A DNA stretch of 64,000 nt from Streptomyces sp. P3 (GTDB taxonomy: Bacteria; Actinomycetota; Actinomycetes; Streptomycetales; Streptomycetaceae). The stretch spans positions 5,270,001 to 5,334,000 of the forward strand of contig NZ_CP028369.1 in NCBI RefSeq assembly GCF_003032475.1, in the 5' to 3' direction. Under the pieces are notes generated by a model that did not search any database, was not told the origin of the DNA, and worked only from the letters and a program-made list of their open reading frames with translations. Numbering within the stretch: position 1 is the first letter of the stretch; the number at the start of each line of letters is the position of its first letter. A program made the translations under genes and the position numbers. Positions 1 to 64,000 of the stretch are shown here, piece after piece.

Positions 1-529
1 AGCCGCCGTCCTCGCCCGCGCGGCGCCGCGCGACGCGGTAGGCGGCGCCGACGGAGCCCGCGATGAGCGCCGTGCCCAGCCCGATCTCCTTCAGGTCGAA
101 CCCGGCGGAACTGCCGCCCTCACCGGCGTGCACACCCCGGGGCGGCTGGGGGCGCACCGGATCCGGGCGGACGGCGGCGATCGTCAGTTCCTTGACGGCG
201 CTGACGCCGCCGCAGCTGAACGTCACCCGGTACGAGGCGCCCGGCTCGGCGTCCCGGTCGACCTGTGCCACCGCCGACGCGGAGCCCTTCCGGATGACGA
301 CGGCGTCGAACACCCCCGAGGTGACGGTCACGGAGCTCCGGCAGCCGCTGGTGACGCGGTCGACCTGGAGGACGACCTCGCCGCCGGCGGCGACCGTCGA
401 GGGCAGCACCCGGTAGCCGTTGGACATGACGTAGTGGTTGTCGTCGTCGCCCGCGACGGCGGCCGGTGCGAAGCAGGTCAGGGCCGTGACGCCCAGCAGT
501 GCGGCCGAAGCGACGCGTATCGCGCGCAT
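1..529 (-). CDS. Secreted membrane-anchored protein, 3' end off the left edge
   Basis: The gene starts at ATG 529-527 with a GGAGGA ribosome site 6 nt upstream, and it runs off the window after 176 codons. The product opens with a Sec signal peptide (cleavage likely after APAAVA, near residue 26). A small Ig-like stretch follows, of the style V-A-A-G-G-E-V, S-S-G-V-F-D and Y-R-V-T-F. Then comes a short proline/glycine linker and a hydrophobic segment (GLGTALIAGSVGAAY) followed by arginines, the usual end of a membrane anchor. Proteins of this shape in Streptomyces often precede a class F sortase gene, which would lie beyond the edge; that is an inference. The function is unknown. Confidence 0.8.
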   Translation of the reverse strand, partial: MRAIRVASAALLGVTALTCFAPAAVAGDDDNHYVMSNGYRVLPSTVAAGGEVVLQVDRVTSGCRSSVTVTSGVFDAVVIRKGSASAVAQVDRDAEPGASYRVTFSCGGVSAVKELTIAAVRPDPVRPQPPRGVHAGEGGSSAGFDLKEIGLGTALIAGSVGAAYRVARRRAGEDGG

Positions 530-768
530 GGTGGATCCTCCGGTCCCCGAGGAGCAGCCGCGGACCTGTTTCCGCTTTCTCCGACAATGCACCTCGATGA
601 CCGAAACGCTAGGAACACGTGTGCGCTCCCGCGATCGCTGTCGTGCGAATGGGGCACGGGTGTGGGCCGCTCGGGGGACGCCGTTCCTGCAACCGGGGGA
701 CTGTGGCGGCGTGGCGGCCGCCCTCGGGCGCGTCGACGTGGCGGAGGGCGGGCGTCGGCCCGAGAGCC

Positions 769-1533
769 TCAGCTCCCGATTCCCGGGAACAGACGGAGGA
801 ACGGTTCCGACGACGCGGTGACACCGCGGCTGTACGGCGCGTCGAAGTCCCAGATGAGGAAGAGCAGGAAGGCGATGAGCGCGGAGAACAGCCCGGCCAG
901 GACCAGCTCGCGGGTGGTGCGCCGGATCTGCAGCGCGAACACCATGCCGATGGTGATGACGGCCCCCGTCAGCAGCCCGAACCACACCACGCCGGGCATC
1001 GTCGCCCCCGTCGACTCGGCGCGGGCGTTGCGTGCCTGGTCGGCCGCGGCCAGCTGGTCGAGCAGGGGCTGGTAGGCCTGCGCCTGGAAGTCGGAGGCCG
1101 GCCGGTAGTCGGTGACGTCCACCCGGACCTGGTGGAGGAGCTCGTCGCCACGCCCGCTCACGTCACCGCCGTCGGCCATCTCCTTCCATTCCGTGGTGAC
1201 GACGTGTCCGACATAGGCGTTGACATCGACTCGAATACGGTCACGCACGTCCGCCGGGTAGACGCGCACCCGCTCGGAGATCTCGTGCAGCGCCTGCGCC
1301 TCGGCCTGCACGTGGTCCTGGGCGACACTGCGCGCCTCCCAGACGCCGGCGATGGCCAGACCGAGGACGATGGCGTACACCACGCCGATCCACATCGTCA
1401 TGTACTCGATGACGTCCGGGGTCTCCGAGGGGTCCTCGTCCTCGGGCGCCCTGCGGTGCCGTACAAGGGTGATGACGACCACCACCGCGCAGGCGGCGAG
1501 CATCGCGAGGGTGAGAACAAGCCATTCCGGCAA
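769..1533 (-). CDS. DUF4239 (bestrophin-like domain) membrane protein
   Basis: A 254-residue integral membrane protein. Hydrophobic segments lie at about residues 3-23, 45-65, 180-203 and 213-230, with a soluble, helix-rich loop of about 110 residues in the middle. This matches the DUF4239/bestrophin-like family, whose biochemical role is not established. The start is TTG at 1533-1531, supported by GGAGG seven bases upstream; no better ATG is in frame. It begins 22 bp after the stop of the proline-rich gene on the same strand, so the two are probably co-transcribed. Confidence 0.85.
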   Translation of the reverse strand: MPEWLVLTLAMLAACAVVVVITLVRHRRAPEDEDPSETPDVIEYMTMWIGVVYAIVLGLAIAGVWEARSVAQDHVQAEAQALHEISERVRVYPADVRDRIRVDVNAYVGHVVTTEWKEMADGGDVSGRGDELLHQVRVDVTDYRPASDFQAQAYQPLLDQLAAADQARNARAESTGATMPGVVWFGLLTGAVITIGMVFALQIRRTTRELVLAGLFSALIAFLLFLIWDFDAPYSRGVTASSEPFLRLFPGIGS

Positions 1534-1555
1534 GGAAAGCCTCCAGGATCGGCAT

Positions 1556-2143
1556 TCAGCGCGGTCGCAGCGCGGCGACGGCGATCAGCGCGGGCACGGT
1601 GACGAGCAGGACGTAGGTGACCGGCGACTGGCCCCCGCGGGCGGGTCGCTGACGCGCCTTCGCGTGGTAGGCGGGATAGGTCACCGGAGCCGCCGAGGGA
1701 CGCGGGGCGGGCGTCGGCTCCTGCGTGCGGGCCGGTGTGGGGGCCGGCGGGGGTGTGGGGGCCGGCCGCGGAATCGGCGCGGCGCGGCGCGGCGGCGCGG
1801 GCGCCGGCGGTTTCGGGCGAGGCTTCGGCGCCGGCGGCCGGGGCGCGGGGGGCGGTGGCTTCGGGGGCCTGGGCGGGGTGGGCGTCGGTTCGGGCGGTTC
1901 CGGCTGCGGCGGCTCCGGCGGCGGGGTGGGCCGCGGGCACACCGGGGAGCCCTCCCACCCGTGACTCCCCGCGACGGCGACCGCCTCGGTGCCGTCCGGG
2001 CCCGTCGAGGCGTACGCGCACGCGTCGGCCGTCGCCACGCCGGCCGGGACGGCCGCGAGGATCCAGACCGCGGTCACCAGGGCCAGACCTCGTGTGACGA
2101 GGGCGGATCGGGTCGGTTCGGGTCCATGCACGACGGAGATCAT
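1556..2143 (-). CDS. Proline-rich secreted/wall-spanning protein with C-terminal membrane segment
   Basis: The ORF is open further upstream, but ATG 2143 gives a classical signal peptide (A-L-V-T-A-V-W-I-L-A-A-V-P-A-G-V-A-T-A) and has GAGG upstream, so I start there (195 aa). A short cysteine-containing head (two Cys) leads into roughly 90 residues dominated by P-P-X-P, E-P and K-P repeats. The protein ends with a hydrophobic helix (VTYVLLVTVPALIAVAAL) and two arginines. The proline-rich region probably spans the peptidoglycan. No LPXTG is visible and no enzymatic domain is recognised. Confidence 0.72.
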   Translation of the reverse strand: MISVVHGPEPTRSALVTRGLALVTAVWILAAVPAGVATADACAYASTGPDGTEAVAVAGSHGWEGSPVCPRPTPPPEPPQPEPPEPTPTPPRPPKPPPPAPRPPAPKPRPKPPAPAPPRRAAPIPRPAPTPPPAPTPARTQEPTPAPRPSAAPVTYPAYHAKARQRPARGGQSPVTYVLLVTVPALIAVAALRPR

Positions 2144-2459
2144 GCGGCCTCGTGCGGCGGCCGAGGTCCTTGCCCGGCGGGGATTGCCCCGAACGGGGGA
2201 AGCGCGGTTCCCCGGGTTTGCCGGGTGGTGCGTTCGCTTATGCGGCCCGTCGTCCGTCTGTGCGATCGGCACGGTCCGGGCCGGTGGGGGCGGCCGGTCC
2301 CGGGGCCGCCGTGCGCGGTCGGGGCGGCGCGCGTCAGAGGTCGTGGAAAGAAATTCGTGCCGCGATTGAACACAACGGACGTCCGCATGCGTACCCAGTG
2401 TCGTGCGGTGGCGCAGCAGGGCGCCGCAACACCTTGGGACGATCGGGGAGTTGTTGACG
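2144..2459. promoter_or_regulatory. Divergent intergenic region
   Basis: 316 bp between two divergently transcribed envelope genes. It contains a short inverted repeat CCCCG-AA-CGGGG (2187-2198) and an AT-richer stretch with a possible -35 TTGAAC at 2366-2371 reading toward the lipoprotein gene. No convincing -10 at standard spacing was found. The promoter assignment is weak. Confidence 0.3.
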
Positions 2460-3452
2460 ATGAAGACCACCTGGCGGAGCGCCTCACTCGCGGCTGGCAC
2501 CGTGGCCGTACTGGCGCTGACGACGGCGTGCGGATCGGAAAGCGGCACGTCAGCGTCGAGCCAGAACGTCGGGGCCACGGCCCCGGCCGGTGGCATCGGG
2601 GGCGTCGGCAGCGGTTACGGGCAGGTCGGCGCCAGCGCGAGCCCGGCGCCCGGCGGTGTCGGTTCGGGCACCGGAGCGCAGGGCGGAAACGCGGGCGAAC
2701 TGGCCGTCGCCGCGAACCCGGAACTGGGCAAGATCCTCACGGACGGCACCGGCAAGACCCTCTACCGCTTCGACGCGGACACCGCGGAGCCCCCGAAGTC
2801 GAACTGCGACGGCGACTGCGCGACCGCCTGGCCGCCGGTGTCCGCCGACGACGCGAGCGCCGGCGACGGCATCGACAAGTCGCTGCTCGGCGAGATCACC
2901 CGGTCCGACGGCAGCAAGCAGCTCACCGTGGGCGGCTGGCCCGCCTACTACTACGCCAAGGACGCCAACCCCGGCGACACCACCGGTCAGGGCGTGGGCA
3001 ACAAGTGGTTCGCGCTGACCCCCGAGGGCAAGAAGGCCAAGGGCGGCGGCGCCGGTGCCGGGGGCGGTGGCGGCGACGCGGCCCTGGCCGGGCTGTCCGT
3101 CCGCAAGGACCCCAACCTCGGCGACATCGTCGTCGACAAGAACGGCATGACCGTCTACCGGTTCCTCAAGGACAAGGCGTGGCCCAAGCCGGTGTCGAAC
3201 TGCAACGGCGCGTGCCTGGAGAAGTGGCCGGCGGTGGCGCCGGTCGAACCGAACGACACCAAGGGCGTCCAGAAGAAGGGCCTGATGAGCTTCACCCGGG
3301 GTGACGGCGTCAAGCAGCAGACGGTCAACTGCTCGCCGATCTACACCTTCTCCGGTGACAAGTCCCCCGGCGACATCAACGGTCAGGGCGTGGGCGGCAC
3401 GTGGTACGCCGTCGCGCCCGACGGAAAGCTGGTCGGAGCGCCGGGGCAGTAG
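2460..3452 (+). CDS. SCO0930-family lipoprotein with duplicated secreted repeat
   Basis: A 330-aa lipoprotein with the lipobox L-T-T-A-C at Cys24. The mature protein starts with a Gly/Ser/Ala linker followed by two homologous halves separated by a glycine-rich hinge. Each half carries a G-K/D-I-L/V...T-L/V-Y-R-F strand, a S-N-C-X-G-X-C cysteine pair, a W-P motif, and a closing G-D-X-X-G-Q-G-V-G...W-Y/F block. This is the secreted repeat family COG4315/PF03640, whose function is unknown. ATG 2460 is chosen over an upstream in-frame ATG because it begins the signal peptide. It is followed by a strong terminator and then the methyltransferase-rmdA pair. Confidence 0.88.
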   Translation: MKTTWRSASLAAGTVAVLALTTACGSESGTSASSQNVGATAPAGGIGGVGSGYGQVGASASPAPGGVGSGTGAQGGNAGELAVAANPELGKILTDGTGKTLYRFDADTAEPPKSNCDGDCATAWPPVSADDASAGDGIDKSLLGEITRSDGSKQLTVGGWPAYYYAKDANPGDTTGQGVGNKWFALTPEGKKAKGGGAGAGGGGGDAALAGLSVRKDPNLGDIVVDKNGMTVYRFLKDKAWPKPVSNCNGACLEKWPAVAPVEPNDTKGVQKKGLMSFTRGDGVKQQTVNCSPIYTFSGDKSPGDINGQGVGGTWYAVAPDGKLVGAPGQ

Positions 3453-3504
3453 GAACGCCTCCCCAGGGCCGGTTCCCGCAGCCGCCCCTCGCGCACGACC
3501 CGTT

Positions 3505-3541
3505 GGTCCGCCCCCTCCGCGCCGCACGGAGGGGGCGGACC
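3505..3541 (+). terminator. Strong stem-loop terminator after lipoprotein gene
   Basis: Perfect 15-bp arms: GGTCCGCCCCCTCCG at 3505-3519 and its complement at 3527-3541, with a 7-nt loop, 52 bp after the lipoprotein stop codon. There is no U-tract, which is normal in Streptomyces. Confidence 0.82.
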
Positions 3542-3711
3542 GCTGTGCTTGTCGGGCCCCCGTCTCCTGTGCGTAGAATTCGCCCGCCCTTCGGGCCGCT
3601 TCCGGAACGCTCCGGAGCGGCCCGGACACATTTCGTAGCACCGCGGGGGTCGTCGTTCCGGCACGTGCCGGAGGCAGTGACCGGGAACGGACGGTCAATT
3701 TCCGTTTCCCC

Positions 3712-3730
3712 TCGCCCGTTTGGCGGGCGA
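3712..3730. promoter_or_regulatory. Inverted repeat upstream of methyltransferase-rmdA operon
   Basis: TCGCCCG (3712-3718) and CGGGCGA (3724-3730) are perfectly complementary around TTTGG, 50 bp before the start codon at 3780. This is a plausible operator or leader hairpin; the regulator is unknown. The rest of 3453-3779 holds only the terminator upstream and a GGAGAG ribosome site at the 3' end. Confidence 0.35.
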
Positions 3731-3779
3731 TCAGTAGCCTCAGCTCGAACACCGGATCGCCTACGCCTTGGAGAGATAG

Positions 3780-4592
3780 ATGGAGCGTCCCGCCTGGGCC
3801 CCTCGGAGCATCGACATCTCGGTGCCGAGCGTCTCGCGGATCTACGACTACTACCTGGGCGGATCGCACAACTTCGAGGTGGACCGGGAAGCGGCCCGCA
3901 GGGCCATGGAGTTCATTCCGGGACTGCCGAAGATCAGTCAGGCGAACCGGGCGTTCATGCGCCGTGCCGTGCGGTACGCGGTCGCCGAGGGTGTCACGCA
4001 GTTCCTCGACATCGGCTCCGGGATCCCCACGTTCGGCAACGCGCACGAGATCGCCCGGGCGGCGAGCCCCGGCGCGCGCGTGGTCTACGTCGACCACGAC
4101 CCGGTGGCCGTGGCGCACAGCGAGGCGGTGCTGGCCGGCTGTGACGGCGTCGACGTCGTGGCCGCCGACCTGCGCAAGCCGCAGGAGATCCTCGCCAGCC
4201 CACAGGTGGAGCAACTGCTCGACCTGGAGCGGCCGGTGGCCCTGTTGCTGGTCGCGGTGCTCCACTTCGTCGAGGACGCCGACGACCCGTACGCGGCGGT
4301 GGCCGAACTCGGCGCCGCACTCGCGCCCGGCAGTCTGCTGGTGCTCACGCATGCTTCTTACGAGGGAATTCCGCAGCTGTCGCAGCGGGCCGAGGGCGCC
4401 GTCGGCGTGTACAAGGACATTCGCAATCCGCTGGTCATGCGCTCGCGTGACGAGGTCGGGCGGTTCTTCGAGGGGTACGACATGGTGGAGCCGGGACTGG
4501 TGCCGATGCCGCACTGGCGGCCGGACACGGCGCCGGAGGACGAGGACCCGTGGGCCTTCTCCGGTTTCGCCGGCGTGGGGCGTACGGCGTGA
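3780..4592 (+). CDS. DUF574 (Methyltransf_19) SAM-dependent methyltransferase
   Basis: A 270-aa protein with the signature N-terminus of the actinobacterial DUF574 family (P-S-V-S-R-I-Y-D-Y-Y-L-G-G-S-H-N-F near residue 16). A Rossmann SAM-binding motif (F-L-D-I-G-S-G-I-P-T) is followed by V-Y-V-D-H-D. The family is very abundant in Streptomyces and its substrates are unknown. GGAGAG precedes the ATG. The stop codon overlaps the GTG of the next gene by 4 bp (GTGA), so translation is probably coupled to the c-di-GMP enzyme. From memory, the same pair occurs in S. coelicolor (SCO0929-SCO0928). Confidence 0.9.
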   Translation: MERPAWAPRSIDISVPSVSRIYDYYLGGSHNFEVDREAARRAMEFIPGLPKISQANRAFMRRAVRYAVAEGVTQFLDIGSGIPTFGNAHEIARAASPGARVVYVDHDPVAVAHSEAVLAGCDGVDVVAADLRKPQEILASPQVEQLLDLERPVALLLVAVLHFVEDADDPYAAVAELGAALAPGSLLVLTHASYEGIPQLSQRAEGAVGVYKDIRNPLVMRSRDEVGRFFEGYDMVEPGLVPMPHWRPDTAPEDEDPWAFSGFAGVGRTA

Positions 4593-6724
4593 GTGCGGAG
4601 CCGGACGGGCCGGAGGACAGACTGCGGCGGTTCGTGACGATCTGGAGCCGGGCCGTGTACCCGGTGACCTCGACGTCGCTGACCCGCCCCGAACTCGAAG
4701 AGGAACTCCTGCCGCTGGCACGGCGGTTGCGCGAGGCGCTGCTGGAGCGGACCCTCGACGCCGACGCCGCCAAGGCGGTCGGCGCCGCCCTGGTCGACGC
4801 GCACTGCACCGACCCCGAGGCGCTCAGCCGCACGCTCGACTGCGTCGACGCCTATCTGGTGCTCTACTGCGGCCAGGACGGCCCCCAGGAGGACCTGCGC
4901 ACCCGCGCCTCGCGGCTGCAGCACGCCATGGCCGGTGGCTACGCGACGGCGCTGCGCGAGCGCACTCTCGCCGAACAGGAGGCCATCGCCCAGGCCGCGT
5001 TGCGTGCCCAGGGGGTCGTCGCGCAGGCGCTGCACGCCAGCGAGGCCCGCTTCCGCGCGGTCTTCGAAGGCGCCGCGATAGGGATCAGCATCGCCGACCT
5101 CGAGGGCAACGTCCTCCAGGTCAACGGGGCGTTGCTGCGCATGTTCGGCGGTTCGCAGCAGTCGCTTCTGGGCCGCAAGGTCCAGGACTTCACCCACCCC
5201 GAGGACGCGCCGCAGACCTGGCGGCTCTACGACGAGCTCGTCCGCGGCGAACGGGAGCACTACCACACGGAGAAGGCGTTCAGCCGCCCCGACGGAACGG
5301 CCCTGTGGACCAATCTGACGGTGTCACTGCTGCGGGACGCGGACGGGGCCCCGCAGTACCAGCTGGCACTGATGGAGGACACCACCGAGCGCAGGCTGCT
5401 CAATCTGCGGCTGCGCTACGAGGCCACCCACGACGCGCTCACCGGACTGCCCAACCGCACCCTGTTCTTCGAACGGCTGGAGAAGGTGCTGGCGGCCGGC
5501 GAGGGCCGCCGGTTCGGTCTGTGCTATCTGGACCTGGACGGCTTCAAGACCATCAACGACAGCCTCGGACACGCCGCCGGCGACCGGCTGCTGGTGGAGG
5601 TCGCCGACCGGCTGCAGTCCTGCGCGACCGCGCCCGGCGAGATGGTCGCCCGCCTCGGCGGCGACGAGTTCGTGGCGCTGACCACCGGCCCCGACACCCG
5701 CCACGAGGTCGACGAGCTCGCCGCGCGCATCATGAACGCGCTGATCGCGCCCGTGAGCATCGACGGCCGTGAACTGACCGTGCGCGGCAGCATCGGCATC
5801 GTCGAAGGGCCGGCCGGGGAGCGCAGTGCGGCGGAGGTGCTGCGCAGCGCCGACATCACCATGTACCGGGCCAAGTCGGCGGGCGGCAACCGCTTCGAGG
5901 TCGCCGATCCGGAGGCCGACGCCCGCGCCATCACCCGGCACGGTCTGACCACGGCGCTCCCGGCGGCCCTCGAACGCGGTGAGTTCTTCATCGAGTACCA
6001 GCCGCTGGTCCACCTCGGCGACGGCAGCGTGCGGGGCGCGGAGGCGCTGGTGCGCTGGCTGCATCCGCAGCACGGGGTGCTCGGACCCGACCGGTTCATC
6101 CCGCTCGCCGAGCACACCGGGCTGATCGTGCCGCTGGGCCGCTGGGTGCTGGAGGAGTCGGTGCGACAGGCCGGCGAGTGGCGTGAACGCAACGAGGACA
6201 CCGGCCCGCTGCGTATCAACGTCAACCTCTCCCCGTGCCAGCTCACCCACCCCGGCCTGGTGCAGGACACCGTCGACATCCTGGAGCGCGCCGGCGTCGA
6301 CCCGGCGGCGCTGTGCCTGGAGGTGACGGAGTCGGCGTTGATCGGCGCCGACGACGCCCTGCTGAAACCGCTGCGCAGGCTCGCCGAGATGGGCGTGGAC
6401 ATCGCGCTCGACGACTTCGGCACGGGGTACTCCAACCTCGCCAACCTGCGTCGGCTCCCGGTGAGCGTGCTCAAGCTGGACCGCTCCTTCACCCAGGGCA
6501 TGCAGCAGTTCCCGGCGGACCCCGTCGACCTCAAGATCGTCGAGGGGATCGTCTCGCTCGCGCACAGTCTGGACCTCGCGGTCACCGTGGAGGGCGTGGA
6601 GACCGGCGCCCAGGCCGAGCAACTGCGGATTCTCGGCTGCGACACGGCCCAGGGCTGGTACTACGCCCGCCCCGGCCCCCCTGACCGCCTCCACGACCTG
6701 GCCCTGGTGGACGCGACGGGCTGA
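4589..6724 (+). CDS. rmdA: PAS-GGDEF-EAL cyclic di-GMP signalling protein, RmdA type
   Basis: A 711-aa soluble protein; GTG 4589 overlaps the preceding stop. Residues 1-145 form a helical, unassigned region. A PAS domain covers about 150-275 (E-A-R-F-R-A-V-F-E-G). The GGDEF domain spans about 290-445 with an intact R-L-G-G-D-E-F near residue 355. The EAL domain spans about 460-705 with E-A-L-V-R-W near 484, E-V-T-E-S, D-D-F-G-T-G-Y-S and T-V-E-G-V-E-T, so catalytic acids of both domains are present. Length and order match S. coelicolor RmdA, a c-di-GMP phosphodiesterase that affects development. Net activity (synthesis or hydrolysis) cannot be read from the sequence; phosphodiesterase is inferred from the homologue. 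Confidence 0.88.
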   Translation: MSAEPDGPEDRLRRFVTIWSRAVYPVTSTSLTRPELEEELLPLARRLREALLERTLDADAAKAVGAALVDAHCTDPEALSRTLDCVDAYLVLYCGQDGPQEDLRTRASRLQHAMAGGYATALRERTLAEQEAIAQAALRAQGVVAQALHASEARFRAVFEGAAIGISIADLEGNVLQVNGALLRMFGGSQQSLLGRKVQDFTHPEDAPQTWRLYDELVRGEREHYHTEKAFSRPDGTALWTNLTVSLLRDADGAPQYQLALMEDTTERRLLNLRLRYEATHDALTGLPNRTLFFERLEKVLAAGEGRRFGLCYLDLDGFKTINDSLGHAAGDRLLVEVADRLQSCATAPGEMVARLGGDEFVALTTGPDTRHEVDELAARIMNALIAPVSIDGRELTVRGSIGIVEGPAGERSAAEVLRSADITMYRAKSAGGNRFEVADPEADARAITRHGLTTALPAALERGEFFIEYQPLVHLGDGSVRGAEALVRWLHPQHGVLGPDRFIPLAEHTGLIVPLGRWVLEESVRQAGEWRERNEDTGPLRINVNLSPCQLTHPGLVQDTVDILERAGVDPAALCLEVTESALIGADDALLKPLRRLAEMGVDIALDDFGTGYSNLANLRRLPVSVLKLDRSFTQGMQQFPADPVDLKIVEGIVSLAHSLDLAVTVEGVETGAQAEQLRILGCDTAQGWYYARPGPPDRLHDLALVDATG

Positions 6725-6847
6725 CCTCGGGGCGCGACCGCTCCGGGCCGGGCAGCGGTGCGTCCGGTCAGGGGGAGCGGGGCGGTAACGGCACGGACCG
6801 GAGCCCGTGGGGGGCGGGCCGGCCGGCGGTGCCGCGCGCGAGACGGC

Positions 6848-7729
6848 TCACCGCTCCAGCAGCATGCGCTGCAGCTCGCGCGCCGCGCGGGGCGGCGCCA
6901 CGTCGCTGCGGTGGGCCAGGGCGATCGTGCGGTGCAGGCCGGGCCGGGCGAGCGGGGTGACCCGCAGGCCCCGGCCGGAGCGGGCGGCCACCATACGGGG
7001 CACGACGGCCACCCCGAGACCGGCCCGCACGAAGCCGAGCACCGCGTCCATCTCGCCGCCCTCGACCGCGAAGTCCGGTTCGAAACCCTCCGCACGACAG
7101 GCGGCCACGGTGAGTTCCCTCAGGTCGTAGCCGTGCCGGAACACCACCAGGCGTTCGCCCTCCAGGTCGGCGATCCGCACGGTGCGTCCCCGCCCCGGCC
7201 GGGGAGCCTCCGGCGAGGACACCACCACCAGGTCCTCGCGCAGCAGCTCCACCGTGGTCAGCGCCGGGGACGGGCTGGGCAGGGGCAGGACGACCAGGGC
7301 GAGGTCCAGGGCTCCGCGCGCCAGCAACCGGACGAGGTCGTGCGAACCGCCCTCCTCGATCATCAGCCGGACACCCGGATAGCGGTCGTGGAAGGCCCGC
7401 AGCACGTCCGGCAGCAGACCCGTGCAGACACTGGGCGTCGCTCCCAGCCGCACCCGGCCGCCGCGCAGCTGCACCAGCTCCTGCACCTCGTACCGGGCGG
7501 TCTCGGTGTCCGCGAGGATCCGGCGGGCCAGCGGCAGCAGCGCCTCGCCGGCGTCGGTGAGCGTGATGTTCCCCCGCGCCCGCAGGAAGAGATCCGCCCC
7601 CAACTCCCGCTCCAGCGCCTTGATCTGCTGCGACAGGGACGGCTGCGCCACGTGCACGAGGTCGGCGGCCCGGGTGAAGTGCCGGGTCTCGGCGACCGCC
7701 ACGAAGTACTGGAGCTGCTGGAACTGCAT
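6848..7729 (-). CDS. LysR-family transcriptional regulator, divergent from sdhCAB
   Basis: 293 aa from ATG 7729. It has an N-terminal winged helix-turn-helix (residues 1-60: M-Q-F-Q-Q-L-Q-Y-F-V-A-V-A-E, F-T-R-A-A, S-Q-Q-I), then a linker helix and a periplasmic-binding-protein-like effector domain. It reads away from the sdh operon with 95 bp between the start codons. A perfect T-N11-A palindrome lies in that gap. The obvious inference is that it regulates sdhCAB and itself. The effector is unknown; a C4-dicarboxylate or other TCA metabolite is only a guess. Confidence 0.92.
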   Translation of the reverse strand: MQFQQLQYFVAVAETRHFTRAADLVHVAQPSLSQQIKALERELGADLFLRARGNITLTDAGEALLPLARRILADTETARYEVQELVQLRGGRVRLGATPSVCTGLLPDVLRAFHDRYPGVRLMIEEGGSHDLVRLLARGALDLALVVLPLPSPSPALTTVELLREDLVVVSSPEAPRPGRGRTVRIADLEGERLVVFRHGYDLRELTVAACRAEGFEPDFAVEGGEMDAVLGFVRAGLGVAVVPRMVAARSGRGLRVTPLARPGLHRTIALAHRSDVAPPRAARELQRMLLER

Positions 7730-7747
7730 GCCGCCAGCGTAAGCCCG

Positions 7748-7766
7748 CCATAGGCGGATCCTATGG
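7748..7766. promoter_or_regulatory. LysR-type operator (T-N11-A) between lysR and sdhC
   Basis: CCATAGG (7748-7754) and CCTATGG (7760-7766) form a perfect inverted repeat around CGGAT. T7751 and A7763 are exactly 11 bases apart, the LysR-family recognition rule. The site lies 20 bp before the candidate -35 of sdhC, a usual activator position. Confidence 0.75.
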
Positions 7767-7785
7767 ATTCCAGGCAGACCATGTC

Positions 7786-7816
7786 TTGGACCGATCGGCG
7801 GCCCCGGCTTTAGCGT
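7786..7816 (+). promoter_or_regulatory. Candidate sdhC promoter
   Basis: A possible -35 TTGGAC (7786-7791) and -10 TAGCGT (7811-7816) are 19 bp apart. The -10 ends 8 nt before ATG 7825, and no ribosome-binding site lies before that ATG, so the mRNA may be leaderless. Confidence 0.5.
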
Positions 7817-7824
7817 CTGCAGAC

Positions 7825-8532
7825 ATGGCTCTGGCAACGCGGACGGACCGAAGGTCGTCCATGGCGCGCACCGTGTGGGACTCCTCCGTCGGCAAGAAGA
7901 CGGTGATGGCCGTCAGCGGCATGATCATGCTGCTGTACCTGGTCGCCCACGTCATCGGCAACCTCAAGATCTTCTTCGGCCCGGCGGAGTTCAACCACTA
8001 CGCCCACTGGCTGCGCACGGTCGGCGAACCGTTCATGCACTACGAGTGGACGCTCTGGCTCGTACGCGTCGCGCTGGTCGTCGCGGTGGTCGCCCACGCC
8101 GTCTCCGCGTACCAGCTCAGCCGCCGAGACCTCAGGGCGCGGCCCACCAGGTACGTGCACAGGAAGCCGCGGGCGAGCTACGCCACCCGCACCATGCGCT
8201 GGGGCGGCGTCATCCTCGCCCTGTTCATCGTGTGGCACGTCCTCGACCTGACCACCGGCACCGTGCACAGCGGCGGCTTCCAGGAGGGCCACCCGTACCA
8301 GAACGTCGTGGACACCTTCTCCACCTGGTACGGCAACGTCGTCTACATCGTCGCGATGCTCGCCGTCGGCCTGCACGTGCGGCACGGCTTCTGGAGCGCG
8401 GCCCAGACCCTCGGCGTCGGCAGCCGCACCCGCGACCGCGCCCTCAAGATCTTCGCCGACGTCCTCGCACTGCTGCTCACGGCCGGTTTCCTGGCGGTGC
8501 CCGTGGGCGTCATGACCGGAGTGGTGAGCTGA
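7825..8532 (+). CDS. sdhC: Succinate dehydrogenase cytochrome b subunit (SdhC, type-B single-anchor)
   Basis: A 235-aa membrane subunit with five hydrophobic helices, as in the one-piece di-heme cytochrome b anchors of type-B complex II. Histidines sit in the expected helices ([31 protein letters not shown]). ATG 7825 sits just after a candidate -10; ATG 7861 (M-A-R-T-V-W) is the alternative. It anchors the dehydrogenase in the membrane and passes electrons between succinate and menaquinone. It is the first gene of a tight operon; sdhA starts 2 bp after its stop. Confidence 0.92.
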
Positions 8533-8534
8533 AC

Positions 8535-10489
<1,955 letters not shown>

Positions 10490-10493
<4 letters not shown>

Positions 10494-11239
10494 GGCTCAC
10501 CCTGCGCGTCTGGCGGCAGCGCAACACCGACGCCGACGGTGCCATGTCCACGTACGAGGTGGACGGCATCTCGCCCGACATGTCCTTCCTGGAGATGCTC
10601 GACACCCTCAACGAGGAGCTCATCCTGCGCGGCGACGACCCCGTCGCCTTCGACCACGACTGCCGCGAGGGCATCTGCGGCGCCTGCTCGCTCGTCATCA
10701 ACGGCGACGCGCACGGCCCGGAGCGCACCACGTCCTGCCAGCTGCACATGCGGTCCTTCCGGGACGGCGACACCATCGACGTCGAGCCGTGGCGGGCCGC
10801 CGCCTTCCCCGTCGTCAAGGACCTGGTGGTCGACCGCAGCGCCTTCGACCGGATCATCCAGGCCGGCGGGTACGTCACCGCACCCACCGGCGCCGCGCCC
10901 GAGGCCCATGCCACACCGGTGCCCAAGCCGGACGCCGACCTCGCCTTCGAGCACGCGGAGTGCATCGGCTGCGGGGCGTGCGTGGCCGCCTGCCCCAACG
11001 GGGCCGCGATGCTGTTCACCTCCGCCAAGGTCAACCACCTCAACGTGCTGCCCCAGGGCGCGCCCGAGCGGGAGACCCGGGTGCTGGACATGGTGGCGCA
11101 GATGGACGAGGAGGGGTTCGGCGGCTGCACCCTCGCCGGGGAGTGCGCGACGGCCTGCCCCAAGGGCATCCCGCTGACGTCCATCACCGCCATGAACAAG
11201 GAGTGGCTGCGGGCGACCCGGAAGGTGGCCAAGCGGTAG
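10490..11239 (+). CDS. sdhB: Succinate dehydrogenase iron-sulfur subunit
   Basis: 249 aa. A plant-type ferredoxin domain with the 2Fe-2S cysteines C-R-E-G-I-C-G-A-C (plus a later Cys in T-T-S-C-Q) is followed by a bacterial ferredoxin domain with [12 protein letters not shown] and [14 protein letters not shown]. These give the 2Fe-2S, 4Fe-4S and 3Fe-4S centres that carry electrons from the flavin to the membrane subunit. The gene is translationally coupled to sdhA through ATGA, and a stem-loop follows 40 bp after the stop. Confidence 0.95.
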
Positions 11240-11279
11240 CGCCGGGCCGACAGAGCGTTCGCCGGACGTGCGGACGGGC

Positions 11280-11307
11280 GGGGCCGGGAGTGGTGCTCTC
11301 CGGCCCC
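11280..11307 (+). terminator. Terminator after sdhCAB
   Basis: GGGGCCGG (11280-11287) pairs with CCGGCCCC (11300-11307) around a 12-nt loop, 41 bp past the sdhB stop. Confidence 0.6.
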
Positions 11308-11351
11308 GTCTCGCGTCTGCGGCACGGGCGGGGTGCGGTCCTGACCGGCCA

Positions 11352-11379
11352 GGTGAGCGGTGAGGTGACCGTGAGGTGA
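11352..11379 (-). promoter_or_regulatory. PHO-box-like direct repeats upstream of ornithine-lipid genes
   Basis: On the minus strand TCACC recurs at 11- and 12-nt spacing in the units GCTCACCTCAC, GGTCACCTCAC and CGCTCACCTGG. Streptomyces PhoP binds 11-nt direct repeats with a GTTCACC core, and ornithine lipids are phosphate-starvation lipids in many bacteria. The repeat lies 290 bp upstream of the acyltransferase genes and in reverse orientation, so the link is tentative. The rest of 11240-11669 shows only the sdh terminator and GC-rich sequence. Confidence 0.35.
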
Positions 11380-11669
11380 GCGGCCGGGCGGGCGGCGGAC
11401 AGACCGGCGCCCTCCGATCCACCCCTCGGCCGGCCCTCTCGGGCCGGCTCCGGACCACCTGCTCGGGCGGCCCGCCTTCCCGTCGGAGCCCGTGCCTGAG
11501 CCTGTCGGGCCGGTCCCCGGCCCCGGCCCGAGCCGTTCAGCAAGCGCACATCAGCTCTCCTCGCGCCGGTCACGCCGAGGTCGGCCGGGAGCGGAAGAAC
11601 AGGGGCGGCGGCACCCACGCCAGGGGGCCGCAGCCGCTGCGCCCACCCGGCCCGCGACAGGAGAGAGCC

Positions 11670-12452
11670 ATGACCGGCGTTTCCACGCTCGACCGTCCCC
11701 AGCAGTCCACGGCACCCGCCCGCTACACCGTCACCCTGGCCCGCGACGAGGACGACGTACGGGCCGCACAGCGGCTGCGGCACGACGTGTTCGCCGGCGA
11801 GCTGGGCGCCTCGCTGGCGTCCCCGCAGCCGGGCCTCGACATCGACCCGTTCGACGCCCGCTGCGACCACCTGCTGGTGCGCGAGACGCACACCGGCCAG
11901 GTCGTCGGAACCTACCGGCTGCTGCCGCCGGAGCGCGCCTCGGCCGCCGGGCGCCTCTACGCGGACGGCGAGTTCGACCTCGGCGCGTTGGACGCGATCC
12001 GGCCCGGCCTGGTCGAGGTCGGCCGCTCCTGCGTGCACCCCGACCACCGCGACGGCGCCGTCATCGGCCTCATCTGGGCCGGCATCGCCCGCTACATGGC
12101 CGACCGCGGTCACGCATGGCTGGCCGGCTGCTGCTCCATCCCGCTGGCCGACGGCGGCGCGCTGGCGGCCGGGGCCTGGGAGCGGGTGCGCGCGAAGCAC
12201 CTGGCGCCCGAGGAGTTCCGGGTGCGGCCGCTCCGGCCGTGGACGCCGTCGGCGTCCGGCCCGGCCGCCGCGGCCGGCCGCACCGAGCTGCCCGCCCTGC
12301 TGCGCGGCTACCTCCGTCTCGGCGCCTGGGTCTGCGGGGAGCCCGCCCACGACCCCGACTTCGGCGTCGCCGACCTGTACGTGCTGCTGCCGATGAGCCG
12401 CATCGACCCGCGCTACCTGCGGCACTTCCTCTCGCTCGTGCCCGCCGCGTGA
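11670..12452 (+). CDS. olsB: OlsB-like GNAT N-acyltransferase (ornithine lipid synthesis)
   Basis: A 260-aa acetyltransferase-fold protein of the hemolysin/OlsB type: R-L-R-H-D-V-F, the V-V-G-T-Y-R-L-L strand, V-E-V-G-R-S-C-V-H-P-D-H-R and the W-A-G-I-A-R-Y-M helix. The family includes ornithine-acyl-ACP N-acyltransferase, which makes lyso-ornithine lipid from ornithine and 3-hydroxyacyl-ACP. GGAGAG precedes ATG 11670. The stop overlaps the GTG of a PlsC-type acyltransferase, the usual OlsB-OlsA pairing, which supports the assignment. From memory, S. coelicolor has the same pair near SCO0920. Confidence 0.8.
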   Translation: MTGVSTLDRPQQSTAPARYTVTLARDEDDVRAAQRLRHDVFAGELGASLASPQPGLDIDPFDARCDHLLVRETHTGQVVGTYRLLPPERASAAGRLYADGEFDLGALDAIRPGLVEVGRSCVHPDHRDGAVIGLIWAGIARYMADRGHAWLAGCCSIPLADGGALAAGAWERVRAKHLAPEEFRVRPLRPWTPSASGPAAAAGRTELPALLRGYLRLGAWVCGEPAHDPDFGVADLYVLLPMSRIDPRYLRHFLSLVPAA

Positions 12453-13408
12453 GCGTCTGGCTGCCCGCGGCGCCCTGCACTCCGCGGGCGTGCGTGCGGG
12501 CGACGGCGTCCCGCACGGGTGTCCCGAGGGCCGTGTTGCGGCTCACGGCGGTCGTGGTGCTGGTGCTGGCGGGGGTGGCGCTGTCGCCGCTCGGCGGGCT
12601 GGCCGGCGTGGTGCGACGGTGGAGCAGGACCGTCGTCCGGGCGACCGGGGTGCGGGTCCGGGTGACCGGCGCGAGCGCGCCGGCCGCCGGGGGACTGCTC
12701 CTCGTCGCCAACCACATCTCCTGGCTGGACGTCCCGCTGCTGGCCGGCGTCCGCCCGGCGCGGATGCTCGCCAAGGCCGAGATCCGGCGGTGGCCGGTGG
12801 CGGGCGCGCTGGCGGCGCGCGGGGGCGTGCTGTTCATCGACCGCGACCGGCTGCGCGCCCTGCCCGCCACGGTGGAACGGATCGCGCAGGTGCTGCGTTC
12901 CGGCCGCGCGGTCGCCGTGTTCCCGGAGGGGAGCACCTGGTGCGGCCGCGCGCAGGGGCACTTCCGGCGGGCGGTGTTCCAGGCCGCGCTGGACGCCGGG
13001 GCCCGGGTCCAGCCGGTGCGCATCGGCTACCGCGACGTGGCCGGGGCGCTCAGCACGGCCGCCGCCTTCGTCGGCGACGACACACTGTTCGTGTCGCTGT
13101 GGCGGGTGGTGTCCACCCGGGGCCTGGTGGCGGAGGTCGAGGTGCTGCCCGTCCTCGCGGCGGACGGCCACCGGGACCGCAGGGCACTGGCCGAGGCCGC
13201 CGGGACCGGGGTGCTGGACGCGCCGCCTGCCCGGCCCTCGCCCGGCCCTGCCGTCGTCCGGCATGCCCCGCGCGGCCCGCGGCAGTCGGTCGGCGGCGTC
13301 CGGCGGGGAGAGGGCCGGCGGGGAGAGGGCCGGCGGCGGGCCGCCGCGGGGTGGCAGCCGGCCACCCCGGCGATTCCCGGCAACGCGGGGACGGCCGCGT
13401 CGAGTTGA
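12449..13408 (+). CDS. olsA: OlsA/PlsC-like lysophospholipid O-acyltransferase
   Basis: 319 aa; GTG 12449 overlaps the preceding stop as GTGA. After an N-terminal hydrophobic segment it shows the acyltransferase block I with H-X4-D in V-A-N-H-I-S-W-L-D, block II (L-F-I-D-R-D-R) and block III (V-F-P-E-G-S-T). It probably adds the second acyl chain to lyso-ornithine lipid at the membrane. The C-terminal 60 residues are Arg/Gly/Pro-rich low complexity, including a duplicated 15-bp unit at 13301-13330. They look like an extension without conserved structure. Confidence 0.82.
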   Translation: MSVWLPAAPCTPRACVRATASRTGVPRAVLRLTAVVVLVLAGVALSPLGGLAGVVRRWSRTVVRATGVRVRVTGASAPAAGGLLLVANHISWLDVPLLAGVRPARMLAKAEIRRWPVAGALAARGGVLFIDRDRLRALPATVERIAQVLRSGRAVAVFPEGSTWCGRAQGHFRRAVFQAALDAGARVQPVRIGYRDVAGALSTAAAFVGDDTLFVSLWRVVSTRGLVAEVEVLPVLAADGHRDRRALAEAAGTGVLDAPPARPSPGPAVVRHAPRGPRQSVGGVRRGEGRRGEGRRRAAAGWQPATPAIPGNAGTAASS

Positions 13409-13446
13409 TGGGATCATGGCGCGTCCGACCTCCGAGGGGAGCGCGC

Positions 13447-14535
13447 GTGAGCACAGATCCGGCCGGCACACCGGTGCTCGTGACGGGCGGCAGCGGCTTC
13501 GTGGCCGCCCATCTCGTCCAGCAGCTCCTCGCCCGCGGCTACCGCGTGCACACCACCGTGCGCTCCACGGCGAACACGGCCAAGTGCGGCCCGCTGCACG
13601 CGCTCCAGGACGCCTTTCCCGGCCGCCTCGACCTCTTCGAGGCCGATCTGCTGACCGAGGGCTCCTTCGACGAGGCGATGCGGGCCTGCACGGTGGTCTT
13701 CCACGTCGCCTCGCCGTTCCTGATGCCGGAGAAGATCAGGGACGGTCGGCGGGACGTCGTGGAGCCCGCCCTGCAGGGCACCCGCAACGTCGTGGCGTCG
13801 ATCGAGCGCACGCCGACGGTCCGCCGGCTCGTCCTCACCTCGACCGTGGGCGCGATCTTCGGCGACTACGCCGACGTACGGGAGATGGCCGGCGGGACGC
13901 TGTCGGAGAAGTACGTCAACACCACCAGCACGGTGGAGAACAACCCCTACCACTACGCCAAGACGGTCGCCGAGCAGGCGGCCTGGGAGGCCGAGGCCGC
14001 GCAGCGCCGTTGGCGGATGGTCTCCCTCAACCCCGGCCTGATCCTGGGCCCTTCGCTCACCCCGGCCTCCGACTCGGGCAGCCTGTTCCTGCTGGACGAA
14101 CTGTTGAAGGGCTACTTCTTCTACGGCGCCCCGGACTTCAGCTTCACCACGGTCGACGTGCGGGACGTGGCGGCGGCCCACATCGCGGCCGCCGAACAGC
14201 CGGGCGCCCACGGCCGGTACATCCTCGCCGCCGAGGAGATGACCTCCTTCCACCGCATGGCGAAGATCCTCCTGGAGCACCACCCGAGGAACCTGCGCCT
14301 GCCCCGGACGGCCCTTCCGCACTGGCCGGTCCGCGTCCTCGGTCCCGCCTTCGGCCTTTCCCAGGCCTACATCCGCAGCCACCTCGGGATCCGCTTCCGC
14401 GTCGACAACCGCAGAAGCACCGAGGAACTGGGACTCGTCTACCGCCCGGTCGAGGAGACCGTGAGGGATCACTACCGGGCCTGGCGGGAGCAGCGCGGTC
14501 AGCGGCGTCCGGCGGTGAGCCCGCGGGCCGGATAG
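13447..14535 (+). CDS. NAD(P)-dependent epimerase/dihydroflavonol-4-reductase-like extended SDR
   Basis: 362 aa. An N-terminal nucleotide-binding motif T-G-G-S-G-F-V-A-A-H-L is followed by the V-F-H-V-A-S-P-F strand and the S-T-V-G-A-I-F-G strand. The active-site Y-H-Y-A-K (YXXXK) follows, typical of 3-beta-HSD/DFR-type extended SDRs. GTG 13447 is preferred because GAGGGGAG lies 7 nt upstream; an in-frame ATG at 13408 lacks such a site. The substrate is not evident. It lies 38 bp after the acyltransferase pair on the same strand and could be part of that transcript. Confidence 0.85.
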   Translation: MSTDPAGTPVLVTGGSGFVAAHLVQQLLARGYRVHTTVRSTANTAKCGPLHALQDAFPGRLDLFEADLLTEGSFDEAMRACTVVFHVASPFLMPEKIRDGRRDVVEPALQGTRNVVASIERTPTVRRLVLTSTVGAIFGDYADVREMAGGTLSEKYVNTTSTVENNPYHYAKTVAEQAAWEAEAAQRRWRMVSLNPGLILGPSLTPASDSGSLFLLDELLKGYFFYGAPDFSFTTVDVRDVAAAHIAAAEQPGAHGRYILAAEEMTSFHRMAKILLEHHPRNLRLPRTALPHWPVRVLGPAFGLSQAYIRSHLGIRFRVDNRRSTEELGLVYRPVEETVRDHYRAWREQRGQRRPAVSPRAG

Positions 14536-14643
14536 GGCGCCGTCGCCGCCCGGGACGAGGCCGATCACCCGGTCCTTTCCCCTCACCGCCACCGCCATGT
14601 CGTGCTCGACGACGACCATGGTGCGCACCCCCGCTTCCGCCAG
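14536..14643 (-). pseudogene. Remnant of a UvrA/ABC-type ATPase C-terminus
   Basis: Read on the minus strand, this stretch encodes L-A-E-A-G-V-R-T-M-V-V-V-E-H-D-M followed by D-R-V-I-G-L-V-P-G-G. It closely resembles the end of the second ATPase domain of UvrA-like proteins (hTVVVVEHDm...DrVIdLGPG). The histidine loop is kept, but no start, Walker A or upstream domain remains. The frame runs directly into the 3' end of the SDR gene. It looks like a deletion scar of a larger gene. The rest, up to 14760, has no recognisable coding content. Confidence 0.5.
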
Positions 14644-14774
14644 TCCTCGGCTCGCGTGTCCCGTGCTGCCGGGCGGCGGGGACGTCGAAGGCCTCCGGTG
14701 ACGGCGCCTGCCCCACCTGCAACCGCGGCATCCCCACAGCCATACCGACCTGAACACGCCCTAGGGTGGGCGTC

Positions 14775-15266
14775 GTGAACGAGAGCAGCAGGCGGCCCCT
14801 CGCGGTGTTCGACCTGGACAACACCCTCGCCGACACGGCCCACCGGCAGCGGTTCCTGGAGCGCAGGCCGCGCGACTGGGAAGCGTTCTTCGCGGCCGCG
14901 CCGGACGACCCGCCCATCCCGGAAGGCATCGCGCTGGTGCTGTCCAGCGCCGAGGAGTGCGAGGTCGTCTACCTCACCGGCCGGCCCGAGCGCTGCCGAC
15001 GCGACACGCTGGAGTGGCTCGCCGAGCAGGGGCTGCCGGAGGGGCGCGTGCACATGCGGCGCAACGGCGACCGCCGGCCCGCCCGGCTGACCAAGCTGGA
15101 GATCCTGCGCGGGCTCGCCCGCGACCGGACCGTGCGCGTCCTGGTGGACGACGACGAGCTGGTCTGTGTCGACGCCGAGCGGGCCGGATTCACCGTCGTG
15201 CGTGCGCGCTGGGCCGCCCCTTCGGGCGAGCTGGAACAGGCGCAGGAGGGTGAAGGCCGTACCTGA
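14775..15266 (+). CDS. HAD-superfamily phosphatase domain protein
   Basis: 163 aa. A DxDxT nucleophile motif (V-F-D-L-D-N-T-L-A-D-T) is followed by Y-L-T-G-R-P-E-R-C-R-R-D-T (Thr-Gly-Arg of the polynucleotide-kinase phosphatase subgroup), a Lys (T-K-L-E-I-L-R) and V-D-D-D. It probably hydrolyses a phosphate monoester. Similarity to the 3'-phosphatase part of Pnk proteins suggests a nucleic-acid end, but this is uncertain. The start is taken at GTG 14775 because a TAGGGT -10 (14762-14767) ends 7 nt upstream, fitting a leaderless message. GTG 14766 is an in-frame alternative. Confidence 0.78.
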   Translation: MNESSRRPLAVFDLDNTLADTAHRQRFLERRPRDWEAFFAAAPDDPPIPEGIALVLSSAEECEVVYLTGRPERCRRDTLEWLAEQGLPEGRVHMRRNGDRRPARLTKLEILRGLARDRTVRVLVDDDELVCVDAERAGFTVVRARWAAPSGELEQAQEGEGRT

Positions 15267-15273
15267 GCGCTGC

Positions 15274-15489
15274 TCAGTCCGACTCGTCCAGGCGGAAGCC
15301 GACCTTCAGGCCCACCTGCCAGTGGGCGATGTCGCCGTCCTCGATCTGGCCGCGCACCTGGGTCACCTCGAACCAGTCCAGGTTGCGCAGCGTCTGCGAG
15401 GCGCGGGCGAGCCCGTTGCGGACGGCCTGGTCGACGCCGTCCGGCGACGTGCCGACGATCTCCGTGACCCGGTAGGTGTGGTTCGACAT
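15274..15489 (-). CDS. Dodecin family flavin-binding protein
   Basis: A 71-aa protein with the dodecin signature: Y-R-V-T-E-I-V-G-T-S at the start, then A-V-R-N-G-L-A-R-A-S-Q-T-L-R-N-L-D-W-F-E-V and a closing W-Q-V-G-L-K-V-G-F-R-L-D. Dodecins form hollow dodecamers that store flavins or related aromatic ligands. ATG 15489 has GGAG about 8 nt upstream. It converges on the HAD gene, with 7 bp between their stop codons. Confidence 0.93.
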   Translation of the reverse strand: MSNHTYRVTEIVGTSPDGVDQAVRNGLARASQTLRNLDWFEVTQVRGQIEDGDIAHWQVGLKVGFRLDESD

Positions 15490-16050
15490 CGGGGATGCTC
15501 CTCTCGACCGTGACGGCGTCGTCACGTGTGTCACGCGTCACTCCACCGTGCCCCAAGCCGCGGCGGAGCGCGAGGCGTCGGGGCGGACGGACGTGTTCCG
15601 GGTGCGCCCCCCGGCCCTCGTATTGGTGCATACCAAAATCCGGGGTGAGTGTCCGGGCGCCGCGCTCGTCCCCCCGTGCCGGGACCCCGCCCTGTCCGCC
15701 GGACGGAACAGGGTCCCCGCGCGACGTCGCCTCCTCGCCCTCCGCTGCGTGTCCGCCGCCCGTCTGACCGCCTGTGGGGTGCTGCCCGGGACGGGGGACC
15801 CGACCGGAGCAGGGTCACGGTGCGGCTGATGAGGGGCGGCGTCTCGCAGGAGTTCCTGGACCGGTTCACCCCGGACTTCGAGTCGGAGGTCGCTGTGGAG
15901 TCCGAGTCCGAGTACGACGACGGTGACGGGCCGGACTCGTCGAGGTGGGCGACACCCGGGTCCCGCGGTACGTCGCGCGCCGCGGTGCCGGGCGACCTCG
16001 GCTCCGGTGGGCGCCTCGTGCTCCGTTGCGACGTCCGCGCCCGGCTGATG
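15490..16050. other. Gene-poor region with no supported CDS
   Basis: 561 bp between the dodecin start and the decarboxylase stop. One plus-strand frame (about 15821-16050) gives an acidic sequence with S-Q-E-F-L-D-R-F-T-P-D-F and E-S-E-S-E-Y-D-D. I recognise no family and see no ribosome site. The region carries one operator-like palindrome (15623-15636) and looks like decayed or purely regulatory DNA. Confidence 0.4.
15623..15636. promoter_or_regulatory. Orphan GntR-like palindrome
   Basis: TTGGT-GCAT-ACCAA is a perfect inverted repeat in an unusually AT-rich patch of a gene-free region, 134 bp upstream of the dodecin start. The TGGT...ACCA form resembles GntR-family operators. No GntR gene is nearby. 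Confidence 0.3.
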
Positions 16051-17454
16051 TCACGGCCGGACGAGCCGGCGGAGCGTGTGGAGGACCTCGATCACCGCGT
16101 CCGCACGGGTGTCGGGGTTCACGAAGGCCATGCGGAGGACCGTTCTGTCGTTCCACCGGGTCGGCACGCACAGCGTGGCGCCCGTCCGGGCGGCCTGCGC
16201 GGACCACGCCGCGTAGTCCCGCGCGCTCCATCCCGGTCGTTCGAAGAGGACGACGGACAACTCGGGTTCGGCCACCAGGCGCAGGTGGTCACTGGCCCGG
16301 ATGGCGTCGGCGACCTGCCGACTGGTGGTCAGGGTCCGCTCCACGGCCGTCGCGTAACGGTCGGTGCCGTGGACGGCCAGACTGAACCAGAACGGCAGGC
16401 CGCGGGCGCGGCGGCTGAGGTGGAGCGCCAGGTCCGACGGATTGTGGACATCGCGGTCGATGGCGTCGAGGTAGTGCGCCGACTGACTGTGCGCGGCCCG
16501 CGCCGGTGCGGGGTCGCGGTAGAGCAGCGCGCAGCAGTCGTACGGTGCGAACAGCCACTTGTGGGGATCGACGATGAAGCTGTCGGCGCGTTCTATGCCG
16601 GTGTAGCGGTGGCGCACGCTGGCGGCGGCCAGGCCGGCTCCGCCGTAGGCGCCGTCGACGTGCAGCCACACGCCGTGGCGTTCACAGGCGTCGGCGATGG
16701 TGTCGAGTTCGTCGACCAGGCCGGCGTTCGTGGTCCCCGCAGTCGCCGCGACGGCGAACACCCCGTCGGTGGCGTCGAGGGCGGCGTTCACGGCGGCTCC
16801 GGTGAGGTGTCCGTGCCGGTCCACGGGTGCGGTGACCACCTTCACGTCCATGGCGCGTGCCGCGGACCGGATCGAGGAGTGCGCGCTGTCGGCGCACACG
16901 ATCTTCCAGCCTCCGGCCGGGCGGGGCCGTTCCGCGGCGGCGGCTCGGGCCGCGACGAGGGCGGAGAGGTTGCCCATGGTGCCGCCGCTGACGAAGCAGC
17001 CTGCCGCGGTGGCGGGCCAGCCGAGCAGCCGGGTGAGCCACCCGAGCGCCTCGTTCTCGGCGTGGATGGCCCCGGCCCCGGCCTCCCAGGTTCCCGCGAA
17101 GATGTTCGCCGCACCGGTGACGGCCTCGAAGGCGAGCGCGGTCCGGGTGGGGGCCGCGGGAATGTAGGCGAGATTCATCGGCCCGTTCTGGGCGCGGGTG
17201 GCGGGCGCCAGTACGCGGTCGAACAGGCCGAGCGCGGCGGCGGCGCCGATACCGGGGGCGGTCACGGTGCTGCCGACGGCTTCGGTCAGTTCGGTCGCGG
17301 GACGGGCGCCCGTCACCGGGTCCGGGTCCTGCCTCAGGAGTTGCCGTGCGTACCGCACGGCAACCGAGACCACCTCGTCCTCGTCGCCCCACACAGGCCC
17401 CTCGGCAGGGAAGACGCTTTTCACTGACATGCCATCGCATGGTGCTTTCTGCAT
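16051..17454 (-). CDS. PLP-dependent amino acid decarboxylase (group II, aromatic/glutamate type)
   Basis: 467 aa with the group II decarboxylase fold. It has G-A-I-H-A-E-N-E-A-L, the cofactor-phosphate segment S-G-G-T-M-G-N-L-S-A-L, H-V-D-G-A-Y-G-G (aspartate to the pyridine nitrogen) and the Schiff-base lysine in I-V-D-P-H-K-W, about residue 299. It decarboxylates an L-amino acid to an amine; whether the substrate is aromatic, glutamate or another is not resolved. It is divergent from an Lrp/AsnC regulator with a 17-bp palindrome between them, so substrate-responsive control is likely. ATG 17454 is used; ATG 17430 is possible. Confidence 0.88.
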   Translation of the reverse strand: MQKAPCDGMSVKSVFPAEGPVWGDEDEVVSVAVRYARQLLRQDPDPVTGARPATELTEAVGSTVTAPGIGAAAALGLFDRVLAPATRAQNGPMNLAYIPAAPTRTALAFEAVTGAANIFAGTWEAGAGAIHAENEALGWLTRLLGWPATAAGCFVSGGTMGNLSALVAARAAAAERPRPAGGWKIVCADSAHSSIRSAARAMDVKVVTAPVDRHGHLTGAAVNAALDATDGVFAVAATAGTTNAGLVDELDTIADACERHGVWLHVDGAYGGAGLAAASVRHRYTGIERADSFIVDPHKWLFAPYDCCALLYRDPAPARAAHSQSAHYLDAIDRDVHNPSDLALHLSRRARGLPFWFSLAVHGTDRYATAVERTLTTSRQVADAIRASDHLRLVAEPELSVVLFERPGWSARDYAAWSAQAARTGATLCVPTRWNDRTVLRMAFVNPDTRADAVIEVLHTLRRLVRP

Positions 17455-17504
17455 GGCGGAAACCTAGGAACGGGCGTCAGTATGCGCAATATGCGTCCAA
17501 TATC

Positions 17505-17521
17505 TTGAGCATAATGCTCAA
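17505..17521. promoter_or_regulatory. Lrp/AsnC operator palindrome
   Basis: TTGAGCAT-A-ATGCTCAA is a perfect 8-bp inverted repeat in the decarboxylase/Lrp intergenic region. It is flanked by the direct repeat TATGCG (17481 and 17490) and by ATGCC...GGCAT. A CATACT -10 (17543-17548) ends 7 nt before the regulator's ATG at 17556. Confidence 0.65.
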
Positions 17522-17555
17522 TGCCGAGTCTGAGCGGCGTGGCATACTGGGCATC

Positions 17556-18026
17556 ATGCGAAACGTGGACGCCGTCGACGCCCGCATCCTCCTCGCGCTC
17601 GACGCAGACCCGCAGGCGACCATCGTCGCCCTGGCCGACCGGCTCGGCCTCGCCCGCAACACGGTCCAGAGCCGGCTGAAGAGGCTCGAGGAAAGCGGCC
17701 ACCTCAAAGAACCCAGCCGCCGCGTCGACCCGGCCGCCCTGGGCTACCCCCTGCTGGCCCTGATCACCCTGTCCATCAGCCAGAGAGTGGGAGAGCCCAC
17801 CCGCGAGGGCATCCTGCGCATCCCCGAAGTCGTCGAACTCCTCGTCACCACCGGCGACGCGGACCTCCTCGCCCGGGTCGTCGCCCGTGACACGACGGAC
17901 CTCCACCGCATCACCAACCACCTCCTCGAAGTCCCCGGCGTCGTCCGCTCCAACACCACCATCGTGCTGATGGAACTGCAGCCCCTCAGCGTGCGCCCGC
18001 TCCTGCGACGCCACACCGGCCCCTGA
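17556..18026 (+). CDS. Lrp/AsnC-family transcriptional regulator (divergent from decarboxylase)
   Basis: 156 aa. An N-terminal helix-turn-helix (D-A-V-D-A-R-I-L-L-A-L-D, L-A-D-R-L-G-L-A-R-N-T-V-Q-S-R-L-K-R-L) is followed by the RAM ligand-binding domain (V-V-E-L-L-V-T-T-G-D-A-D-L-L-A-R-V-V). It probably senses an amino acid and controls the divergent decarboxylase. ATG 17556 is chosen because a -10 lies just upstream and the earlier in-frame ATG (17514) lies inside the operator palindrome. A leaderless message is likely. Confidence 0.9.
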   Translation: MRNVDAVDARILLALDADPQATIVALADRLGLARNTVQSRLKRLEESGHLKEPSRRVDPAALGYPLLALITLSISQRVGEPTREGILRIPEVVELLVTTGDADLLARVVARDTTDLHRITNHLLEVPGVVRSNTTIVLMELQPLSVRPLLRRHTGP

Positions 18027-18106
18027 CCCCCGCCGGCCCCCTGACCCCGCCGGAGCCGCCCGGGCACTCTTCCGGCGCGCGGAACGCCGTCCCGGAGGCG
18101 GGTGAG

Positions 18107-18128
18107 TGCACCGCCCGCGGGCGGTGCA
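18107..18128 (+). terminator. Palindrome after the first lrp gene
   Basis: TGCACCGCCCG (18107-18117) is followed immediately by its complement CGGGCGGTGCA, 80 bp past the stop of the regulator. It can form a hairpin and is a possible terminator. Confidence 0.5.
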
Positions 18129-18166
18129 GGTTCCGCACAGGTAGGGCGCCGGCCTTCTCTGGACAC

Positions 18167-18206
18167 TTGACAGGAGCGGCGCGGCGATCCCTGAATATGT
18201 GTTCAG
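18167..18206 (+). promoter_or_regulatory. Promoter with overlapping operator for second lrp gene
   Basis: A consensus -35 TTGACA (18167-18172) lies 18 bp before CTGAAT (18191-18196), a weak -10. The inverted repeat CTGAA-N6-TTCAG (18191-18206) covers that -10. This is a typical place for autorepression. Confidence 0.55.
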
Positions 18207-18260
18207 CAGCCGCACCGAACCGGTGATGAACTGCCGGAATCGATGGCTCGGGAGGACAAG

Positions 18261-18761
18261 GTGTCCGAGGGAAACTCGCCGCCGACGGCAGCGGCCGGAC
18301 GCAACGCCGTCCCGCTCGACGACATCGACCGGCAGATCCTCAGTCGGCTCCTCCAGGACGGCCGGATCTCGGTCCGCTCACTCGCCGAGCAGGTGCACAT
18401 CTCCCGGGCCAACGCCTACACCCGCATCGGCCGGCTCGTGGCCGAGGACGTCATCACGGGCTTCACCGCGCAGCTCAACGCCCAGCGAGCGGGTCTGGGC
18501 ACGAGCGCCTACGTCACGATGAGCATCGAGCAGAACGCCTGGCGTGACATCTCCCGCGAACTGCGCCGCATCCCCTACGTGGAGCATGTCGCCCTCGTCA
18601 CCGGCGACTTCGACGTCCTGGTGCTGGTGCGCGCCCCGGACAACCTGGCCCTGCGCAAGGTCGTGCTGGAGAGCATCCAGGCGGTGCCGGGTGTGCGCTC
18701 CACCCGCACCTGGCTCGTCTTCGACGAGGTGCGGGGACGCGGCGCCACCTGGACGGACTGA
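18261..18761 (+). CDS. Lrp/AsnC-family regulator adjacent to the HisC-PaaN-like operon
   Basis: 166 aa with the Lrp helix-turn-helix (L-D-D-I-D-R-Q-I-L-S-R-L-L-Q-D-G-R, R-S-L-A-E-Q-V-H-I-S-R-A-N-A-Y-T-R) and RAM domain (V-A-L-V-T-G-D-F-D-V-L-V-L-V). GTG 18261 is preferred because GGGAGG lies 5-10 nt upstream; ATG 18243 would add six residues but has only a weak site. It converges on the PaaN-like gene (12 bp between stops). It has its own TTGACA promoter and palindrome. It is the likely regulator of the neighbouring aminotransferase operon. Confidence 0.88.
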   Translation: MSEGNSPPTAAAGRNAVPLDDIDRQILSRLLQDGRISVRSLAEQVHISRANAYTRIGRLVAEDVITGFTAQLNAQRAGLGTSAYVTMSIEQNAWRDISRELRRIPYVEHVALVTGDFDVLVLVRAPDNLALRKVVLESIQAVPGVRSTRTWLVFDEVRGRGATWTD

Positions 18762-18773
18762 GGACCGGCGGTT

Positions 18774-20477
18774 TCAGCGGTCCACCAGCTCGGCGGCGGC
18801 CTCGGCGCGCCTCGCGGGCACCGGGACGGGAACCGTCGGCGTGGCGTGCCTGCGTGAGCGCACCACGCGGAACCGTCCGGTGACGAAGTGGGCTCCCCCG
18901 CCCGGCAGATCCGCGAGAGCCGAGGACGGGTCGGCCGGCAGATCGTCCAGATTCTCCACCAGCGGCACTCCGGCGTCGAGCGCCGCCGTCTCGGCCGCCG
19001 CGAGGACCAGCGTGTCGGTGGAGTGCACCGAGGCGTAGAGCGCGCCGTGCCGCGCCACCGTACGCCGCAGGAGCGCCAGGCTGTGCGAGGTGGATTCGGT
19101 GCCGACCAGGAAGGAGATCGGTCCGGGCCACTCCCGCGTGTAGACCTGCTCGTCCGAGGCGCGCAGCCGCACCAGCAGCGGACTGCGCAGTTCGGCGCCC
19201 GGATGACGCGGATGGGGCACCGGGCCGGAGGCGTGCACGACCGGGCCGTACCGTGCGGCCTCGGTCAGCGCGGCGCGCACCTCGTCGGCGGTGGTCGCGC
19301 CCAGCACCCCCGCCGCGCGCGAGGGGTGTCCGAGCAGCCGGTCCACGGCCTCCCCGACGTCGGTTCCCAGGTCACGCAGCGTCTTGTGGCCCTCGTCGGT
19401 GCCGAAGCCGTGCTCCGGCACCAGGATGTTCTGCGGGGTGGTGCGCACCATTCCGTTGCACAGGCAGGAGGAGAGGGCGAGCCCCCTGACCAGGCCCGGG
19501 TAGTCGTCGGTCGAGTCCACCACCACGGTGTTCAGCCCGGTCCGGCTGGCGAACACGGTGGCCTGCGCGGCGTGCCGCTCCAGCCAGTCGGCGACGCGCG
19601 CGGAGCCCGTGAAGTCGACGATCCGTACGGCCGGGTCGGTGGCCAGCCGCAGGTGCACCCGCCGTTCCGGCTCGGCCACGGCGAGTGTCACGAGGTTCGG
19701 GTCGTGGCCGGCCTCCTCCAGCACCTGGCGGGCGACTCGCACGGTGATCGCCAGCGGCAGCACCGAGCGCGGATGCGGGGCGACGACGACGGGGTTGCCG
19801 GTGACCAGGCTGGCGAACAGGCCGGGGTAACCGTTCCAGAGCGGGAAGTCGGGGCAGCCGATGAGCAGCGACACACCACGTGGCACCAGGGTGCAGGTAC
19901 CCCGCAGTGCGAGCGGTGGTCCGCCGCGTCGTCCCGCGCTCTCCCAGTGCAGACCGGACGGCACCCGCTCGGACTCGGCGAAGGCCTGGGCCACCACTTC
20001 GAGCGCACGGTCCTGCGCGCGCGGCCCGGCGGCGTGCAGCGCGGCCCGCAGCGGCTGACCGGTGGTGTGGTGCACCGCGAGGGCCAGTTCGTGACTGCGG
20101 GTGTTGAGCCGCCGCAGGATCTCCACGGCGAGCCCGGCACGCTGACGGGGACCCGCGGCCCGCCAGCCGGGTGCCGCCCGGGCGGCCGCCGCGACCAGCT
20201 CCAAGGGTTCACAGCGGGGATAGGCGATGGCCAGGCCGAGCCCGTACGGCGACGACTCCGTGCGCACACGGGCGACTTCACCGGGCTGCACCAGGTCGAA
20301 GGGGCGCCCCAGCAGCGAGCCGAACACCTTTCCCGCGGTGCGGGTCGACCGCATGCCCGCGTCGGCCGCGTCCTGGACGGTCGCCTCGGCGAAGGGGCGG
20401 TGGCACTCACCGGCGGCGAGGGCGCTGACGACGCTGTGCAACAACTCGCGGTGACGCTCGTAGGGGCCGGGGCGCAT
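18774..20477 (-). CDS. PaaN-family aldehyde dehydrogenase-like protein, catalytic residues lost
   Basis: A 567-aa protein aligning along its length with PaaN, the aldehyde dehydrogenase annotated in phenylacetate degradation: S-P-Y-G...Y-P, G-N-P-V-V-V, P-H-P-R-S-V-L-P-L-A-I-T-V, D-F-T-G-S, V-V-V-D-S-T-D-D-Y, T-T-P-Q-N and R-F-R-V-V-R-S-R-R-H are kept. As I recall the PaaN pattern, the cofactor lysine (V-V-K-P-H-P) is Ala233, the general-base glutamate (T-E-K-A-G) is Ser311, and the nucleophilic cysteine (Q-M-C-T-T-P-Q-N) is Arg345. Loss of all three implies no ordinary dehydrogenase activity. The frame is intact with normal codon use, so it looks selected rather than decayed. It starts 5 bp after the aminotransferase stop, with GGAGAGG before ATG. 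Confidence 0.82.
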   Translation of the reverse strand: MRPGPYERHRELLHSVVSALAAGECHRPFAEATVQDAADAGMRSTRTAGKVFGSLLGRPFDLVQPGEVARVRTESSPYGLGLAIAYPRCEPLELVAAAARAAPGWRAAGPRQRAGLAVEILRRLNTRSHELALAVHHTTGQPLRAALHAAGPRAQDRALEVVAQAFAESERVPSGLHWESAGRRGGPPLALRGTCTLVPRGVSLLIGCPDFPLWNGYPGLFASLVTGNPVVVAPHPRSVLPLAITVRVARQVLEEAGHDPNLVTLAVAEPERRVHLRLATDPAVRIVDFTGSARVADWLERHAAQATVFASRTGLNTVVVDSTDDYPGLVRGLALSSCLCNGMVRTTPQNILVPEHGFGTDEGHKTLRDLGTDVGEAVDRLLGHPSRAAGVLGATTADEVRAALTEAARYGPVVHASGPVPHPRHPGAELRSPLLVRLRASDEQVYTREWPGPISFLVGTESTSHSLALLRRTVARHGALYASVHSTDTLVLAAAETAALDAGVPLVENLDDLPADPSSALADLPGGGAHFVTGRFRVVRSRRHATPTVPVPVPARRAEAAAELVDR

Positions 20478-20482
20478 GGCCG

Positions 20483-21529
20483 TCAGCCTCTCCAGCTCGC
20501 CGCGAGCGCCAGCAGGGCGTCGTTCTCCGCCGGCAGCCCGATCGTCACCCGGACGCCCTCGCCGGGGAACGGGCGCACCAGGACCTGTCCGCCGGCACAG
20601 TGCGACGCGAAGTCCCCGCTGGCCCCGCCGAGCGGCAGCCAGACGAAGTTGGACCGGGAGTCGGGCACGTCGTGGCCCAGCGCCCGCAACCGCCCCAGGA
20701 CGCGTTCGCGTTCGGCGACCGTGAGGGCGGCGCGTCGGGCGACCTCAGCGCCTTCGCCGAGCGCGACGACGGCGGCCCGCTGGGCGAGCGCGCTGACGCT
20801 GAATGGCACCTGCGTCCGGCGCACGAGGGACGCGACCCCGGGCGGCGCGACGCAGTAGCCCACGCGGAGCCCCGCCAGGCCGTAGGCCTTCGAGAAGGTC
20901 CGGAGCACCGCCACGTTCGGCCGGTCGCCGAACAGGGCCAGAGCGTCGGGAACCAGGGCGGGATCGGCGTACTCCCGGTACGCCTCGTCGACGACGATCA
21001 GCACGTCCCGCGGCACCCGGTCGACGAAATCGGTCAGGGCCGGCGCACCGACCGCGGTGGAGGTCGGGTTGTTGGGGTTGCACACGAAGACCAGTCGGGT
21101 GCGCGCGGTGATCGCCGCCGCCATGGCGTCGAGGTCGAGCACCTGCCCGCGCAGCGGCACCCGGACCGGCGTACCGCCCGCCACGGCGGTGAGAATCGGG
21201 TACGCCTCGAACGACCGCCACCCGAAGAGGACCTCGTCGCCGGGACCGACGACCGTGTGCAGCAGCTGGCCGCACACCTCGGACGATCCGGCGCCCATCG
21301 CGATCCGCTCCGGTGCGACCCCGTGATGCGCCGCCAGGGCCTCCACGAGCGAACCGGCGTGCAGGTCGGGATAGCGCGACACGCCGCCGACCGTCTCCAC
21401 GAGGGTCGCGGCCACCCCGGGGAGCAGTCCGTGCGGGGATTCGTTGGCGGCCAGCACGATGGCCCCGGGCTGTTTGCGGCCCGGCACATAGGCGGGCAGC
21501 TGGGACAGAGACGCACGGACACGCACCAT
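20483..21529 (-). CDS. HisC-like PLP aminotransferase (histidinol-phosphate/aromatic type)
   Basis: 348 aa of aminotransferase fold type I, class II (HisC/Pat group): L-A-A-N-E-S-P at the start, G-A-G-S-S-E, the N-P-N-N-P-T block, V-V-D-E-A-Y, the PLP lysine in R-T-F-S-K-A-Y-G-L-A-G-L-R-V-G-Y, and a C-terminal R-P-F arginine. This is probably not the housekeeping hisC, since no histidine genes are near. Phenylalanine/aromatic aminotransferase activity is a common alternative. It heads a two-gene operon with the PaaN-like protein. Start context is weak (AAGCGAG); ATG 21529 is used. Confidence 0.83.
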   Translation of the reverse strand: MVRVRASLSQLPAYVPGRKQPGAIVLAANESPHGLLPGVAATLVETVGGVSRYPDLHAGSLVEALAAHHGVAPERIAMGAGSSEVCGQLLHTVVGPGDEVLFGWRSFEAYPILTAVAGGTPVRVPLRGQVLDLDAMAAAITARTRLVFVCNPNNPTSTAVGAPALTDFVDRVPRDVLIVVDEAYREYADPALVPDALALFGDRPNVAVLRTFSKAYGLAGLRVGYCVAPPGVASLVRRTQVPFSVSALAQRAAVVALGEGAEVARRAALTVAERERVLGRLRALGHDVPDSRSNFVWLPLGGASGDFASHCAGGQVLVRPFPGEGVRVTIGLPAENDALLALAASWRG

Positions 21530-21605
21530 GCTCGACTCGCTTCTGCAGCGCTGGGACCCGAGGTCTGCCGTCGGGCGTTCGACAGGGAAATCGTGATGAC
21601 GACAA

Positions 21606-21651
21606 GCCAATTGCTCAACTGGTTGGCGATTTCGGCTACGGATCGCCGAAA
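21606..21651. promoter_or_regulatory. Inverted repeats upstream of hisC-like gene
   Basis: Two repeats sit in the AT-richer part of the 339-bp divergent gap 21530-21868: GCCAA (21606-21610) with TTGGC (21623-21627), and TTTCGGC (21630-21636) with GCCGAAA (21645-21651). The first is a candidate operator for the aminotransferase operon, the second a possible leader hairpin. The remaining sequence shows nothing recognisable. Confidence 0.4.
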
Positions 21652-21868
21652 AGGCGGTTCTGAGCGGCAAACCGTCTCCCGGGGGATCCTCCGGGACCTC
21701 TGCCACGAGACGAACGGCGCACCGTTCGCGGCGCCCCGGGCCATCCTCGTGATCACGAAGCGGACACAGCGGCTTTCCGGCGTCCCTGCCGTGGCCGGGG
21801 CCTCGGCAGACTGCTCGCCGCCCGCACCGTGGGAAGTCCGCGGGCCGGCCGTGACGAACGAGGAACCC

Positions 21869-22549
21869 ATGCACATCACCCCGACCCGACTCCGCCGCGG
21901 GGCGTTGACGGCCTGCGCAGCGGCCCTCGCCCTGCTCAGCGCCGGCTGCTCGAAGGCGTCCGAGACCACGCAGACCGCAGGTTGCCGTGCCGACGACGCA
22001 TGGCCGGGACGGCAGAAGGCCGCCTGGTTGCGCGACGCGGTCTCCTTCCGGACGGTCGAGGGCGCTGCCGCGCCGTCCGCGAGGATGTCGGTCGTCGTGG
22101 GCGCACCGCGGACGGCCGATGCCCGGCGGCTGTGCCTTCCGCTCGCCGTGCAGGTCGAGTTCTGGACCCTGACGACCACGACCACGAACACAACGGCGGC
22201 GGCGACGTCGCGGACCGAGTGGTCGTCCGTCAGGCGCTATCGCCTCTTCGCGGACGGCGCCAGAACCCGGACCGTCGGCTTCCCCGGTGACCTTCCCGCC
22301 GTCCGGGACGGCGTGTGTGTCGGGGTGCTCGTAGCCGTGTACGCGGGTGAACCCCTGACCGAACGAGAACTGCCCCGGGTGGCACCGGGCCCGTCGGCCG
22401 ACGAGGACACGCCGGTACGGTTCGTCACCGACCGGGTCGGCGCGTACCGGCTGTTCCAGCCGCCCGATCCCGCGCGGTGCGCCCCGGGCGGGCCCACCGC
22501 CGGCCCCCCGCCCACCGGGGAGCCGGGCTGGGACCCCTTCCATCCGTGA
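21869..22549 (+). CDS. Putative lipoprotein of unknown function
   Basis: 226 aa. A signal peptide with lipobox L-L-S-A-G-C (Cys about residue 27) is followed by a secreted domain with two more cysteine-bearing segments (G-C-R-A-D-D, R-L-C-L-P, G-V-C-V-G-V), a Thr-rich loop and a Pro/Gly-rich tail. No family is recognised. ATG 21869 has GAGGAA upstream. It is transcribed toward egtD, with a shared terminator between them. Confidence 0.75.
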   Translation: MHITPTRLRRGALTACAAALALLSAGCSKASETTQTAGCRADDAWPGRQKAAWLRDAVSFRTVEGAAAPSARMSVVVGAPRTADARRLCLPLAVQVEFWTLTTTTTNTTAAATSRTEWSSVRRYRLFADGARTRTVGFPGDLPAVRDGVCVGVLVAVYAGEPLTERELPRVAPGPSADEDTPVRFVTDRVGAYRLFQPPDPARCAPGGPTAGPPPTGEPGWDPFHP

Positions 22550-22607
22550 CCGGCGGGGTGTGGGCAGACGGGTGTGAGCCCGCCGGTGCCGCCCCCGAGG
22601 GCCCGGA

Positions 22608-22644
22608 CGAGGGGCGGGGCCCACGGCGTGAGCCCCGCCCCTCG
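22608..22644. terminator. Bidirectional terminator between lipoprotein gene and egtD
   Basis: CGAGGGGCGGGGC (22608-22620) pairs perfectly with 22632-22644 around an 11-nt loop. It lies between two convergent genes. Confidence 0.72.
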
Positions 22645-22700
22645 GGGTGTCCCGTCCCCGGAATGTCCCCGGGATGTCCCGCCGGCGGGTGGCGGCCGAC

Positions 22701-23681
22701 TCAGTGCGCCGTGGCGAGGGTGAGCATGAAGCCGGCGTTCGGGTCGGACCAGAGCTGACGGGTGCGAAGGCCCGCCTCGGCCATCTCCTCCCGCAACCCG
22801 GACACGGTGAACTTGGCGCTGCGCTCGGTGATCCATTCCTCTCCGCGCTCGAACTGCACCGCCAGGTCGAGTTCCCGGATCTTCACCAGCTGCTCGGCCC
22901 GACTGCGCAGCCTCATCTCGATGAGACTCTCGGTGCTGTTCCACACCGACACGTGGTCGAAGGCGTCCGGGTCGAAGTCGGCGTCCAGTTCGTGGTTCAG
23001 GACGTGCAGCAGGTTCTTGTCGAACTCGGCCGTGACGCCCTGCGCGTCGTCGTAGGCGGCGATCATCTCGTGCTCCGGCTTGACCAGGTCGGCACCGAGC
23101 AGAAGGAAGTCCTCGGGCCGCATGACGTCCCGGAGCCCGCGGAGGAACGGGCCGCGGGCCGGGCGCCGGAAGTTCCCCAGCGTGCTGCCGAGGAAGGCGA
23201 TGAGCCGTGGGCCCTCCTCGGGCAGCGCCGGCAGCACGAGCGGAGCCGTGAAGTCGGCACGCAGGGCGTGCAGACGGATCCCCGGATAGTCCTGGACGAG
23301 TTGCGCGCCGGCCTGTTGCAGTGCGTCCGCGCTGACGTCGACGGGCACGTAGTGCAGGCCGGCCGGCCCCAGCGCCTCGATGACCAGCTTGGATTTCGTC
23401 GAACTCCCGGACCCCAGCTCGATCATGCTGCGTGCCCCGGTCTGCGCGGCCACGTCCTCGGCGTGGAGCTGGAGCAGTCCCAGTTCCGCCCTCCACAAGG
23501 GGTATTCCGGGAGCTGGGTGATCTCCTCGAAGAGCTCGCTGCCCCGGGCGTCGTAGAACCAGGTGGGTGCCGTGGACTTGGGGGTGCTGGTCAGTCCGCC
23601 GCGGATGTCGGCGCGCAGAGCCCTGGCGTAGTGCTCGGCGTCGAGGGTGTCGGTGTAGCCGTAGGCGCGGGTGCCGGTCAT
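22701..23681 (-). CDS. egtD: L-histidine N-alpha-trimethyltransferase EgtD
   Basis: 326 aa of the EgtD (DUF2260) family: P-K-S-T-A-P-T-W-F-Y-D-A-R-G-S-E-L near the N-terminus, I-E-L-G-S-G-S-S-T-K SAM loop, F-L-G-S-T-L-G-N-F, and the histidine-binding region W-N-S-T-E-S-L-I-E-M-R. It transfers three methyl groups from SAM to histidine to give hercynine, the first committed step to ergothioneine. It is the last gene of egtABCD, joined to egtC by ATGA. No egtE-like lyase follows; another enzyme must cleave the sulfoxide. Confidence 0.95.
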   Translation of the reverse strand: MTGTRAYGYTDTLDAEHYARALRADIRGGLTSTPKSTAPTWFYDARGSELFEEITQLPEYPLWRAELGLLQLHAEDVAAQTGARSMIELGSGSSTKSKLVIEALGPAGLHYVPVDVSADALQQAGAQLVQDYPGIRLHALRADFTAPLVLPALPEEGPRLIAFLGSTLGNFRRPARGPFLRGLRDVMRPEDFLLLGADLVKPEHEMIAAYDDAQGVTAEFDKNLLHVLNHELDADFDPDAFDHVSVWNSTESLIEMRLRSRAEQLVKIRELDLAVQFERGEEWITERSAKFTVSGLREEMAEAGLRTRQLWSDPNAGFMLTLATAH

Positions 23682-24472
23682 GACTGCCTTTCCTCGGATG
23701 GTGCGGGTGCCGTGTCCGCGCTCGGGTCCTTGAGCGGGGTGAGCGCGACGTCGGCGCGGCTCGCCACGAGCAGGGTCCGGTCCGGGACCTCCTGCCAGCG
23801 CGGATCGTCGTCGTACGGTTCGGAGGCCACGGCCACCGTGCCCCCGCCCGGTTCCGTCAGGTACCAGAGGGTGTCGCCCCAGGCGGTCGCGGTGACGGCC
23901 GTCCCGTCGGTGAGCAGCAGGTTGAGCCGCGAGCCGGGGGCCGCGGCGGCGACCTCGAGGACGGTGTCGGTCAGCGACTGGCCCGCCGGGTCCCCGGCGC
24001 GCAGCCGGGCGAGGACCAGCGCCCACACGAAAGCGGAGTCGTTGCGGGCCTCCATGGACAGCAGGTCGGCGGCGGGCAGGGTGCGCGCCAGCGGCTCCAG
24101 CGAGCGCGGCCAGCCGGCGACCGCGCCGTTGTGGCTGAACAGCCAGGCGTCCGCCGCGTACGGGGCCGCCGCGGCCTCCGCGTCGGCGCCGGCCGAGGTG
24201 GCGTCCCGGACGGCGGCCAGCACGGCCCGGCTGCGCACCACCCGGGCCAGGTCGGCGAAGGACAGGTCCGCCCAGATGGGCCCGGCACGGCGGTAGCGGG
24301 CCGGCGTCGGGTCGCCCTCGGCGTACCAGCCCACCCCGAAGCCGTCGGCGTTGACCGTGCCGTGGCGCTGTTGCCGCGGCGCCCACGACTGGCGGTACAG
24401 CGCGTGCGGGGGATCGACGAGGAGCCTGCCGAGCGCCTCCTCGGGCCCCAGGTAGGCGAGGTGACGGCACAT
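23678..24472 (-). CDS. egtC: Ergothioneine biosynthesis gamma-glutamyl hydrolase EgtC
   Basis: 264 aa, class II glutamine-amidotransferase fold. The N-terminal Cys2 in M-C-R-H-L-A-Y is the nucleophile. N-A-D-G-F-G-V-G-W and F-S-H-N-G-A-V are typical substrate-binding stretches. In ergothioneine synthesis it removes glutamate from gamma-glutamyl-cysteinyl hercynine sulfoxide. The start overlaps the egtB stop and its stop overlaps the egtD start, both as ATGA. The C-terminal 20 residues are variable. Confidence 0.94.
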   Translation of the reverse strand: MCRHLAYLGPEEALGRLLVDPPHALYRQSWAPRQQRHGTVNADGFGVGWYAEGDPTPARYRRAGPIWADLSFADLARVVRSRAVLAAVRDATSAGADAEAAAAPYAADAWLFSHNGAVAGWPRSLEPLARTLPAADLLSMEARNDSAFVWALVLARLRAGDPAGQSLTDTVLEVAAAAPGSRLNLLLTDGTAVTATAWGDTLWYLTEPGGGTVAVASEPYDDDPRWQEVPDRTLLVASRADVALTPLKDPSADTAPAPSEERQS

Positions 24473-25845
24473 CAGAAGCCCCCCGAGCGGGCGGTGCGGA
24501 ACCCGGAGAAGATCTGCCGCCGGATCGGATAGTCCCAGTTGCGGAAGGTGCCGCGGCAGGCGACCGGGTCCACCGCGAACGAACCGCCGCGCAGCACCTT
24601 GTGATCGGGCCCGAAGAACACCTCCGAGTACTCCTTGTACGGGAACGCCCGAAACCCCGGGTAGGGGGTGAAGTCGCTGGACGTCCACTCCCAGACGTCG
24701 CCGATCAACTGCCGTACGCCGAGTGGGGAGGCGCCGGCCGGGTAGCTGCCCGCCGGGGCCGGACGCAGATGGCGCTGGCCCAGGTTGGCGTGTTCCGGCG
24801 CGGGATCGGCGTCGCCCCACGGGTAGCGCATCGAGCCGCCGGTAGCGGGGTCGAAGCGGGCCGCCTTCTCCCACTCGGTCTCGGTGGGCAGCCGGCGTCC
24901 GGCCCAGCGGGCGTAGGCGTCGGCCTCGTACCAGCACACGTGCAGCACCGGCTCGTCGGGCGGCACGACCTCGGTGACGCCGAACCGGCGGCGCAGCCAC
25001 TGCCCGCCGTCACGGTGCCAGAACAGCGGCGCGTGGATGCCGTGCCCGCGGACGTGCGCCCAGCCCTCCCTCGTCCACCAGCGTTCCTCGTCGTAACCGC
25101 CGTCCTCGATGAACGCCTGGTAGGCCGCGTTCGTCACCGGGATCGTGTCGATGTGGAAGGGCGCCACCTCACGCCGGTGGGCGGGGCGTTCGTTGTCCAG
25201 GGCCCAGGGCTCGCCGGACGTGCCCATGGTGAACGGGCCACCGGGGACCAGCACTTCGGCCGGGCCGGTGAACAGCGGGACCGGTTCGGGGTCGGGGGCG
25301 GTGAGCACCGGTGGCCCCGTGCGGAGCTGATGGGTGATCAGCATGGTCTCGTCGTGCTGCTGTTCGTGCTGCGCGATCATCCCGAAGGCGAAGCCGGACT
25401 CCGTCAGCCGGGTGCCGTGGAAGTCGGCCGACTCCAGCACGTCGGTGACCCGGCCGCGCACCTCCGCCGCGTACCGGCGGGCCTCCGCGGGCGGCAGCAG
25501 GGGCAGCGAGGGGCGTTCGGCGCGCGAGTGCTCGAAGGCGTCGTACAGGCCGTCGATCTCGGGGCGCATCGCCTCCCGGCCGGCCACCGCGCGCAGCAGC
25601 CACAGCTCCTCCTGGTTGCCGATGTGGGCGAGGTCCCACACCAGCGGGGACATCAGCGGGGAGTGCTGGGCGGTGAGGTCGGGTTCCTCGACGCAGGTGG
25701 TCAGCAGCGTCGTGCGGGCGCGGGCCGTCGTGAGCGAGGCGAGCGCGCGGGCGCGCAGCACGTCCGCGTCCGGGGCGGCCATGTTCGAGGCGGGCGCGGC
25801 GTCCGCGGCGGGTGCGGGCTCCGCGTCCAGGGCGGGCTCGGTCAT
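24472..25845 (-). CDS. egtB: Iron-dependent sulfoxide synthase EgtB
   Basis: 457 aa: an N-terminal DinB-like domain and a C-terminal formylglycine-generating-enzyme/sulfatase-modifying fold. Iron ligands expected for EgtB are His74 (W-D-L-A-H-I-G) and His160/His164 in Q-H-E-Q-Q-H-D-E. The FGE part has G-G-P-F-T-M-G, P-V-T-N-A-A-Y, L-P-T-E-T-E-W-E-K-A-A and G-D-V-W-E-W-T. It joins hercynine to gamma-glutamylcysteine with O2. An Ala-rich N-terminal extension of about 25 residues is unlike the core. It is coupled to egtA and egtC by ATGA overlaps. Confidence 0.95.
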   Translation of the reverse strand: MTEPALDAEPAPAADAAPASNMAAPDADVLRARALASLTTARARTTLLTTCVEEPDLTAQHSPLMSPLVWDLAHIGNQEELWLLRAVAGREAMRPEIDGLYDAFEHSRAERPSLPLLPPAEARRYAAEVRGRVTDVLESADFHGTRLTESGFAFGMIAQHEQQHDETMLITHQLRTGPPVLTAPDPEPVPLFTGPAEVLVPGGPFTMGTSGEPWALDNERPAHRREVAPFHIDTIPVTNAAYQAFIEDGGYDEERWWTREGWAHVRGHGIHAPLFWHRDGGQWLRRRFGVTEVVPPDEPVLHVCWYEADAYARWAGRRLPTETEWEKAARFDPATGGSMRYPWGDADPAPEHANLGQRHLRPAPAGSYPAGASPLGVRQLIGDVWEWTSSDFTPYPGFRAFPYKEYSEVFFGPDHKVLRGGSFAVDPVACRGTFRNWDYPIRRQIFSGFRTARSGGF

Positions 25846-27143
25846 GGGCGGAGGTCCTTCCCGTGCGCGCGGGCGTCCGTGCCGCGCAGGCGGTCGAGCT
25901 GGTCGTCGGCGGGGGTGCGTCCCTTGATGACGTAGCGGTCCCGGTAGTCCGTCACGGCCTCCAGCACGGCGTCGTCTGCGCCGAGGCGGGGCAGGGCACG
26001 CAGGGCGGCGGCGAAGCAGGCGACCGCCGTCTCGTGCAGTTCGGGGTCGGTCAGCGCGTGCCGGGCCGCGTCGATCCACAGCGGATTGTGCGGGGCGGGC
26101 AGTGGCCGGGCCCGCTCGGCCAGCGGCTTGACCGCGCGGTAGGCGAACTCGGCGGCCTCCGGGTCCTCGAACAGGGCCGTCGTCACGGCGAGCGGCACGA
26201 TCCAGCCGTCGTCGCCGGGCTGCGCGTCGATCATGCGCAGCTCCAGATGGCCGCGCGGTCTGACCGGCGGGAACAAGGTGGTGAGGTGGTAGTCGAGATC
26301 CTCCCGGGTCGGCTCGCCCGTTCGGGTCCACTGGCGGAAGGTGAGGCGGTCGGGCACCTCCCAGGCCCCGCCGGCACGCCGCACGCACATCACCGGCGCG
26401 TCCAGCACGTGCCGTGCCCAGGCCGCGCGGGGATCGCCGTCCATGGCCGGCCCGCCCGCGCGGCCGGCACCGATCTCCATCCACAGCAGCTGCCGCGTGG
26501 AGCGCCAGCCGGTGGGGGCGCCGCCGAGCAGCGGGGAGTTGGCGAAGGCCGCCACCAGTACCGCGCCCAGCGTGTGCGACAGCCACCAGCGCCGGCCGTG
26601 CCCGAGCGGGCCCGGTTCCTCGTACCCGGCGTCCAGGCAGACCTGCACGGAGGCCGAGGTGCACATCATGGCGCGGCCCGCCGGCCCGGTGCGGTCGAGG
26701 CAGGACTCCATGGCGTCGTAGCGGGGCTCGTGCAGGAACCGGCGCGGTGTGTGCCAGGGGTCGGTTCCCATGCCGACGAGGGTGAGTCCCCGCTCGCGCA
26801 GGGCGGCGCGGACCGCGGCCAGGTCGGCGGAGACGGTGTGCACGCACTCCATGAGGGAGGCGGCGGGCGGCGAGCTCAGCTCCAGCTGACCGCCGGGTTC
26901 GACGGTGAGCGGCGAGCGCAGTGGCACGTCCCGCAGGGCGGCGTAGGCCGCTTCGAGCCGATCGGGTGTGACGGGGAGCTGCGGCGTGTGCAGCTCGTGG
27001 ACGAGCCACTCCACCTCGACCCCGACGGTGCGGGGCGGGCCGGTCTTGAAGCAGATTCCCCTGACCAGCGCCTCCACCTCGGCTTCGGTGACGGCGATGC
27101 GCGGCTCTGCTCCGTTCGTACAGTCGCTTACCGAGTCGGACAT
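25842..27143 (-). CDS. egtA: Glutamate-cysteine ligase EgtA
   Basis: 433 aa of the GCS2-type ligase family (V-G-V-E-V-E-W-L-V, G-G-Q-L-E-L-S-S-P, M-C-T-S-A-S-V-Q-V, E-L-R-M-I-D-A-Q-P). It makes gamma-glutamylcysteine, the sulfur donor used by EgtB. ATG 27143 is preceded by AGGAGG at 6-7 nt spacing, clearly better than the upstream in-frame codons. It is the first gene of egtABCD. A perfect 11-bp-arm hairpin sits in its leader and a PHO-box-like element lies 150 bp upstream. Confidence 0.95.
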   Translation of the reverse strand: MSDSVSDCTNGAEPRIAVTEAEVEALVRGICFKTGPPRTVGVEVEWLVHELHTPQLPVTPDRLEAAYAALRDVPLRSPLTVEPGGQLELSSPPAASLMECVHTVSADLAAVRAALRERGLTLVGMGTDPWHTPRRFLHEPRYDAMESCLDRTGPAGRAMMCTSASVQVCLDAGYEEPGPLGHGRRWWLSHTLGAVLVAAFANSPLLGGAPTGWRSTRQLLWMEIGAGRAGGPAMDGDPRAAWARHVLDAPVMCVRRAGGAWEVPDRLTFRQWTRTGEPTREDLDYHLTTLFPPVRPRGHLELRMIDAQPGDDGWIVPLAVTTALFEDPEAAEFAYRAVKPLAERARPLPAPHNPLWIDAARHALTDPELHETAVACFAAALRALPRLGADDAVLEAVTDYRDRYVIKGRTPADDQLDRLRGTDARAHGKDLRP

Positions 27144-27174
27144 GTCGGGATCCTCCTGAGATTCCACCATGCCA

Positions 27175-27203
27175 CCGGTCCGGCCTCGGTGCGGCCGGAC
27201 CGG
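27175..27203 (-). promoter_or_regulatory. Leader hairpin upstream of egtA
   Basis: CCGGTCCGGCC (27175-27185) and GGCCGGACCGG (27193-27203) pair perfectly around a 7-nt loop, about 15 nt before the egtA Shine-Dalgarno sequence. It could attenuate transcription or stabilise the leader. Confidence 0.5.
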
Positions 27204-27292
27204 CAGAGCTCGTTCCACCCAAGACCCTGGATCCGATTCGCACAAGGGTGCACATCGGCACTTTCAGGACAGTGAAGCCCGGATTCCGTGCG

Positions 27293-27325
27293 GTTCACCG
27301 CCGGTTCACCGCCGGTTTCCCCTGG
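27293..27325 (+). promoter_or_regulatory. PHO-box-like triple direct repeat
   Basis: Three consecutive 11-nt units: GTTCACCGCCG, GTTCACCGCCG and GTTTCCCCTGG. This matches the form of Streptomyces PhoP boxes (11-nt direct repeats with a GTTCACC core). It lies between egtA (start 150 bp away) and the PARG-like gene (start 203 bp away), so either or both could be phosphate-controlled. Confidence 0.6.
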
Positions 27326-27350
27326 CCCCAGAGCTGCTTCCCGGACGAGC

Positions 27351-27427
27351 CCGGAGCATGCGTCATGTGCTCCGGCGCCGGAAAATCGTGTTGCACGCGA
27401 TGTCCGGGATCGCTCACGATGCGTGCA
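27351..27427. promoter_or_regulatory. Inverted repeats upstream of the PARG-like gene
   Basis: Two perfect repeats precede the gene: CCGGAGCA (27351-27358) with TGCTCCGG (27368-27375), and TGCACGC (27392-27398) with GCGTGCA (27421-27427). Short ATGs in between open no recognisable gene. The function is unknown. Confidence 0.35.
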
Positions 27428-27527
27428 TGAGCTCGACGGGGGAGAGGCGCGGCGTGCTGCGCGAGGCGAGGTGCGGGGCAGGAGTGACCGCACGGCACGC
27501 GCTCATGGGGTCCACGGGGGTGGCCCC

Positions 27528-28466
27528 ATGAGCGCACGGCTGCGCGGCATCGCCCGGGAGACCGAGCGGATCGTGGCCGCCGGCGGCTACCGCGCCTCCG
27601 ACGGGCGCACGGTGTCCCTCGCCGCGGCGGTGAAGGCCGCCCGTGCCGGTACACGGACGGCGGGACCGGGACCGGTCGAGGTGCCCGCCGCCCTGCCGGT
27701 GGGCCTGCGCGTCGAGGTCACCGGCGAGAGCAGCCTGGAGGCGGCCCGCCGGCTCGTCGGCGCGTCCGCGGAAGGAGCGCCGGCCGCCGGAGGGAATCCC
27801 GTCGCCGGAGGGAATCCCGTCGCCGGAGCGAATCCGGTCGCCGGGGGAGGGCCGGCTGTCGGGGGAGACGCGGTCGCCGTCCTCAACTTCGCCTCGGCGC
27901 GCAATCCCGGCGGCGGCTTCCTCAACGGGGCCCAGGCGCAGGAGGAGGCGCTGTGCCGGGCCTCCGCGCTGTACACGTGCCTGCTGGAGGCCCGGGGGTT
28001 CTACGACCACCACCGCGCCCACCGCGACGCGTTCTACACGGACCGCGTCATCCACTCACCGGCCGTCCCGGTCTTCCGCGACGACCGGGGCCGTCTGCTG
28101 GACGAGCCGTACACCGTCGGCTTCCTGACGGCCGCCGCACCGAACGCGGGCGTGGTGCTGCGCACGACGCCGCAGCGGGCCGCCGAGCTGCCGCGCGCCC
28201 TGTCCGCCCGCGCCGAACGGGTCCTGGAGACGGCCGCCGCGCACGGCTACCGCCGCCTGGTGCTCGGCGCGTGGGGCTGCGGGGTGTTCCGCAACGACCC
28301 CGCACAGGTGGCGGAGGCCTTCCGGGCGCCGCTGGCCGCCGGCGGACGCTTCGAGCACCGGTTCGCCCACGTGGTCTTCGGGGTGCTGGACCGGACGCCG
28401 GGCGGCACGGTCCGCGCCGCCTTCGGGCACGCGTTCGGCCGAACGGGTGCTCAGGTCCAGCCGTAG
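27528..28466 (+). CDS. Microbial-type PARG (TIGR02452) poly(ADP-ribose) glycohydrolase-like protein
   Basis: 312 aa with the bacterial PARG signature G-G-G-X7-Q-E-E (Gly128-130, Glu139/Glu140) following N-F-A-S-A-R-N-P. The macrodomain-like core continues through T-A-A-A-P-N and L-G-A-W-G-C-G-V-F-R-N-D. It is expected to remove ADP-ribose from modified proteins or nucleic acids. Residues 87-105 are an in-frame minisatellite of 18-bp units (A-G-G-N-P-V) inserted before the catalytic core. ATG 27528 follows a G-rich ribosome site. Its 3' end overlaps the convergent PemK/MazF-like gene by 16 bp. Confidence 0.87.
   Translation: MSARLRGIARETERIVAAGGYRASDGRTVSLAAAVKAARAGTRTAGPGPVEVPAALPVGLRVEVTGESSLEAARRLVGASAEGAPAAGGNPVAGGNPVAGANPVAGGGPAVGGDAVAVLNFASARNPGGGFLNGAQAQEEALCRASALYTCLLEARGFYDHHRAHRDAFYTDRVIHSPAVPVFRDDRGRLLDEPYTVGFLTAAAPNAGVVLRTTPQRAAELPRALSARAERVLETAAAHGYRRLVLGAWGCGVFRNDPAQVAEAFRAPLAAGGRFEHRFAHVVFGVLDRTPGGTVRAAFGHAFGRTGAQVQP
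27786..27839 (+). repeat. 18-bp minisatellite inside the PARG-like gene
   Basis: Three tandem copies of GCCGGAGGGAATCCCGTC: the first two are identical (27786-27803, 27804-27821) and the third has two changes. A diverged fourth copy follows. The unit is six codons, so copy-number change keeps the frame. Confidence 0.9.
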
Positions 28467-28897
28467 CGCTCGTGGAGGCGCCGGCGCACCAGGTCGAACC
28501 GCATCCGGTCCAGCGCGCAGGCCTCACGGCGCATGCCGTCCTCGTGCAGCCGCAGCACCCGGTCGACGTCCACCCAGGAGTCGCGACCGGTCCGGTCCCA
28601 CGGTCCGCTGCCGATGGCCACCCACTCCCGGTCGCCGTCGTGCCGCTTGCTGGAGAGCTGCACGGCAAGGAAGGTGCCGCCCGGCTCCCTGGCGACGACG
28701 AGCACCGGACGGTCCTTGCCCCGGCCGTCGTTCTCCTCGAACGGCACCCAGGTCCACACGATCTCGCCGGGGTCCGGGTCGCCGTCGTGCGCGGGGGAGT
28801 ACTCGGTGCGCACCCGGCCGACCGCACGCGGGTCGGCCTCGACGGTGGCGGTGGGGCCGGAGCGGCCCGGGACGTCTGCATCGGTAAACGCGGTCAC
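28451..28897 (-). CDS. PemK/MazF-like protein (putative endoribonuclease toxin fold)
   Basis: 148 aa. The core fits the PemK/MazF SH3-like barrel as found in Streptomyces: P-G-E-I-V-W-T-W-V-P-F-E-E-N, G-K-D-R-P-V-L-V-V-A, F-L-A-V-Q-L-S-S-K, and R-D-S-W-V-D-V-D-R-V. Such proteins cleave mRNA in toxin-antitoxin systems, but no antitoxin gene adjoins, and Streptomyces family members may serve other roles. GTG 28897 lies inside a 16-bp-arm hairpin; a TAGGGT motif in the hairpin loop is 6 nt upstream, suggesting a leaderless start. A start further downstream is possible, since the first 25 residues are not conserved-looking. Confidence 0.72.
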   Translation of the reverse strand: MTAFTDADVPGRSGPTATVEADPRAVGRVRTEYSPAHDGDPDPGEIVWTWVPFEENDGRGKDRPVLVVAREPGGTFLAVQLSSKRHDGDREWVAIGSGPWDRTGRDSWVDVDRVLRLHEDGMRREACALDRMRFDLVRRRLHERYGWT

Positions 28898-28928
28898 GGG
28901 GGCACCCTAAGCGGTGCCCCCGTGACCG
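28891..28928 (-). terminator. 16-bp-arm hairpin: terminator of the SPFH gene overlapping the next start codon
   Basis: CGGTCACGGGGGCACC (28891-28906) pairs perfectly with 28913-28928 around the loop CTAAGC. It starts 15 bp after the SPFH stop codon. Its distal arm contains the GTG start of the PemK-like gene. Confidence 0.8.
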
Positions 28929-28943
28929 TGCCTCACCGGTGTG

Positions 28944-30425
28944 TCACCTCTCCTCGACGGGCACCCTCTGCGATGCCGGTCCCGCCGACCCGTTCAGCGG
29001 CGAAGTCCCGGCGGGAGCCTGGCCGTTCTGGTTCATCGACGCGAGCAGCTGCCGGGCCAGCCCCAGCCCGGTCCCGCCCATGGTGAGCGCCTTGGCGAAC
29101 ACGTCCGCCATACCGTCGGCGCCGTTGAGCAGCACCATGTTGTCGACGTTGCCGAAGGCGGACGCGCCCGCCTTCACGATCTCCGGCCAGTTCTCGGCGA
29201 GTTGCTGGGCGACGACCGCCTCCTGGTTCTCGGCGAGCGCGGCGGCGCGGGCCTTGATGGCCTCCGCCTCCGCGAGGCCCTGTGCCTTCGCCGCCTCCGC
29301 CGCCGCCAGACCCCTGGCCTGCGCGGAGGCCGCCTCGGCCTCACCGGTGGCCCGGGTGGCGGCCGCGGAGGCCTCACCGCGGGTCCTGGTCGCCTCGGCC
29401 TCGGCGCCGGCGGCCTGCTTGACACGGGTCGCCTCGGCTGCGGCCGCGAGCTCCGTCTCCTTCGCCTTGGCCTCGGCCGCCGAGATCCGGGCGTCGCGCT
29501 CGGCCTCGGCCAGCGTGCGCTTCTCGTAGGCCTGCGCGTCCGCGGGCTTGCGCACGTCCGCCTGGAGCTGCTGCTCGCGACGGTGCGCCTCCAGCTCGGC
29601 CACCCGCGTCTCCTGGACGACGACCTCCTGCCGGGCGGCGGCGTCGGCGAGGGGTCCCGCCTGACGGGCCTTGGCGCCCGCCTTGTCCCGCTCGGCCTGG
29701 TAACCGGCCTGGAGGATCTCGCTGTCCCTGGTGGCCTCCGCCATCCGGGCGAACGAGGCCTGCTCCGCCTCCGTGGCGAGCCGGTTCGCCTCCGCCTGGG
29801 CGATGCGCGCGTCCCGCTGCACGGCCGCCGCGTGCGGCATCGCCATGTTCTTGATGTAACCGGTCGGGTCCTCGATCTCGTGGATCTGCAGCGAGTCCAC
29901 GATCAGGCCCAGCTTCTCCATCTCCGTACCGCAGGCGGCACGGGTCTGCCCGGTGAGCTTCTCCCGGTCGCGGATCATGTCCTCGACCGTCAACCCGCCC
30001 ACGATGGAACGCAGATGACCGGCGAAGACGTTGTGCACCCGCTCCGACATCAGCTTCTGCTGGTCGAGGAAACGCCGGGCCGCGTTGGCGATCGACACGA
30101 AGTCGTCGCCCACCTTGAAGATGACCACGCCCCGCACCCGGAGCGGAATGCCCTGGTGCGTCACGCAGTCCACCTGCAGTTCGGTCTCGTTCAGGTCGAG
30201 CGACAGCTTGCGCACCACCTGCACGCCGGGCATCACCAGCGTTCCGCGCCCGGTGACGATGCGGAAACCCATGCCCGCCTCGAGACCCTCGGTACGGTGG
30301 TTGGAGCCGGAGATGACGAGTGCCTCGTTGGGCTCCGCGACGCGCCACATCATCTTGAACAGACCGATCAGAGCGAGGACGGCGACAACCGCCACCCCCG
30401 CAACGACGCCGACAACCATCGGCAT
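28944..30425 (-). CDS. Flotillin-like SPFH domain membrane protein
   Basis: 493 aa. One N-terminal membrane helix (V-V-G-V-V-A-G-V-A-V-V-A-V-L-A-L-I) is followed by an SPFH/band-7 domain (E-A-L-V-I-S-G, V-V-R-K-L-S-L-D, R-V-R-G-V-V-I-F-K-V) and a long Ala/Glu/Lys coiled coil with E-A-E/K-A repeats. This is the flotillin/YqfA arrangement that forms oligomeric scaffolds at fluid membrane microdomains. ATG 30425 and ATG 30419 share the same AGGGGG ribosome site; I use the longer form. An NfeD-like gene lies just upstream on the same strand, the classical SPFH partner. The C-terminus is Gly/Pro/Asn-rich. Confidence 0.9.
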   Translation of the reverse strand: MPMVVGVVAGVAVVAVLALIGLFKMMWRVAEPNEALVISGSNHRTEGLEAGMGFRIVTGRGTLVMPGVQVVRKLSLDLNETELQVDCVTHQGIPLRVRGVVIFKVGDDFVSIANAARRFLDQQKLMSERVHNVFAGHLRSIVGGLTVEDMIRDREKLTGQTRAACGTEMEKLGLIVDSLQIHEIEDPTGYIKNMAMPHAAAVQRDARIAQAEANRLATEAEQASFARMAEATRDSEILQAGYQAERDKAGAKARQAGPLADAAARQEVVVQETRVAELEAHRREQQLQADVRKPADAQAYEKRTLAEAERDARISAAEAKAKETELAAAAEATRVKQAAGAEAEATRTRGEASAAATRATGEAEAASAQARGLAAAEAAKAQGLAEAEAIKARAAALAENQEAVVAQQLAENWPEIVKAGASAFGNVDNMVLLNGADGMADVFAKALTMGGTGLGLARQLLASMNQNGQAPAGTSPLNGSAGPASQRVPVEER

Positions 30426-30580
30426 ACGCCCCCTTGTGATGGTGCCCTTTCGGCACCGAACGAAGGGAGTCTGCGCCTCGCCGGCCCCGGGTTGAAGACG
30501 CTGACGCATCCTTGTTGCAATCTTGACGCTTACGTTCCCGAAGCCGCACGCAAGCGGCCCTCACCTGGGCCGTGACGGGC

Positions 30581-30799
30581 TCAACCGTCGTACGCGCGGG
30601 TGACGTAGACCGATCGCGGCGGCAGGTGCTCCACCACCATCACGACGGTGCCGCACTCGATGCGGGCCGTGCCGTCCGCCGCGTAGGCGAGGAAGTGCTC
30701 GGCCCCACCGCGCACCCGGACCATGACCTCGCCGACGAGACCCGGCCCGATCGTCCCGGTGACCCGCCCCATGAGCCCGACCATCGCCGCGTCGTCCAT
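30581..30799 (-). CDS. Small NfeD C-terminal (OB-fold) domain protein
   Basis: 72 aa, an isolated OB-fold like the soluble tail of NfeD: G-R-V-T-G-T-I-G-P-G-L-V-G-E-V, F-L-A-Y-A-A-D-G, G-T-V-V-M-V-V-E. The membrane part of normal NfeD is absent. It lies 155 bp upstream of the SPFH gene in the same orientation and 29 bp after the amidase stop, so it probably works with the flotillin. A TACTCT -10-like hexamer ends 6 nt before ATG 30799, which again fits a leaderless message. Confidence 0.75.
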   Translation of the reverse strand: MDDAAMVGLMGRVTGTIGPGLVGEVMVRVRGGAEHFLAYAADGTARIECGTVVMVVEHLPPRSVYVTRAYDG

Positions 30800-30828
30800 G
30801 GTCACAGAGTACGGGCACAACCTGGCCG

Positions 30829-32247
30829 TCAGGCCGGGGAGTCGGCGACAGCTTCGCTCGGCCACCGTTCGTGCCAGCGCAGCTCCGCCTCCAGTTGGGC
30901 GGCGAGCGAGAGCAGCAGCGGCTCGCTGTGCGCCGGACCGAGCAGCTGCGCCCCGACCGGCAGCCCGCCGGGGGCGAAGCCCGCCGGGACGTTGACACCG
31001 GGCCAGCCCAGCACGTTCCACGGCCAGGCGTAAGGACAGGCGGCGATCATGGCGCGGTCGGTGGCGATCCCGCTCAGCTCAAGCATCGCCCCGATGCGCG
31101 GCGGGGGAGCGGCCGTCGTCGGCGCGAGGACCACGTCGTAACCGGCGAAGAAGGCGCCGACACGACGGTGCAGGACCGTCTCGGCGCGCCGGGCCGCCCG
31201 CAGCGGCGCCCCGCCGAGCAGCCGGCCCAGCCGGGCGGCGTCCCGGGTGCGCCGGTCCAGGAGCGCGGGGAAGGGCGCGTCGGCGACCCACTCGGCGATG
31301 CCCGCGGTCGCCCGGGGCACGAAGGTGAGGCCGATCTGCCCGTACGGCGGATCGGCCTCCTCGACCGTGTGACCCAACCCGGCCAGTTTCTCGGCGAGTT
31401 CCAGGACCCGGGCGCGCACCTCGGGCCGCAGCCGGGCGGTCACGGCGGTGAACGGCGGCTTCAGCGACAGCGCGATCCGCAGCCTGCCGGGGTCGCGGCG
31501 CACCGCCGCCGAGGCGTCGACGGCCGGCGGCCGGTGCGGGTCGTGTGCGTGGTTGCCCGCGGCCGCGTCGAGCAGCAGGGCCGCGTCGGCGACGGTCCGG
31601 GCCAGGGTGCCGTTGACGGTGATGCCCTGGAAGGACTCCCCGCGCGGCCAGGTCGAGATGCGGCCCCGCTGCGGTTTCACGCCGATCAGATGCGTCCAGG
31701 AGGCCGGGATGCGGACGGAGCCGGCCCCGTCCGAGCCGAGGGCGGCCGGCACCAGCCCCGCCGCCACCGCCGCGGCCGAACCGCCGGAGGAGCCGCCGGG
31801 CGTGTGACCGGTGCTCCACGGGTTGCGGGTGGCGCCGAAGGCCGGCCCCTCGGTGAACGGCCACTGCCCGAGCTCGCAGGTGTTGGTCTTGCCCACGATC
31901 ACGGCTCCGGCCGCACGCAGCCGCCGGACCGCCTCGCCGTCCTCGGCGACGGACGGGTACGCGCCGGCGCAGCCGAACGCGGTCGGCTCGCCCGCCACGT
32001 CCATGTCGTCCTTGACGGCGACGGGGACCCCGAGCAGCGGTCGGCGCACGCCGGACGCCAACTCCCGGTCGGCCGCCTCGGCCTCGGCGAGCGCGGCCTC
32101 GGCCCGCACCACCCGGAAGGCGTTGAGGACGCCCTGGCTCGCCTCGATCCGGGCGAGGGTCCGCTCGACGAGCGTGCGGGACGACACTTCGCCCCCGGCC
32201 AGGGCGCGTGCGGTGTCCGTCAGACCTGCGGCACGGTCGGGCGTCAT
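30829..32247 (-). CDS. Amidase-signature family hydrolase
   Basis: 472 aa amidase: catalytic Lys in V-A-V-K-D-D-M-D-V, cis-Ser in G-G-S-S-G-G-S-A-A-A-V-A-A-G, and nucleophile Ser in G-S-D-G-A-G-S-V-R-I-P-A. All three residues are present. The family covers GatA-like, fatty-acid-amide and aryl-acylamidases; absence of gatB/gatC nearby argues against tRNA amidotransferase. The physiological amide is unknown. ATG 32247 is preceded by GGAGGTG. A TACCG-CA-CGGTA palindrome lies 29 bp upstream of the start codon. Confidence 0.9.
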   Translation of the reverse strand: MTPDRAAGLTDTARALAGGEVSSRTLVERTLARIEASQGVLNAFRVVRAEAALAEAEAADRELASGVRRPLLGVPVAVKDDMDVAGEPTAFGCAGAYPSVAEDGEAVRRLRAAGAVIVGKTNTCELGQWPFTEGPAFGATRNPWSTGHTPGGSSGGSAAAVAAGLVPAALGSDGAGSVRIPASWTHLIGVKPQRGRISTWPRGESFQGITVNGTLARTVADAALLLDAAAGNHAHDPHRPPAVDASAAVRRDPGRLRIALSLKPPFTAVTARLRPEVRARVLELAEKLAGLGHTVEEADPPYGQIGLTFVPRATAGIAEWVADAPFPALLDRRTRDAARLGRLLGGAPLRAARRAETVLHRRVGAFFAGYDVVLAPTTAAPPPRIGAMLELSGIATDRAMIAACPYAWPWNVLGWPGVNVPAGFAPGGLPVGAQLLGPAHSEPLLLSLAAQLEAELRWHERWPSEAVADSPA

Positions 32248-32275
32248 GCGGGGGCACCTCCGGGACGACATTGTC

Positions 32276-32287
32276 TACCGCACGGTA
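32276..32287. promoter_or_regulatory. Palindrome upstream of amidase gene
   Basis: TACCG-CA-CGGTA, a perfect inverted repeat 29 bp upstream of the amidase start codon. Candidate repressor site; the regulator is unknown. Confidence 0.4.
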
Positions 32288-32414
32288 ACCTGCGGGCGCC
32301 GGACAGCGGAACGGCGCGTGCACGACATCGAGTCGGGAGCGCCCAGGTCGGAGCGGGGCGGACCCGTCGACCGCACAGCCGCCCCACAGGCACCGTGTGT
32401 TCCTGCGCAGGGGA

Positions 32415-32443
32415 TTGACGCGATCCTGCCTCACGCCTAGCTT
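32415..32443 (+). promoter_or_regulatory. Housekeeping-type promoter for the glycosidase gene
   Basis: TTGACG (32415-32420) and TAGCTT (32438-32443) are separated by 17 bp. Downstream, GTTCG-N6-CGAAC (32465-32480) lies in the expected leader and could be an operator. Confidence 0.65.
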
Positions 32444-32505
32444 CTGATCGACTTTCCGGACCTTGTTCGGAATGTCGAACCCTGAAGCCGTAGGAGAGCC
32501 GCACC

Positions 32506-33894
32506 ATGACGACACGTCCCCCCGCCCCGTCCCGCCGTGCCCTGCTGCGCGCGATGGCCGTCCTGCCCGCCGCCGCGTTCGTGCTCGGCGAGGCCCCCGG
32601 CCTGCTCGGCACAGCCCTCGCCGCCGCGCCCGCCGCCGGATCGGCCACCCGCTACACCATCGTGCCGTTCCTCGACAGCAACGACGGCACGGTGAACGTC
32701 TACCAGTCCGACGACGCCACCGACTTCCGGCTGGTGCAGGCCTCCGCATACACCCCGCCCACCAACCGCATCCGCGACGCGAGCGTCTTCAAGCACACCG
32801 ACGGCTACTACTACATCACCTACACCACCCACACCTGGCAGGACGCCAGCACCACCATCGGATTCGCCCGCAGCTCGGACCGGGTCAACTGGTCTTTCCT
32901 GTACGACTACACGGTCCCGATCGCCAACCTCTCCCGCGCCTGGGCGCCGGAGTTCTTCGTCGACAGCGACGGCAGCGTCAACGTCATCGTGTCCTGCTCG
33001 ACGACGAACGACGAGTGGATCTTCACGCCCTACCTTCTCAAGGCCACCAACTCCTCGCTCACGGCCTGGAGTTCCCCGGTCGCCCTGTCCGGTATCGGCG
33101 CCAACCACATCGACACGTACATCGTGAAGACCGGGTCGACCTACCACGCGTTCACCAAGAACGAGACGGCGAAGTACATCGAGTACGCGACGGCGACCAA
33201 CCTGGCCGGCCCCTACACGATCAAGAAGACCGGCGACTGGGCCGGCTGGGGCAGTTACCGCGAGGGCCCGACCGTCATCCAGCTCGACAACGGCGCCTGG
33301 CGGATCTTCTTCGACGGCTACGGCGACCACAAGTACTACTACAGCGACAGCTACGACTCCTTCGCGACCTGGAGCGCCCCCAAGGCGCTGCCCGGCATCT
33401 CCGGCACGGCCCGCCACTTCACCGTCATCAAGGAGACGGTGACCGGTGGCCCCACCCTGACCAAGAACGCCACGCGCTCCCTGCGGTCGGGCAACTACAC
33501 CACCCGCTACTGGCAGGAGCAGTCCGCCCTGCTCAACCTGCCCGTGGTGACCGGCTCCAGCACCGCCGCCGAGAAGCAGGCGGCCACCTTCACCGTCGTC
33601 GCCGGGCTCGCCGACGCCAACGCCTACTCGTTCCGCGACGCGGCCGGCAAGTACCTGCGCCACTACTCCTTCCGCGGCCGCTTCGACGCAAGCGACGGCA
33701 CGTCGGTCTTCGCCAAGGACGCCACCTTCATCGCCCGCACCGGCACGGTCGCGGGCTCGGTCCGCTTCGAGTCGTACAACTACCCCGGCTACTACCTGCG
33801 CCACTACAACTACGAACTGCGCGTCGAGCAGTCCGACGGCACGGACCTCTTCCGGCAGGACAGCTCCTTCGTGCCGGTGACGGCCTGGGCCTGA
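32506..33894 (+). CDS. Secreted GH43-like glycosidase with AbfB (CBM42) domain
   Basis: 462 aa. A twin-arginine-like signal (S-R-R-A-L-L-R) ends at A-L-A-A. The catalytic five-blade propeller follows, with R-D-A-S-V (candidate base Asp) and Y-R-E-G-P-T-V (candidate acid Glu). From about residue 320 there is an arabinofuranose-binding AbfB domain built of S-L-R-S-G-N-Y-T-T-R-Y and K-Y-L-R-H-Y-S-F/Y-Y-L-R-H-Y-N-Y repeats. It probably releases arabinose or xylose side chains from plant polysaccharide. GGAGAG precedes ATG 32506, and a clear TTGACG/TAGCTT promoter precedes it. Confidence 0.85.
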   Translation: MTTRPPAPSRRALLRAMAVLPAAAFVLGEAPGLLGTALAAAPAAGSATRYTIVPFLDSNDGTVNVYQSDDATDFRLVQASAYTPPTNRIRDASVFKHTDGYYYITYTTHTWQDASTTIGFARSSDRVNWSFLYDYTVPIANLSRAWAPEFFVDSDGSVNVIVSCSTTNDEWIFTPYLLKATNSSLTAWSSPVALSGIGANHIDTYIVKTGSTYHAFTKNETAKYIEYATATNLAGPYTIKKTGDWAGWGSYREGPTVIQLDNGAWRIFFDGYGDHKYYYSDSYDSFATWSAPKALPGISGTARHFTVIKETVTGGPTLTKNATRSLRSGNYTTRYWQEQSALLNLPVVTGSSTAAEKQAATFTVVAGLADANAYSFRDAAGKYLRHYSFRGRFDASDGTSVFAKDATFIARTGTVAGSVRFESYNYPGYYLRHYNYELRVEQSDGTDLFRQDSSFVPVTAWA

Positions 33895-33925
33895 GCCGTA
33901 CGGCCGCGGCCCCGCGGCAGGAGGC

Positions 33926-33965
33926 GGGCGGTGGCACCCGGGCGCGAACGCCCAGGCCACCGCCC
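33926..33965 (+). terminator. Terminator between glycosidase gene and cobL
   Basis: GGGCGGTGGC (33926-33935) pairs with GCCACCGCCC (33956-33965), with a nested shorter stem in the loop. Confidence 0.6.
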
Positions 33966-34020
33966 AGTAAAGTGCGCCCCTGTCGTCCCGAGCCGTCCAC
34001 GAACACCGAGGTAGCGCGCA

Positions 34021-35301
34021 GTGACCCCCGCACGACCAGGACCGTCGCCCGCCGCCCCAGCCGCCGTCACCGTCGTCGGGATCGGAGCGGACGGCTGGGC
34101 GGGTCTCCCGGAGGCCTCCCGCGCCGCGCTGGGCGCGGCCGAGGTCCTGATCGGAGGTCCGCGTCAGCTGGACCTCCTGCCGCCCGACTGCGCCGGCCTG
34201 CGTGTCCCCTGGCCCTCGCCGCTGCGACCCGCGGTCCCCGGCCTCCTCGCCGCGCACGCCGGCCGCCGGATCGCCGTCCTGGCCAGCGGGGACCCCATGT
34301 TCCACGGCATCGGACGCGCCCTCGCCGAGGAACTCGGCCCCGCGCGGCTGCATGTGCTGCCGCACCCCTCGTCGGTCTCGCTCGCCGCAGCCCGCCTGGG
34401 CTGGCCGCTGGAGGACGCCGAGGTCGTCACCCTCGTCGGCCGTCCCACGGCCCGCCTGGCCGCCGCCCTGCACACCGGCCGACGGCTCCTCGTCCTCGGC
34501 GCTGACGCCGCCGCCCCCGGGGAGATCGCCGCCCTGCTGCGCGACCGCGGGTTCGGGCCGAGCCCGATGCGCGTCCTCGAACAACTCGGCGGTGCGAGGG
34601 AGCACACGACCGCGCCGCGCACCGCCGACGACTGGCCCGCCGGCGGACCGCTCGGCGACGCGCTGCACATCGTCGCCGTCGAGTGCCGCCGCGCCCCGGA
34701 CGCGCTGCGGCTCGGCGCGGGCCCCGGGCTCCCGGACGAGGCGTACGAGCACGACGGCCAGCTCACCAAGCGGCACGTCCGCGCTGCCACGCTCGGCGCC
34801 CTCGCCCCCGCCCCCGGCGAGCTCCTGTGGGACGTCGGCGGCGGCTCGGGCTCCATCGCGATCGAGTGGATGCGCACACATCCCTCGTGCCGCGCGGTCA
34901 CCGTCGAGCGGGACCCGGCGCGGGCCGCGCGCATCGCCCGCAACGCCGACCGGCTCGGGGTGCCCGCACTGCGCGTGGTCACCGGCGCGGCGCCCGCGGC
35001 CCTGGCCGAACTCCCGCCGCCCGACGCGGTGTTCGTCGGCGGCGGGCTCACCGCTCCCGGACTGCTGGACGCGTGCTGGGAGGCGCTGCCGGCCGGCGGG
35101 CGACTGGTCGCCAACACCGTGACGCTGGAGTCGGAGGCGCTGCTCGCCGAGGCCCACCGCCGTCACGGAGGCGAGCTGGTGCGGCTGGCCGTGGCGCACG
35201 CCGTCCCCGTCGGCGCCTTCACCGGCTGGCGGCAGGCGATGCCGGTGACCCAGTGGGCCGTCCACAAGACCCTCGACACCTCTGCGGGAGAAGACCGATG
35301 A
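34021..35301 (+). CDS. cobL: Precorrin-6Y C5,15-methyltransferase (decarboxylating), CbiE-CbiT fusion
   Basis: 426 aa: an N-terminal tetrapyrrole methylase (CbiE; V-T-V-V-G-I-G-A-D-G-W, A-S-G-D-P-M-F-H-G-I-G) to about residue 205, and a C-terminal Rossmann methyltransferase (CbiT; W-D-V-G-G-G-S-G-S-I-A-I-E-W). The fused enzyme methylates C5 and C15 and decarboxylates the C12 acetate. GTG 34021 has GAGG upstream. It overlaps cobM by ATGA. A TAAAGT at 33968 is a possible -10 of the cobLM transcript. Confidence 0.94.
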   Translation: MTPARPGPSPAAPAAVTVVGIGADGWAGLPEASRAALGAAEVLIGGPRQLDLLPPDCAGLRVPWPSPLRPAVPGLLAAHAGRRIAVLASGDPMFHGIGRALAEELGPARLHVLPHPSSVSLAAARLGWPLEDAEVVTLVGRPTARLAAALHTGRRLLVLGADAAAPGEIAALLRDRGFGPSPMRVLEQLGGAREHTTAPRTADDWPAGGPLGDALHIVAVECRRAPDALRLGAGPGLPDEAYEHDGQLTKRHVRAATLGALAPAPGELLWDVGGGSGSIAIEWMRTHPSCRAVTVERDPARAARIARNADRLGVPALRVVTGAAPAALAELPPPDAVFVGGGLTAPGLLDACWEALPAGGRLVANTVTLESEALLAEAHRRHGGELVRLAVAHAVPVGAFTGWRQAMPVTQWAVHKTLDTSAGEDR

Positions 35302-36047
35302 CCGTGTACTTCATCGGCGCCGGACCCGGCGCCGCCGACCTGATCACGGTGCGTGGCGCGCGCACACTCGCCGCCTGCCGGGTCTGTCTGTACGCGGGCA
35401 GTCTGGTCCCGCGCGAGCTGCTCGCCGAATGCCCGCCGGGCGCGCGGCTGGTGGACACCGCCCAGCTGGACCTCGACCGGATCACCGCCGAGCTGGTGCG
35501 CGCCCACGAGGAGGGGCACGACGTGGCGCGACTGCACTCCGGGGACCCGTCGGTGTTCAGCGCCGTCGCCGAGCAGATGCGGAGGCTGGACGCGGCCGGC
35601 GTGCCCTACGAGGTCGTCCCCGGCGTGCCCGCCTTCGCGGCCGCGGCCGCGGCCCTCAAGCGCGAGCTCACCGTGCCGACCGTCGGCCAGACCGTCATCC
35701 TCACCCGGATCGCCCACCGCGCCACCGCCATGCCCGAGGGCGAGGACCTGGCCACCCTCGGCCGCAGCGGCGCGCTCATCGTGCTGCACCTCGCGGCCCG
35801 GTACGTGGACCGGGTGGTCGGCGAGCTCCTTCCGCACTACGGCGCCGACTGCCCCGCCGCCGTCGTCGCCTACGCCTCGCGTCCCGAGGAACTGGTCATC
35901 CGCGGCACGCTCGACGAGATCGCCGGCAAGGTGCAGGAGGCGGGCGTGCTGCGCACGGCCGTCATCATGGTCGGCCGGACGCTGGGAGCCGAGCAGTTCC
36001 CCGACAGCCACCTCTACTCCCCGGACCGAGACCGCCACATCTGCTGA
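35298..36047 (+). CDS. cobM: Precorrin-4 C11-methyltransferase
   Basis: 249 aa tetrapyrrole methylase: Y-F-I-G-A-G-P-G-A-A-D-L-I-T at the start, Y-A-G-S-L-V, L-H-S-G-D-P-S-V-F-S and V-V-P-G-V-P-A-F. This combination (Y-A-G-S-L and H-S-G-D-P) is diagnostic of CobM/CbiF. It methylates C11 of precorrin-4. ATG 35298 overlaps the cobL stop. The C-terminus converges on cbiD, with 109 bp of GC-rich spacer containing a short direct repeat. Confidence 0.94.
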   Translation: MTVYFIGAGPGAADLITVRGARTLAACRVCLYAGSLVPRELLAECPPGARLVDTAQLDLDRITAELVRAHEEGHDVARLHSGDPSVFSAVAEQMRRLDAAGVPYEVVPGVPAFAAAAAALKRELTVPTVGQTVILTRIAHRATAMPEGEDLATLGRSGALIVLHLAARYVDRVVGELLPHYGADCPAAVVAYASRPEELVIRGTLDEIAGKVQEAGVLRTAVIMVGRTLGAEQFPDSHLYSPDRDRHIC

Positions 36048-36156
36048 ACGCCCCGCCACGAAGGCGCGCGGACGGCGCGCACGTCGGTCGCACCGGCCGA
36101 GGCACGGGCGGCGCGCAGGTCGCCAATCGCAGGTCGCCTGTCCGCGGGTCGCGTGG

Positions 36157-37299
36157 CTACGGGCCGGCCACCGAGCTGCGGCCCACCACGGTCCCCGCGC
36201 GGTCGATGCAGATGACGTCGACCGCGACCGGGGCCCCGCGCAGCACGCCCAGCGCCTGATCGCGGGCGGCCGTCGCCACGAGGTCGCCGAGCGCGACCCC
36301 GGCCGCGGCGCACAGCTGGAGCGCGGCGAGCCCCGTGTTGGCCCCGGCCACCTCCGCGGCGAGCGCCGGGTCCGCGCCGCCCCGCCGGGACAGCTCGGCG
36401 AGGAAACCCCTGTCGACCTGGGAACGGGCGGAGTGCAGGTCGAGGTGGCCCGCGGCGAGCTTGGAGAGCTTGGCGAAGCCGCCGCAGATCGTCAGACGGT
36501 CCACGGGGTGGCGACGCACGTACTTCAGCACCGCGCCGGCGAAGTCGCCCATGTCGAGCAGGGCGTCCTCGGGCAGCCGGTACTCGGCGACGACCGTCCG
36601 CTCCGACGTCGACCCCGTGCACCCGGCGACATGTGTGCGGCCCGCGGCCCGGGCCACGTCCACGCCCCGTCGGATGGAGTCGATCCACGCCGAGCAGGAG
36701 TACGGCACGACGATCCCGGTCGTGCCGAGGATGGACAGCCCGCCGAGGATGCCCAGCCGCGGGTTCCAGGTGGAGCGGGCGATCTCCTCGCCGTGGTCGA
36801 CGGAGACGGTGATCTCGACGTCGCCGGCGCCGCCGTGCCGGGCCGCGACCTCGGCCACGTGGTCGCGCATCATCTGGCGGGGGACCGGGTTGACGGCCGG
36901 CTCCCCGACCGGCAGAGGCAGTCCGGGACGGGTGACCGTGCCCACCCCGGGCCCCGCCCGGAACACCACCCCGGTCCCGGCCGGCAGCGGCCGCACCGTG
37001 GCCCGGACCAGCGCCCCGTGCGTGACGTCCGGGTCGTCGCCGGCGTCCTTGACCACCCCGGCCATGGCGTAGTCGTCCGTCAGCTCCTCGGCCGCCAGCG
37101 TGAACGCAGGCGTCTGCCCCCTCGGCAGCGTGATCGTCACCGGGTCGGGGAACTCGCCGGTCAGCAGGGCGGTGTAGGCGGCCGCGGCGGCCGCCGTCGC
37201 ACAGGCGCCGGTCGTCCAGCCGGGCCGCAGACCGGTGTGCTTGAGTTGGGCGCCGCGGCCGCCCTTCGGGTCGCCCGCGCCTGCCACGTCACTGCTCAT
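36157..37299 (-). CDS. cbiD: Cobalt-precorrin-5B C1-methyltransferase CbiD
   Basis: 380 aa: L-R-P-G-W-T-T-G-A-C-A-T-A-A-A at the N-terminus, then S-I-L-G-T-T-G-I-V and C-G-G-F-A-K-L-S-K-L-A are CbiD hallmarks. It performs C1 methylation, the step done by CobF in the classical aerobic route. No cobF is present in the window, so CbiD probably replaces it. It is transcribed divergently from cobK, with only 18 bp between the start codons. The ribosome site upstream of ATG 37299 is weak. Confidence 0.93.
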   Translation of the reverse strand: MSSDVAGAGDPKGGRGAQLKHTGLRPGWTTGACATAAAAAAYTALLTGEFPDPVTITLPRGQTPAFTLAAEELTDDYAMAGVVKDAGDDPDVTHGALVRATVRPLPAGTGVVFRAGPGVGTVTRPGLPLPVGEPAVNPVPRQMMRDHVAEVAARHGGAGDVEITVSVDHGEEIARSTWNPRLGILGGLSILGTTGIVVPYSCSAWIDSIRRGVDVARAAGRTHVAGCTGSTSERTVVAEYRLPEDALLDMGDFAGAVLKYVRRHPVDRLTICGGFAKLSKLAAGHLDLHSARSQVDRGFLAELSRRGGADPALAAEVAGANTGLAALQLCAAAGVALGDLVATAARDQALGVLRGAPVAVDVICIDRAGTVVGRSSVAGP

Positions 37300-37317
37300 G
37301 ATCGGATCCGGACTCTC

Positions 37318-38073
37318 GTGCACGTACTGATTCTCGGCGGAACCACGGAGGCCCGCCGCCTCGCCGAGCTGCTGCACGGCACACCCGGCCTGGAGCTGAC
37401 CAGTTCCCTCGCCGGACGGGTGGCCAGTCCCCGGCTGCCGCCGGGCGAGGTCCGCGTGGGTGGCTTCGGCGGGACCGAGGGGCTGACGGCCTGGTTGCGG
37501 GAGCGGGCCGTCGACGCTGTCATCGACGCCACCCACCCCTTCGCCGGAACCATCAGCTTCCACGCGGCGCGGGCCGCCGCCACCGTCCATGTTCCCCTGC
37601 TGGCCCTGCGCCGCCCCGGCTGGGTCCCCGTCGAGGGCGACCGCTGGCACGAGGCGGACTCGCTGGAGCACGCGGCGCGGCTGCTGCCCGCGCTCGGCCG
37701 CCGCGTGTTCCTCACCACCGGACGCATGGGCCTGCCCGCCTTCGCCGCCCTGGACCAGCTGTGGTTCCTCGTACGGTCCGTCGACGCGCCCGAGGCCCCG
37801 CACCCGCCGCACGGCGAGATCCTGCTCGACCGCGGCCCCTTCACCCTGGACGGCGAGCGGGAGCTGCTGCGCCGCCACCGCATCGACGTCGTGGTGACGA
37901 AGGACAGCGGAGGAGCGGCTACCGCGCCGAAGCTGACCGCGGCGCGTGAGGCCCGGCTGCCCGTGGTCGTGGTCCGGCGGCCGGCCGTCCCCAAGGGCGT
38001 GCCCGAGGTCGAGGAACCCGAGCAGGCGGCCCGCTGGGTTACGGAGCGCCTGGCCACCGCCACCCGCACCTGA
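37318..38073 (+). CDS. cobK: Precorrin-6A reductase
   Basis: 251 aa of the CobK/CbiJ family: V-H-V-L-I-L-G-G-T-T-E-A-R-R-L-A at the start, D-A-T-H-P-F-A near residue 67, L-T-T-G-R-M-G, and V-V-T-K-D-S-G-G. It reduces precorrin-6A to 6B with NADPH. GTG 37318 is 18 bp from the divergent cbiD start, so its promoter must lie inside the cbiD coding region. A 250-residue length is normal. Confidence 0.92.
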   Translation: MHVLILGGTTEARRLAELLHGTPGLELTSSLAGRVASPRLPPGEVRVGGFGGTEGLTAWLRERAVDAVIDATHPFAGTISFHAARAAATVHVPLLALRRPGWVPVEGDRWHEADSLEHAARLLPALGRRVFLTTGRMGLPAFAALDQLWFLVRSVDAPEAPHPPHGEILLDRGPFTLDGERELLRRHRIDVVVTKDSGGAATAPKLTAAREARLPVVVVRRPAVPKGVPEVEEPEQAARWVTERLATATRT

Positions 38074-38105
38074 CTCCCCGGCCCGCCCACGCCCCGGCCC
38101 CCGCC

Positions 38106-38144
38106 GTCCGCGCGGGAGGTGCCTTCGTCCGCGCGGGAGGTGCC
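38106..38144 (+). repeat. Two-copy direct repeat downstream of cobK
   Basis: GTCCGCGCGGGAGGTGCC occurs at 38106-38123 and again at 38127-38144. It lies in the non-coding gap between the convergent cobK and cobIJ genes. Confidence 0.8.
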
Positions 38145-38253
38145 GCCCCCCGTGAGGTCCGTCGTTCTCACGCCCGCGCACCTGGTACAGGGGCAGGAGG
38201 CGTCCCCGTCGCCGGCGTCCGTGGCGCCGCCGGCGGTCCGGCGCCGCGCACAC

Positions 38254-39741
38254 TCACACCTCGGGGTACCGGCGAGGGGTCCAGACGATCTGCTCGCCGT
38301 CACCCCGCCGCACGGCCCGGGTCTGCGAGGAGCCCACCAGCAGGATCGTCCGCATGTCGACCACGGCGGGGTCCAGGTCGGCCAGCCGGACGATCCGCAC
38401 CCGCTCACCGGGGCCGCCGACGTCCCGCGCGACCACGACCGGGGTGTCCGGCGCCCGGTGCTCCAGCAGCAGCTCGCGCGCCTTGCCCACCTGCCAGGTG
38501 CGGCTGTGCGAGCCCGGGTTGTACAGGGCCAGCACCAGGTCCGCCGAGGCCGCCGCGCGCAGCCGCTCGGCGATCACCTCCCACGGCTTGAGCCGGTCGG
38601 AGAGGGAGATCGTGGCGTAGTCGTGGCCGAGCGGGGCGCCCGCTCGGGCGGCGGCCGCGTTGGCGGCGGTCACCCCCGGCAGCACCCGTACCGGAACATC
38701 CGCGTACTCGGGCTGCGAGGCGGCCTCCAGGACGGCGGTCGCCATCGCGAACACCCCCGGGTCGCCGCCGGAGACGACGGCCACCCGCCGCCCGCGCTCC
38801 GCCAGCTGCAGCGCGAACTCCGCGCGCTCGGACTCCACCCGGTTGTCGCTGCCGTGCCGCAGCTGTCCGGGCCGCACGGGCACCCGGTCGAGGTACGTGG
38901 TGTAGCCCACCAGATCGTCGGCGGCGGCCAGCGCGGCCCGGGTCTCGGGCGTCAGCCACAACGGGCCGGCCGGGCCGGTGCCGACCACCACGACGTCGCC
39001 ACGGGGCCGCACGGGACGCTCGGCGTCGACCCGGCTGGGCAGCACGGCCACCGAGAAGTACGGCACCGACTCCGGGTCCACGTCCGCCAGTTCGCCGGTC
39101 CGCTCCCCGCTCATCGTGGCCCGCTCCACGTACCGCGCCTCGTCCAGCCGCCCCGCGGCCTCCAGCGCGCGCCGCACCTTGGGGAAGGTGCGGCCCAGCT
39201 TCATCACGACCGCCACGTCGGTGGCGCCGAGCCGCGCCGTCAGCTCCTCCTCGGGCAGTGTGCCCGGCAGCACCGTCAGCACCTCCTCGCCCTCGGCGAG
39301 CGGGGCGCCCAGCCGGGCGGCGGCGGCGGACACCGACGTGACACCGGGGACGACCTCGGTCTCGTAGCGGTCGGCGAGCCGCTTGTGCATGTGCATGTAG
39401 GAGCCGTAGAACAGCGGATCACCCTCGGCGAGCACCGCGACCGTGCGCCCCGCGTCGAGATGCGCGGCGAGCCGGGCGGCCGCCTCGGCGTAGAACTCGT
39501 CCATGGCGCCCTGATAGCCGCCCGGGTGGTCGGTGGTCTCCGTGGTGACCGGGTAGACCAGCCGCTCCTCGACATGGTCGGCGCGCAGGTGCTTCGCCGC
39601 GATCGAGCGGGCGATGGACCGGCCGTGCCGGGCGCTGTGATAGGCGATCACGTCCGCCTCGCCGATCACCTCGACGGCTCGTACGGTCATCAGGGACGGG
39701 TCGCCGGGGCCGAGCCCGACGCCGTACAGCTTGCCGCTCAT
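38254..39741 (-). CDS. cobIJ: Bifunctional precorrin-2 C20-/precorrin-3B C17-methyltransferase (CobI-CobJ fusion)
   Basis: 495 aa containing two tetrapyrrole methylase domains. Residues 1-240 are CobI-like ([25 protein letters not shown]). Residues 245-495 are CobJ-like ([34 protein letters not shown]). The fusion, known in actinobacteria, carries out C20 and C17 methylation on either side of the CobG step. It overlaps cobH by ATGA and is the last gene of cobG-cobH-cobIJ. Confidence 0.94.
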
Positions 39742-40409
39742 TCTTCCTCGCTCGCGATCGCGTTGAGCGCGGCGGCCGCGATGGCGCTGCCGCCACGGCG
39801 TCCGCGCACCACCAGGTACTCCAGGCCGAGCGTGTTCGCCGCCAGCGCGTCCTTGGACTCGGCCGCGCCGATGAACCCGACCGGCGCGCCGATCACGGCG
39901 GCGGGCCGGGCCGCGCCCTCCTCGATCATCTCCAGCAGCCGGAAGAGGGCGGTGGGCGCGTTGCCGACGGCGACCACCGAGCCCTCGAGCCGGTCCCGCC
40001 ACAGCTCCAGCGCGGCGGCGGTGCGCGTGGTGCCCAGCCGCGCCGCCAGTTCCGGCACGCCCGGGTCGGACAACGTGCACAGCACGTCGTTGGCGGCGGG
40101 CAGCCGACGCCGGGTCACCCCGCTGGCCACCATCTGCACGTCGGTGAGGATCGGCGCGCCGGTCCGCAGGGCCTCGCGGGCGCGGGCCACGACGGACGGC
40201 GTGTACGCCAGGTCCCGTACGAGGTCGACCATCCCGCAGGCGTGGATCATCCGGACCGCGACCTGGCCGACGTCGGCGGGCAGCCCTTCGAGGTCGGACT
40301 CCGCGCGGATGGTGGCGAAGGACCGGCGGTATATGGCCGCACCGTCCTTCTCGTAGTCGTAGCTGCTCACGGTGTTCGTCTCGCTGCTCTCGATGGTGGT
40401 ACGGCTCAT
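39738..40409 (-). CDS. cobH: Precorrin-8X methylmutase
   Basis: 223 aa: [23 protein letters not shown] (catalytic His in the H-A-C-G motif), D-V-Q-M-V-A-S-G-V and [13 protein letters not shown] mark CobH/CbiC. It moves the methyl group from C11 to C12 to form hydrogenobyrinate. It is coupled to cobG upstream and cobIJ downstream by 4-bp ATGA overlaps. Confidence 0.95.
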
Positions 40410-41683
40410 GAGGTGATCGCCGCCAGGGCGGCGGCGAGGTCGTCGGGGTCGGACATCGGTACGGTGCGCGTCGGACGGCCCGACCGCACGGCGGCCAGCC
40501 GGTAGCCGCCGTCCGCGGAGGCGACCACGTCGATCCGGTCGCCGTGCGGGTGCCCGCAGCGCCGTTCGCAGCCGGACCAGTAAAGCGGGAGGGGGCAGGC
40601 GTCGGCCGCGTCGACAGTGTCGGCCGCGTCGGCCCGGACGTCGGCGTGGGATTTGCCACACCCGGGCCGTCCGACACAGGCGCCGACGCGCGGCCAGGGC
40701 GAGGCCGGATCGGTGACGAGACCGGCGGCGGCGAGCCGTACGAGCGACTCGTCGCGCTGCCCCGGGGCCAGGTCCGGAACGGGGACGACAACTCCGCGCC
40801 ACGGGGTCAGCCGCAGCTCGGTCCGGGCCACCCGTGTCAACTCCCGCCACTGGAGGGCGGAGAGCCGTCCCAGCGGCACGTGCGCGGACAGGGCGTCGCC
40901 GACGACGCCGGGCGCGGGCCCCTGGGCGACCGGGACGGCGGCGACCTCCGTCCGGGGCGCACCCGCGATGCCTTCGGCGGTCAGGCGGTGGCGAACCCGC
41001 TCGGCCAATACGCTCTCGGGCAGGGGGAGTTCGGCCACCCGCCAGACTCCGCCGCCGGACTCCCGTACGGCTTCCAGGAACGTCTCGGCCGCCAGCAGCG
41101 CGGCCCGCGGCGCGTCCCGCGCGGACACCCGCACCGCACCCGGATCGAGCATCGCGCCGCCGTCGCCGGTCGCCCGCAGCGTCACGTCGGCGCCGAGCCC
41201 GGCGACGTCCCCCCGCCCGTCGTCCAGGGCGAACAGGAACCGGCCCGACAACTCCCGTGCCGGCCCGCTCGCGCACACCGCCGCGTCGAGGTCCGACAGC
41301 CAGGGCCGTACGTCGCGCAGGCCCCGTCCGTCGAGGCCGGACAGCGGCGAGGCGACGACGTTGCGCACCCGCTCGTGCCCGGCGGAGGGCAGCAGCCCGG
41401 CCGCTGCCAGCAGGGCGGCGAGCTCCGTCCCGCAGCCGTCCGCGAGACCCCGCAACTGCACGTTGCCGCGCGAGGTCAGATGAAGTTCCCCGTCGCCCAG
41501 CCGGCCTGCCGCCTCGCCGAGTGCCTCGGCCTGACGGACGCTCAGCACCCCGCCGGGCACCCGGATCCGGGCCAGCGCCCCGTCGTCCGCCGCATGCAGC
41601 CGCAACGCCCCGGGACAGGCGTCACCGCGGTCCCGTGAGACCGCTGTGGCCTGGGATGTTGGACGGACGTCAGCCGAGGACAT
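40406..41683 (-). CDS. cobG: Precorrin-3B synthase CobG (iron-sulfur mono-oxygenase)
   Basis: 425 aa sulfite/nitrite-reductase-like protein. It has two ferredoxin-like repeats and the cluster ligands C-V-G-R-P-G-C and C-E-R-R-C-G-H-P near the C-terminus. CobG uses O2 to hydroxylate C20, which is diagnostic of the aerobic route. The start is placed at ATG 41683 because TATGCT (41696-41691 on the minus strand) ends 7 nt before it, fitting a leaderless transcript; ATG 41695 is the alternative. It is divergent from the riboswitch-controlled cobN. Confidence 0.92.
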
Positions 41684-41691
41684 GGCGGCGA

Positions 41692-41720
41692 GCATACCCA
41701 CGTCCACCTGGGAGGTATGC
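41692..41720. promoter_or_regulatory. Inverted repeat between cobG and cobN
   Basis: GCATACC (41692-41698) and GGTATGC (41714-41720) are perfectly complementary with a 15-bp spacer. The left half overlaps the cobG -10 (TATGCT on the minus strand). On the other strand, TACTATGCT (41744-41752) supplies the likely -10 of cobN. This is a candidate operator for a regulator acting on both genes. Confidence 0.5.
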
Positions 41721-41755
41721 CTGTGCCCTCTTCCCCCGCCCCTTACTATGCTCTG

Positions 41756-41880
41756 CGGTGGATCATCCGGTCCGCCATCGCCACGACGGCGACAGGGGAG
41801 GAAGCCCGGTGCGAATCCGGCGCGGTCCCGCCACTGTGAACCCGGCCCTCCCAGGCCGGGCGAGCCAGGAACTCCCGCCG
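41756..41880 (+). ncRNA. Cobalamin (B12) riboswitch upstream of cobN
   Basis: The conserved elements appear in order: GAGGAAGCCCGGTGCGAATC (41798-41817), GCGGTCCCGCCACTGTGA (41822-41839) and the B12 box GAGCCAGGAACTC (41861-41873). A hairpin (CGGGG...CCCCG) ends next to the GAGGAAGG ribosome site of cobN, so control is probably on translation initiation, off when adenosylcobalamin binds. Only cobN is downstream; the cobG operon on the other strand is not covered. Confidence 0.95.
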
Positions 41881-41927
41881 TCCGACACCGCCCGGGGCGC
41901 GGACACCCCGAGGAAGGCCGACGCCCC

Positions 41928-44900
41928 ATGATCCTGCTGCTGTCGACGTCCGACACCGACCTGCTGAGCGCGCGCGCCGCCGCCGGCCCGGTCCCGTACC
42001 GGTTCGCCAACCCGTCCCGGCTCGTCCTCGACGACCTCCCCGCGCTGCTCGACGGCGCCGACCTCGTCGTCGTGCGCCTCCTCGGCGGGGTGCGCGCCTG
42101 GCAGGACGGCCTCGACCTGCTGCTCGCCGACGGCCGCCCGGTCGTCGTCCTGACCGGTGAACAGGCCCCCGACGCCCAGCTGATGGCCGCCTCCACGGTT
42201 CCCGTCGGCATCGCCGCCGAAGCCCACGCCTATCTCGCCCACGGCGGCCCCGCCAACCTGGAGCAGCTCGCCCGGTTCCTCTCCGACACGGTCCTGCTCA
42301 CCGGCCACGGCTTCGACTCCCCGGCGTCCGCCCCCACCTGGGGTCCGCTGGAGCGGCCCGCGCGGGCCGGCGCCCCCGGGGTCCCGACGATCGCCGTGCT
42401 GTACTACCGGGCCCATCACATGAGCGGCAACACCGCCTTCGTGCACGCCCTGTGTGACGCGGTCGAGGCGTCCGGCGCCCGGGCGCTCCCGCTGTACGTC
42501 GCCTCCCTGCGCGCACCCGAGCCGGAGCTGATCGAGGAACTGCGGGCCGCGGACGCGATCGTCACCACGGTGCTCGCCGCGGGCGGCACCCGCCCCGCCG
42601 AGGCGTCGGCGGGCGGCGACGACGAGTCCTGGGACGCGGGGGCGCTGACCTCCCTGGACGTCCCGATCCTCCAGGCGCTGTGCCTGACCTCCTCGCGGAC
42701 CGACTGGGAGACGAGCGACGAGGGCGTCTCCCCGCTGGACGCGGCCGGCCAGATCGCCGTCCCGGAGTTCGACGGCCGGCTGATCACCGTCCCGTTCTCC
42801 TTCAAGGAGATCGACGCCGACGGACTGCCCGCCTACGTCGCCGACCCCGAACGGGCGGCCCGCGTCGCCGGCATCGCCGTCCGCCATGCCCGGCTGCGCC
42901 ACATCCCGCCCGCCGACAAGCGTCTCGCGCTGGTGCTCTCCGCCTACCCCACCAAGCACTCCCGCATCGGCAACGCGGTCGGCCTGGACACCCCCGCCAG
43001 CGCGGTCGCCCTGCTGCGCCGGCTGCGCGAGGAGGGTTACGACTTCGGTACGGACGCCGAGGTGCCGGGGCTGGCCTCCGGCGACGGCGACGAGCTGATC
43101 CGCGCGCTCATCGAGGCGGGCGGCCACGACCAGGACTGGCTCACCGAGGAGCAGCTGGCGCGCAACCCGGTACGGATCCCGGCGGCCGACTACCGCCGGT
43201 GGTTCGCCGCCCTGCCCGAGGAGCTGCGCTCGGCCGTCGAGGAGCACTGGGGCCCGCCGCCCGGCGAGATGTTCGTCGACCGCAGCCGCGACCCGGAGGG
43301 CGACATCGTCCTCGCGGCCCTGCGCTTCGGCAACCTGCTCGTCCTCATCCAGCCGCCGCGCGGCTTCGGCGAGAACCCGATCGCCATCTACCACGACCCC
43401 GACCTGCCGCCCTCGCACCACTACCTGGCCGCCTACCGCTGGATCGCCGCGCGGACCGAGGACGGCGGCTTCGGCGCCGACGCGATGATCCACCTCGGCA
43501 AGCACGGCAACCTGGAGTGGCTGCCCGGCAAGAACGCCGGTCTGTCCGCCGCCTGCGGCCCGGACGCGGCCCTCGGCGACCTCCCCCTGGTCTACCCCTT
43601 CCTGGTCAACGACCCGGGCGAGGGCACCCAGGCCAAGCGCCGCGCGCACGCCACCCTCGTCGACCACCTCGTCCCGCCGATGGCCCGCGCCGACTCCTAC
43701 GGCGACATCGCGCGGCTGGAGCAACTCCTCGACGAGTACGCCCAGATCGCGTCCATGGACCCGGCGAAGCTGCCGGCGATCCGCGCTCAGATCTGGACCC
43801 TCATCCAGGCCGCCAAGCTCGACCACGACCTCGGTCTCGCCGACCGCCCGGACGACGACGGCTTCGACGACTTCCTGCTGCACGTCGACGGCTGGCTCTG
43901 CGAGGTCAAGGACGCCCAGATCCGCGACGGCCTGCACGTCCTCGGCAACCCGCCGGCCGGCGCTGACCGCGTCAACCTCGTTCTCGCGATCCTGCGTGCC
44001 CGCCAGATCTGGGGCGGTGCCACCGCGCTGCCCGGCCTGCGCGAGGCGCTCGGCCTCGACGAGTCCGCCGCGACCCGTACGACGGCCGACGAGGCGGAGG
44101 CCCGGGCCCGGGCCCTCGTCCGGGCGATGGAGGACGCGGGCTGGGATCCGGCCGCCGTCCCGGCCGAGCACGGCGAACAGGTCGCCGCCGTCCTGGAGTT
44201 CGCCGCCCGCGAGGTCGTCCCGCGGCTGGCGGGCACCACCGCCGAACTCGACCACGCCGTGCACGCGCTGGCCGGCGGATTCGTGCCTGCGGGCCCCTCC
44301 GGCTCGCCGCTGCGTGGTCTGGTCAACGTCCTGCCGACCGGCCGCAACTTCTACTCCGTCGACCCCAAGGCCGTCCCCTCCCGGCTCGCCTGGGAGACCG
44401 GTCAGGCCCTCGCCGACTCGCTCCTGGAGCGCTACCGCACCGACAACGGCGAATGGCCGACGTCCGTCGGGCTGTCCCTGTGGGGCACGAGCGCCATGCG
44501 CACCGCCGGCGACGACGTGGCCGAGGCCCTCGCCCTGCTCGGCGTCCGCCCCGTCTGGGACGACGCCTCGCGCCGGGTGACCGGCGTGGAGCCCGTCCCG
44601 CAGGAGGAGCTGGGCCGCCCGCGCATCGACGTGACCCTGCGTATCTCGGGCTTCTTCCGGGACGCCTTCCCGCACACGATCGGGCTGCTGGACGACGCCG
44701 TCCGCCTCGCGGCCTCGCTCGACGAGCCGGCCGACGTCAACCACGTGCGCGCGCACGTCCGGGCCGACCTGGCGGCGCACGGCGACGAACGCCGGGCCAC
44801 CACCCGCATCTTCGGCTCCCGCCCGGGGACGTACGGCGCCGGCCTGCTCCAGCTCATCGACTCCCGCGACTGGCGCACCGACGCCGACCTCGCCGAGGTC

Positions 44901-45524
44901 TACACGGTGTGGGGCGGCTATGCCTACGGCCGCGAACTGGACGGCCGTCCGGCCCGCGACGAGATGGAGACGGCCTACCGGCGGATCGCGGTGGCCGCGA
45001 AGAACACCGACACCCGCGAACACGACATCGCCGACTCCGACGACTACTTCCAGTACCACGGCGGCATGGTCGCCACCGTCCGCGCCCTGCGCGGCACCGC
45101 CCCCGAGGCGTACATCGGCGACTCCACCCGCCCCGAGACGGTCCGCACCCGCACGCTGGTCGAGGAGACCTCCCGCGTCTTCCGCGCCCGGGTCGTCAAC
45201 CCGAAGTGGATCGAGGCGATGCGTCGCCACGGCTACAAGGGCGCCTTCGAACTCGCCGCGACGGTGGACTACCTGTTCGGCTACGACGCCACCACCGGCG
45301 TGGTCGCCGACTGGATGTACGACAAGCTCACCGAGACCTACGTCCTGGATCCGACGAACCGCGAGTTCCTCCAACAGGCCAACCCGTGGGCGCTGCACGG
45401 CATCGCCGAGCGACTGCTGGAGGCGCAGTCGCGCGGGATGTGGGCCGAGCCCGACCCGGCGGTGCTGGAGCGGCTGCGCGAGGTGTACCTGGAGACGGAG
45501 GGCGACCTCGAGGGCGAGGACTGA
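41928..45524 (+). CDS. cobN: Aerobic cobaltochelatase large subunit CobN
   Basis: 1198 aa, the magnesium-chelatase H/CobN family. It shows the N-terminal domain, the Y-Y-R-A-H-H-M-S-G-N-T segment, A-Y-P-T-K-H-S-R-I-G-N-A-V-G-L-D-T-P, M-I-H-L-G-K-H-G-N-L-E-W-L-P-G-K (cofactor-binding region) and the C-terminal Y-L-F-G-Y-D-A-T-T-G. It inserts cobalt into hydrogenobyrinate a,c-diamide together with CobS/CobT-like ATPase subunits, which are not in this window. ATG 41928 follows a B12 riboswitch. It converges on the PP2C phosphatase gene. Confidence 0.95.
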   Translation: MILLLSTSDTDLLSARAAAGPVPYRFANPSRLVLDDLPALLDGADLVVVRLLGGVRAWQDGLDLLLADGRPVVVLTGEQAPDAQLMAASTVPVGIAAEAHAYLAHGGPANLEQLARFLSDTVLLTGHGFDSPASAPTWGPLERPARAGAPGVPTIAVLYYRAHHMSGNTAFVHALCDAVEASGARALPLYVASLRAPEPELIEELRAADAIVTTVLAAGGTRPAEASAGGDDESWDAGALTSLDVPILQALCLTSSRTDWETSDEGVSPLDAAGQIAVPEFDGRLITVPFSFKEIDADGLPAYVADPERAARVAGIAVRHARLRHIPPADKRLALVLSAYPTKHSRIGNAVGLDTPASAVALLRRLREEGYDFGTDAEVPGLASGDGDELIRALIEAGGHDQDWLTEEQLARNPVRIPAADYRRWFAALPEELRSAVEEHWGPPPGEMFVDRSRDPEGDIVLAALRFGNLLVLIQPPRGFGENPIAIYHDPDLPPSHHYLAAYRWIAARTEDGGFGADAMIHLGKHGNLEWLPGKNAGLSAACGPDAALGDLPLVYPFLVNDPGEGTQAKRRAHATLVDHLVPPMARADSYGDIARLEQLLDEYAQIASMDPAKLPAIRAQIWTLIQAAKLDHDLGLADRPDDDGFDDFLLHVDGWLCEVKDAQIRDGLHVLGNPPAGADRVNLVLAILRARQIWGGATALPGLREALGLDESAATRTTADEAEARARALVRAMEDAGWDPAAVPAEHGEQVAAVLEFAAREVVPRLAGTTAELDHAVHALAGGFVPAGPSGSPLRGLVNVLPTGRNFYSVDPKAVPSRLAWETGQALADSLLERYRTDNGEWPTSVGLSLWGTSAMRTAGDDVAEALALLGVRPVWDDASRRVTGVEPVPQEELGRPRIDVTLRISGFFRDAFPHTIGLLDDAVRLAASLDEPADVNHVRAHVRADLAAHGDERRATTRIFGSRPGTYGAGLLQLIDSRDWRTDADLAEVYTVWGGYAYGRELDGRPARDEMETAYRRIAVAAKNTDTREHDIADSDDYFQYHGGMVATVRALRGTAPEAYIGDSTRPETVRTRTLVEETSRVFRARVVNPKWIEAMRRHGYKGAFELAATVDYLFGYDATTGVVADWMYDKLTETYVLDPTNREFLQQANPWALHGIAERLLEAQSRGMWAEPDPAVLERLREVYLETEGDLEGED

Positions 45525-45578
45525 CCGGCCGCCCGGCCGCCCGGCCGCGTCCTCCGCCGCGACGCGTGGCGCGGGCGA

Positions 45579-45614
45579 CCGGCCCGGTTCCGCCGCGCGG
45601 CCGGACCGGGCCGG
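45579..45614. terminator. Bidirectional terminator between cobN and the phosphatase gene
   Basis: CCGGCCCGGT (45579-45588) pairs with ACCGGGCCGG (45605-45614). Just upstream, CCGGCCGCC is repeated three times in tandem (45528-45552). Confidence 0.6.
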
Positions 45615-45619
45615 GCTGG

Positions 45620-46750
45620 TCAGTACCTCGGCGCCCGGCGGACGGTCAGGACGGCGACGTCGTCGTGACGGCCGCCGTCCCCGGCGAAGTCCCGCGCGTC
45701 CTCGTGCAGGGCCCCGGGCAGTTCGGTGGGAGAGCGGTCGAGGTGCTTCATCAGCCGCTCGTCGAGCGGATAGAAGGTGCCGTCGGCGGCACGGGTCTCG
45801 GTGAGTCCGTCGGTGGTCAGCACCAGCGTGGCGCCGGCGGGGAACGCGAACCAGTCCACGGTCGTGGGCGCGACCGCCAGTTCGGCGAGCCCGAGCGGGA
45901 CGCCCGGGTCCACCGCGGCCGTGGTGACGGCGCCCTCGTGCACCAGCCGCGGGGGAATGTGGCCGCAGTTGACGATCTGCGCCTCGTCGTCCGCGTCGAC
46001 ACCGACGACGAGGGCGGTCACGAACCGTTCGTCGTCGCCGGTCTGTTCGGCGTAGGAGTTGTGCCGGACGACCGCGGCGTCCAGGGCGTCGACGAGCGCG
46101 GTGAGCGTGGGCTCCCGGTAGGCCGCCTCCCGGAAGGCGCCGATCACCGCGAACGCGGCGCCCACCGCGGTCAGGCCCTTGCCCTGCACGTCTCCGATGA
46201 GCACGCGGGTGCCCCACGGCGAGTCGACCACGTCGTAGATGTCGCCGCCGACGAGCCGGTCCTCCTGCACGGGCTCGTAGACACCGTTGACGAGGACGTC
46301 GTCGGTGACCAGGGGCAGAGGATGCAGGATGTGCCGCTGCATCGCGGCTGCGGTCGAGCGCAGCCGCAGCATCTCCTGTTCACGCGCGATGCGGCGGTGG
46401 CAGGCGTACACGGAGACGACGCCGAGGACCAGGGTGAGCAGCACCAGAAGACTGCGGTCCAGCCACCTGGCCCCGTCGCCGGCCCGCAGGAACAGGGTGA
46501 GGGAGACGAACAGGGTGGTCCACGCGGCGACGAACCTGGTCTGCTGCACGGTGCACAGCGCCGACGCCGTTCCCGGCAGGAACACCAGGAGTCCGAGCAG
46601 CCACACCTCGGACCCGGACAGCACGCCGAGCACCTCGACCAGCACCGTCACCGTGAGCACGCCGACGACCGTCTCGGCGTTGCCCGGGGGCTCGATGGCG
46701 TCGACGGCGTCGAGGGCGCCGGCAGGTCTCTTCCGACGTATACCGATCAT
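45620..46750 (-). CDS. Membrane PP2C-family (SpoIIE-type) serine phosphatase
   Basis: 376 aa. Four or so hydrophobic segments in residues 25-120 precede a SpoIIE/RsbU-type phosphatase domain. Metal-binding aspartates are seen in G-G-D-I-Y-D, G-D-V-Q-G-K-G, T-D-G-L-T-E and H-D-D-V-A-V-L-T-V. Such proteins dephosphorylate anti-anti-sigma factors in stress or development pathways. No anti-sigma partner is adjacent. ATG 46750 has GGGAGC upstream; earlier in-frame codons lack a site. Confidence 0.9.
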   Translation of the reverse strand: MIGIRRKRPAGALDAVDAIEPPGNAETVVGVLTVTVLVEVLGVLSGSEVWLLGLLVFLPGTASALCTVQQTRFVAAWTTLFVSLTLFLRAGDGARWLDRSLLVLLTLVLGVVSVYACHRRIAREQEMLRLRSTAAAMQRHILHPLPLVTDDVLVNGVYEPVQEDRLVGGDIYDVVDSPWGTRVLIGDVQGKGLTAVGAAFAVIGAFREAAYREPTLTALVDALDAAVVRHNSYAEQTGDDERFVTALVVGVDADDEAQIVNCGHIPPRLVHEGAVTTAAVDPGVPLGLAELAVAPTTVDWFAFPAGATLVLTTDGLTETRAADGTFYPLDERLMKHLDRSPTELPGALHEDARDFAGDGGRHDDVAVLTVRRAPRY

Positions 46751-46918
46751 GGGGGCTCCCGGGCGCGTGGCGATCCTCTCCACCTTAGACAGGCCTTCGG
46801 TCGGCGCGGCGGGTCGAGCCCACGGGGGCGAGCCGACGGGACGTGGCACGGGGCCGGGGGAGGACGCCGGCGCCGCCCCCGGCGCTCAGCCGGAGATCCG
46901 CAGCAGCAGCCTGCAGGT

Positions 46919-47225
46919 TCACGCGTAGCCGCCCATCGGCTCGTGGGCGCCGGCCGCGTCCGCCAGGGGGGAACTCCGCGGTGACCGGAACCCGCACCGG
47001 ACCCTCGGCCCCGGTGTGCAGGGCGCGCTCGGTGAGCGAGCGGAGCTCCTCGGGCGCCGACCGGGCCGGGCTCAGTGGGCGGAACCGGCGGCGGAGCGGC
47101 CCCCTCGTACAACTCGGGCTGCCCCACCTGGCACGGCGGCGCCCCGCTCGCGTTGCCGAAGGACACCGGACGTCCGAAGACGGCCGGCGCGTCGAGGCCG
47201 CGGGGTGGTGACATCCGGCAGTTGG
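46919..47225 (-). pseudogene. Degraded zinc-type alcohol dehydrogenase/quinone oxidoreductase C-terminus
   Basis: Three successive minus-strand reading frames together spell the end of a medium-chain dehydrogenase. The first gives A-V-F-G-R-P-V-S-F-G-N-A-S-G-A-P-P then Q-V-G-Q-P-E-L-Y-E. The second gives A-P-E-E-L-R-S-L-T-E-R-A-L then V-R-V-P-V-T-A-E-F-P-P. The third gives A-D-A-A-G-A-H-E-P-M-G-G-Y-A and a stop at 46921-46919. One frameshift sits at the G-run 46966-46971. The N-terminal catalytic and cofactor domains are missing. Confidence 0.65.
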
Positions 47226-47330
47226 GCGCGGCGGGCCCGTCGACCGCGCCGAGCGCCCCGTGACGCGCCGGCCCCGTGCGGGCCGCGCCCTCGCCGACCG
47301 AATCGCCCGCGTCGGCCGGCGTCCCGCGCG

Positions 47331-47786
47331 CTAGGGTCGCGGCCAGGGGCGCCCGCCGATGGCCTCGATGCCGTTGTTGAAGCGCCGCAGGTATCCCGCG
47401 AAGGCGGCGACGTCGTCGTCGGACCAGTCGTGCATCACCTGGTCCAGGATCTCGACGATCCCCTCCCGCTCCGCGTCCAGCAGGCGCAGTCCCTCCTCGG
47501 TGAGCCGGAACTTGCGGGCCATCCCGCCCTCCGGGTCGGGGATGCGCTCGATCAGCCCCGCGCGCATCGCCGCCGCCGTCTGTCGGTTGAGGGTGGAGAC
47601 GTCCAGGCCGAAGGCGTCGCTGAGTTCCCCGATCGACATGGGCCCCTGCACCCGGATCCGGCTCAGCAGGATGTAGGCGCTGCGCTCCAGGACGCTGTTC
47701 TTGCGGCGGCCGCCCCGCTGGTTCAGGAACGTGTGACGGCTCAGCAGCATCTGCTCGTACTCGACCTCGTGGGCGGGCGTCTCCAT
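47331..47786 (-). CDS. MarR-family transcriptional regulator
   Basis: 151 aa winged-helix regulator: L-E-R-S-A-Y-I-L-L-S-R-I, M-S-I-G-E-L-S-D-A-F-G-L-D-V-S-T-L-N-R-Q recognition helix, R-K-F-R-L-T-E-E-G wing. It diverges from an MFS efflux gene with 102 bp between starts that contain a nested 35-bp palindrome. It very probably represses both genes and is released by a transported compound. A dehydrogenase remnant lies just downstream, possibly a former operon member. Confidence 0.92.
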   Translation of the reverse strand: METPAHEVEYEQMLLSRHTFLNQRGGRRKNSVLERSAYILLSRIRVQGPMSIGELSDAFGLDVSTLNRQTAAAMRAGLIERIPDPEGGMARKFRLTEEGLRLLDAEREGIVEILDQVMHDWSDDDVAAFAGYLRRFNNGIEAIGGRPWPRP

Positions 47787-47824
47787 GGGTCCATCCTGAC
47801 ATGCCGGTATGCATGGGCCACATC

Positions 47825-47859
47825 ATGTGCGTGATACACAAGGCGTGTACGATGCACAT
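47825..47859. promoter_or_regulatory. Nested palindromic operator between marR and MFS gene
   Basis: ATGTGC-N4-TACAC-N5-GTGTA-N4-GCACAT is symmetric about 47842. The outer arms are 47825-47830 and 47854-47859; the inner arms are 47835-47839 and 47845-47849. This is an ideal dimer-of-dimers site for the divergent MarR protein. Confidence 0.75.
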
Positions 47860-47888
47860 TCTCACGCACCACTTCCCGAGGAGTCCCT

Positions 47889-49352
47889 ATGGGCGCCCCC
47901 GCCCCCGCCCCCCGGCCCGCGGCCGGTCCCGGCGCCGTGATCGCCACGCTGGCCTTCGCCGGCACCACGGCGGCGATCATGCAGACGCTGGTCACGCCGC
48001 TGATCGCCGAACTGCCCCAGATCCTGGACACCTCGTCCTCGAACGCGGCCTGGGTGATCACGGTCACGCTGCTGGTGGCGGCCGTGTGCGTGCCCGTCGT
48101 CGGCCGCCTCGGCGACCTCGTGGGCAAGCGCCGGATGCTGTTGGCCTGCTCGGTGCCGCTCGTCGTCGGCTCGGTGGTCTGCGCGTTCGCCTCCGACGTG
48201 GTGACGATGATCGTGGGGCGCGGACTCCAGGGCATGGGTATGGGCATGGTGCCTCTGGGCATCGCGCTGCTGCGGGACGTCGTGCCCGCCGAGAAGCTCA
48301 GCGGCTCCATCGCGCTGGTCAGCGCCTCCATGGGCATCGGCGGCGCGATCGGCCTGCCGCTGGCCGCGGCGGTCGCCCAGTACGCGAACTGGCGGGTGCT
48401 GTTCTGGGGCTCCGCCGCGCTGGCCGCCGTCGTCGCCGCCTTGATCTACACGCTCGTCCCGGACGTCCCGGCAGGCGCCAAGGGCCAGCGCTTCGACCTG
48501 CCCGGCGCGATCGGCCTCGGTATCGGCCTGGTCTGCCTGTTGCTCGGCGTCTCCAAGGGCGCCGACTGGGGCTGGACCTCGGGCACCACGCTCGGCATGT
48601 TCGCCGCCGCCCTCGTGGCACTGGCCGGCTGGGGCCTGTGGGAGGTGCGCACCACCGACCCGCTGATCGACCTGCGCACCACGGCCCGCCCCCGGGTGCT
48701 GCTGACCAACCTCGCCTCCGTCTTCATCGGCTTCGGCATGTACGCGAGCATGCTGGTGATGCCGCAACTGCTCCAGTTCCCGGAGGCCACCGGTTACGGA
48801 CTCGGCCAGTCGATGCTCGCGGCAGGTCTGTGGATGGCGCCCGGCGGCCTGACGATGATGCTGGTCTCGCCGCTCGGCGGGAAGCTGACCAACGCCCGCG
48901 GCCCCAAGTTCACGCTGGTCTGCGGAGCCCTGGTGCTGGCGGCCGGCTACTTCGTCTCGCTGGCGCTGACGGGGTCCGCCTGGGGAGTCATGCTGGTCAC
49001 CCTCGTCACCAGCGGTGGCGTGGGCCTCGCGTACGGGGCGATGCCCGCCCTGATCATGAGCTCGGTCCCGCTGACCGAGACCGCTGCCGCCAACGGCTTC
49101 AACACCCTGATGCGCTCGCTCGGCACCTCGATCGGTTCCGCCGTCATCGGGGTGATCCTCTCCCAGATGACCACGACCATGGGTGGTCACACCTTCGCCT
49201 CCGAGGACGGATTCCGCACCGCGCTCCTCGTCGGCGGCGGCCTCGCGCTGGTCTCCGCGGCCATCGCGGCCGCCATCCCCGCCGCGCGTGCCGCGGCCGC
49301 GGGCGCAGACGTCACCGGCCCGGTGGCCGAGGCCGAGCAGGCCAGGGTCTGA
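47889..49352 (+). CDS. MFS drug efflux transporter (DHA2, 14-TM)
   Basis: 487 aa with about fourteen hydrophobic helices. The motif A segment after TM2 is G-R-L-G-D-L-V-G-K-R-R, and P-L-G-I-A-L-L-R-D and G-G-A-I-G-L-P-L belong to motif C of antiporters. This matches the DHA2/EmrB-QacA proton-coupled exporters. GAGGAG precedes ATG 47889. Control by the divergent MarR is expected. It is followed by the 36-bp tandem hairpin repeat. Confidence 0.92.
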   Translation: MGAPAPAPRPAAGPGAVIATLAFAGTTAAIMQTLVTPLIAELPQILDTSSSNAAWVITVTLLVAAVCVPVVGRLGDLVGKRRMLLACSVPLVVGSVVCAFASDVVTMIVGRGLQGMGMGMVPLGIALLRDVVPAEKLSGSIALVSASMGIGGAIGLPLAAAVAQYANWRVLFWGSAALAAVVAALIYTLVPDVPAGAKGQRFDLPGAIGLGIGLVCLLLGVSKGADWGWTSGTTLGMFAAALVALAGWGLWEVRTTDPLIDLRTTARPRVLLTNLASVFIGFGMYASMLVMPQLLQFPEATGYGLGQSMLAAGLWMAPGGLTMMLVSPLGGKLTNARGPKFTLVCGALVLAAGYFVSLALTGSAWGVMLVTLVTSGGVGLAYGAMPALIMSSVPLTETAAANGFNTLMRSLGTSIGSAVIGVILSQMTTTMGGHTFASEDGFRTALLVGGGLALVSAAIAAAIPAARAAAAGADVTGPVAEAEQARV

Positions 49353-49410
49353 GCGGACCGGGAACACAGGCCGGGGGCGAACGCGTCGGTCGCCCCCCGT
49401 TCCGGGCGAG

Positions 49411-49518
49411 TGCCCACGCCGGTTCCGCTGGGCATCAGGGTGCGATTGCCCACGCCGGTTCTCCTGGGCATCCCCGTGCGAGTGCCCACGCCGGTTGCCC
49501 TGGGCGTTGCCGTGCGTG
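49411..49518. repeat. 36-bp tandem repeat, each unit a hairpin
   Basis: Three full units begin at 49411, 49447 and 49483, each with TGCCCACGCCGGTT, then four variable bases, then TGGGC. TGCCCA and TGGGCA can pair, and variation is concentrated in the loop and at the unit end. A part-unit precedes and follows. It lies in the 200-bp gap between convergent MFS and pucR-like genes and may work as a terminator array. Confidence 0.85.
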
Positions 49519-49552
49519 TTCCGCCTCGGGCGCGCGCCCTCGCCGACGCGCC

Positions 49553-50551
49553 TTACGGCCGGGTCAGCCATCGCATCGTCATGGCGAGGTGCAGCCGCAG
49601 CCGGCCCTGCGGGGTGCGCACCGGCCAGCCCAGGAGGTGTTCGGCGTGGGCCAGCCGGTCCTGGAGAGTGGAGTGGTGCACGTTGGCCTCGGCGGCCGCC
49701 GCCCGCAGGCTCGCCGTCGAGGTGACCGCGTACAGCGTGGTCAGCAGCCAGGGCGCGTCCGCGGCGGCGGTGTCCAACGCCCGGACGTCCGGCGGCGGTT
49801 CGGAGCCCGGAGCGATGATCTCGGCCAGCAGCGCGATCCCGCCGAGCTCATCGGCAGACACCACCCGGGGCCCGGGATCGAGCGCTCCTCCTTCCGCGGT
49901 GAACCGCAGCGCGGTCCGGGCGGCGTCCCACGACCCGGGCAGCTCCAGCACGGGCACGGCCGGGCCGACCCCGGTGCGGACGGCGGGCGGCTCGGCGGCG
50001 ACGGGTGCGGCGGGCGCGGGGACGACGCCGGGCCGGCCCGCCGGGGTGGCGAGGGCGCGGGCCGGTGCGCGGAGGTCGAGGCCGAGGCGGCGGGCGGCGT
50101 GCAGCCTGGCCGGTTCGGCGGCGGTGGCGTCCAGGAGCGTCTCGACGAGGGCGGGATCGTCCAGCGGGGCCCGGCCGCGGGTGCGGTCCAGGACGAGCCG
50201 GGCCGCTCCGGCGGCGCGCTCCAGGATCACCGCGTCGACCACGCTCGGCGTCGCGTCGGCGCGTTCCAGCCAGAGGGCGGGCGCCCCGTCCGGGGTCAGC
50301 GCGGCGGACGGCCACGCGGGGTCCGGCGGCAGGCCGCAGTCCCGCCGGACGCCGTCGGGCTCGACCCGGATCCGCACCCGCCGGTCGGCGTCGACGAGCC
50401 GCGCGGGCACCCCGGCGAGCACCGCCGCCCCGCGCACCAGAGCCTCGACCCCGGCGCGGCCCTCCGTCAGCCGGTCGAAGTAGGCGATGACGCGCAGGGC
50501 GGCGCCGGCGTCCGGATCCAGTGCCGTCAGACGCCCCGCCAGCTCTTTCAT
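49553..50551 (-). CDS. PucR-type helix-turn-helix regulator
   Basis: 332 aa. There is a long Ala/Arg-rich N-terminal and middle region without a recognised sensor. The C-terminal PucR helix-turn-helix (T-S-T-A-S-L-R-A-A-A-A-E-A-N-V-H-H-S-T-L-Q-D-R) ends L-G-W-P-V-R-T-P-Q-G-R-L-R-L-H-L-A. It lies 55 bp downstream of the esterase gene on the same strand, so it may regulate that gene. ATG 50551 has a poor ribosome site, leaving the start uncertain. Confidence 0.83.
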   Translation of the reverse strand: MKELAGRLTALDPDAGAALRVIAYFDRLTEGRAGVEALVRGAAVLAGVPARLVDADRRVRIRVEPDGVRRDCGLPPDPAWPSAALTPDGAPALWLERADATPSVVDAVILERAAGAARLVLDRTRGRAPLDDPALVETLLDATAAEPARLHAARRLGLDLRAPARALATPAGRPGVVPAPAAPVAAEPPAVRTGVGPAVPVLELPGSWDAARTALRFTAEGGALDPGPRVVSADELGGIALLAEIIAPGSEPPPDVRALDTAAADAPWLLTTLYAVTSTASLRAAAAEANVHHSTLQDRLAHAEHLLGWPVRTPQGRLRLHLAMTMRWLTRP

Positions 50552-50606
50552 ACGCTCATCATGCGGTACGTCCCCCTCGGTGAGGAGAGCTGGGGCCCCG
50601 CCCCGA

Positions 50607-51581
50607 CTACTCGGCGAGCAGCCTGCGCAGCCAGTCCAGATGGGCGGCCCGGGCCGACTTCGACAGTGTGGCCTGCGGCGCGAAACCGTCGAAGCCGTGG
50701 AAGCCGCCCGGCCACACGTGCAGTTCGGCGATCCCGCCGGCCTGCCAGATCCGGGAGGCGTAGCCGACGACCTCGTCCCGGAAGGTCTCGGCGGAGCCCA
50801 CGTCGAGGAAGGCGGGCGGCAGCCCGGACAGGTCCTCGGCGCGGGCGGGCGCCGCGTACGGCGACACGTCCGGGCCGCCGCGCGCCGCCCCGAGCAGCGC
50901 CGTCCAGCCGGTGTCGTTGGCGGTCCGGTCCCACACACCGAGGCCCGCCATCTGGTGGGAGGAGACGGTGTCGTTGCGATCGTCCAGCATCGGGCACATC
51001 AGCAGCTGGCCGATCGGCCGCGGGCCGCCGCGGTCGCGCAGCAGCAGGGCGAGCGCGGCGGTCAGCCCACCGCCCGCGCTGGTGCCGGCGATCACGATGC
51101 GGTCCGGGTCCGCGCCCAGCTCCTTGGCGTGCTCCGCCGTCCACAGCAGCCCGGCGTACACGTCCTCGACGGGCGCCGGGTGCGGGTGCTCGGGCGCGAG
51201 GCGGTACTCCACCGACACCACGACCAGGTCCAGCGCCCGCGCCCAGTCCAGTGCCACGTCCACGCCGGCCCGGTTGTTGCCGAGGACCATGCCGCCGCCG
51301 TGCACGTGGTAGACGACGGGGCGCGGGCGGTCGGGGGCCGGTGCGACGGGGCGGCAGATCAGCAGGGAGATCTCCGGGACGCCCTTCGGCCCCGGCACGG
51401 TGCGGTCCTCGACCTCGAAGGCGCCGCCCGCCGTCAGGTCCAGCTGGGACAGCAGTGCCAGGGCCGGGCCCTGGCGGACGGCCTCGATGTCCTCCATGGC
51501 CATGCCCGGCTGGATCATGTCCTTGATCAGTTCCAGTGCGGCGGCGAGTTCCGGGTCGAACGGCGGTGGGACGGATGTCAT
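50607..51581 (-). CDS. Alpha/beta hydrolase of the hormone-sensitive-lipase family
   Basis: 324 aa esterase: oxyanion-hole H-V-H-G-G-G, nucleophile elbow G-T-S-A-G-G, acid Asp in D-E-V-V-G-Y-A, and catalytic His in P-G-G-F-H-G-F-D. It likely cleaves short-chain esters or lactones. GAGGAG lies 6 nt before ATG 51581. It is followed by the PucR-like regulator, suggesting a two-gene unit. Confidence 0.92.
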   Translation of the reverse strand: MTSVPPPFDPELAAALELIKDMIQPGMAMEDIEAVRQGPALALLSQLDLTAGGAFEVEDRTVPGPKGVPEISLLICRPVAPAPDRPRPVVYHVHGGGMVLGNNRAGVDVALDWARALDLVVVSVEYRLAPEHPHPAPVEDVYAGLLWTAEHAKELGADPDRIVIAGTSAGGGLTAALALLLRDRGGPRPIGQLLMCPMLDDRNDTVSSHQMAGLGVWDRTANDTGWTALLGAARGGPDVSPYAAPARAEDLSGLPPAFLDVGSAETFRDEVVGYASRIWQAGGIAELHVWPGGFHGFDGFAPQATLSKSARAAHLDWLRRLLAE

Positions 51582-51643
51582 GGCGTCTCCTCGACGGGGT
51601 GGCTCCTGCGGCCATGGTCCGCGCCCGCGCACCCGGCGGAGCG

Positions 51644-51679
51644 CCGCCGTTCGGCGGAACCTGCCCGCCGTTCGGCGGG
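51644..51679. repeat. Two adjacent copies of a short hairpin
   Basis: CCGCCG-TT-CGGCGG (51644-51657) and CCCGCCG-TT-CGGCGGG (51664-51679). They lie in the divergent gap between the esterase and terC genes. Confidence 0.6.
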
Positions 51680-51805
51680 TGGCATCCCCGGACGCGTCCG
51701 CGCCTCGCCTGGACGTGACCTTTTGTTCATCTGCGAAGGGTGGACAAGCGGTGGATCACGCGACAACGATTTTCACCCCCCACACCGGCACCAGGAGTAT
51801 GACCC

Positions 51806-52777
51806 GTGAACGTCTCCCTCTCCGTCTGGCTGATGACCGTCGCGGCGCTGTGCGCGCTCGTCGCCGTCGACTTCTTCATAGGCCGCAAGCCGCACGACGT
51901 CTCGCTCAAGGAGGCCGGGACCTGGACGATCGTCTGGGTCGTGCTGGCCTGCCTGTTCGGTCTCGGCGTCTTCGTCTTCGGCGGCGGCAGGCCCACGGGC
52001 GAGTTCTTCGCCGGGTACATCACCGAGAAGTCGCTGAGTGTGGACAACCTCTTCGTGTTCGTCCTGATCATGGGCAAGTTCGCGGTGCCCTCGCAGTACC
52101 AGCAGCGGGTCCTCATGGTGGGCGTGCTGGTGGCCCTCGTGCTGCGCGCCCTGTTCATCGCGGCCGGCGCGGCGATCATCTCGACGTTCTCCTGGGTCTT
52201 CTACCTGTTCGGCGCCTTCCTGATCTGGACGGCGTGGAAGCTGGTCCAGGACGCCAGGAAGGGCGCGCACGAGGAGGAGTTCGAGGAGAGCAAGCTGCTC
52301 AAGGCCGTGGAGAAGCGTTTCGGCGTGGCGGACCGCTACCACGGCACCAAGCTGTGGATCGAGCAGAACGGCCGGCGGGTCATGACCCCGATGCTGGTCG
52401 TGATGCTGGCGATCGGCTCCACGGACGTGCTCTTCGCCCTCGACTCGATCCCGGCGATCTACGGGCTGACCGAGGACCCGTACATCGTCTTCACCGCCAA
52501 CGCCTTCGCGCTGATGGGTCTCCGCCAGCTGTACTTCCTCATCGGCGGCCTGCTGAGGAAGCTGGTCCACCTCAGCTACGGCCTGTCGATCATCCTCGGC
52601 TTCATCGGCGTCAAGCTGCTGCTGCACGCGCTGCACGAGTCCGGGGTGCACGTGCCCGAGATCGGCATTCCGTTCTCGCTCGGCTTCATCGTGCTCGTCC
52701 TCGCCGTGACGACCTTCACCAGCCTGCGGGCGGCCGGGCGGCAGGAGGAGGCCGCGCCGGACACGTCAGCCGTGTGA
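51806..52777 (+). CDS. TerC-family integral membrane protein
   Basis: 323 aa with eight or nine membrane helices and conserved membrane-embedded acidic motifs: V-A-V-D-F-F-I-G, S-V-D-N-L-F-V-F and G-S-T-D-V-L-F-A-L-D-S-I-P-A-I. TerC/Alx proteins are linked to tellurite resistance and to manganese export. No tellurite-resistance operon and no yybP-ykoY riboswitch are visible, so a metal-homeostasis role is only inferred. GTG 51806 has AGGAG 8 nt upstream. Confidence 0.92.
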   Translation: MNVSLSVWLMTVAALCALVAVDFFIGRKPHDVSLKEAGTWTIVWVVLACLFGLGVFVFGGGRPTGEFFAGYITEKSLSVDNLFVFVLIMGKFAVPSQYQQRVLMVGVLVALVLRALFIAAGAAIISTFSWVFYLFGAFLIWTAWKLVQDARKGAHEEEFEESKLLKAVEKRFGVADRYHGTKLWIEQNGRRVMTPMLVVMLAIGSTDVLFALDSIPAIYGLTEDPYIVFTANAFALMGLRQLYFLIGGLLRKLVHLSYGLSIILGFIGVKLLLHALHESGVHVPEIGIPFSLGFIVLVLAVTTFTSLRAAGRQEEAAPDTSAV

Positions 52778-52834
52778 CGGCTCCGCGGCGCGGCCCCCTC
52801 GGGACGGTCTCCTCCGGCAGGGGCGCCGCGATCA

Positions 52835-52888
52835 CGTGACCGGGCGCCCGGTCACGGCAGGGGCGCCCGCGCCTAGGGCGCGGGCGCC
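52835..52888. terminator. Double hairpin between terC and the FkbM methyltransferase gene
   Basis: First, a 22-bp perfect palindrome with half-site CGTGACCGGGC (52835-52856). Second, GGCGCCCGCGCC (52862-52873) pairs with 52877-52888 around the loop TAG. The second stem contains the last codons and stop of the minus-strand gene. The genes converge here. Confidence 0.68.
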
Positions 52889-53820
52889 GCGGCGGCCCGC
52901 ATCAGCACGCAGTCGAACTCGATCACCCGCCCGGTCGTCGCCTCGCGCGTCACCGGGTACATGCCGGTGATGCCGAACCCGGCCGCCTCGTAGCGTGCGA
53001 CGGCCTCGCCCATCCCGGGACTGCCCTCGTAGAGCTTCAGCACGGCCACCTCGGACTGCATGCCGACGAACTCCGCGATCCGCTCCCCGGCCCCGCCGAA
53101 CACCTCGAGGTCATAGCCCTGGGTGTCCATCTTCAGGTAGGGGCGCGGGTCGGTCAGGCCGGCCAGTGCCTCGTCCATGACCTCGTCCAGCCGGCGGACG
53201 CGGATCTCCTCCGTGTCGTCCTTCGCGAAACGGCTGTAACGGCCCTTGCCGTACTCGCTGGCCGCCAGCAGGGAGTTCATCGTCTTCCAGCCGGTGTGGA
53301 TCCGCGCGGTCGTCTCCTCGCGGCCCAGCCCGCACCGGTGCACCTGCCACTGCGGGTCGTCCTCGGCCGCCTTCGCCAGCCGGGCGAACGTCGCCGACGT
53401 GGGCTCGAACGACACGATCCGCCCCGTGTACCCGGCCCTGCGCAGGCCCTTGGCGTACTGGCCGGTGTTGGCGCCGACGTCGAACACGCAGTTCACGCCG
53501 TAGAGCTCGAGCATCGCGGCGACATGCTGCGTGCAGAGGTACGCGGCGGCCGCCAGCTGCGTTCCGCGCTCGTCCCGGCGGGCCGAGGGGTCCATGAGTA
53601 GCACGGCGCCGGTGTCGCCCAGCCGTACGGCCTCGTCCTCGGCGGCCTCGGAGCGGGCCGCGTCGCCCGTCGGCCGCAGGACCCAGGTGTCCTTGCCGGC
53701 GCCGGTCACCCGGTAGGGGCCGCCGCGTCGGGAGACCACCGCCTTCCCCGGCCCGAGGTCGGTCACCTGGACGCCGATGCGCGGCATCAGATCGAGCAGT
53801 CGTCGATAAAGGGTGCTCAT
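52873..53820 (-). CDS. FkbM-family methyltransferase
   Basis: 315 aa. The SAM motif V-F-D-V-G-A-N-T-G-Q-Y-A and R-I-V-S-F-E-P-T define FkbM (Methyltransf_21). D-P-R-P-Y-L-K-M-D-T-Q-G-Y-D-L-E-V matches the conserved K-I-D-V-Q-G-x-E block. Family members O-methylate sugars or polyketides; with no glycosylation genes nearby the substrate is unknown. The first 110 residues are an extra N-terminal region without a recognised fold. GGGGAG precedes ATG 53820. Confidence 0.88.
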   Translation of the reverse strand: MSTLYRRLLDLMPRIGVQVTDLGPGKAVVSRRGGPYRVTGAGKDTWVLRPTGDAARSEAAEDEAVRLGDTGAVLLMDPSARRDERGTQLAAAAYLCTQHVAAMLELYGVNCVFDVGANTGQYAKGLRRAGYTGRIVSFEPTSATFARLAKAAEDDPQWQVHRCGLGREETTARIHTGWKTMNSLLAASEYGKGRYSRFAKDDTEEIRVRRLDEVMDEALAGLTDPRPYLKMDTQGYDLEVFGGAGERIAEFVGMQSEVAVLKLYEGSPGMGEAVARYEAAGFGITGMYPVTREATTGRVIEFDCVLMRAAAAPAP

Positions 53821-53913
53821 CTCCCCAGCCCTATCAGACGGGACGGCCCGCGGTCTGCGGCTTGACCGACATTCGCCGCTCCTCTCACCTCACCCGCGAG
53901 CGCGCGCACGCCG

Positions 53914-53944
53914 GAGGGGCCCGGAATCGCTTTCCGGGCCCCTC
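53914..53944 (-). terminator. Terminator after the flavin reductase gene
   Basis: GAGGGGCCCGGAA (53914-53926) pairs perfectly with 53932-53944 around a 5-nt loop, about 100 bp past the stop of the minus-strand reductase gene. Confidence 0.75.
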
Positions 53945-54042
53945 GGGTGTGCTGCTGCCTCGCCGGCCGTTCCCGCCCCGGCGTGCCACCGGACGACGGG
54001 CGGTGTCGGGCGGCCGTCGGCCGGCGCGGCGCCGATCGGGTG

Positions 54043-54606
54043 TCAGGCCGCGGCGGCCTCGCCGGCGTGGCTGTGCAGACGGGCGACGACCTCGGTCAGC
54101 TGGGCGGCGACCTCGGCGTCGTCGACCGGGTGGGTCTCGGCGAAGCGGGTCAGCGAGCCCGGGATGGAGAGCTTGAGGTCCTCGATGACCTTGCCGCCGG
54201 CGATGCCCACGGCCTTGCGGGCCTCGTCCTGCGCCCAGACGCCGCCGAACTGGCCGAACGCGGTGCCGACCACGGCGGCCGGCTTGCCGCCGAACGCGCC
54301 GGCGCCGTAGGGGCGCGACAGCCAGTCGATGGCGTTCTTCAGGACGGCCGGGATCGTGCCGTTGTACTCGGGGGAGAAGAGCAGGAAGGCGTCGGCGGCC
54401 AGGGCGGCCTCGCGCAGCCGGGCGGCGGCGGCCGGGACGCTGCCCTCGACGTCGAGGTCCTCGTTGTAGAACGGGATCTCGGCCAGGCCCTCGAAGAGGT
54501 CGACCTCGGCGCCCTCGGGAGCGACCTTGACGGCCGCCTCGGCGAGCTGGCGGTTGGTCGAGCCGGCGCGAAGGCTGCCGACGAGCGCGAGGATGCGGAC
54601 AGACAT
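54043..54606 (-). CDS. NADPH-dependent FMN reductase family protein
   Basis: 187 aa flavodoxin-like fold: I-L-A-L-V-G-S-L-R-A-G-S-T-N-R (FMN phosphate loop), F-S-P-E-Y-N-G-T-I-P (the P-E-Y-N motif at the isoalloxazine), and A-V-V-G-T-A-F-G-Q-F-G-G. It reduces flavin, quinones or azo compounds with NAD(P)H. GGGAG precedes ATG 54606. It is divergent from a TetR gene, with two near-identical operators between, so it is probably induced by an electrophile or quinone. Confidence 0.92.
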   Translation of the reverse strand: MSVRILALVGSLRAGSTNRQLAEAAVKVAPEGAEVDLFEGLAEIPFYNEDLDVEGSVPAAAARLREAALAADAFLLFSPEYNGTIPAVLKNAIDWLSRPYGAGAFGGKPAAVVGTAFGQFGGVWAQDEARKAVGIAGGKVIEDLKLSIPGSLTRFAETHPVDDAEVAAQLTEVVARLHSHAGEAAAA

Positions 54607-54642
54607 GGGTACTCCCAGAGGCTGAGACACTGCGGCAATAAT

Positions 54643-54692
54643 CCGGACCGGGGTCCGTTTAATGTTCTAGCACCCTAACCGGACCGCGGTCC
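54643..54692. promoter_or_regulatory. Twin TetR operators
   Basis: CCGGACCGGGGTCC (54643-54656) and CCGGACCGCGGTCC (54679-54692) are nearly identical inverted repeats exactly 36 bp apart, each followed by a GTTT-containing stretch. A TACGCT -10 (54712-54717) ends 6 nt before the TetR ATG at 54724. Confidence 0.8.
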
Positions 54693-54723
54693 AGTTTCAT
54701 TCCCGATGCTTTACGCTGACGTC

Positions 54724-55395
54724 ATGTCCGCCGTGCTGCCCCCGTGTCCCGAGCCCGAGGAGAGCGCTGCCGAGCCGGAACTGCTGCAACTCGGTCCGGC
54801 GGGTGACGAGCCGTGTCTGCGCGCCGACGCGGCCCGCAACCGGGCCAGGCTGCTGGACGCCGCCGCCCGCCTGATCGCCGAGCACGGCGCGGCCGGGGTC
54901 ACGATGGAGGCGGTGGCGAGCGCGGCGAACGTCGGCAAGGGGACCGTCTTCCGTCGCTTCGGTGACCGCACGGGCCTGCTGAACGCCCTGCTGGACCACT
55001 CGGAGAGGCAGTTCCAGGCGGCCTTCCTGAGCGGCCCCGCGCCGTTGGGACCGGGTGCGCCGCCGGTGGAGCGGCTGCGGGCGTTCGGCCTCGCGTCCCT
55101 CGCACGCTCCGTCGACCAGCTGGATCTGCAGCTCGCGGCCGAGCCGGGGCCGGACCGCCGCCACTCGGTCCCGGTGCGCCGGGTTCATCACCGCCACCTG
55201 GCGATGCTGCTGAAGCAGGCACTGCCCGACGCGGACGGCGAACTCCTCGCGCACACGCTGATGGGGTATCTCAACCCCGTCCTCGTGCACCACCTCACCC
55301 GGCAGTGCGGCCTGCCGCCGGAGCGTCTGGAGGCGGGCTGGAGCGACCTGGTCGACCGGGTCACGGGCGAGCAGCGCCGAACGGGCGCCGGGTGA
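54724..55395 (+). CDS. TetR-family transcriptional regulator
   Basis: 223 aa. After about 35 variable residues comes the TetR DNA-binding domain (R-A-R-L-L-D-A-A-A-R-L-I-A-E-H-G, V-T-M-E-A-V-A-S-A-A-N-V-G-K-G-T-V-F-R-R-F). A helical ligand domain of normal size follows. It is divergent from the flavin reductase and most likely represses it and itself through the twin operators. ATG 54724 follows a -10 by 6 nt, implying a leaderless mRNA. Confidence 0.93.
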   Translation: MSAVLPPCPEPEESAAEPELLQLGPAGDEPCLRADAARNRARLLDAAARLIAEHGAAGVTMEAVASAANVGKGTVFRRFGDRTGLLNALLDHSERQFQAAFLSGPAPLGPGAPPVERLRAFGLASLARSVDQLDLQLAAEPGPDRRHSVPVRRVHHRHLAMLLKQALPDADGELLAHTLMGYLNPVLVHHLTRQCGLPPERLEAGWSDLVDRVTGEQRRTGAG

Positions 55396-55612
55396 CGCGC
55401 TGCGACGCGCCCGCTCAGGTCCGGCTGGGGCAGGGGCCGACCCAGGGCTGCGGCATGTCGGCGGACTGCGCCCCGGCCGACCGGCCGCGCGGGAACCCCC
55501 GTACCTCGTAGCCGCGGGGGACCCGCCCGGAACGTGCTCTCCGACGGACCGTCGGACTCGGCCTCCCCCGCCCGGGACCCGGCTCACGGCTTCTGCCAAG
55601 ATGCGGTACGTC

Positions 55613-56650
55613 ATGGTGCAGATACCGAACACGCCCGCGCCGACGATGCCGCCGGCGCCGCGCCCCGTGCCCACCAGCGCCGACGTGGCCCGTCTGGCCG
55701 GAGTCTCGCGCGCCACCGTCTCCTACGTCCTGAACAACACCAGCGCCGTACGCATCAGCGAGCCCACCCGCCGCCGGGTCCGCGAGGCCGCGAAGGAGCT
55801 CGGGTACGTGCCGCACGCGGCCGCCCGCACCCTGCGCGCCGGACACAGCAGGATGGTCCTGATGCCCACCCTGCCGGTGCCGGCGGGGCCGCTCTACAGC
55901 CGTTTCGTGCACGACTTCCAGGGCGCCATGAGCCGCCTCGACTACACGGTCGTCCAGTACGGCGCGAGCGGGGTGAGCGGTGACGAGGACGCCCGCGCGT
56001 GGGCCGAGCTGCGGCCCGTCGCCGTGCTGGTGCCCGGCACCGGCATCGGGCCCGAGGGGGTGGCGATCCTCAAGCGGTCCGGCGCCCGGGCCGTGGTGAC
56101 CGTCGGTCCCGAGGCCGTCGAGGGCGCCCACGTGATGCTCCTGGACCAGGCCGACGTCGGCCGGGGCGCCGCCGGGCACCTCCACGCCCGGGGGCGCCGC
56201 GCCATCGGGGTGGTGGTCCCCGAGGAGCCCGGCATGGAGCTGTTCTCCGCGCCCCGACTCGCCGGCGCCCGTGAGGCCCTGCGGGGCACCGGCGCGACCG
56301 TCACCGAGCTGCCGCTCGCCTACACGGAGGAGGCCGCGGGCGCCCTCGCCGCGCGCTGGCGGGACCTCGGCCTGGACGCCGTGTTCGGCTACAACGACGA
56401 GTACGCCATGCTGCTGTCGCGCGCCCTGCGGGACGCGGGCCTGCGCGTTCCCGAGGACGTGGCCGTCATCGGAGCCGACGACCTGCTGCTCGGCCGGCTG
56501 CTGCGGCCGCGGCTCAGCACCGTGCGGATCACGCTGCCCTCCGGCCGCGACCTCGCCTCCCTGGTGGACCGGGCGGTCCGCAACCCCGCGGCCGCTCCCG
56601 AGTCGCACGAGCTGTTCTCGGTCGCCGTGGTGCACCGCGACTCCAGCTGA
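55613..56650 (+). CDS. LacI-family transcriptional regulator
   Basis: 345 aa. The N-terminal LacI headpiece (T-S-A-D-V-A-R-L-A-G-V-S-R-A-T-V-S-Y-V-L-N-N) and hinge helix (Y-V-P-H-A-A-A-R-T-L-R) are followed by a periplasmic-binding-protein-like effector domain. It lies 25 bp upstream of pobA in the same direction, so it probably controls the aromatic cassette in which it sits. ATG 55613 or ATG 55601 could start it. No ribosome site is visible; CAAGAT at 55597 may be a -10. Confidence 0.9.
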   Translation: MVQIPNTPAPTMPPAPRPVPTSADVARLAGVSRATVSYVLNNTSAVRISEPTRRRVREAAKELGYVPHAAARTLRAGHSRMVLMPTLPVPAGPLYSRFVHDFQGAMSRLDYTVVQYGASGVSGDEDARAWAELRPVAVLVPGTGIGPEGVAILKRSGARAVVTVGPEAVEGAHVMLLDQADVGRGAAGHLHARGRRAIGVVVPEEPGMELFSAPRLAGAREALRGTGATVTELPLAYTEEAAGALAARWRDLGLDAVFGYNDEYAMLLSRALRDAGLRVPEDVAVIGADDLLLGRLLRPRLSTVRITLPSGRDLASLVDRAVRNPAAAPESHELFSVAVVHRDSS

Positions 56651-56675
56651 ACTACCGTCCAGGGGGAGGCATGCC

Positions 56676-57854
56676 ATGCGTACCACGGTCGGCATCATCG
56701 GCGGCGGCCCGGCGGGACTGCTGCTCGCCCGCCTGCTGCACCGCGCGGGAATCGCCTGTGTCGTGCTGGAGAGCAGGACGCGCGCCTACGCGGAGGGGCG
56801 CCAGCGCGCCGGGATGCTGGAGCAGGGCACGGTCGACGCGCTGCGCGCGGCCGGCGCCGCCGACCGGCTCGACGTCGAGGGCCTGGTGCACCACGGCATC
56901 GAGCTGCGCTTCGACCGCGAACGACATCACGTCGACTTCCCCGCCCTCACCGGCGGCCGCACGGTCACGATCTACGCCCAGACGGAGATCGTGAAGGATC
57001 TCATCGCCCTCCAACTGGCCGACGGGCCGCCCCTGTTGTTCGAGGCGGAGGCGCTCGCCGTGGAGCAGCCGCAGAGCGCGACGCCCGTCGTGCGGTTCCG
57101 GCACGAGGGCCGGGAACGGGCCCTGCGCTGCGCGTGGGTGGCGGGCTGCGACGGCTCGCACGGCGTCGCCCGGAGCGCCTTCCCGGCGGCCGCCGGCCGC
57201 ACCTACGCCCACGACTACCCCTACTCCTGGCTCGGCGTCACCGCCGAAGTGCCGCCCTCCTGCGACGAGTTGATCTACGCACGCCACGCACGCGGCTTCG
57301 CCCTGCACAGCATGCGCTCACCGCACGTCTCCCGGCTCTACCTCCAGGTCCCCCGCGGCACGAACCTGCGGGACTGGCCCGACGCACGGATCTGGGACGA
57401 ACTCACCGCGCGCTTCGCCGTCGACGCCGACTGGACCCTGCGCCGCGGCCCGGTCACCGCCCGGTCCGTGACCGAGATGCGCAGTCTCGTCCACGAACCC
57501 ATGCGGCACGGCCGGCTGGTGCTGGCGGGGGACGCCGCCCACATCGTCCCGCCGACCGGCGCCAAGGGACTCAACCTCGCGGTCTCCGACGTCCGGCTTC
57601 TGGCCAGGGCCTTCACCGAACTGCACGCCCACGGGTCGACGCGACTCCTGGACGGGTACTCGGAGCAGTGCCTGCGACGTGTGTGGCAGGCCACCCGATT
57701 CTCCTACGACATGACTAGGATGTTGCACGCTCAACCAGATGGGGATGCGTTCGACCACCGGATGCAGCTCGCCCGGCTGCGCCGGATCACCGCATCCCGC
57801 CACGCGGCCGCCGAACTGGCGGCGAACTACACGGGACTTCCCCTCTCCCCGTGA
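56676..57854 (+). CDS. pobA: 4-Hydroxybenzoate 3-monooxygenase
   Basis: 392 aa FAD-dependent aromatic hydroxylase of PobA length. It has the dinucleotide fold I-I-G-G-G-P-A-G-L-L-L-A, E-G-R-Q-R-A-G-M-L-E-Q, C-D-G-S-H-G-V-A-R, and the second FAD motif L-A-G-D-A-A-H-I-V-P-P-T-G-A-K-G-L-N-L-A. It converts 4-hydroxybenzoate to protocatechuate with NAD(P)H and O2. GGGGGAGG lies just before ATG 56676. It is followed by an aldehyde dehydrogenase that could supply its substrate from 4-hydroxybenzaldehyde. No pca ring-cleavage genes are in the window. Confidence 0.9.
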   Translation: MRTTVGIIGGGPAGLLLARLLHRAGIACVVLESRTRAYAEGRQRAGMLEQGTVDALRAAGAADRLDVEGLVHHGIELRFDRERHHVDFPALTGGRTVTIYAQTEIVKDLIALQLADGPPLLFEAEALAVEQPQSATPVVRFRHEGRERALRCAWVAGCDGSHGVARSAFPAAAGRTYAHDYPYSWLGVTAEVPPSCDELIYARHARGFALHSMRSPHVSRLYLQVPRGTNLRDWPDARIWDELTARFAVDADWTLRRGPVTARSVTEMRSLVHEPMRHGRLVLAGDAAHIVPPTGAKGLNLAVSDVRLLARAFTELHAHGSTRLLDGYSEQCLRRVWQATRFSYDMTRMLHAQPDGDAFDHRMQLARLRRITASRHAAAELAANYTGLPLSP

Positions 57855-57893
57855 GAGCGGCGAAGCCCGCGGGTCACCGATCGGAGAGCCCCC

Positions 57894-59330
57894 ATGCCGT
57901 TGCTCGACCCCACCAACTGGCAGCCCCGCACCCTGTCGGGACCGCGGTACACCGTCACCGAGCCCGCCACCGGCGAGCAGCTGGGCACGGTCGTCCTGGC
58001 GGCCGGCGCGGACGTCGCGCCGGCCGCCGAGGCGGCCCGTGCCGCGCAGACCGAATGGGCCCGCGTCCCGCACTTCGTCCGCGCCGGAGTGCTGCGCCGG
58101 GCCGGCGACCTGTTCGCCGCGCACGCCGCGGAGCTGCGCGAGTGGATCGTCCGCGAGTCGGGCTCCATCGCGGGCAAGGCCGACTTCGAGCTGCACGTCG
58201 CGGCCCAGGAGTGCTACGAGGCCGCCGCCCTCGCCTCCCGCCCGGCCGGCCAGGTTCTGCCCAGCGAGGCGCCCCGGCTCTCGTACACCCGGCGGGTCCC
58301 GGTCGGCGTCGTGGGGGTGATCTCCCCCTTCAACGCCCCGCTCATCCTGTCGATCCGCTCCGTCGCACCCGCCCTCGCGCTCGGCAACGCCGTCGTCCTC
58401 AAGCCGGACCCGCGCACCGCCGTCTGCGGCGGACTGTCGCTGGCCGCGGTGTTCGCGCAGGCGGGACTGCCCGAGGACCTGCTGCACGTCCTGCCCGGCG
58501 GCGCCGAGACCGGCGAGGCCCTGGTCGCCGACCCGCGCGTGCCGGTCATCTCGTTCACCGGCTCCACCGCGGCCGGCCGGTCCGTCGGCGAGGCGGCCGG
58601 ACGCCACCTCAAGCGCGCGCACCTCGAACTCGGCGGCAACTCCGCCCTGATCGTGCTGGAGGACGCCGACCTCGACGCGGTGATCTCCACGGCCGCCTGG
58701 GGCTCGTTCTTCCACCAGGGCCAGATCTGCATGACCACCGGCCGCCACCTGGTGCACGCCTCCCTCTACGAGGAGTACGTGGAACGGCTCGCGGCGAAGG
58801 CCGACGCGCTCGCCGTCGGCGACCCGCACCGCGCGCAGGTGCACCTCGGCCCGCTCATCGACGACGGCCAGCTCGCCAAGGTGCACGGCCTGGTGGAGGC
58901 CAGCACGGCGGCCGGGGCGAAGCTCGCCGCGGGCGGCACGCACCAGGACCGCTTCTACCGTCCGACGGTCCTCGCGGGCGTCGACGACGACACCCCGGCC
59001 TACGCCGAGGAGGTCTTCGGCCCGGTGGCCCCGGTGCGCCCCTTCAGCACGCCCGACGAGGCGGCGGCGCTGGCCGCGCGCAGCTCCTACGGGCTCTCGC
59101 TCGGCATCGTCACCCGCGACGCCGCCCGCGGCCTCGACCTGGCCGAGCGCGTCCCGACCGGCATCGTGCACATCAACGACCAGACCGTGAACGACGAGGC
59201 CGTGGCGCCCTTCGGCGGCGTGGCCGCCTCGGGCACCGGCGCCCGGTTCGGCGGCGAGGCCAACCTGGAGGCCTTCATCGACGTGCGGTGGACGACGGTG
59301 CGGGCCGACGTGGCGCCGTACCCGTTCTAG
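57894..59330 (+). CDS. Aromatic aldehyde dehydrogenase (vanillin/benzaldehyde dehydrogenase type)
   Basis: 478 aa aldehyde dehydrogenase with all catalytic features: V-V-L-K-P-D (cofactor Lys), F-T-G-S-T-A-A-G, H-L-E-L-G-G-N-S (base Glu) and H-Q-G-Q-I-C-M-T-T-G (nucleophile Cys). The N-S-P-F-N-A-P-like segment and the G-Q-I-C motif are common to benzaldehyde/vanillin dehydrogenases. With pobA it would convert 4-hydroxybenzaldehyde via 4-hydroxybenzoate to protocatechuate. GGAGAG precedes ATG 57894, 39 bp after pobA. Confidence 0.88.
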   Translation: MPLLDPTNWQPRTLSGPRYTVTEPATGEQLGTVVLAAGADVAPAAEAARAAQTEWARVPHFVRAGVLRRAGDLFAAHAAELREWIVRESGSIAGKADFELHVAAQECYEAAALASRPAGQVLPSEAPRLSYTRRVPVGVVGVISPFNAPLILSIRSVAPALALGNAVVLKPDPRTAVCGGLSLAAVFAQAGLPEDLLHVLPGGAETGEALVADPRVPVISFTGSTAAGRSVGEAAGRHLKRAHLELGGNSALIVLEDADLDAVISTAAWGSFFHQGQICMTTGRHLVHASLYEEYVERLAAKADALAVGDPHRAQVHLGPLIDDGQLAKVHGLVEASTAAGAKLAAGGTHQDRFYRPTVLAGVDDDTPAYAEEVFGPVAPVRPFSTPDEAAALAARSSYGLSLGIVTRDAARGLDLAERVPTGIVHINDQTVNDEAVAPFGGVAASGTGARFGGEANLEAFIDVRWTTVRADVAPYPF

Positions 59331-59354
59331 GGCAGCCGCAGGGTCTCCCCGGGG

Positions 59355-59759
<405 letters not shown>

Positions 59760-59826
59760 GACCTGATTCCTTCTTCCCGGAGTTCCCGTCGGGTGCCTCC
59801 CGACACGAGGTGAAGCCGCCCGTCAC

Positions 59827-59852
59827 AACGCGGGCGGCCGGACGCGTATTCC
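59827..59852 (-). promoter_or_regulatory. Sigma-R (disulfide stress) promoter of trxC
   Basis: On the minus strand GGAAT (59852-59848) and GTT (59829-59827) are separated by exactly 18 bp, the full sigma-R consensus. Transcription would start about 60 nt before the trxC start codon. Confidence 0.85.
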
Positions 59853-59902
59853 GCGCCCCTACCCCTGTGGCCACCCCGCACACCACCCACCAGACTGACC
59901 CC

Positions 59903-61321
59903 ATGACGGAAACGGAAACCAACACGTACGACGTCGTGGTGCTCGGGGCCGGGCCCGTGGGGGAGAACGTCGCCGACCGCACCCGCGCGGCCGGCCTCAC
60001 CACCGCGGTCGTGGAGAGCGAACTCGTCGGCGGCGAGTGCTCGTACTGGGCCTGCATGCCCAGCAAGGCCCTGCTGCGCCCGGTCATCGCCCGCGCCGAC
60101 GCCCGCAGGCTGCCCGGCCTGCGCCAGGCCGTGCAGGGCCCCCTGGACGCCGAAGCGGTCCTCGCCCGCCGCAACTGGTACACCGGCGACTGGACGGACG
60201 ACGGTCAGGCCGACTGGCTCAAGAGCATCGGCGCGGACCTGCACCGCGGCCACGGCAGACTGACCGGCCCGCGCACGGTGACGGTGGGGGACACCGTGCT
60301 CACGGCCCGCCACGCGGTCGTCGTCGCCACCGGCACCCGCGCCGCCCTGCCGGCCCTGCCCGGTCTCGCCGAGATCCGGCCCTGGACGAGCCGGGAGGCC
60401 ACCAGCGCCCAGGCCGCGCCCGGCCGGCTCGTCGTGGTCGGCGGGGGAGTCGTCGCCACCGAGATGGCCACCGCCTGGCAGGCCCTCGGCTCGCAGGTCA
60501 CCCTCCTGGTGCGGGGCAGGGGCCTGCTCGACCGCATGGAGCCGTTCGCCGGCGAACTCGTCGCCGAGGCGCTGACCGCGGCCGGCGCGGACGTGCGCAC
60601 CGGCACCTCGGTGGCTTCGGTGACCCGCACGGAGGGCGTGGTCGTGGTCGTCACCGACACGGGGGAGCGCATCGAGGCCGACGAGATCCTCTTCGCCGTC
60701 GGCCGCGCCCCGCGCACCGAGGACATCGGTCTCGAGACGGTCGGCCTGGAACCTGGCTCCTGGCTCGGCGTCGACGACAGCCTGCGGGTCACCGGCACCG
60801 ACTGGCTCTACGGCGTGGGCGACGTCAACCACCGTGCCCTCCTCACCCACCAGGGCAAGTACCAGGCCCGTATCGCGGGCGCGGCCATCGCCGCCCGCGC
60901 CGCCGGAACGCCCCTGCCGCAGAACGAACCGTGGGGCGCCCACAGCGCCACCGCCGACCACGAGTGCGTCCCGCAGGTCGTGTTCACCGACCCCGAGGCG
61001 GCCTCCGTCGGCCTCTCGCTCGCGGAGGCCGAACGGGCCGGACACCGGGTGCGGGCCGTCGACGTCGACATGTCGTCGGTGGCGGGAGCCGGCCTGTACG
61101 CCGAGGGCTACAAGGGCCGCGCCCGGATGGTCGTCGACCTCGAGCGGGAGATCCTGCGCGGGGTCACCTTCGTCGGCCCCGGCGTCGGCGAGCTGATCCA
61201 CTCCGCGACCGTCGCCGTCGTCGGACAGGTGCCGATCGCCCGCCTGTGGCACGCCGTCCCGTCCTACCCGACGATCAGCGAGGTGTGGCTGCGCCTGCTG
61301 GAGGCGTTCCGGGACAACTGA
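59903..61321 (+). CDS. Pyridine nucleotide-disulfide oxidoreductase
   Basis: 472 aa flavoprotein of the dihydrolipoamide dehydrogenase/mercuric reductase class. It has FAD motif V-V-L-G-A-G-P-V-G, a redox-active disulfide C-S-Y-W-A-C (C-X4-C, as in this class), NAD(P) motif V-V-G-G-G-V-V-A-T-E and V-G-D-V-N at the second FAD site. The usual C-terminal H-X-H-P-T-hE pair reads H-A-V-P-S-Y, so the catalytic base is altered and the substrate is uncertain. ATG 59903 follows CAGACT by 6 nt and has no ribosome site. It is divergent from trxC. Confidence 0.88.
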   Translation: MTETETNTYDVVVLGAGPVGENVADRTRAAGLTTAVVESELVGGECSYWACMPSKALLRPVIARADARRLPGLRQAVQGPLDAEAVLARRNWYTGDWTDDGQADWLKSIGADLHRGHGRLTGPRTVTVGDTVLTARHAVVVATGTRAALPALPGLAEIRPWTSREATSAQAAPGRLVVVGGGVVATEMATAWQALGSQVTLLVRGRGLLDRMEPFAGELVAEALTAAGADVRTGTSVASVTRTEGVVVVVTDTGERIEADEILFAVGRAPRTEDIGLETVGLEPGSWLGVDDSLRVTGTDWLYGVGDVNHRALLTHQGKYQARIAGAAIAARAAGTPLPQNEPWGAHSATADHECVPQVVFTDPEAASVGLSLAEAERAGHRVRAVDVDMSSVAGAGLYAEGYKGRARMVVDLEREILRGVTFVGPGVGELIHSATVAVVGQVPIARLWHAVPSYPTISEVWLRLLEAFRDN

Positions 61322-61322
61322 C

Positions 61323-61967
61323 CTACGGCAGTTCGAAGTCCAGCGCCCGCGCCGCCTCGGCCGGGGTCGGCTGCGCCCACCGCTGAAGGACGTTGCGGTC
61401 CGCGGCCAGCGAGCGCGGTTCGGCCCGGTCGAGGTAGAGCATGCCGTCGAGGTGGTCCGTCTCGTGCTGGACGATCCGGGCCGGCCAGCCGCCGAACACC
61501 TCGTCCAGCGGCCTGCCGTGCTCGTCCTCACCGGTCAGCCGGACCTCGGCGTGCCGGGCCACCACCGCCTGGTAGCCCGGCACGCTCAGACAGCCCTCGA
61601 AGAACGCGGCCCGGGCCGAACCCACCGGTTCGTAGGACGGGTTGACCAGCACCCGGAACGGCTGGGGCGCCCTGCCGCGGGCCTGCCGCACCTCCTCCGG
61701 CACCGTCGCCGGATCCTCGACGACCGCGATCCGCAGCTCCACGCCGACCTGCGGCGCGGCGAGACCCACGCCGGGCGCCGCGTGCATCGTGCGGCGCAGC
61801 GCCTCGACGAAGCGGGCCAGCAGCGCCGGGTCGAGCTGACCCTCGTAACGCGACGTGCCCGCCCGCAGAACGGGATCTCCGGCCAGGACGAGGGGCAACG
61901 GGCCGCCGGGCGCGAGGAGTTCCTCGATCCGTTCGGCAAGGGGGGCGAGGGGACGGGGAGATGCCAT
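61323..61967 (-). CDS. def: Peptide deformylase
   Basis: 214 aa with the three deformylase motifs: G-V-G-L-A-A-P-Q, E-G-C-L-S-V-P-G (metal Cys) and Q-H-E-T-D-H-L-D-G (H-E-X-X-H). It removes the formyl group from nascent proteins. Streptomyces carry several copies, so this may be an accessory one. Its stop is separated by a single base from the stop of the convergent oxidoreductase. CATGCT lies 6 nt before ATG 61967, a possible leaderless start. Confidence 0.94.
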   Translation of the reverse strand: MASPRPLAPLAERIEELLAPGGPLPLVLAGDPVLRAGTSRYEGQLDPALLARFVEALRRTMHAAPGVGLAAPQVGVELRIAVVEDPATVPEEVRQARGRAPQPFRVLVNPSYEPVGSARAAFFEGCLSVPGYQAVVARHAEVRLTGEDEHGRPLDEVFGGWPARIVQHETDHLDGMLYLDRAEPRSLAADRNVLQRWAQPTPAEAARALDFELP

Positions 61968-62152
61968 CGCGCCAGCATGCCACGACCGCCCCCGGCGTGA
62001 CGCAGGTCACTCGAAGTGGCGGGAACTCGCAGGCGCCGCCCCACGACTACCGGAGCGCACGGCCGAGCACAGCCTTCCTCCCGGTCTGCTTCCCGCCCCG
62101 ACGTCCCATGTCCCACGCCCCGTTCGCTCCCCTGCCCCCGGAGAAGCCGTCG

Positions 62153-63553
62153 ATGTCCACCGCTCCCTCCTTCACCGCGGAAGAGGCCCCGCAGCCGGCG
62201 GCCCCCGAGCCGAAGCCCCGCGGCCCGTGGGCCGCACTGCGCCCCCTGGTCCTGCGGCTGCACTTCTACGCCGGCGTGTTCGTGGCGCCCCTCCTGCTGG
62301 TCGCCGCCGTCACCGGTCTGCTGTACGCCGCCTCGTTCCAGGCCGAGAAGCTTCTGTACGCGCACGAGACGACCGTCCCCGTGGGCGACGCGAAGCTGCC
62401 GATGTCCGAGCAGGTCGACGCCGCCCGCAAGGCCCACCCGGAGGGAACCGTCTCGGCGGTGCGTCCCTCGCCCGAGGACGACGCCTCCACCCGCGTGATG
62501 CTGTCCGGCGTCGAGGGGATCGCCGCAACCCACACCCTCGCGGTGTTCGTCGACCCGTACACCGGCGAGGTGCGCGGCGCGCTGGAGCAGTACGGCTCGA
62601 CGGGCGCGCTGCCGCTGCGCACCTGGATCGACGAGTTCCACCGCGACCTGCACCTCGGTGAGACCGGCCGCCTCTACAGCGAACTCGCCGCGAGCTGGCT
62701 GTGGGTGATCGCGGGCGGTGGGGTCGCGCTGTGGTTCTCCCGACGGCGCGCGCAGCGCAAGGTCCGCGGGGTCACCGGACGCCGACGCACTCTCGGGCTG
62801 CACGCAACGGTCGGCGTCTGGGCGGCGGCCGGCTTCTTCTTCCTGTCCGCGACCGGCCTGACCTGGTCGGCGTACGCGGGCGCCCACATCGACGAGCTGC
62901 GCACCTCGCTCGGTCAGGCCACCCCGTCGGTGTCGGCGGCCGCGAGCGGCGGCGACCACGCCGGCCACGAGGCGGCCTCCGGAGCGGGCGGGAACGGCGA
63001 GCACGGCGTGGGGCTGGACAAGATCCTGGCCGCCGCGCGCGCCGAGGGCCTCGGGGACCCGGTCGAGATCGTCCCGCCCGCCGACGCCACGTCCGCCTAC
63101 GTCGTCAGGCAGGTGCAGCGCAGTTGGCCGGAGAAGCAGGACGCGGTCGCGGTGGACCCGGCCTCCGGGGAGGTCACCGACACCGTGCGGTTCGCCGACC
63201 ACCCGCTGCTGGCGAAGCTGACGCGGTACGGCATCGACCTGCACACCGGCGTCCTGTTCGGCCCGGTCAACCAGATCGCGCTGATGCTCCTCGCGCTCGC
63301 GCTGATCCTGCTGATCGTGTGGGGCTACCGGATGTGGTGGCAGCGCGGACGGGGCGGCGCCTTCGGCCGGCCGATCCCGCGCGGCGCCTGGGCGCAGGTT
63401 CCGCCGTACGTCCTGGTCCCGCTGATGGCGCTGGTCGCGGTGGTCGGCTACTTCGTCCCGCTGCTCGGCATCCCGCTCGCCGGGTTCCTCGTGGTGGACG
63501 TCGTCCTCGGCGAGATCACGCATCGGCGCAAGCGGCGGACGGCCGCCGCCTGA
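62153..63553 (+). CDS. PepSY-domain membrane protein (PepSY_TM type)
   Basis: 466 aa with four membrane helices in the PepSY-associated arrangement: L-H-F-Y-A-G-V-F-V-A-P-L-L-L near the start, W-L-W-V-I-A-G-G-G-V-A-L-W-F, L-G-L-H-A-T-V-G-V-W-A-A-A-G-F-F-F, and two more near the C-terminus. Extracytoplasmic PepSY segments lie between them. A His/Gly-rich loop (G-G-D-H-A-G-H-E) may bind metal. Relatives are linked to iron or copper uptake or reduction; the role here is unproven. ATG 62153 is chosen for its GGAG site; ATG 62108 is in frame upstream. Confidence 0.87.
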   Translation: MSTAPSFTAEEAPQPAAPEPKPRGPWAALRPLVLRLHFYAGVFVAPLLLVAAVTGLLYAASFQAEKLLYAHETTVPVGDAKLPMSEQVDAARKAHPEGTVSAVRPSPEDDASTRVMLSGVEGIAATHTLAVFVDPYTGEVRGALEQYGSTGALPLRTWIDEFHRDLHLGETGRLYSELAASWLWVIAGGGVALWFSRRRAQRKVRGVTGRRRTLGLHATVGVWAAAGFFFLSATGLTWSAYAGAHIDELRTSLGQATPSVSAAASGGDHAGHEAASGAGGNGEHGVGLDKILAAARAEGLGDPVEIVPPADATSAYVVRQVQRSWPEKQDAVAVDPASGEVTDTVRFADHPLLAKLTRYGIDLHTGVLFGPVNQIALMLLALALILLIVWGYRMWWQRGRGGAFGRPIPRGAWAQVPPYVLVPLMALVAVVGYFVPLLGIPLAGFLVVDVVLGEITHRRKRRTAAA

Positions 63554-63573
63554 GCCGTCGCGGACGGCTTGCA

Positions 63574-63608
63574 CGGCCCGGCGGTGAGCAGTCGTCACCG
63601 CCGGGCCG
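63574..63608. terminator. Bidirectional terminator
   Basis: CGGCCCGGCGGTGA (63574-63587) pairs perfectly with 63595-63608 around a 7-nt loop, 21 bp after the PepSY gene and between convergent genes. Confidence 0.8.
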
Positions 63609-63675
63609 CTCACCGCCGGGGCCGCCCGGCCGCCCCCGGGGCGGTGGCCGTCCGAGGCGGTGGAGGGGCGGGCCG

Positions 63676-64000
63676 TCAGTCCTGCGGGAAGTCGCCCGTC
63701 AGCGCCGAGGCGATCCGCAGGTGCGGCCCCGCCTCCGTGTGCCGGCCCTGCCGCTCCAGGGTGCGGCCCAGCATCAGCCGGGCGTAGTGCTCGACCGGAT
63801 CGCGCTCGACGATGATCCGCAACTCTGCCTCGGCGCGCCGCAGTTGGGCCGAGTGGTAGTAGGCGCGGGCCAGCAGCAGGCGCGGGCCGGTCTGCTCCGG
63901 CGTCTCCTCGACCAGGCCGGCCAGCACCCGGGCCGCGGCGGTGTACTCCCGCGCCCCGAAGAACAGTTGCGCCCGCTCCCAGCGTTCGGCCGGCGTCCCG
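63676..64000 (-). CDS. Tetratricopeptide-repeat protein, 5' end off the right edge
   Basis: 108 codons open to the window edge. The frame shows helical repeats of the TPR type: A-E-R-W-E-R-A-Q-L-F-F-G-A-R-E-Y, L-L-L-A-R-A-Y-Y-H-S-A-Q-L-R-R-A-E-A-E-L and Y-A-R-L-M-L-G-R-T-L-E-R-Q-G-R-H-T-E-A. The protein ends D-F-P-Q-D. Short TPR proteins of this kind in actinobacteria are often annotated as thioredoxin-like or tetratricopeptide proteins of unknown role. The start codon lies outside the window. Confidence 0.82.
   Translation of the reverse strand, partial: GTPAERWERAQLFFGAREYTAAARVLAGLVEETPEQTGPRLLLARAYYHSAQLRRAEAELRIIVERDPVEHYARLMLGRTLERQGRHTEAGPHLRIASALTGDFPQD

Follow-up and report, generated by a model that had tools for sequence, protein, structure and literature searches.

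Clade-wide replacement of the catalytic residues, a predicted intact fold, and purifying selection together point to a retained pseudo-aldehyde dehydrogenase in the window (the whole 64,000-nucleotide stretch of Streptomyces sp. P3 DNA analyzed here). The protein, labeled PaaN* in this analysis, is an Ala/x/Arg-type paralogue of the aldehyde dehydrogenase (ALDH) PaaN, and from its residues we infer that aldehyde oxidation has been lost. With about even confidence, PaaN* is taken to be a non-dehydrogenase PaaN paralogue, one that is retained for a binding or partner role in the breakdown of phenylalanine and phenylacetate.

The PaaN* Gene and Its Family

18774..20477, minus strand: PaaN*, 567 residues

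The open reading frame of PaaN* runs from 20477 to 18774, opens with ATG, and contains no internal stop, and the intact frame described previously therefore stands. The best match among PDB sequences is 5uju_A (phmmer, 452 bits), an NAD-dependent ALDH from Burkholderia multivorans, with the match spanning residues 6–549, in agreement with the claim of a PaaN framework over the 567 residues. PF00171 is matched with 75.3 bits against a Pfam gathering score of 23 and is the sole domain found, with no C-terminal hydratase domain; PaaN* carries the PaaN fold over its full length. The motifs VIVKPHP, VYTEKAG, and GQMCTAPQN of 5uju_A align with VVVAPHP, VFASRTG, and GMVRTTPQN of PaaN*, respectively, placing Ala233, Ser311, and Arg345 at the positions of the PaaN Lys, Glu, and Cys. 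The same three columns were obtained when PaaN* was aligned by MAFFT with 120 homologues plus the canonical PaaN encoded elsewhere in the genome, so that the three substitutions named in the preliminary description are found in both alignments. A second PaaN in the same genome, at 2.197 Mb, is canonical and keeps Lys, Glu, and Cys.

Catalytic and Signature Positions

19848..19850, minus strand: Asp210 codon (gac), superfamily oxyanion-Asn position, Thr in canonical PaaN
19779..19781, minus strand: Ala233 codon (gcc), cofactor-Lys position of canonical PaaN
19545..19547, minus strand: Ser311 codon, general-base-Glu position of canonical PaaN, drifting in the clade
19464..19466, minus strand: Cys338 codon, a Cys fixed in the clade
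19443..19445, minus strand: Arg345 codon (cgc), nucleophilic-Cys position of canonical PaaN

Conservation was followed over 234 rows, comprising 224 distinct proteins from three protein searches (the best 120 of thousands of matches in each) and 10 proteins from loci. Classified by the residues at the Lys, Glu, and Cys positions, the rows divide into 170 of type K/E/C, 58 of type A/x/R, and six of type K/T/C or K/T/S. The PaaN* clade set consists of P0001–P0057 (69–100% identity, with the query counted in), and all 57 carry Ala233 and Arg345; the other 177 rows include the 170 of type K/E/C. The 58th A/x/R row, P0068, has 56% identity, and every named organism among P0001–P0057 and P0068 is a Streptomyces. 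The six K/T/C or K/T/S proteins (P0058–P0062 and P0064) are Streptomyces PaaNs with Thr in place of the catalytic Glu and with Lys kept, two of which also have Ser in place of Cys. The proposed Ala/Ser/Arg signature is thus fixed in two of its positions and not in the third, as position 311 drifts among nine residues in the 57 proteins (Asn 20, Asp 12, His 10, Gln 5, Ser 4, Thr 3, Glu 1, Tyr 1, and Gly 1). The single protein with Glu at 311, P0030, retains Ala233 and Arg345.

The cofactor Lys, the second Gly of the cofactor loop, the cofactor-pocket Phe, the general base, and the nucleophile of canonical PaaN are all lost in PaaN*, and the cofactor Glu (Glu449) is kept in 53 of the 57 proteins. 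These roles, and that of the oligomerization hairpin considered below, are those generally assigned in the ALDH family. Arg312, Cys338, and Pro451 are invariant in the clade, and 55 proteins have Ala at position 296, the other two Val; the 170 K/E/C rows have Lys at 312, Ser (151) or Ala (19) at 338, Phe at 451 (170), and Gly at 296 (170), with Lys at 312 likewise in all 170. Gly314 and Gly342 are common to all 227 proteins of the two groups.

PaaN* scores 545.4 bits with the PaaN_2 model (TIGR02288), below the curated NCBIfam cut-off of 578.75, as do all five other members scanned (542–555 bits). The cut-off is exceeded by P0059, P0064, and P0068 (607–643 bits) and by both K/E/C proteins scanned, and the core canonical PaaN of the genome scores 988 bits.

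The Oxyanion Position

The oxyanion Asn of solved ALDHs aligns with position 210 in four of five alignments, the fifth, 5uju (itself a PaaN), having Thr. The oxyanion Asn of the Escherichia coli and Pannonibacter PaaZ proteins aligns with the same position, with three MAFFT modes in agreement; the available text of PMC7497051 describes this Asn of PaaZ together with its Cys and Glu. Asn215 was considered as the oxyanion Asn and ruled out, as both the solved ALDHs and PaaZ place that residue at 210. In PaaN*, position 210 is Asp in 52 proteins and Glu in five, compared with Thr in 170 of 170 K/E/C rows; because canonical PaaN has Thr here, a missing oxyanion Asn does not separate PaaN* from PaaN. 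Among the relatives, Asp210 occurs alongside Cys or Ser at 345 in P0058–P0062; position 210 is Val in P0064, and in P0068 it is Thr, with Arg345. From the combinations in P0058–P0062 and P0068, the acid at 210 arose before Arg345 or apart from it, and both are fixed in the 57 proteins.

Descent, Selection, and Predicted Fold

A maximum-likelihood tree was built from 60 rows with the eight signature columns removed. All 28 sampled rows without K/E/C lie on one side of a single branch (100/100), within which the 21 sampled A/x/R rows are likewise set apart (100/100), as are P0058–P0062, and a tree with all columns kept agrees. Read from this topology, the Glu probably disappeared early, and Lys and Cys followed. 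Constraining P0068 to group with the PaaN* clade lowers the log-likelihood by 12.5 units (p-AU 0.07), and this protein may have gained Ala and Arg separately. P0058–P0062 and P0064 are PaaN* relatives and natural intermediates; searches at strict limits for their loci and for that of P0068 gave no match in 391 genomes nor in 394 genomes of the family.

The median dN/dS of PaaN* is 0.259 over 33 rows, none of which has an internal stop, versus 0.245 for the active paralogue, indicating purifying selection of comparable strength on PaaN* and the active enzyme. A sequencing error or recent decay is unlikely given the 57 proteins and this ratio. The predicted fold of PaaN* is intact. The hairpin at residues 175–199, presumably the oligomerization element by ALDH anatomy, has a consensus only 40% identical to that of canonical PaaN, compared with 73% for the C-terminal strand. 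PaaN* combines two attributes of a pseudoenzyme, missing catalytic residues and a gene conserved under purifying selection, which supports the retained pseudoenzyme that had been put forward from the sequence of the window.

Genomic Neighborhood

20483..21529, minus strand: HisC-like aminotransferase (NF002878/PRK03321, 462 bits against a cut-off of 374), 348 residues
18243..18761, plus strand: Lrp/AsnC-type regulator (labeled Lrp2 here), convergent with PaaN* and 12 nt from it
16051–18026: group II pyridoxal phosphate-dependent decarboxylase (PF00282, minus strand) and a second Lrp/AsnC regulator (plus strand, up to 18026), divergent
22701–27245, minus strand: ergothioneine-like biosynthesis genes upstream of PaaN*, which we take to be EgtA–D

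The stop codon of the HisC-like gene (20485–20483) is separated by 5 nt from the PaaN* ATG at 20477, and with the HisC-like gene upstream on the same strand, PaaN* is indeed placed as the second gene of a tight operon. Two samples of loci were compared, one of 20 loci from a contig search and one of 20 loci found among the 30 best matches in 392 Streptomyces genomes, the two overlapping, seemingly in seven loci. The HisC-like gene accompanies PaaN* in 20/20 and 18/20 loci, respectively, and the Lrp gene in 19/20 and 20/20, with no Lrp match in L010, which extends ∼1.5 kb beyond PaaN*. Ala and Arg are present in all 20 PaaN* loci of the 392-genome sample, the 18 with the HisC-like gene included.

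At 20 loci, the 16–19 kb on the far side of the Lrp gene were compared, and a gene for the E1α subunit of a 2-oxoacid dehydrogenase is found in 16/20. Phenylacetate-type genes lie near PaaN* in 14/20 and a canonical PaaN in 13/20, with four loci, including the window, having none of these genes beside PaaN*. Two PaaN* clusters, L058 and L105, showed no canonical PaaN in the interval from the E2 gene to the thiolase gene. Labels for the neighboring genes were given by eye, with ten representatives scanned by family models. E1α, thiolase (by a general model), PaaA, PaaB, and PaaC scored above the NCBIfam cut-offs; E1β, E2, hydratase, and 3-hydroxyacyl-CoA dehydrogenase gave family matches below them, and one 579-residue neighbor gave no family match at the limit used. 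Going by family names, the order of aminotransferase, oxoacid dehydrogenase, and phenylacetyl-CoA oxygenase would fit a route from phenylalanine to phenylacetyl-CoA. A PaaN-type match of some sort occurs in 387 of the 392 sampled genomes, and co-occurrence of PaaN* with an active PaaN thus says little.

Comparison with Known Systems

Among the closest known systems is PaaN_2 (TIGR02288; structure 5uju), a stand-alone ALDH of the phenylacetate pathway, from which PaaN* differs by the absence of Lys, Glu, Cys, the second loop Gly, and the pocket Phe, and by an acid replacing Thr at 210. The available text of PMC13118837 describes synteny of the core Streptomyces PaaN with the bkd region. This core PaaN resembles PaaN* in having Lrp-type and 2-oxoacid dehydrogenase neighbors; unlike PaaN*, the core PaaN of the Streptomyces sp. 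P3 genome keeps Lys, Glu, and Cys.

A second comparison is offered by PaaZ2 of Phaeobacter, encoded beside the tropodithietic acid cluster, in whose ALDH domain an Arg replaces the predicted catalytic Cys (PMC7497051, available text). All four Phaeobacter PaaZ2 proteins examined have Cys for Glu, Arg for Cys, Asp for Asn, and Ala for the second loop Gly, with the Lys replaced by Cys in three and by Arg in one. PaaN* and PaaZ2 have in common an acid at the oxyanion position, Arg at the nucleophile position, and Ala at the second loop Gly, and PaaZ2 is likewise a paralogue beside an active enzyme, assigned to the same pathway by its ECH domain and the literature. They differ in the ancestral state of the oxyanion site (Thr in canonical PaaN and Asn in PaaZ), in the cofactor Glu (replaced by Phe or Leu in PaaZ2, 4/4, and mostly kept in PaaN*), and in the C-terminal hydratase domain of PaaZ2, PaaN* having no second domain; overall similarity is remote, at 23% over 349 residues. 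Between PaaZ2 of P. inhibens and P. porticola, the ALDH domain is 71% and the hydratase domain 94% identical, and the residues of this faster-changing ALDH domain may therefore be drift. As PaaN* lacks a second domain, its conservation calls for a separate explanation.

An ALDH fold without catalytic residues has also been described for ALDH16A1 of animals (PMC10650815, available text). PaaN* is similar in this respect and differs in being bacterial and mostly located in a catabolic gene cluster, ALDH16A1 being an animal protein with other partners.

Function of PaaN* and Alternative Explanations

If PaaN* is a binding or partner protein, Asp/Glu210 and Arg345 would form an ion pair that either fills the former catalytic center or binds a charged group, and the protein would act as a non-catalytic partner in the phenylalanine/phenylacetate pathway. 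PaaN* might assemble with a pathway enzyme, be it active PaaN or a different one; alternatively, the tunnel that remains might hold a reactive, CoA-linked intermediate. Either way, the protein would tune flux around ring opening. Several findings stand against this reading. The changed oxyanion position leaves retention of the substrate pocket putative, and acid210 and Arg345 are not strictly paired in P0058–P0062 and P0068. The phenylacetate and 2-oxoacid dehydrogenase genes found in the window's genome lie 3 Mb from PaaN*, and three further genomes, G294 and the two in which most of the HisC-like gene is missing (G013 and G225), have neither kind of gene beside it. Divergence of the hairpin speaks against easy mixing with PaaN, and canonical PaaN itself has no proven substrate.

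The main rival, possible but doubtful, is that PaaN* is an enzyme of new, non-redox chemistry, in which Asp/Glu210 and Arg345 bind or polarize a charged or carbonyl group, for example in the condensation of a ring-opened semialdehyde to a seven-membered ring, in an isomerization, or in a hydration. An acid at 210, Arg312, Cys338, and Arg345 are present in 57/57 proteins while the old general-base site drifts, as for a rebuilt site, and the same acid and Arg are found in 4/4 PaaZ2 proteins of tropodithietic acid-producing Phaeobacter. Moreover, the available text of PMC7497051 traces the seven-ring product and tropone to lost function of PaaZ-ALDH or PacL. It reports a build-up of the seven-ring precursor with a PaaZ E256Q variant and tropone formation in Azoarcus deleted for PacL, a stand-alone ALDH. 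The same text, however, describes the condensation as spontaneous. In addition, PaaZ2 keeps its hydratase domain while its ALDH domain changes fast, so that the acid and Arg there may do nothing, and the change from Cys to Arg is possible by one base (TGC to CGC). A bolder version, which we regard as a long shot, has the ALDH scaffold remodeled, separately from PaaZ2, to serve as a dedicated non-redox enzyme or as a holding protein, diverting a ring-opened phenylacetate intermediate from oxidation to seven-membered-ring products. Were this true, the combination of an acid at the oxyanion position with Arg in place of the nucleophile would have recurred as an answer to this branch point.

The 5-nt spacing and the regular presence of the HisC-like gene in both samples could mean that PaaN* serves the adjoining aminotransferase as a chaperone, subunit, or keto-acid carrier. 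This appears improbable from G013 and G225, where the HisC-like gene is a 58-residue open remnant before PaaN* (L065:10870-11150 and L098:9204-9492). The remnants keep a start and a stop and have lost HisC-like parts at matching places, and the distance from PaaN* to EgtD is 1334 and 1387 bp in these genomes versus 2222 bp in the window; the PF00282 decarboxylase and second Lrp/AsnC regulator are present in both. PaaN* is intact in G013 and G225, and a comparison of the two copies counts 24 nonsynonymous against 60 synonymous changes (dN/dS 0.153). An intact, selected PaaN* beside a HisC-like remnant indicates that PaaN* is kept without that neighbor, which is dispensable for its retention. 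This counter-evidence is limited by a second aminotransferase of the HisC-like kind, 52% identical, in the window's genome, as a stand-in is possible in G013 and G225.

There is also a slim chance that PaaN* is a thiol-dependent aldehyde-handling enzyme with its nucleophile moved to Cys338 or Cys340, candidates already named in the preliminary description. Cys338 is present in 57/57 PaaN* proteins and in none of the 170 K/E/C rows or the seven intermediates (P0058–P0062, P0064, and P0068), and Cys340 is present in 51/57. Neither, however, aligns with the catalytic Cys: Cys338 falls on the canonical Ser/Ala and Cys340 on a canonical Tyr, 7 and 5 residues upstream of the catalytic-Cys column, respectively, with Cys338 at the end of the predicted helix preceding the nucleophile position. 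Cys340 is found in all seven intermediates, four of which still have the catalytic Cys, and it therefore did not arise as a replacement. As the cofactor Lys, second loop Gly, pocket Phe, and general base have changed too, a relocated thiol at Cys338 is unlikely.

Decay of a paralogue without function, as the lost catalytic residues, the drift at 311, and variation at several formerly conserved positions might suggest, is largely refuted and very improbable in view of the open frames and median dN/dS of the 33 rows, the still lower ratio between the two relatives with a HisC-like remnant, and the 227 of 567 positions that are at least 95% conserved within the 57 proteins.

Significance of a Stand-alone, Probably Inactive ALDH

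To our knowledge, most descriptions of dead ALDHs concern animal proteins and the fused PaaZ2 found in marine bacteria. No earlier report of PaaN* was found by titles and abstract openings in PMC, which covers freely readable papers. In fused PaaZ2, the hydratase domain can explain retention of the protein. PaaN* is a stand-alone, apparently dead ALDH in which no other domain was found. Selection maintains it, in most cases next to the genes of a well-studied catabolic pathway, and it coexists with an active paralogue, at least in the window's genome, making the role of a dead ALDH on its own a testable question in Streptomyces. The lineages without Glu and with Lys provide natural stages on the way from an enzyme to a non-enzyme, and the acid/Arg/Ala pattern common to PaaN* and PaaZ2 is a convergence open to probing.

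Two observations concern canonical PaaN. Stand-alone PaaN_2 and bifunctional PaaZ are encoded ∼4–12 kb apart on plasmids NZ_CP022424, NZ_CP022193, and NZ_CP141054, the hosts with both being Vitreoscilla filiformis, Alloyangia pacifica, and Paracoccus denitrificans. Their presence on one plasmid suggests that PaaN may not simply replace the ALDH step of PaaZ, leaving the substrate of canonical PaaN unsettled. The Thr of canonical PaaN, at the position where the other solved ALDHs and PaaZ carry the oxyanion Asn, could also bear on its function.
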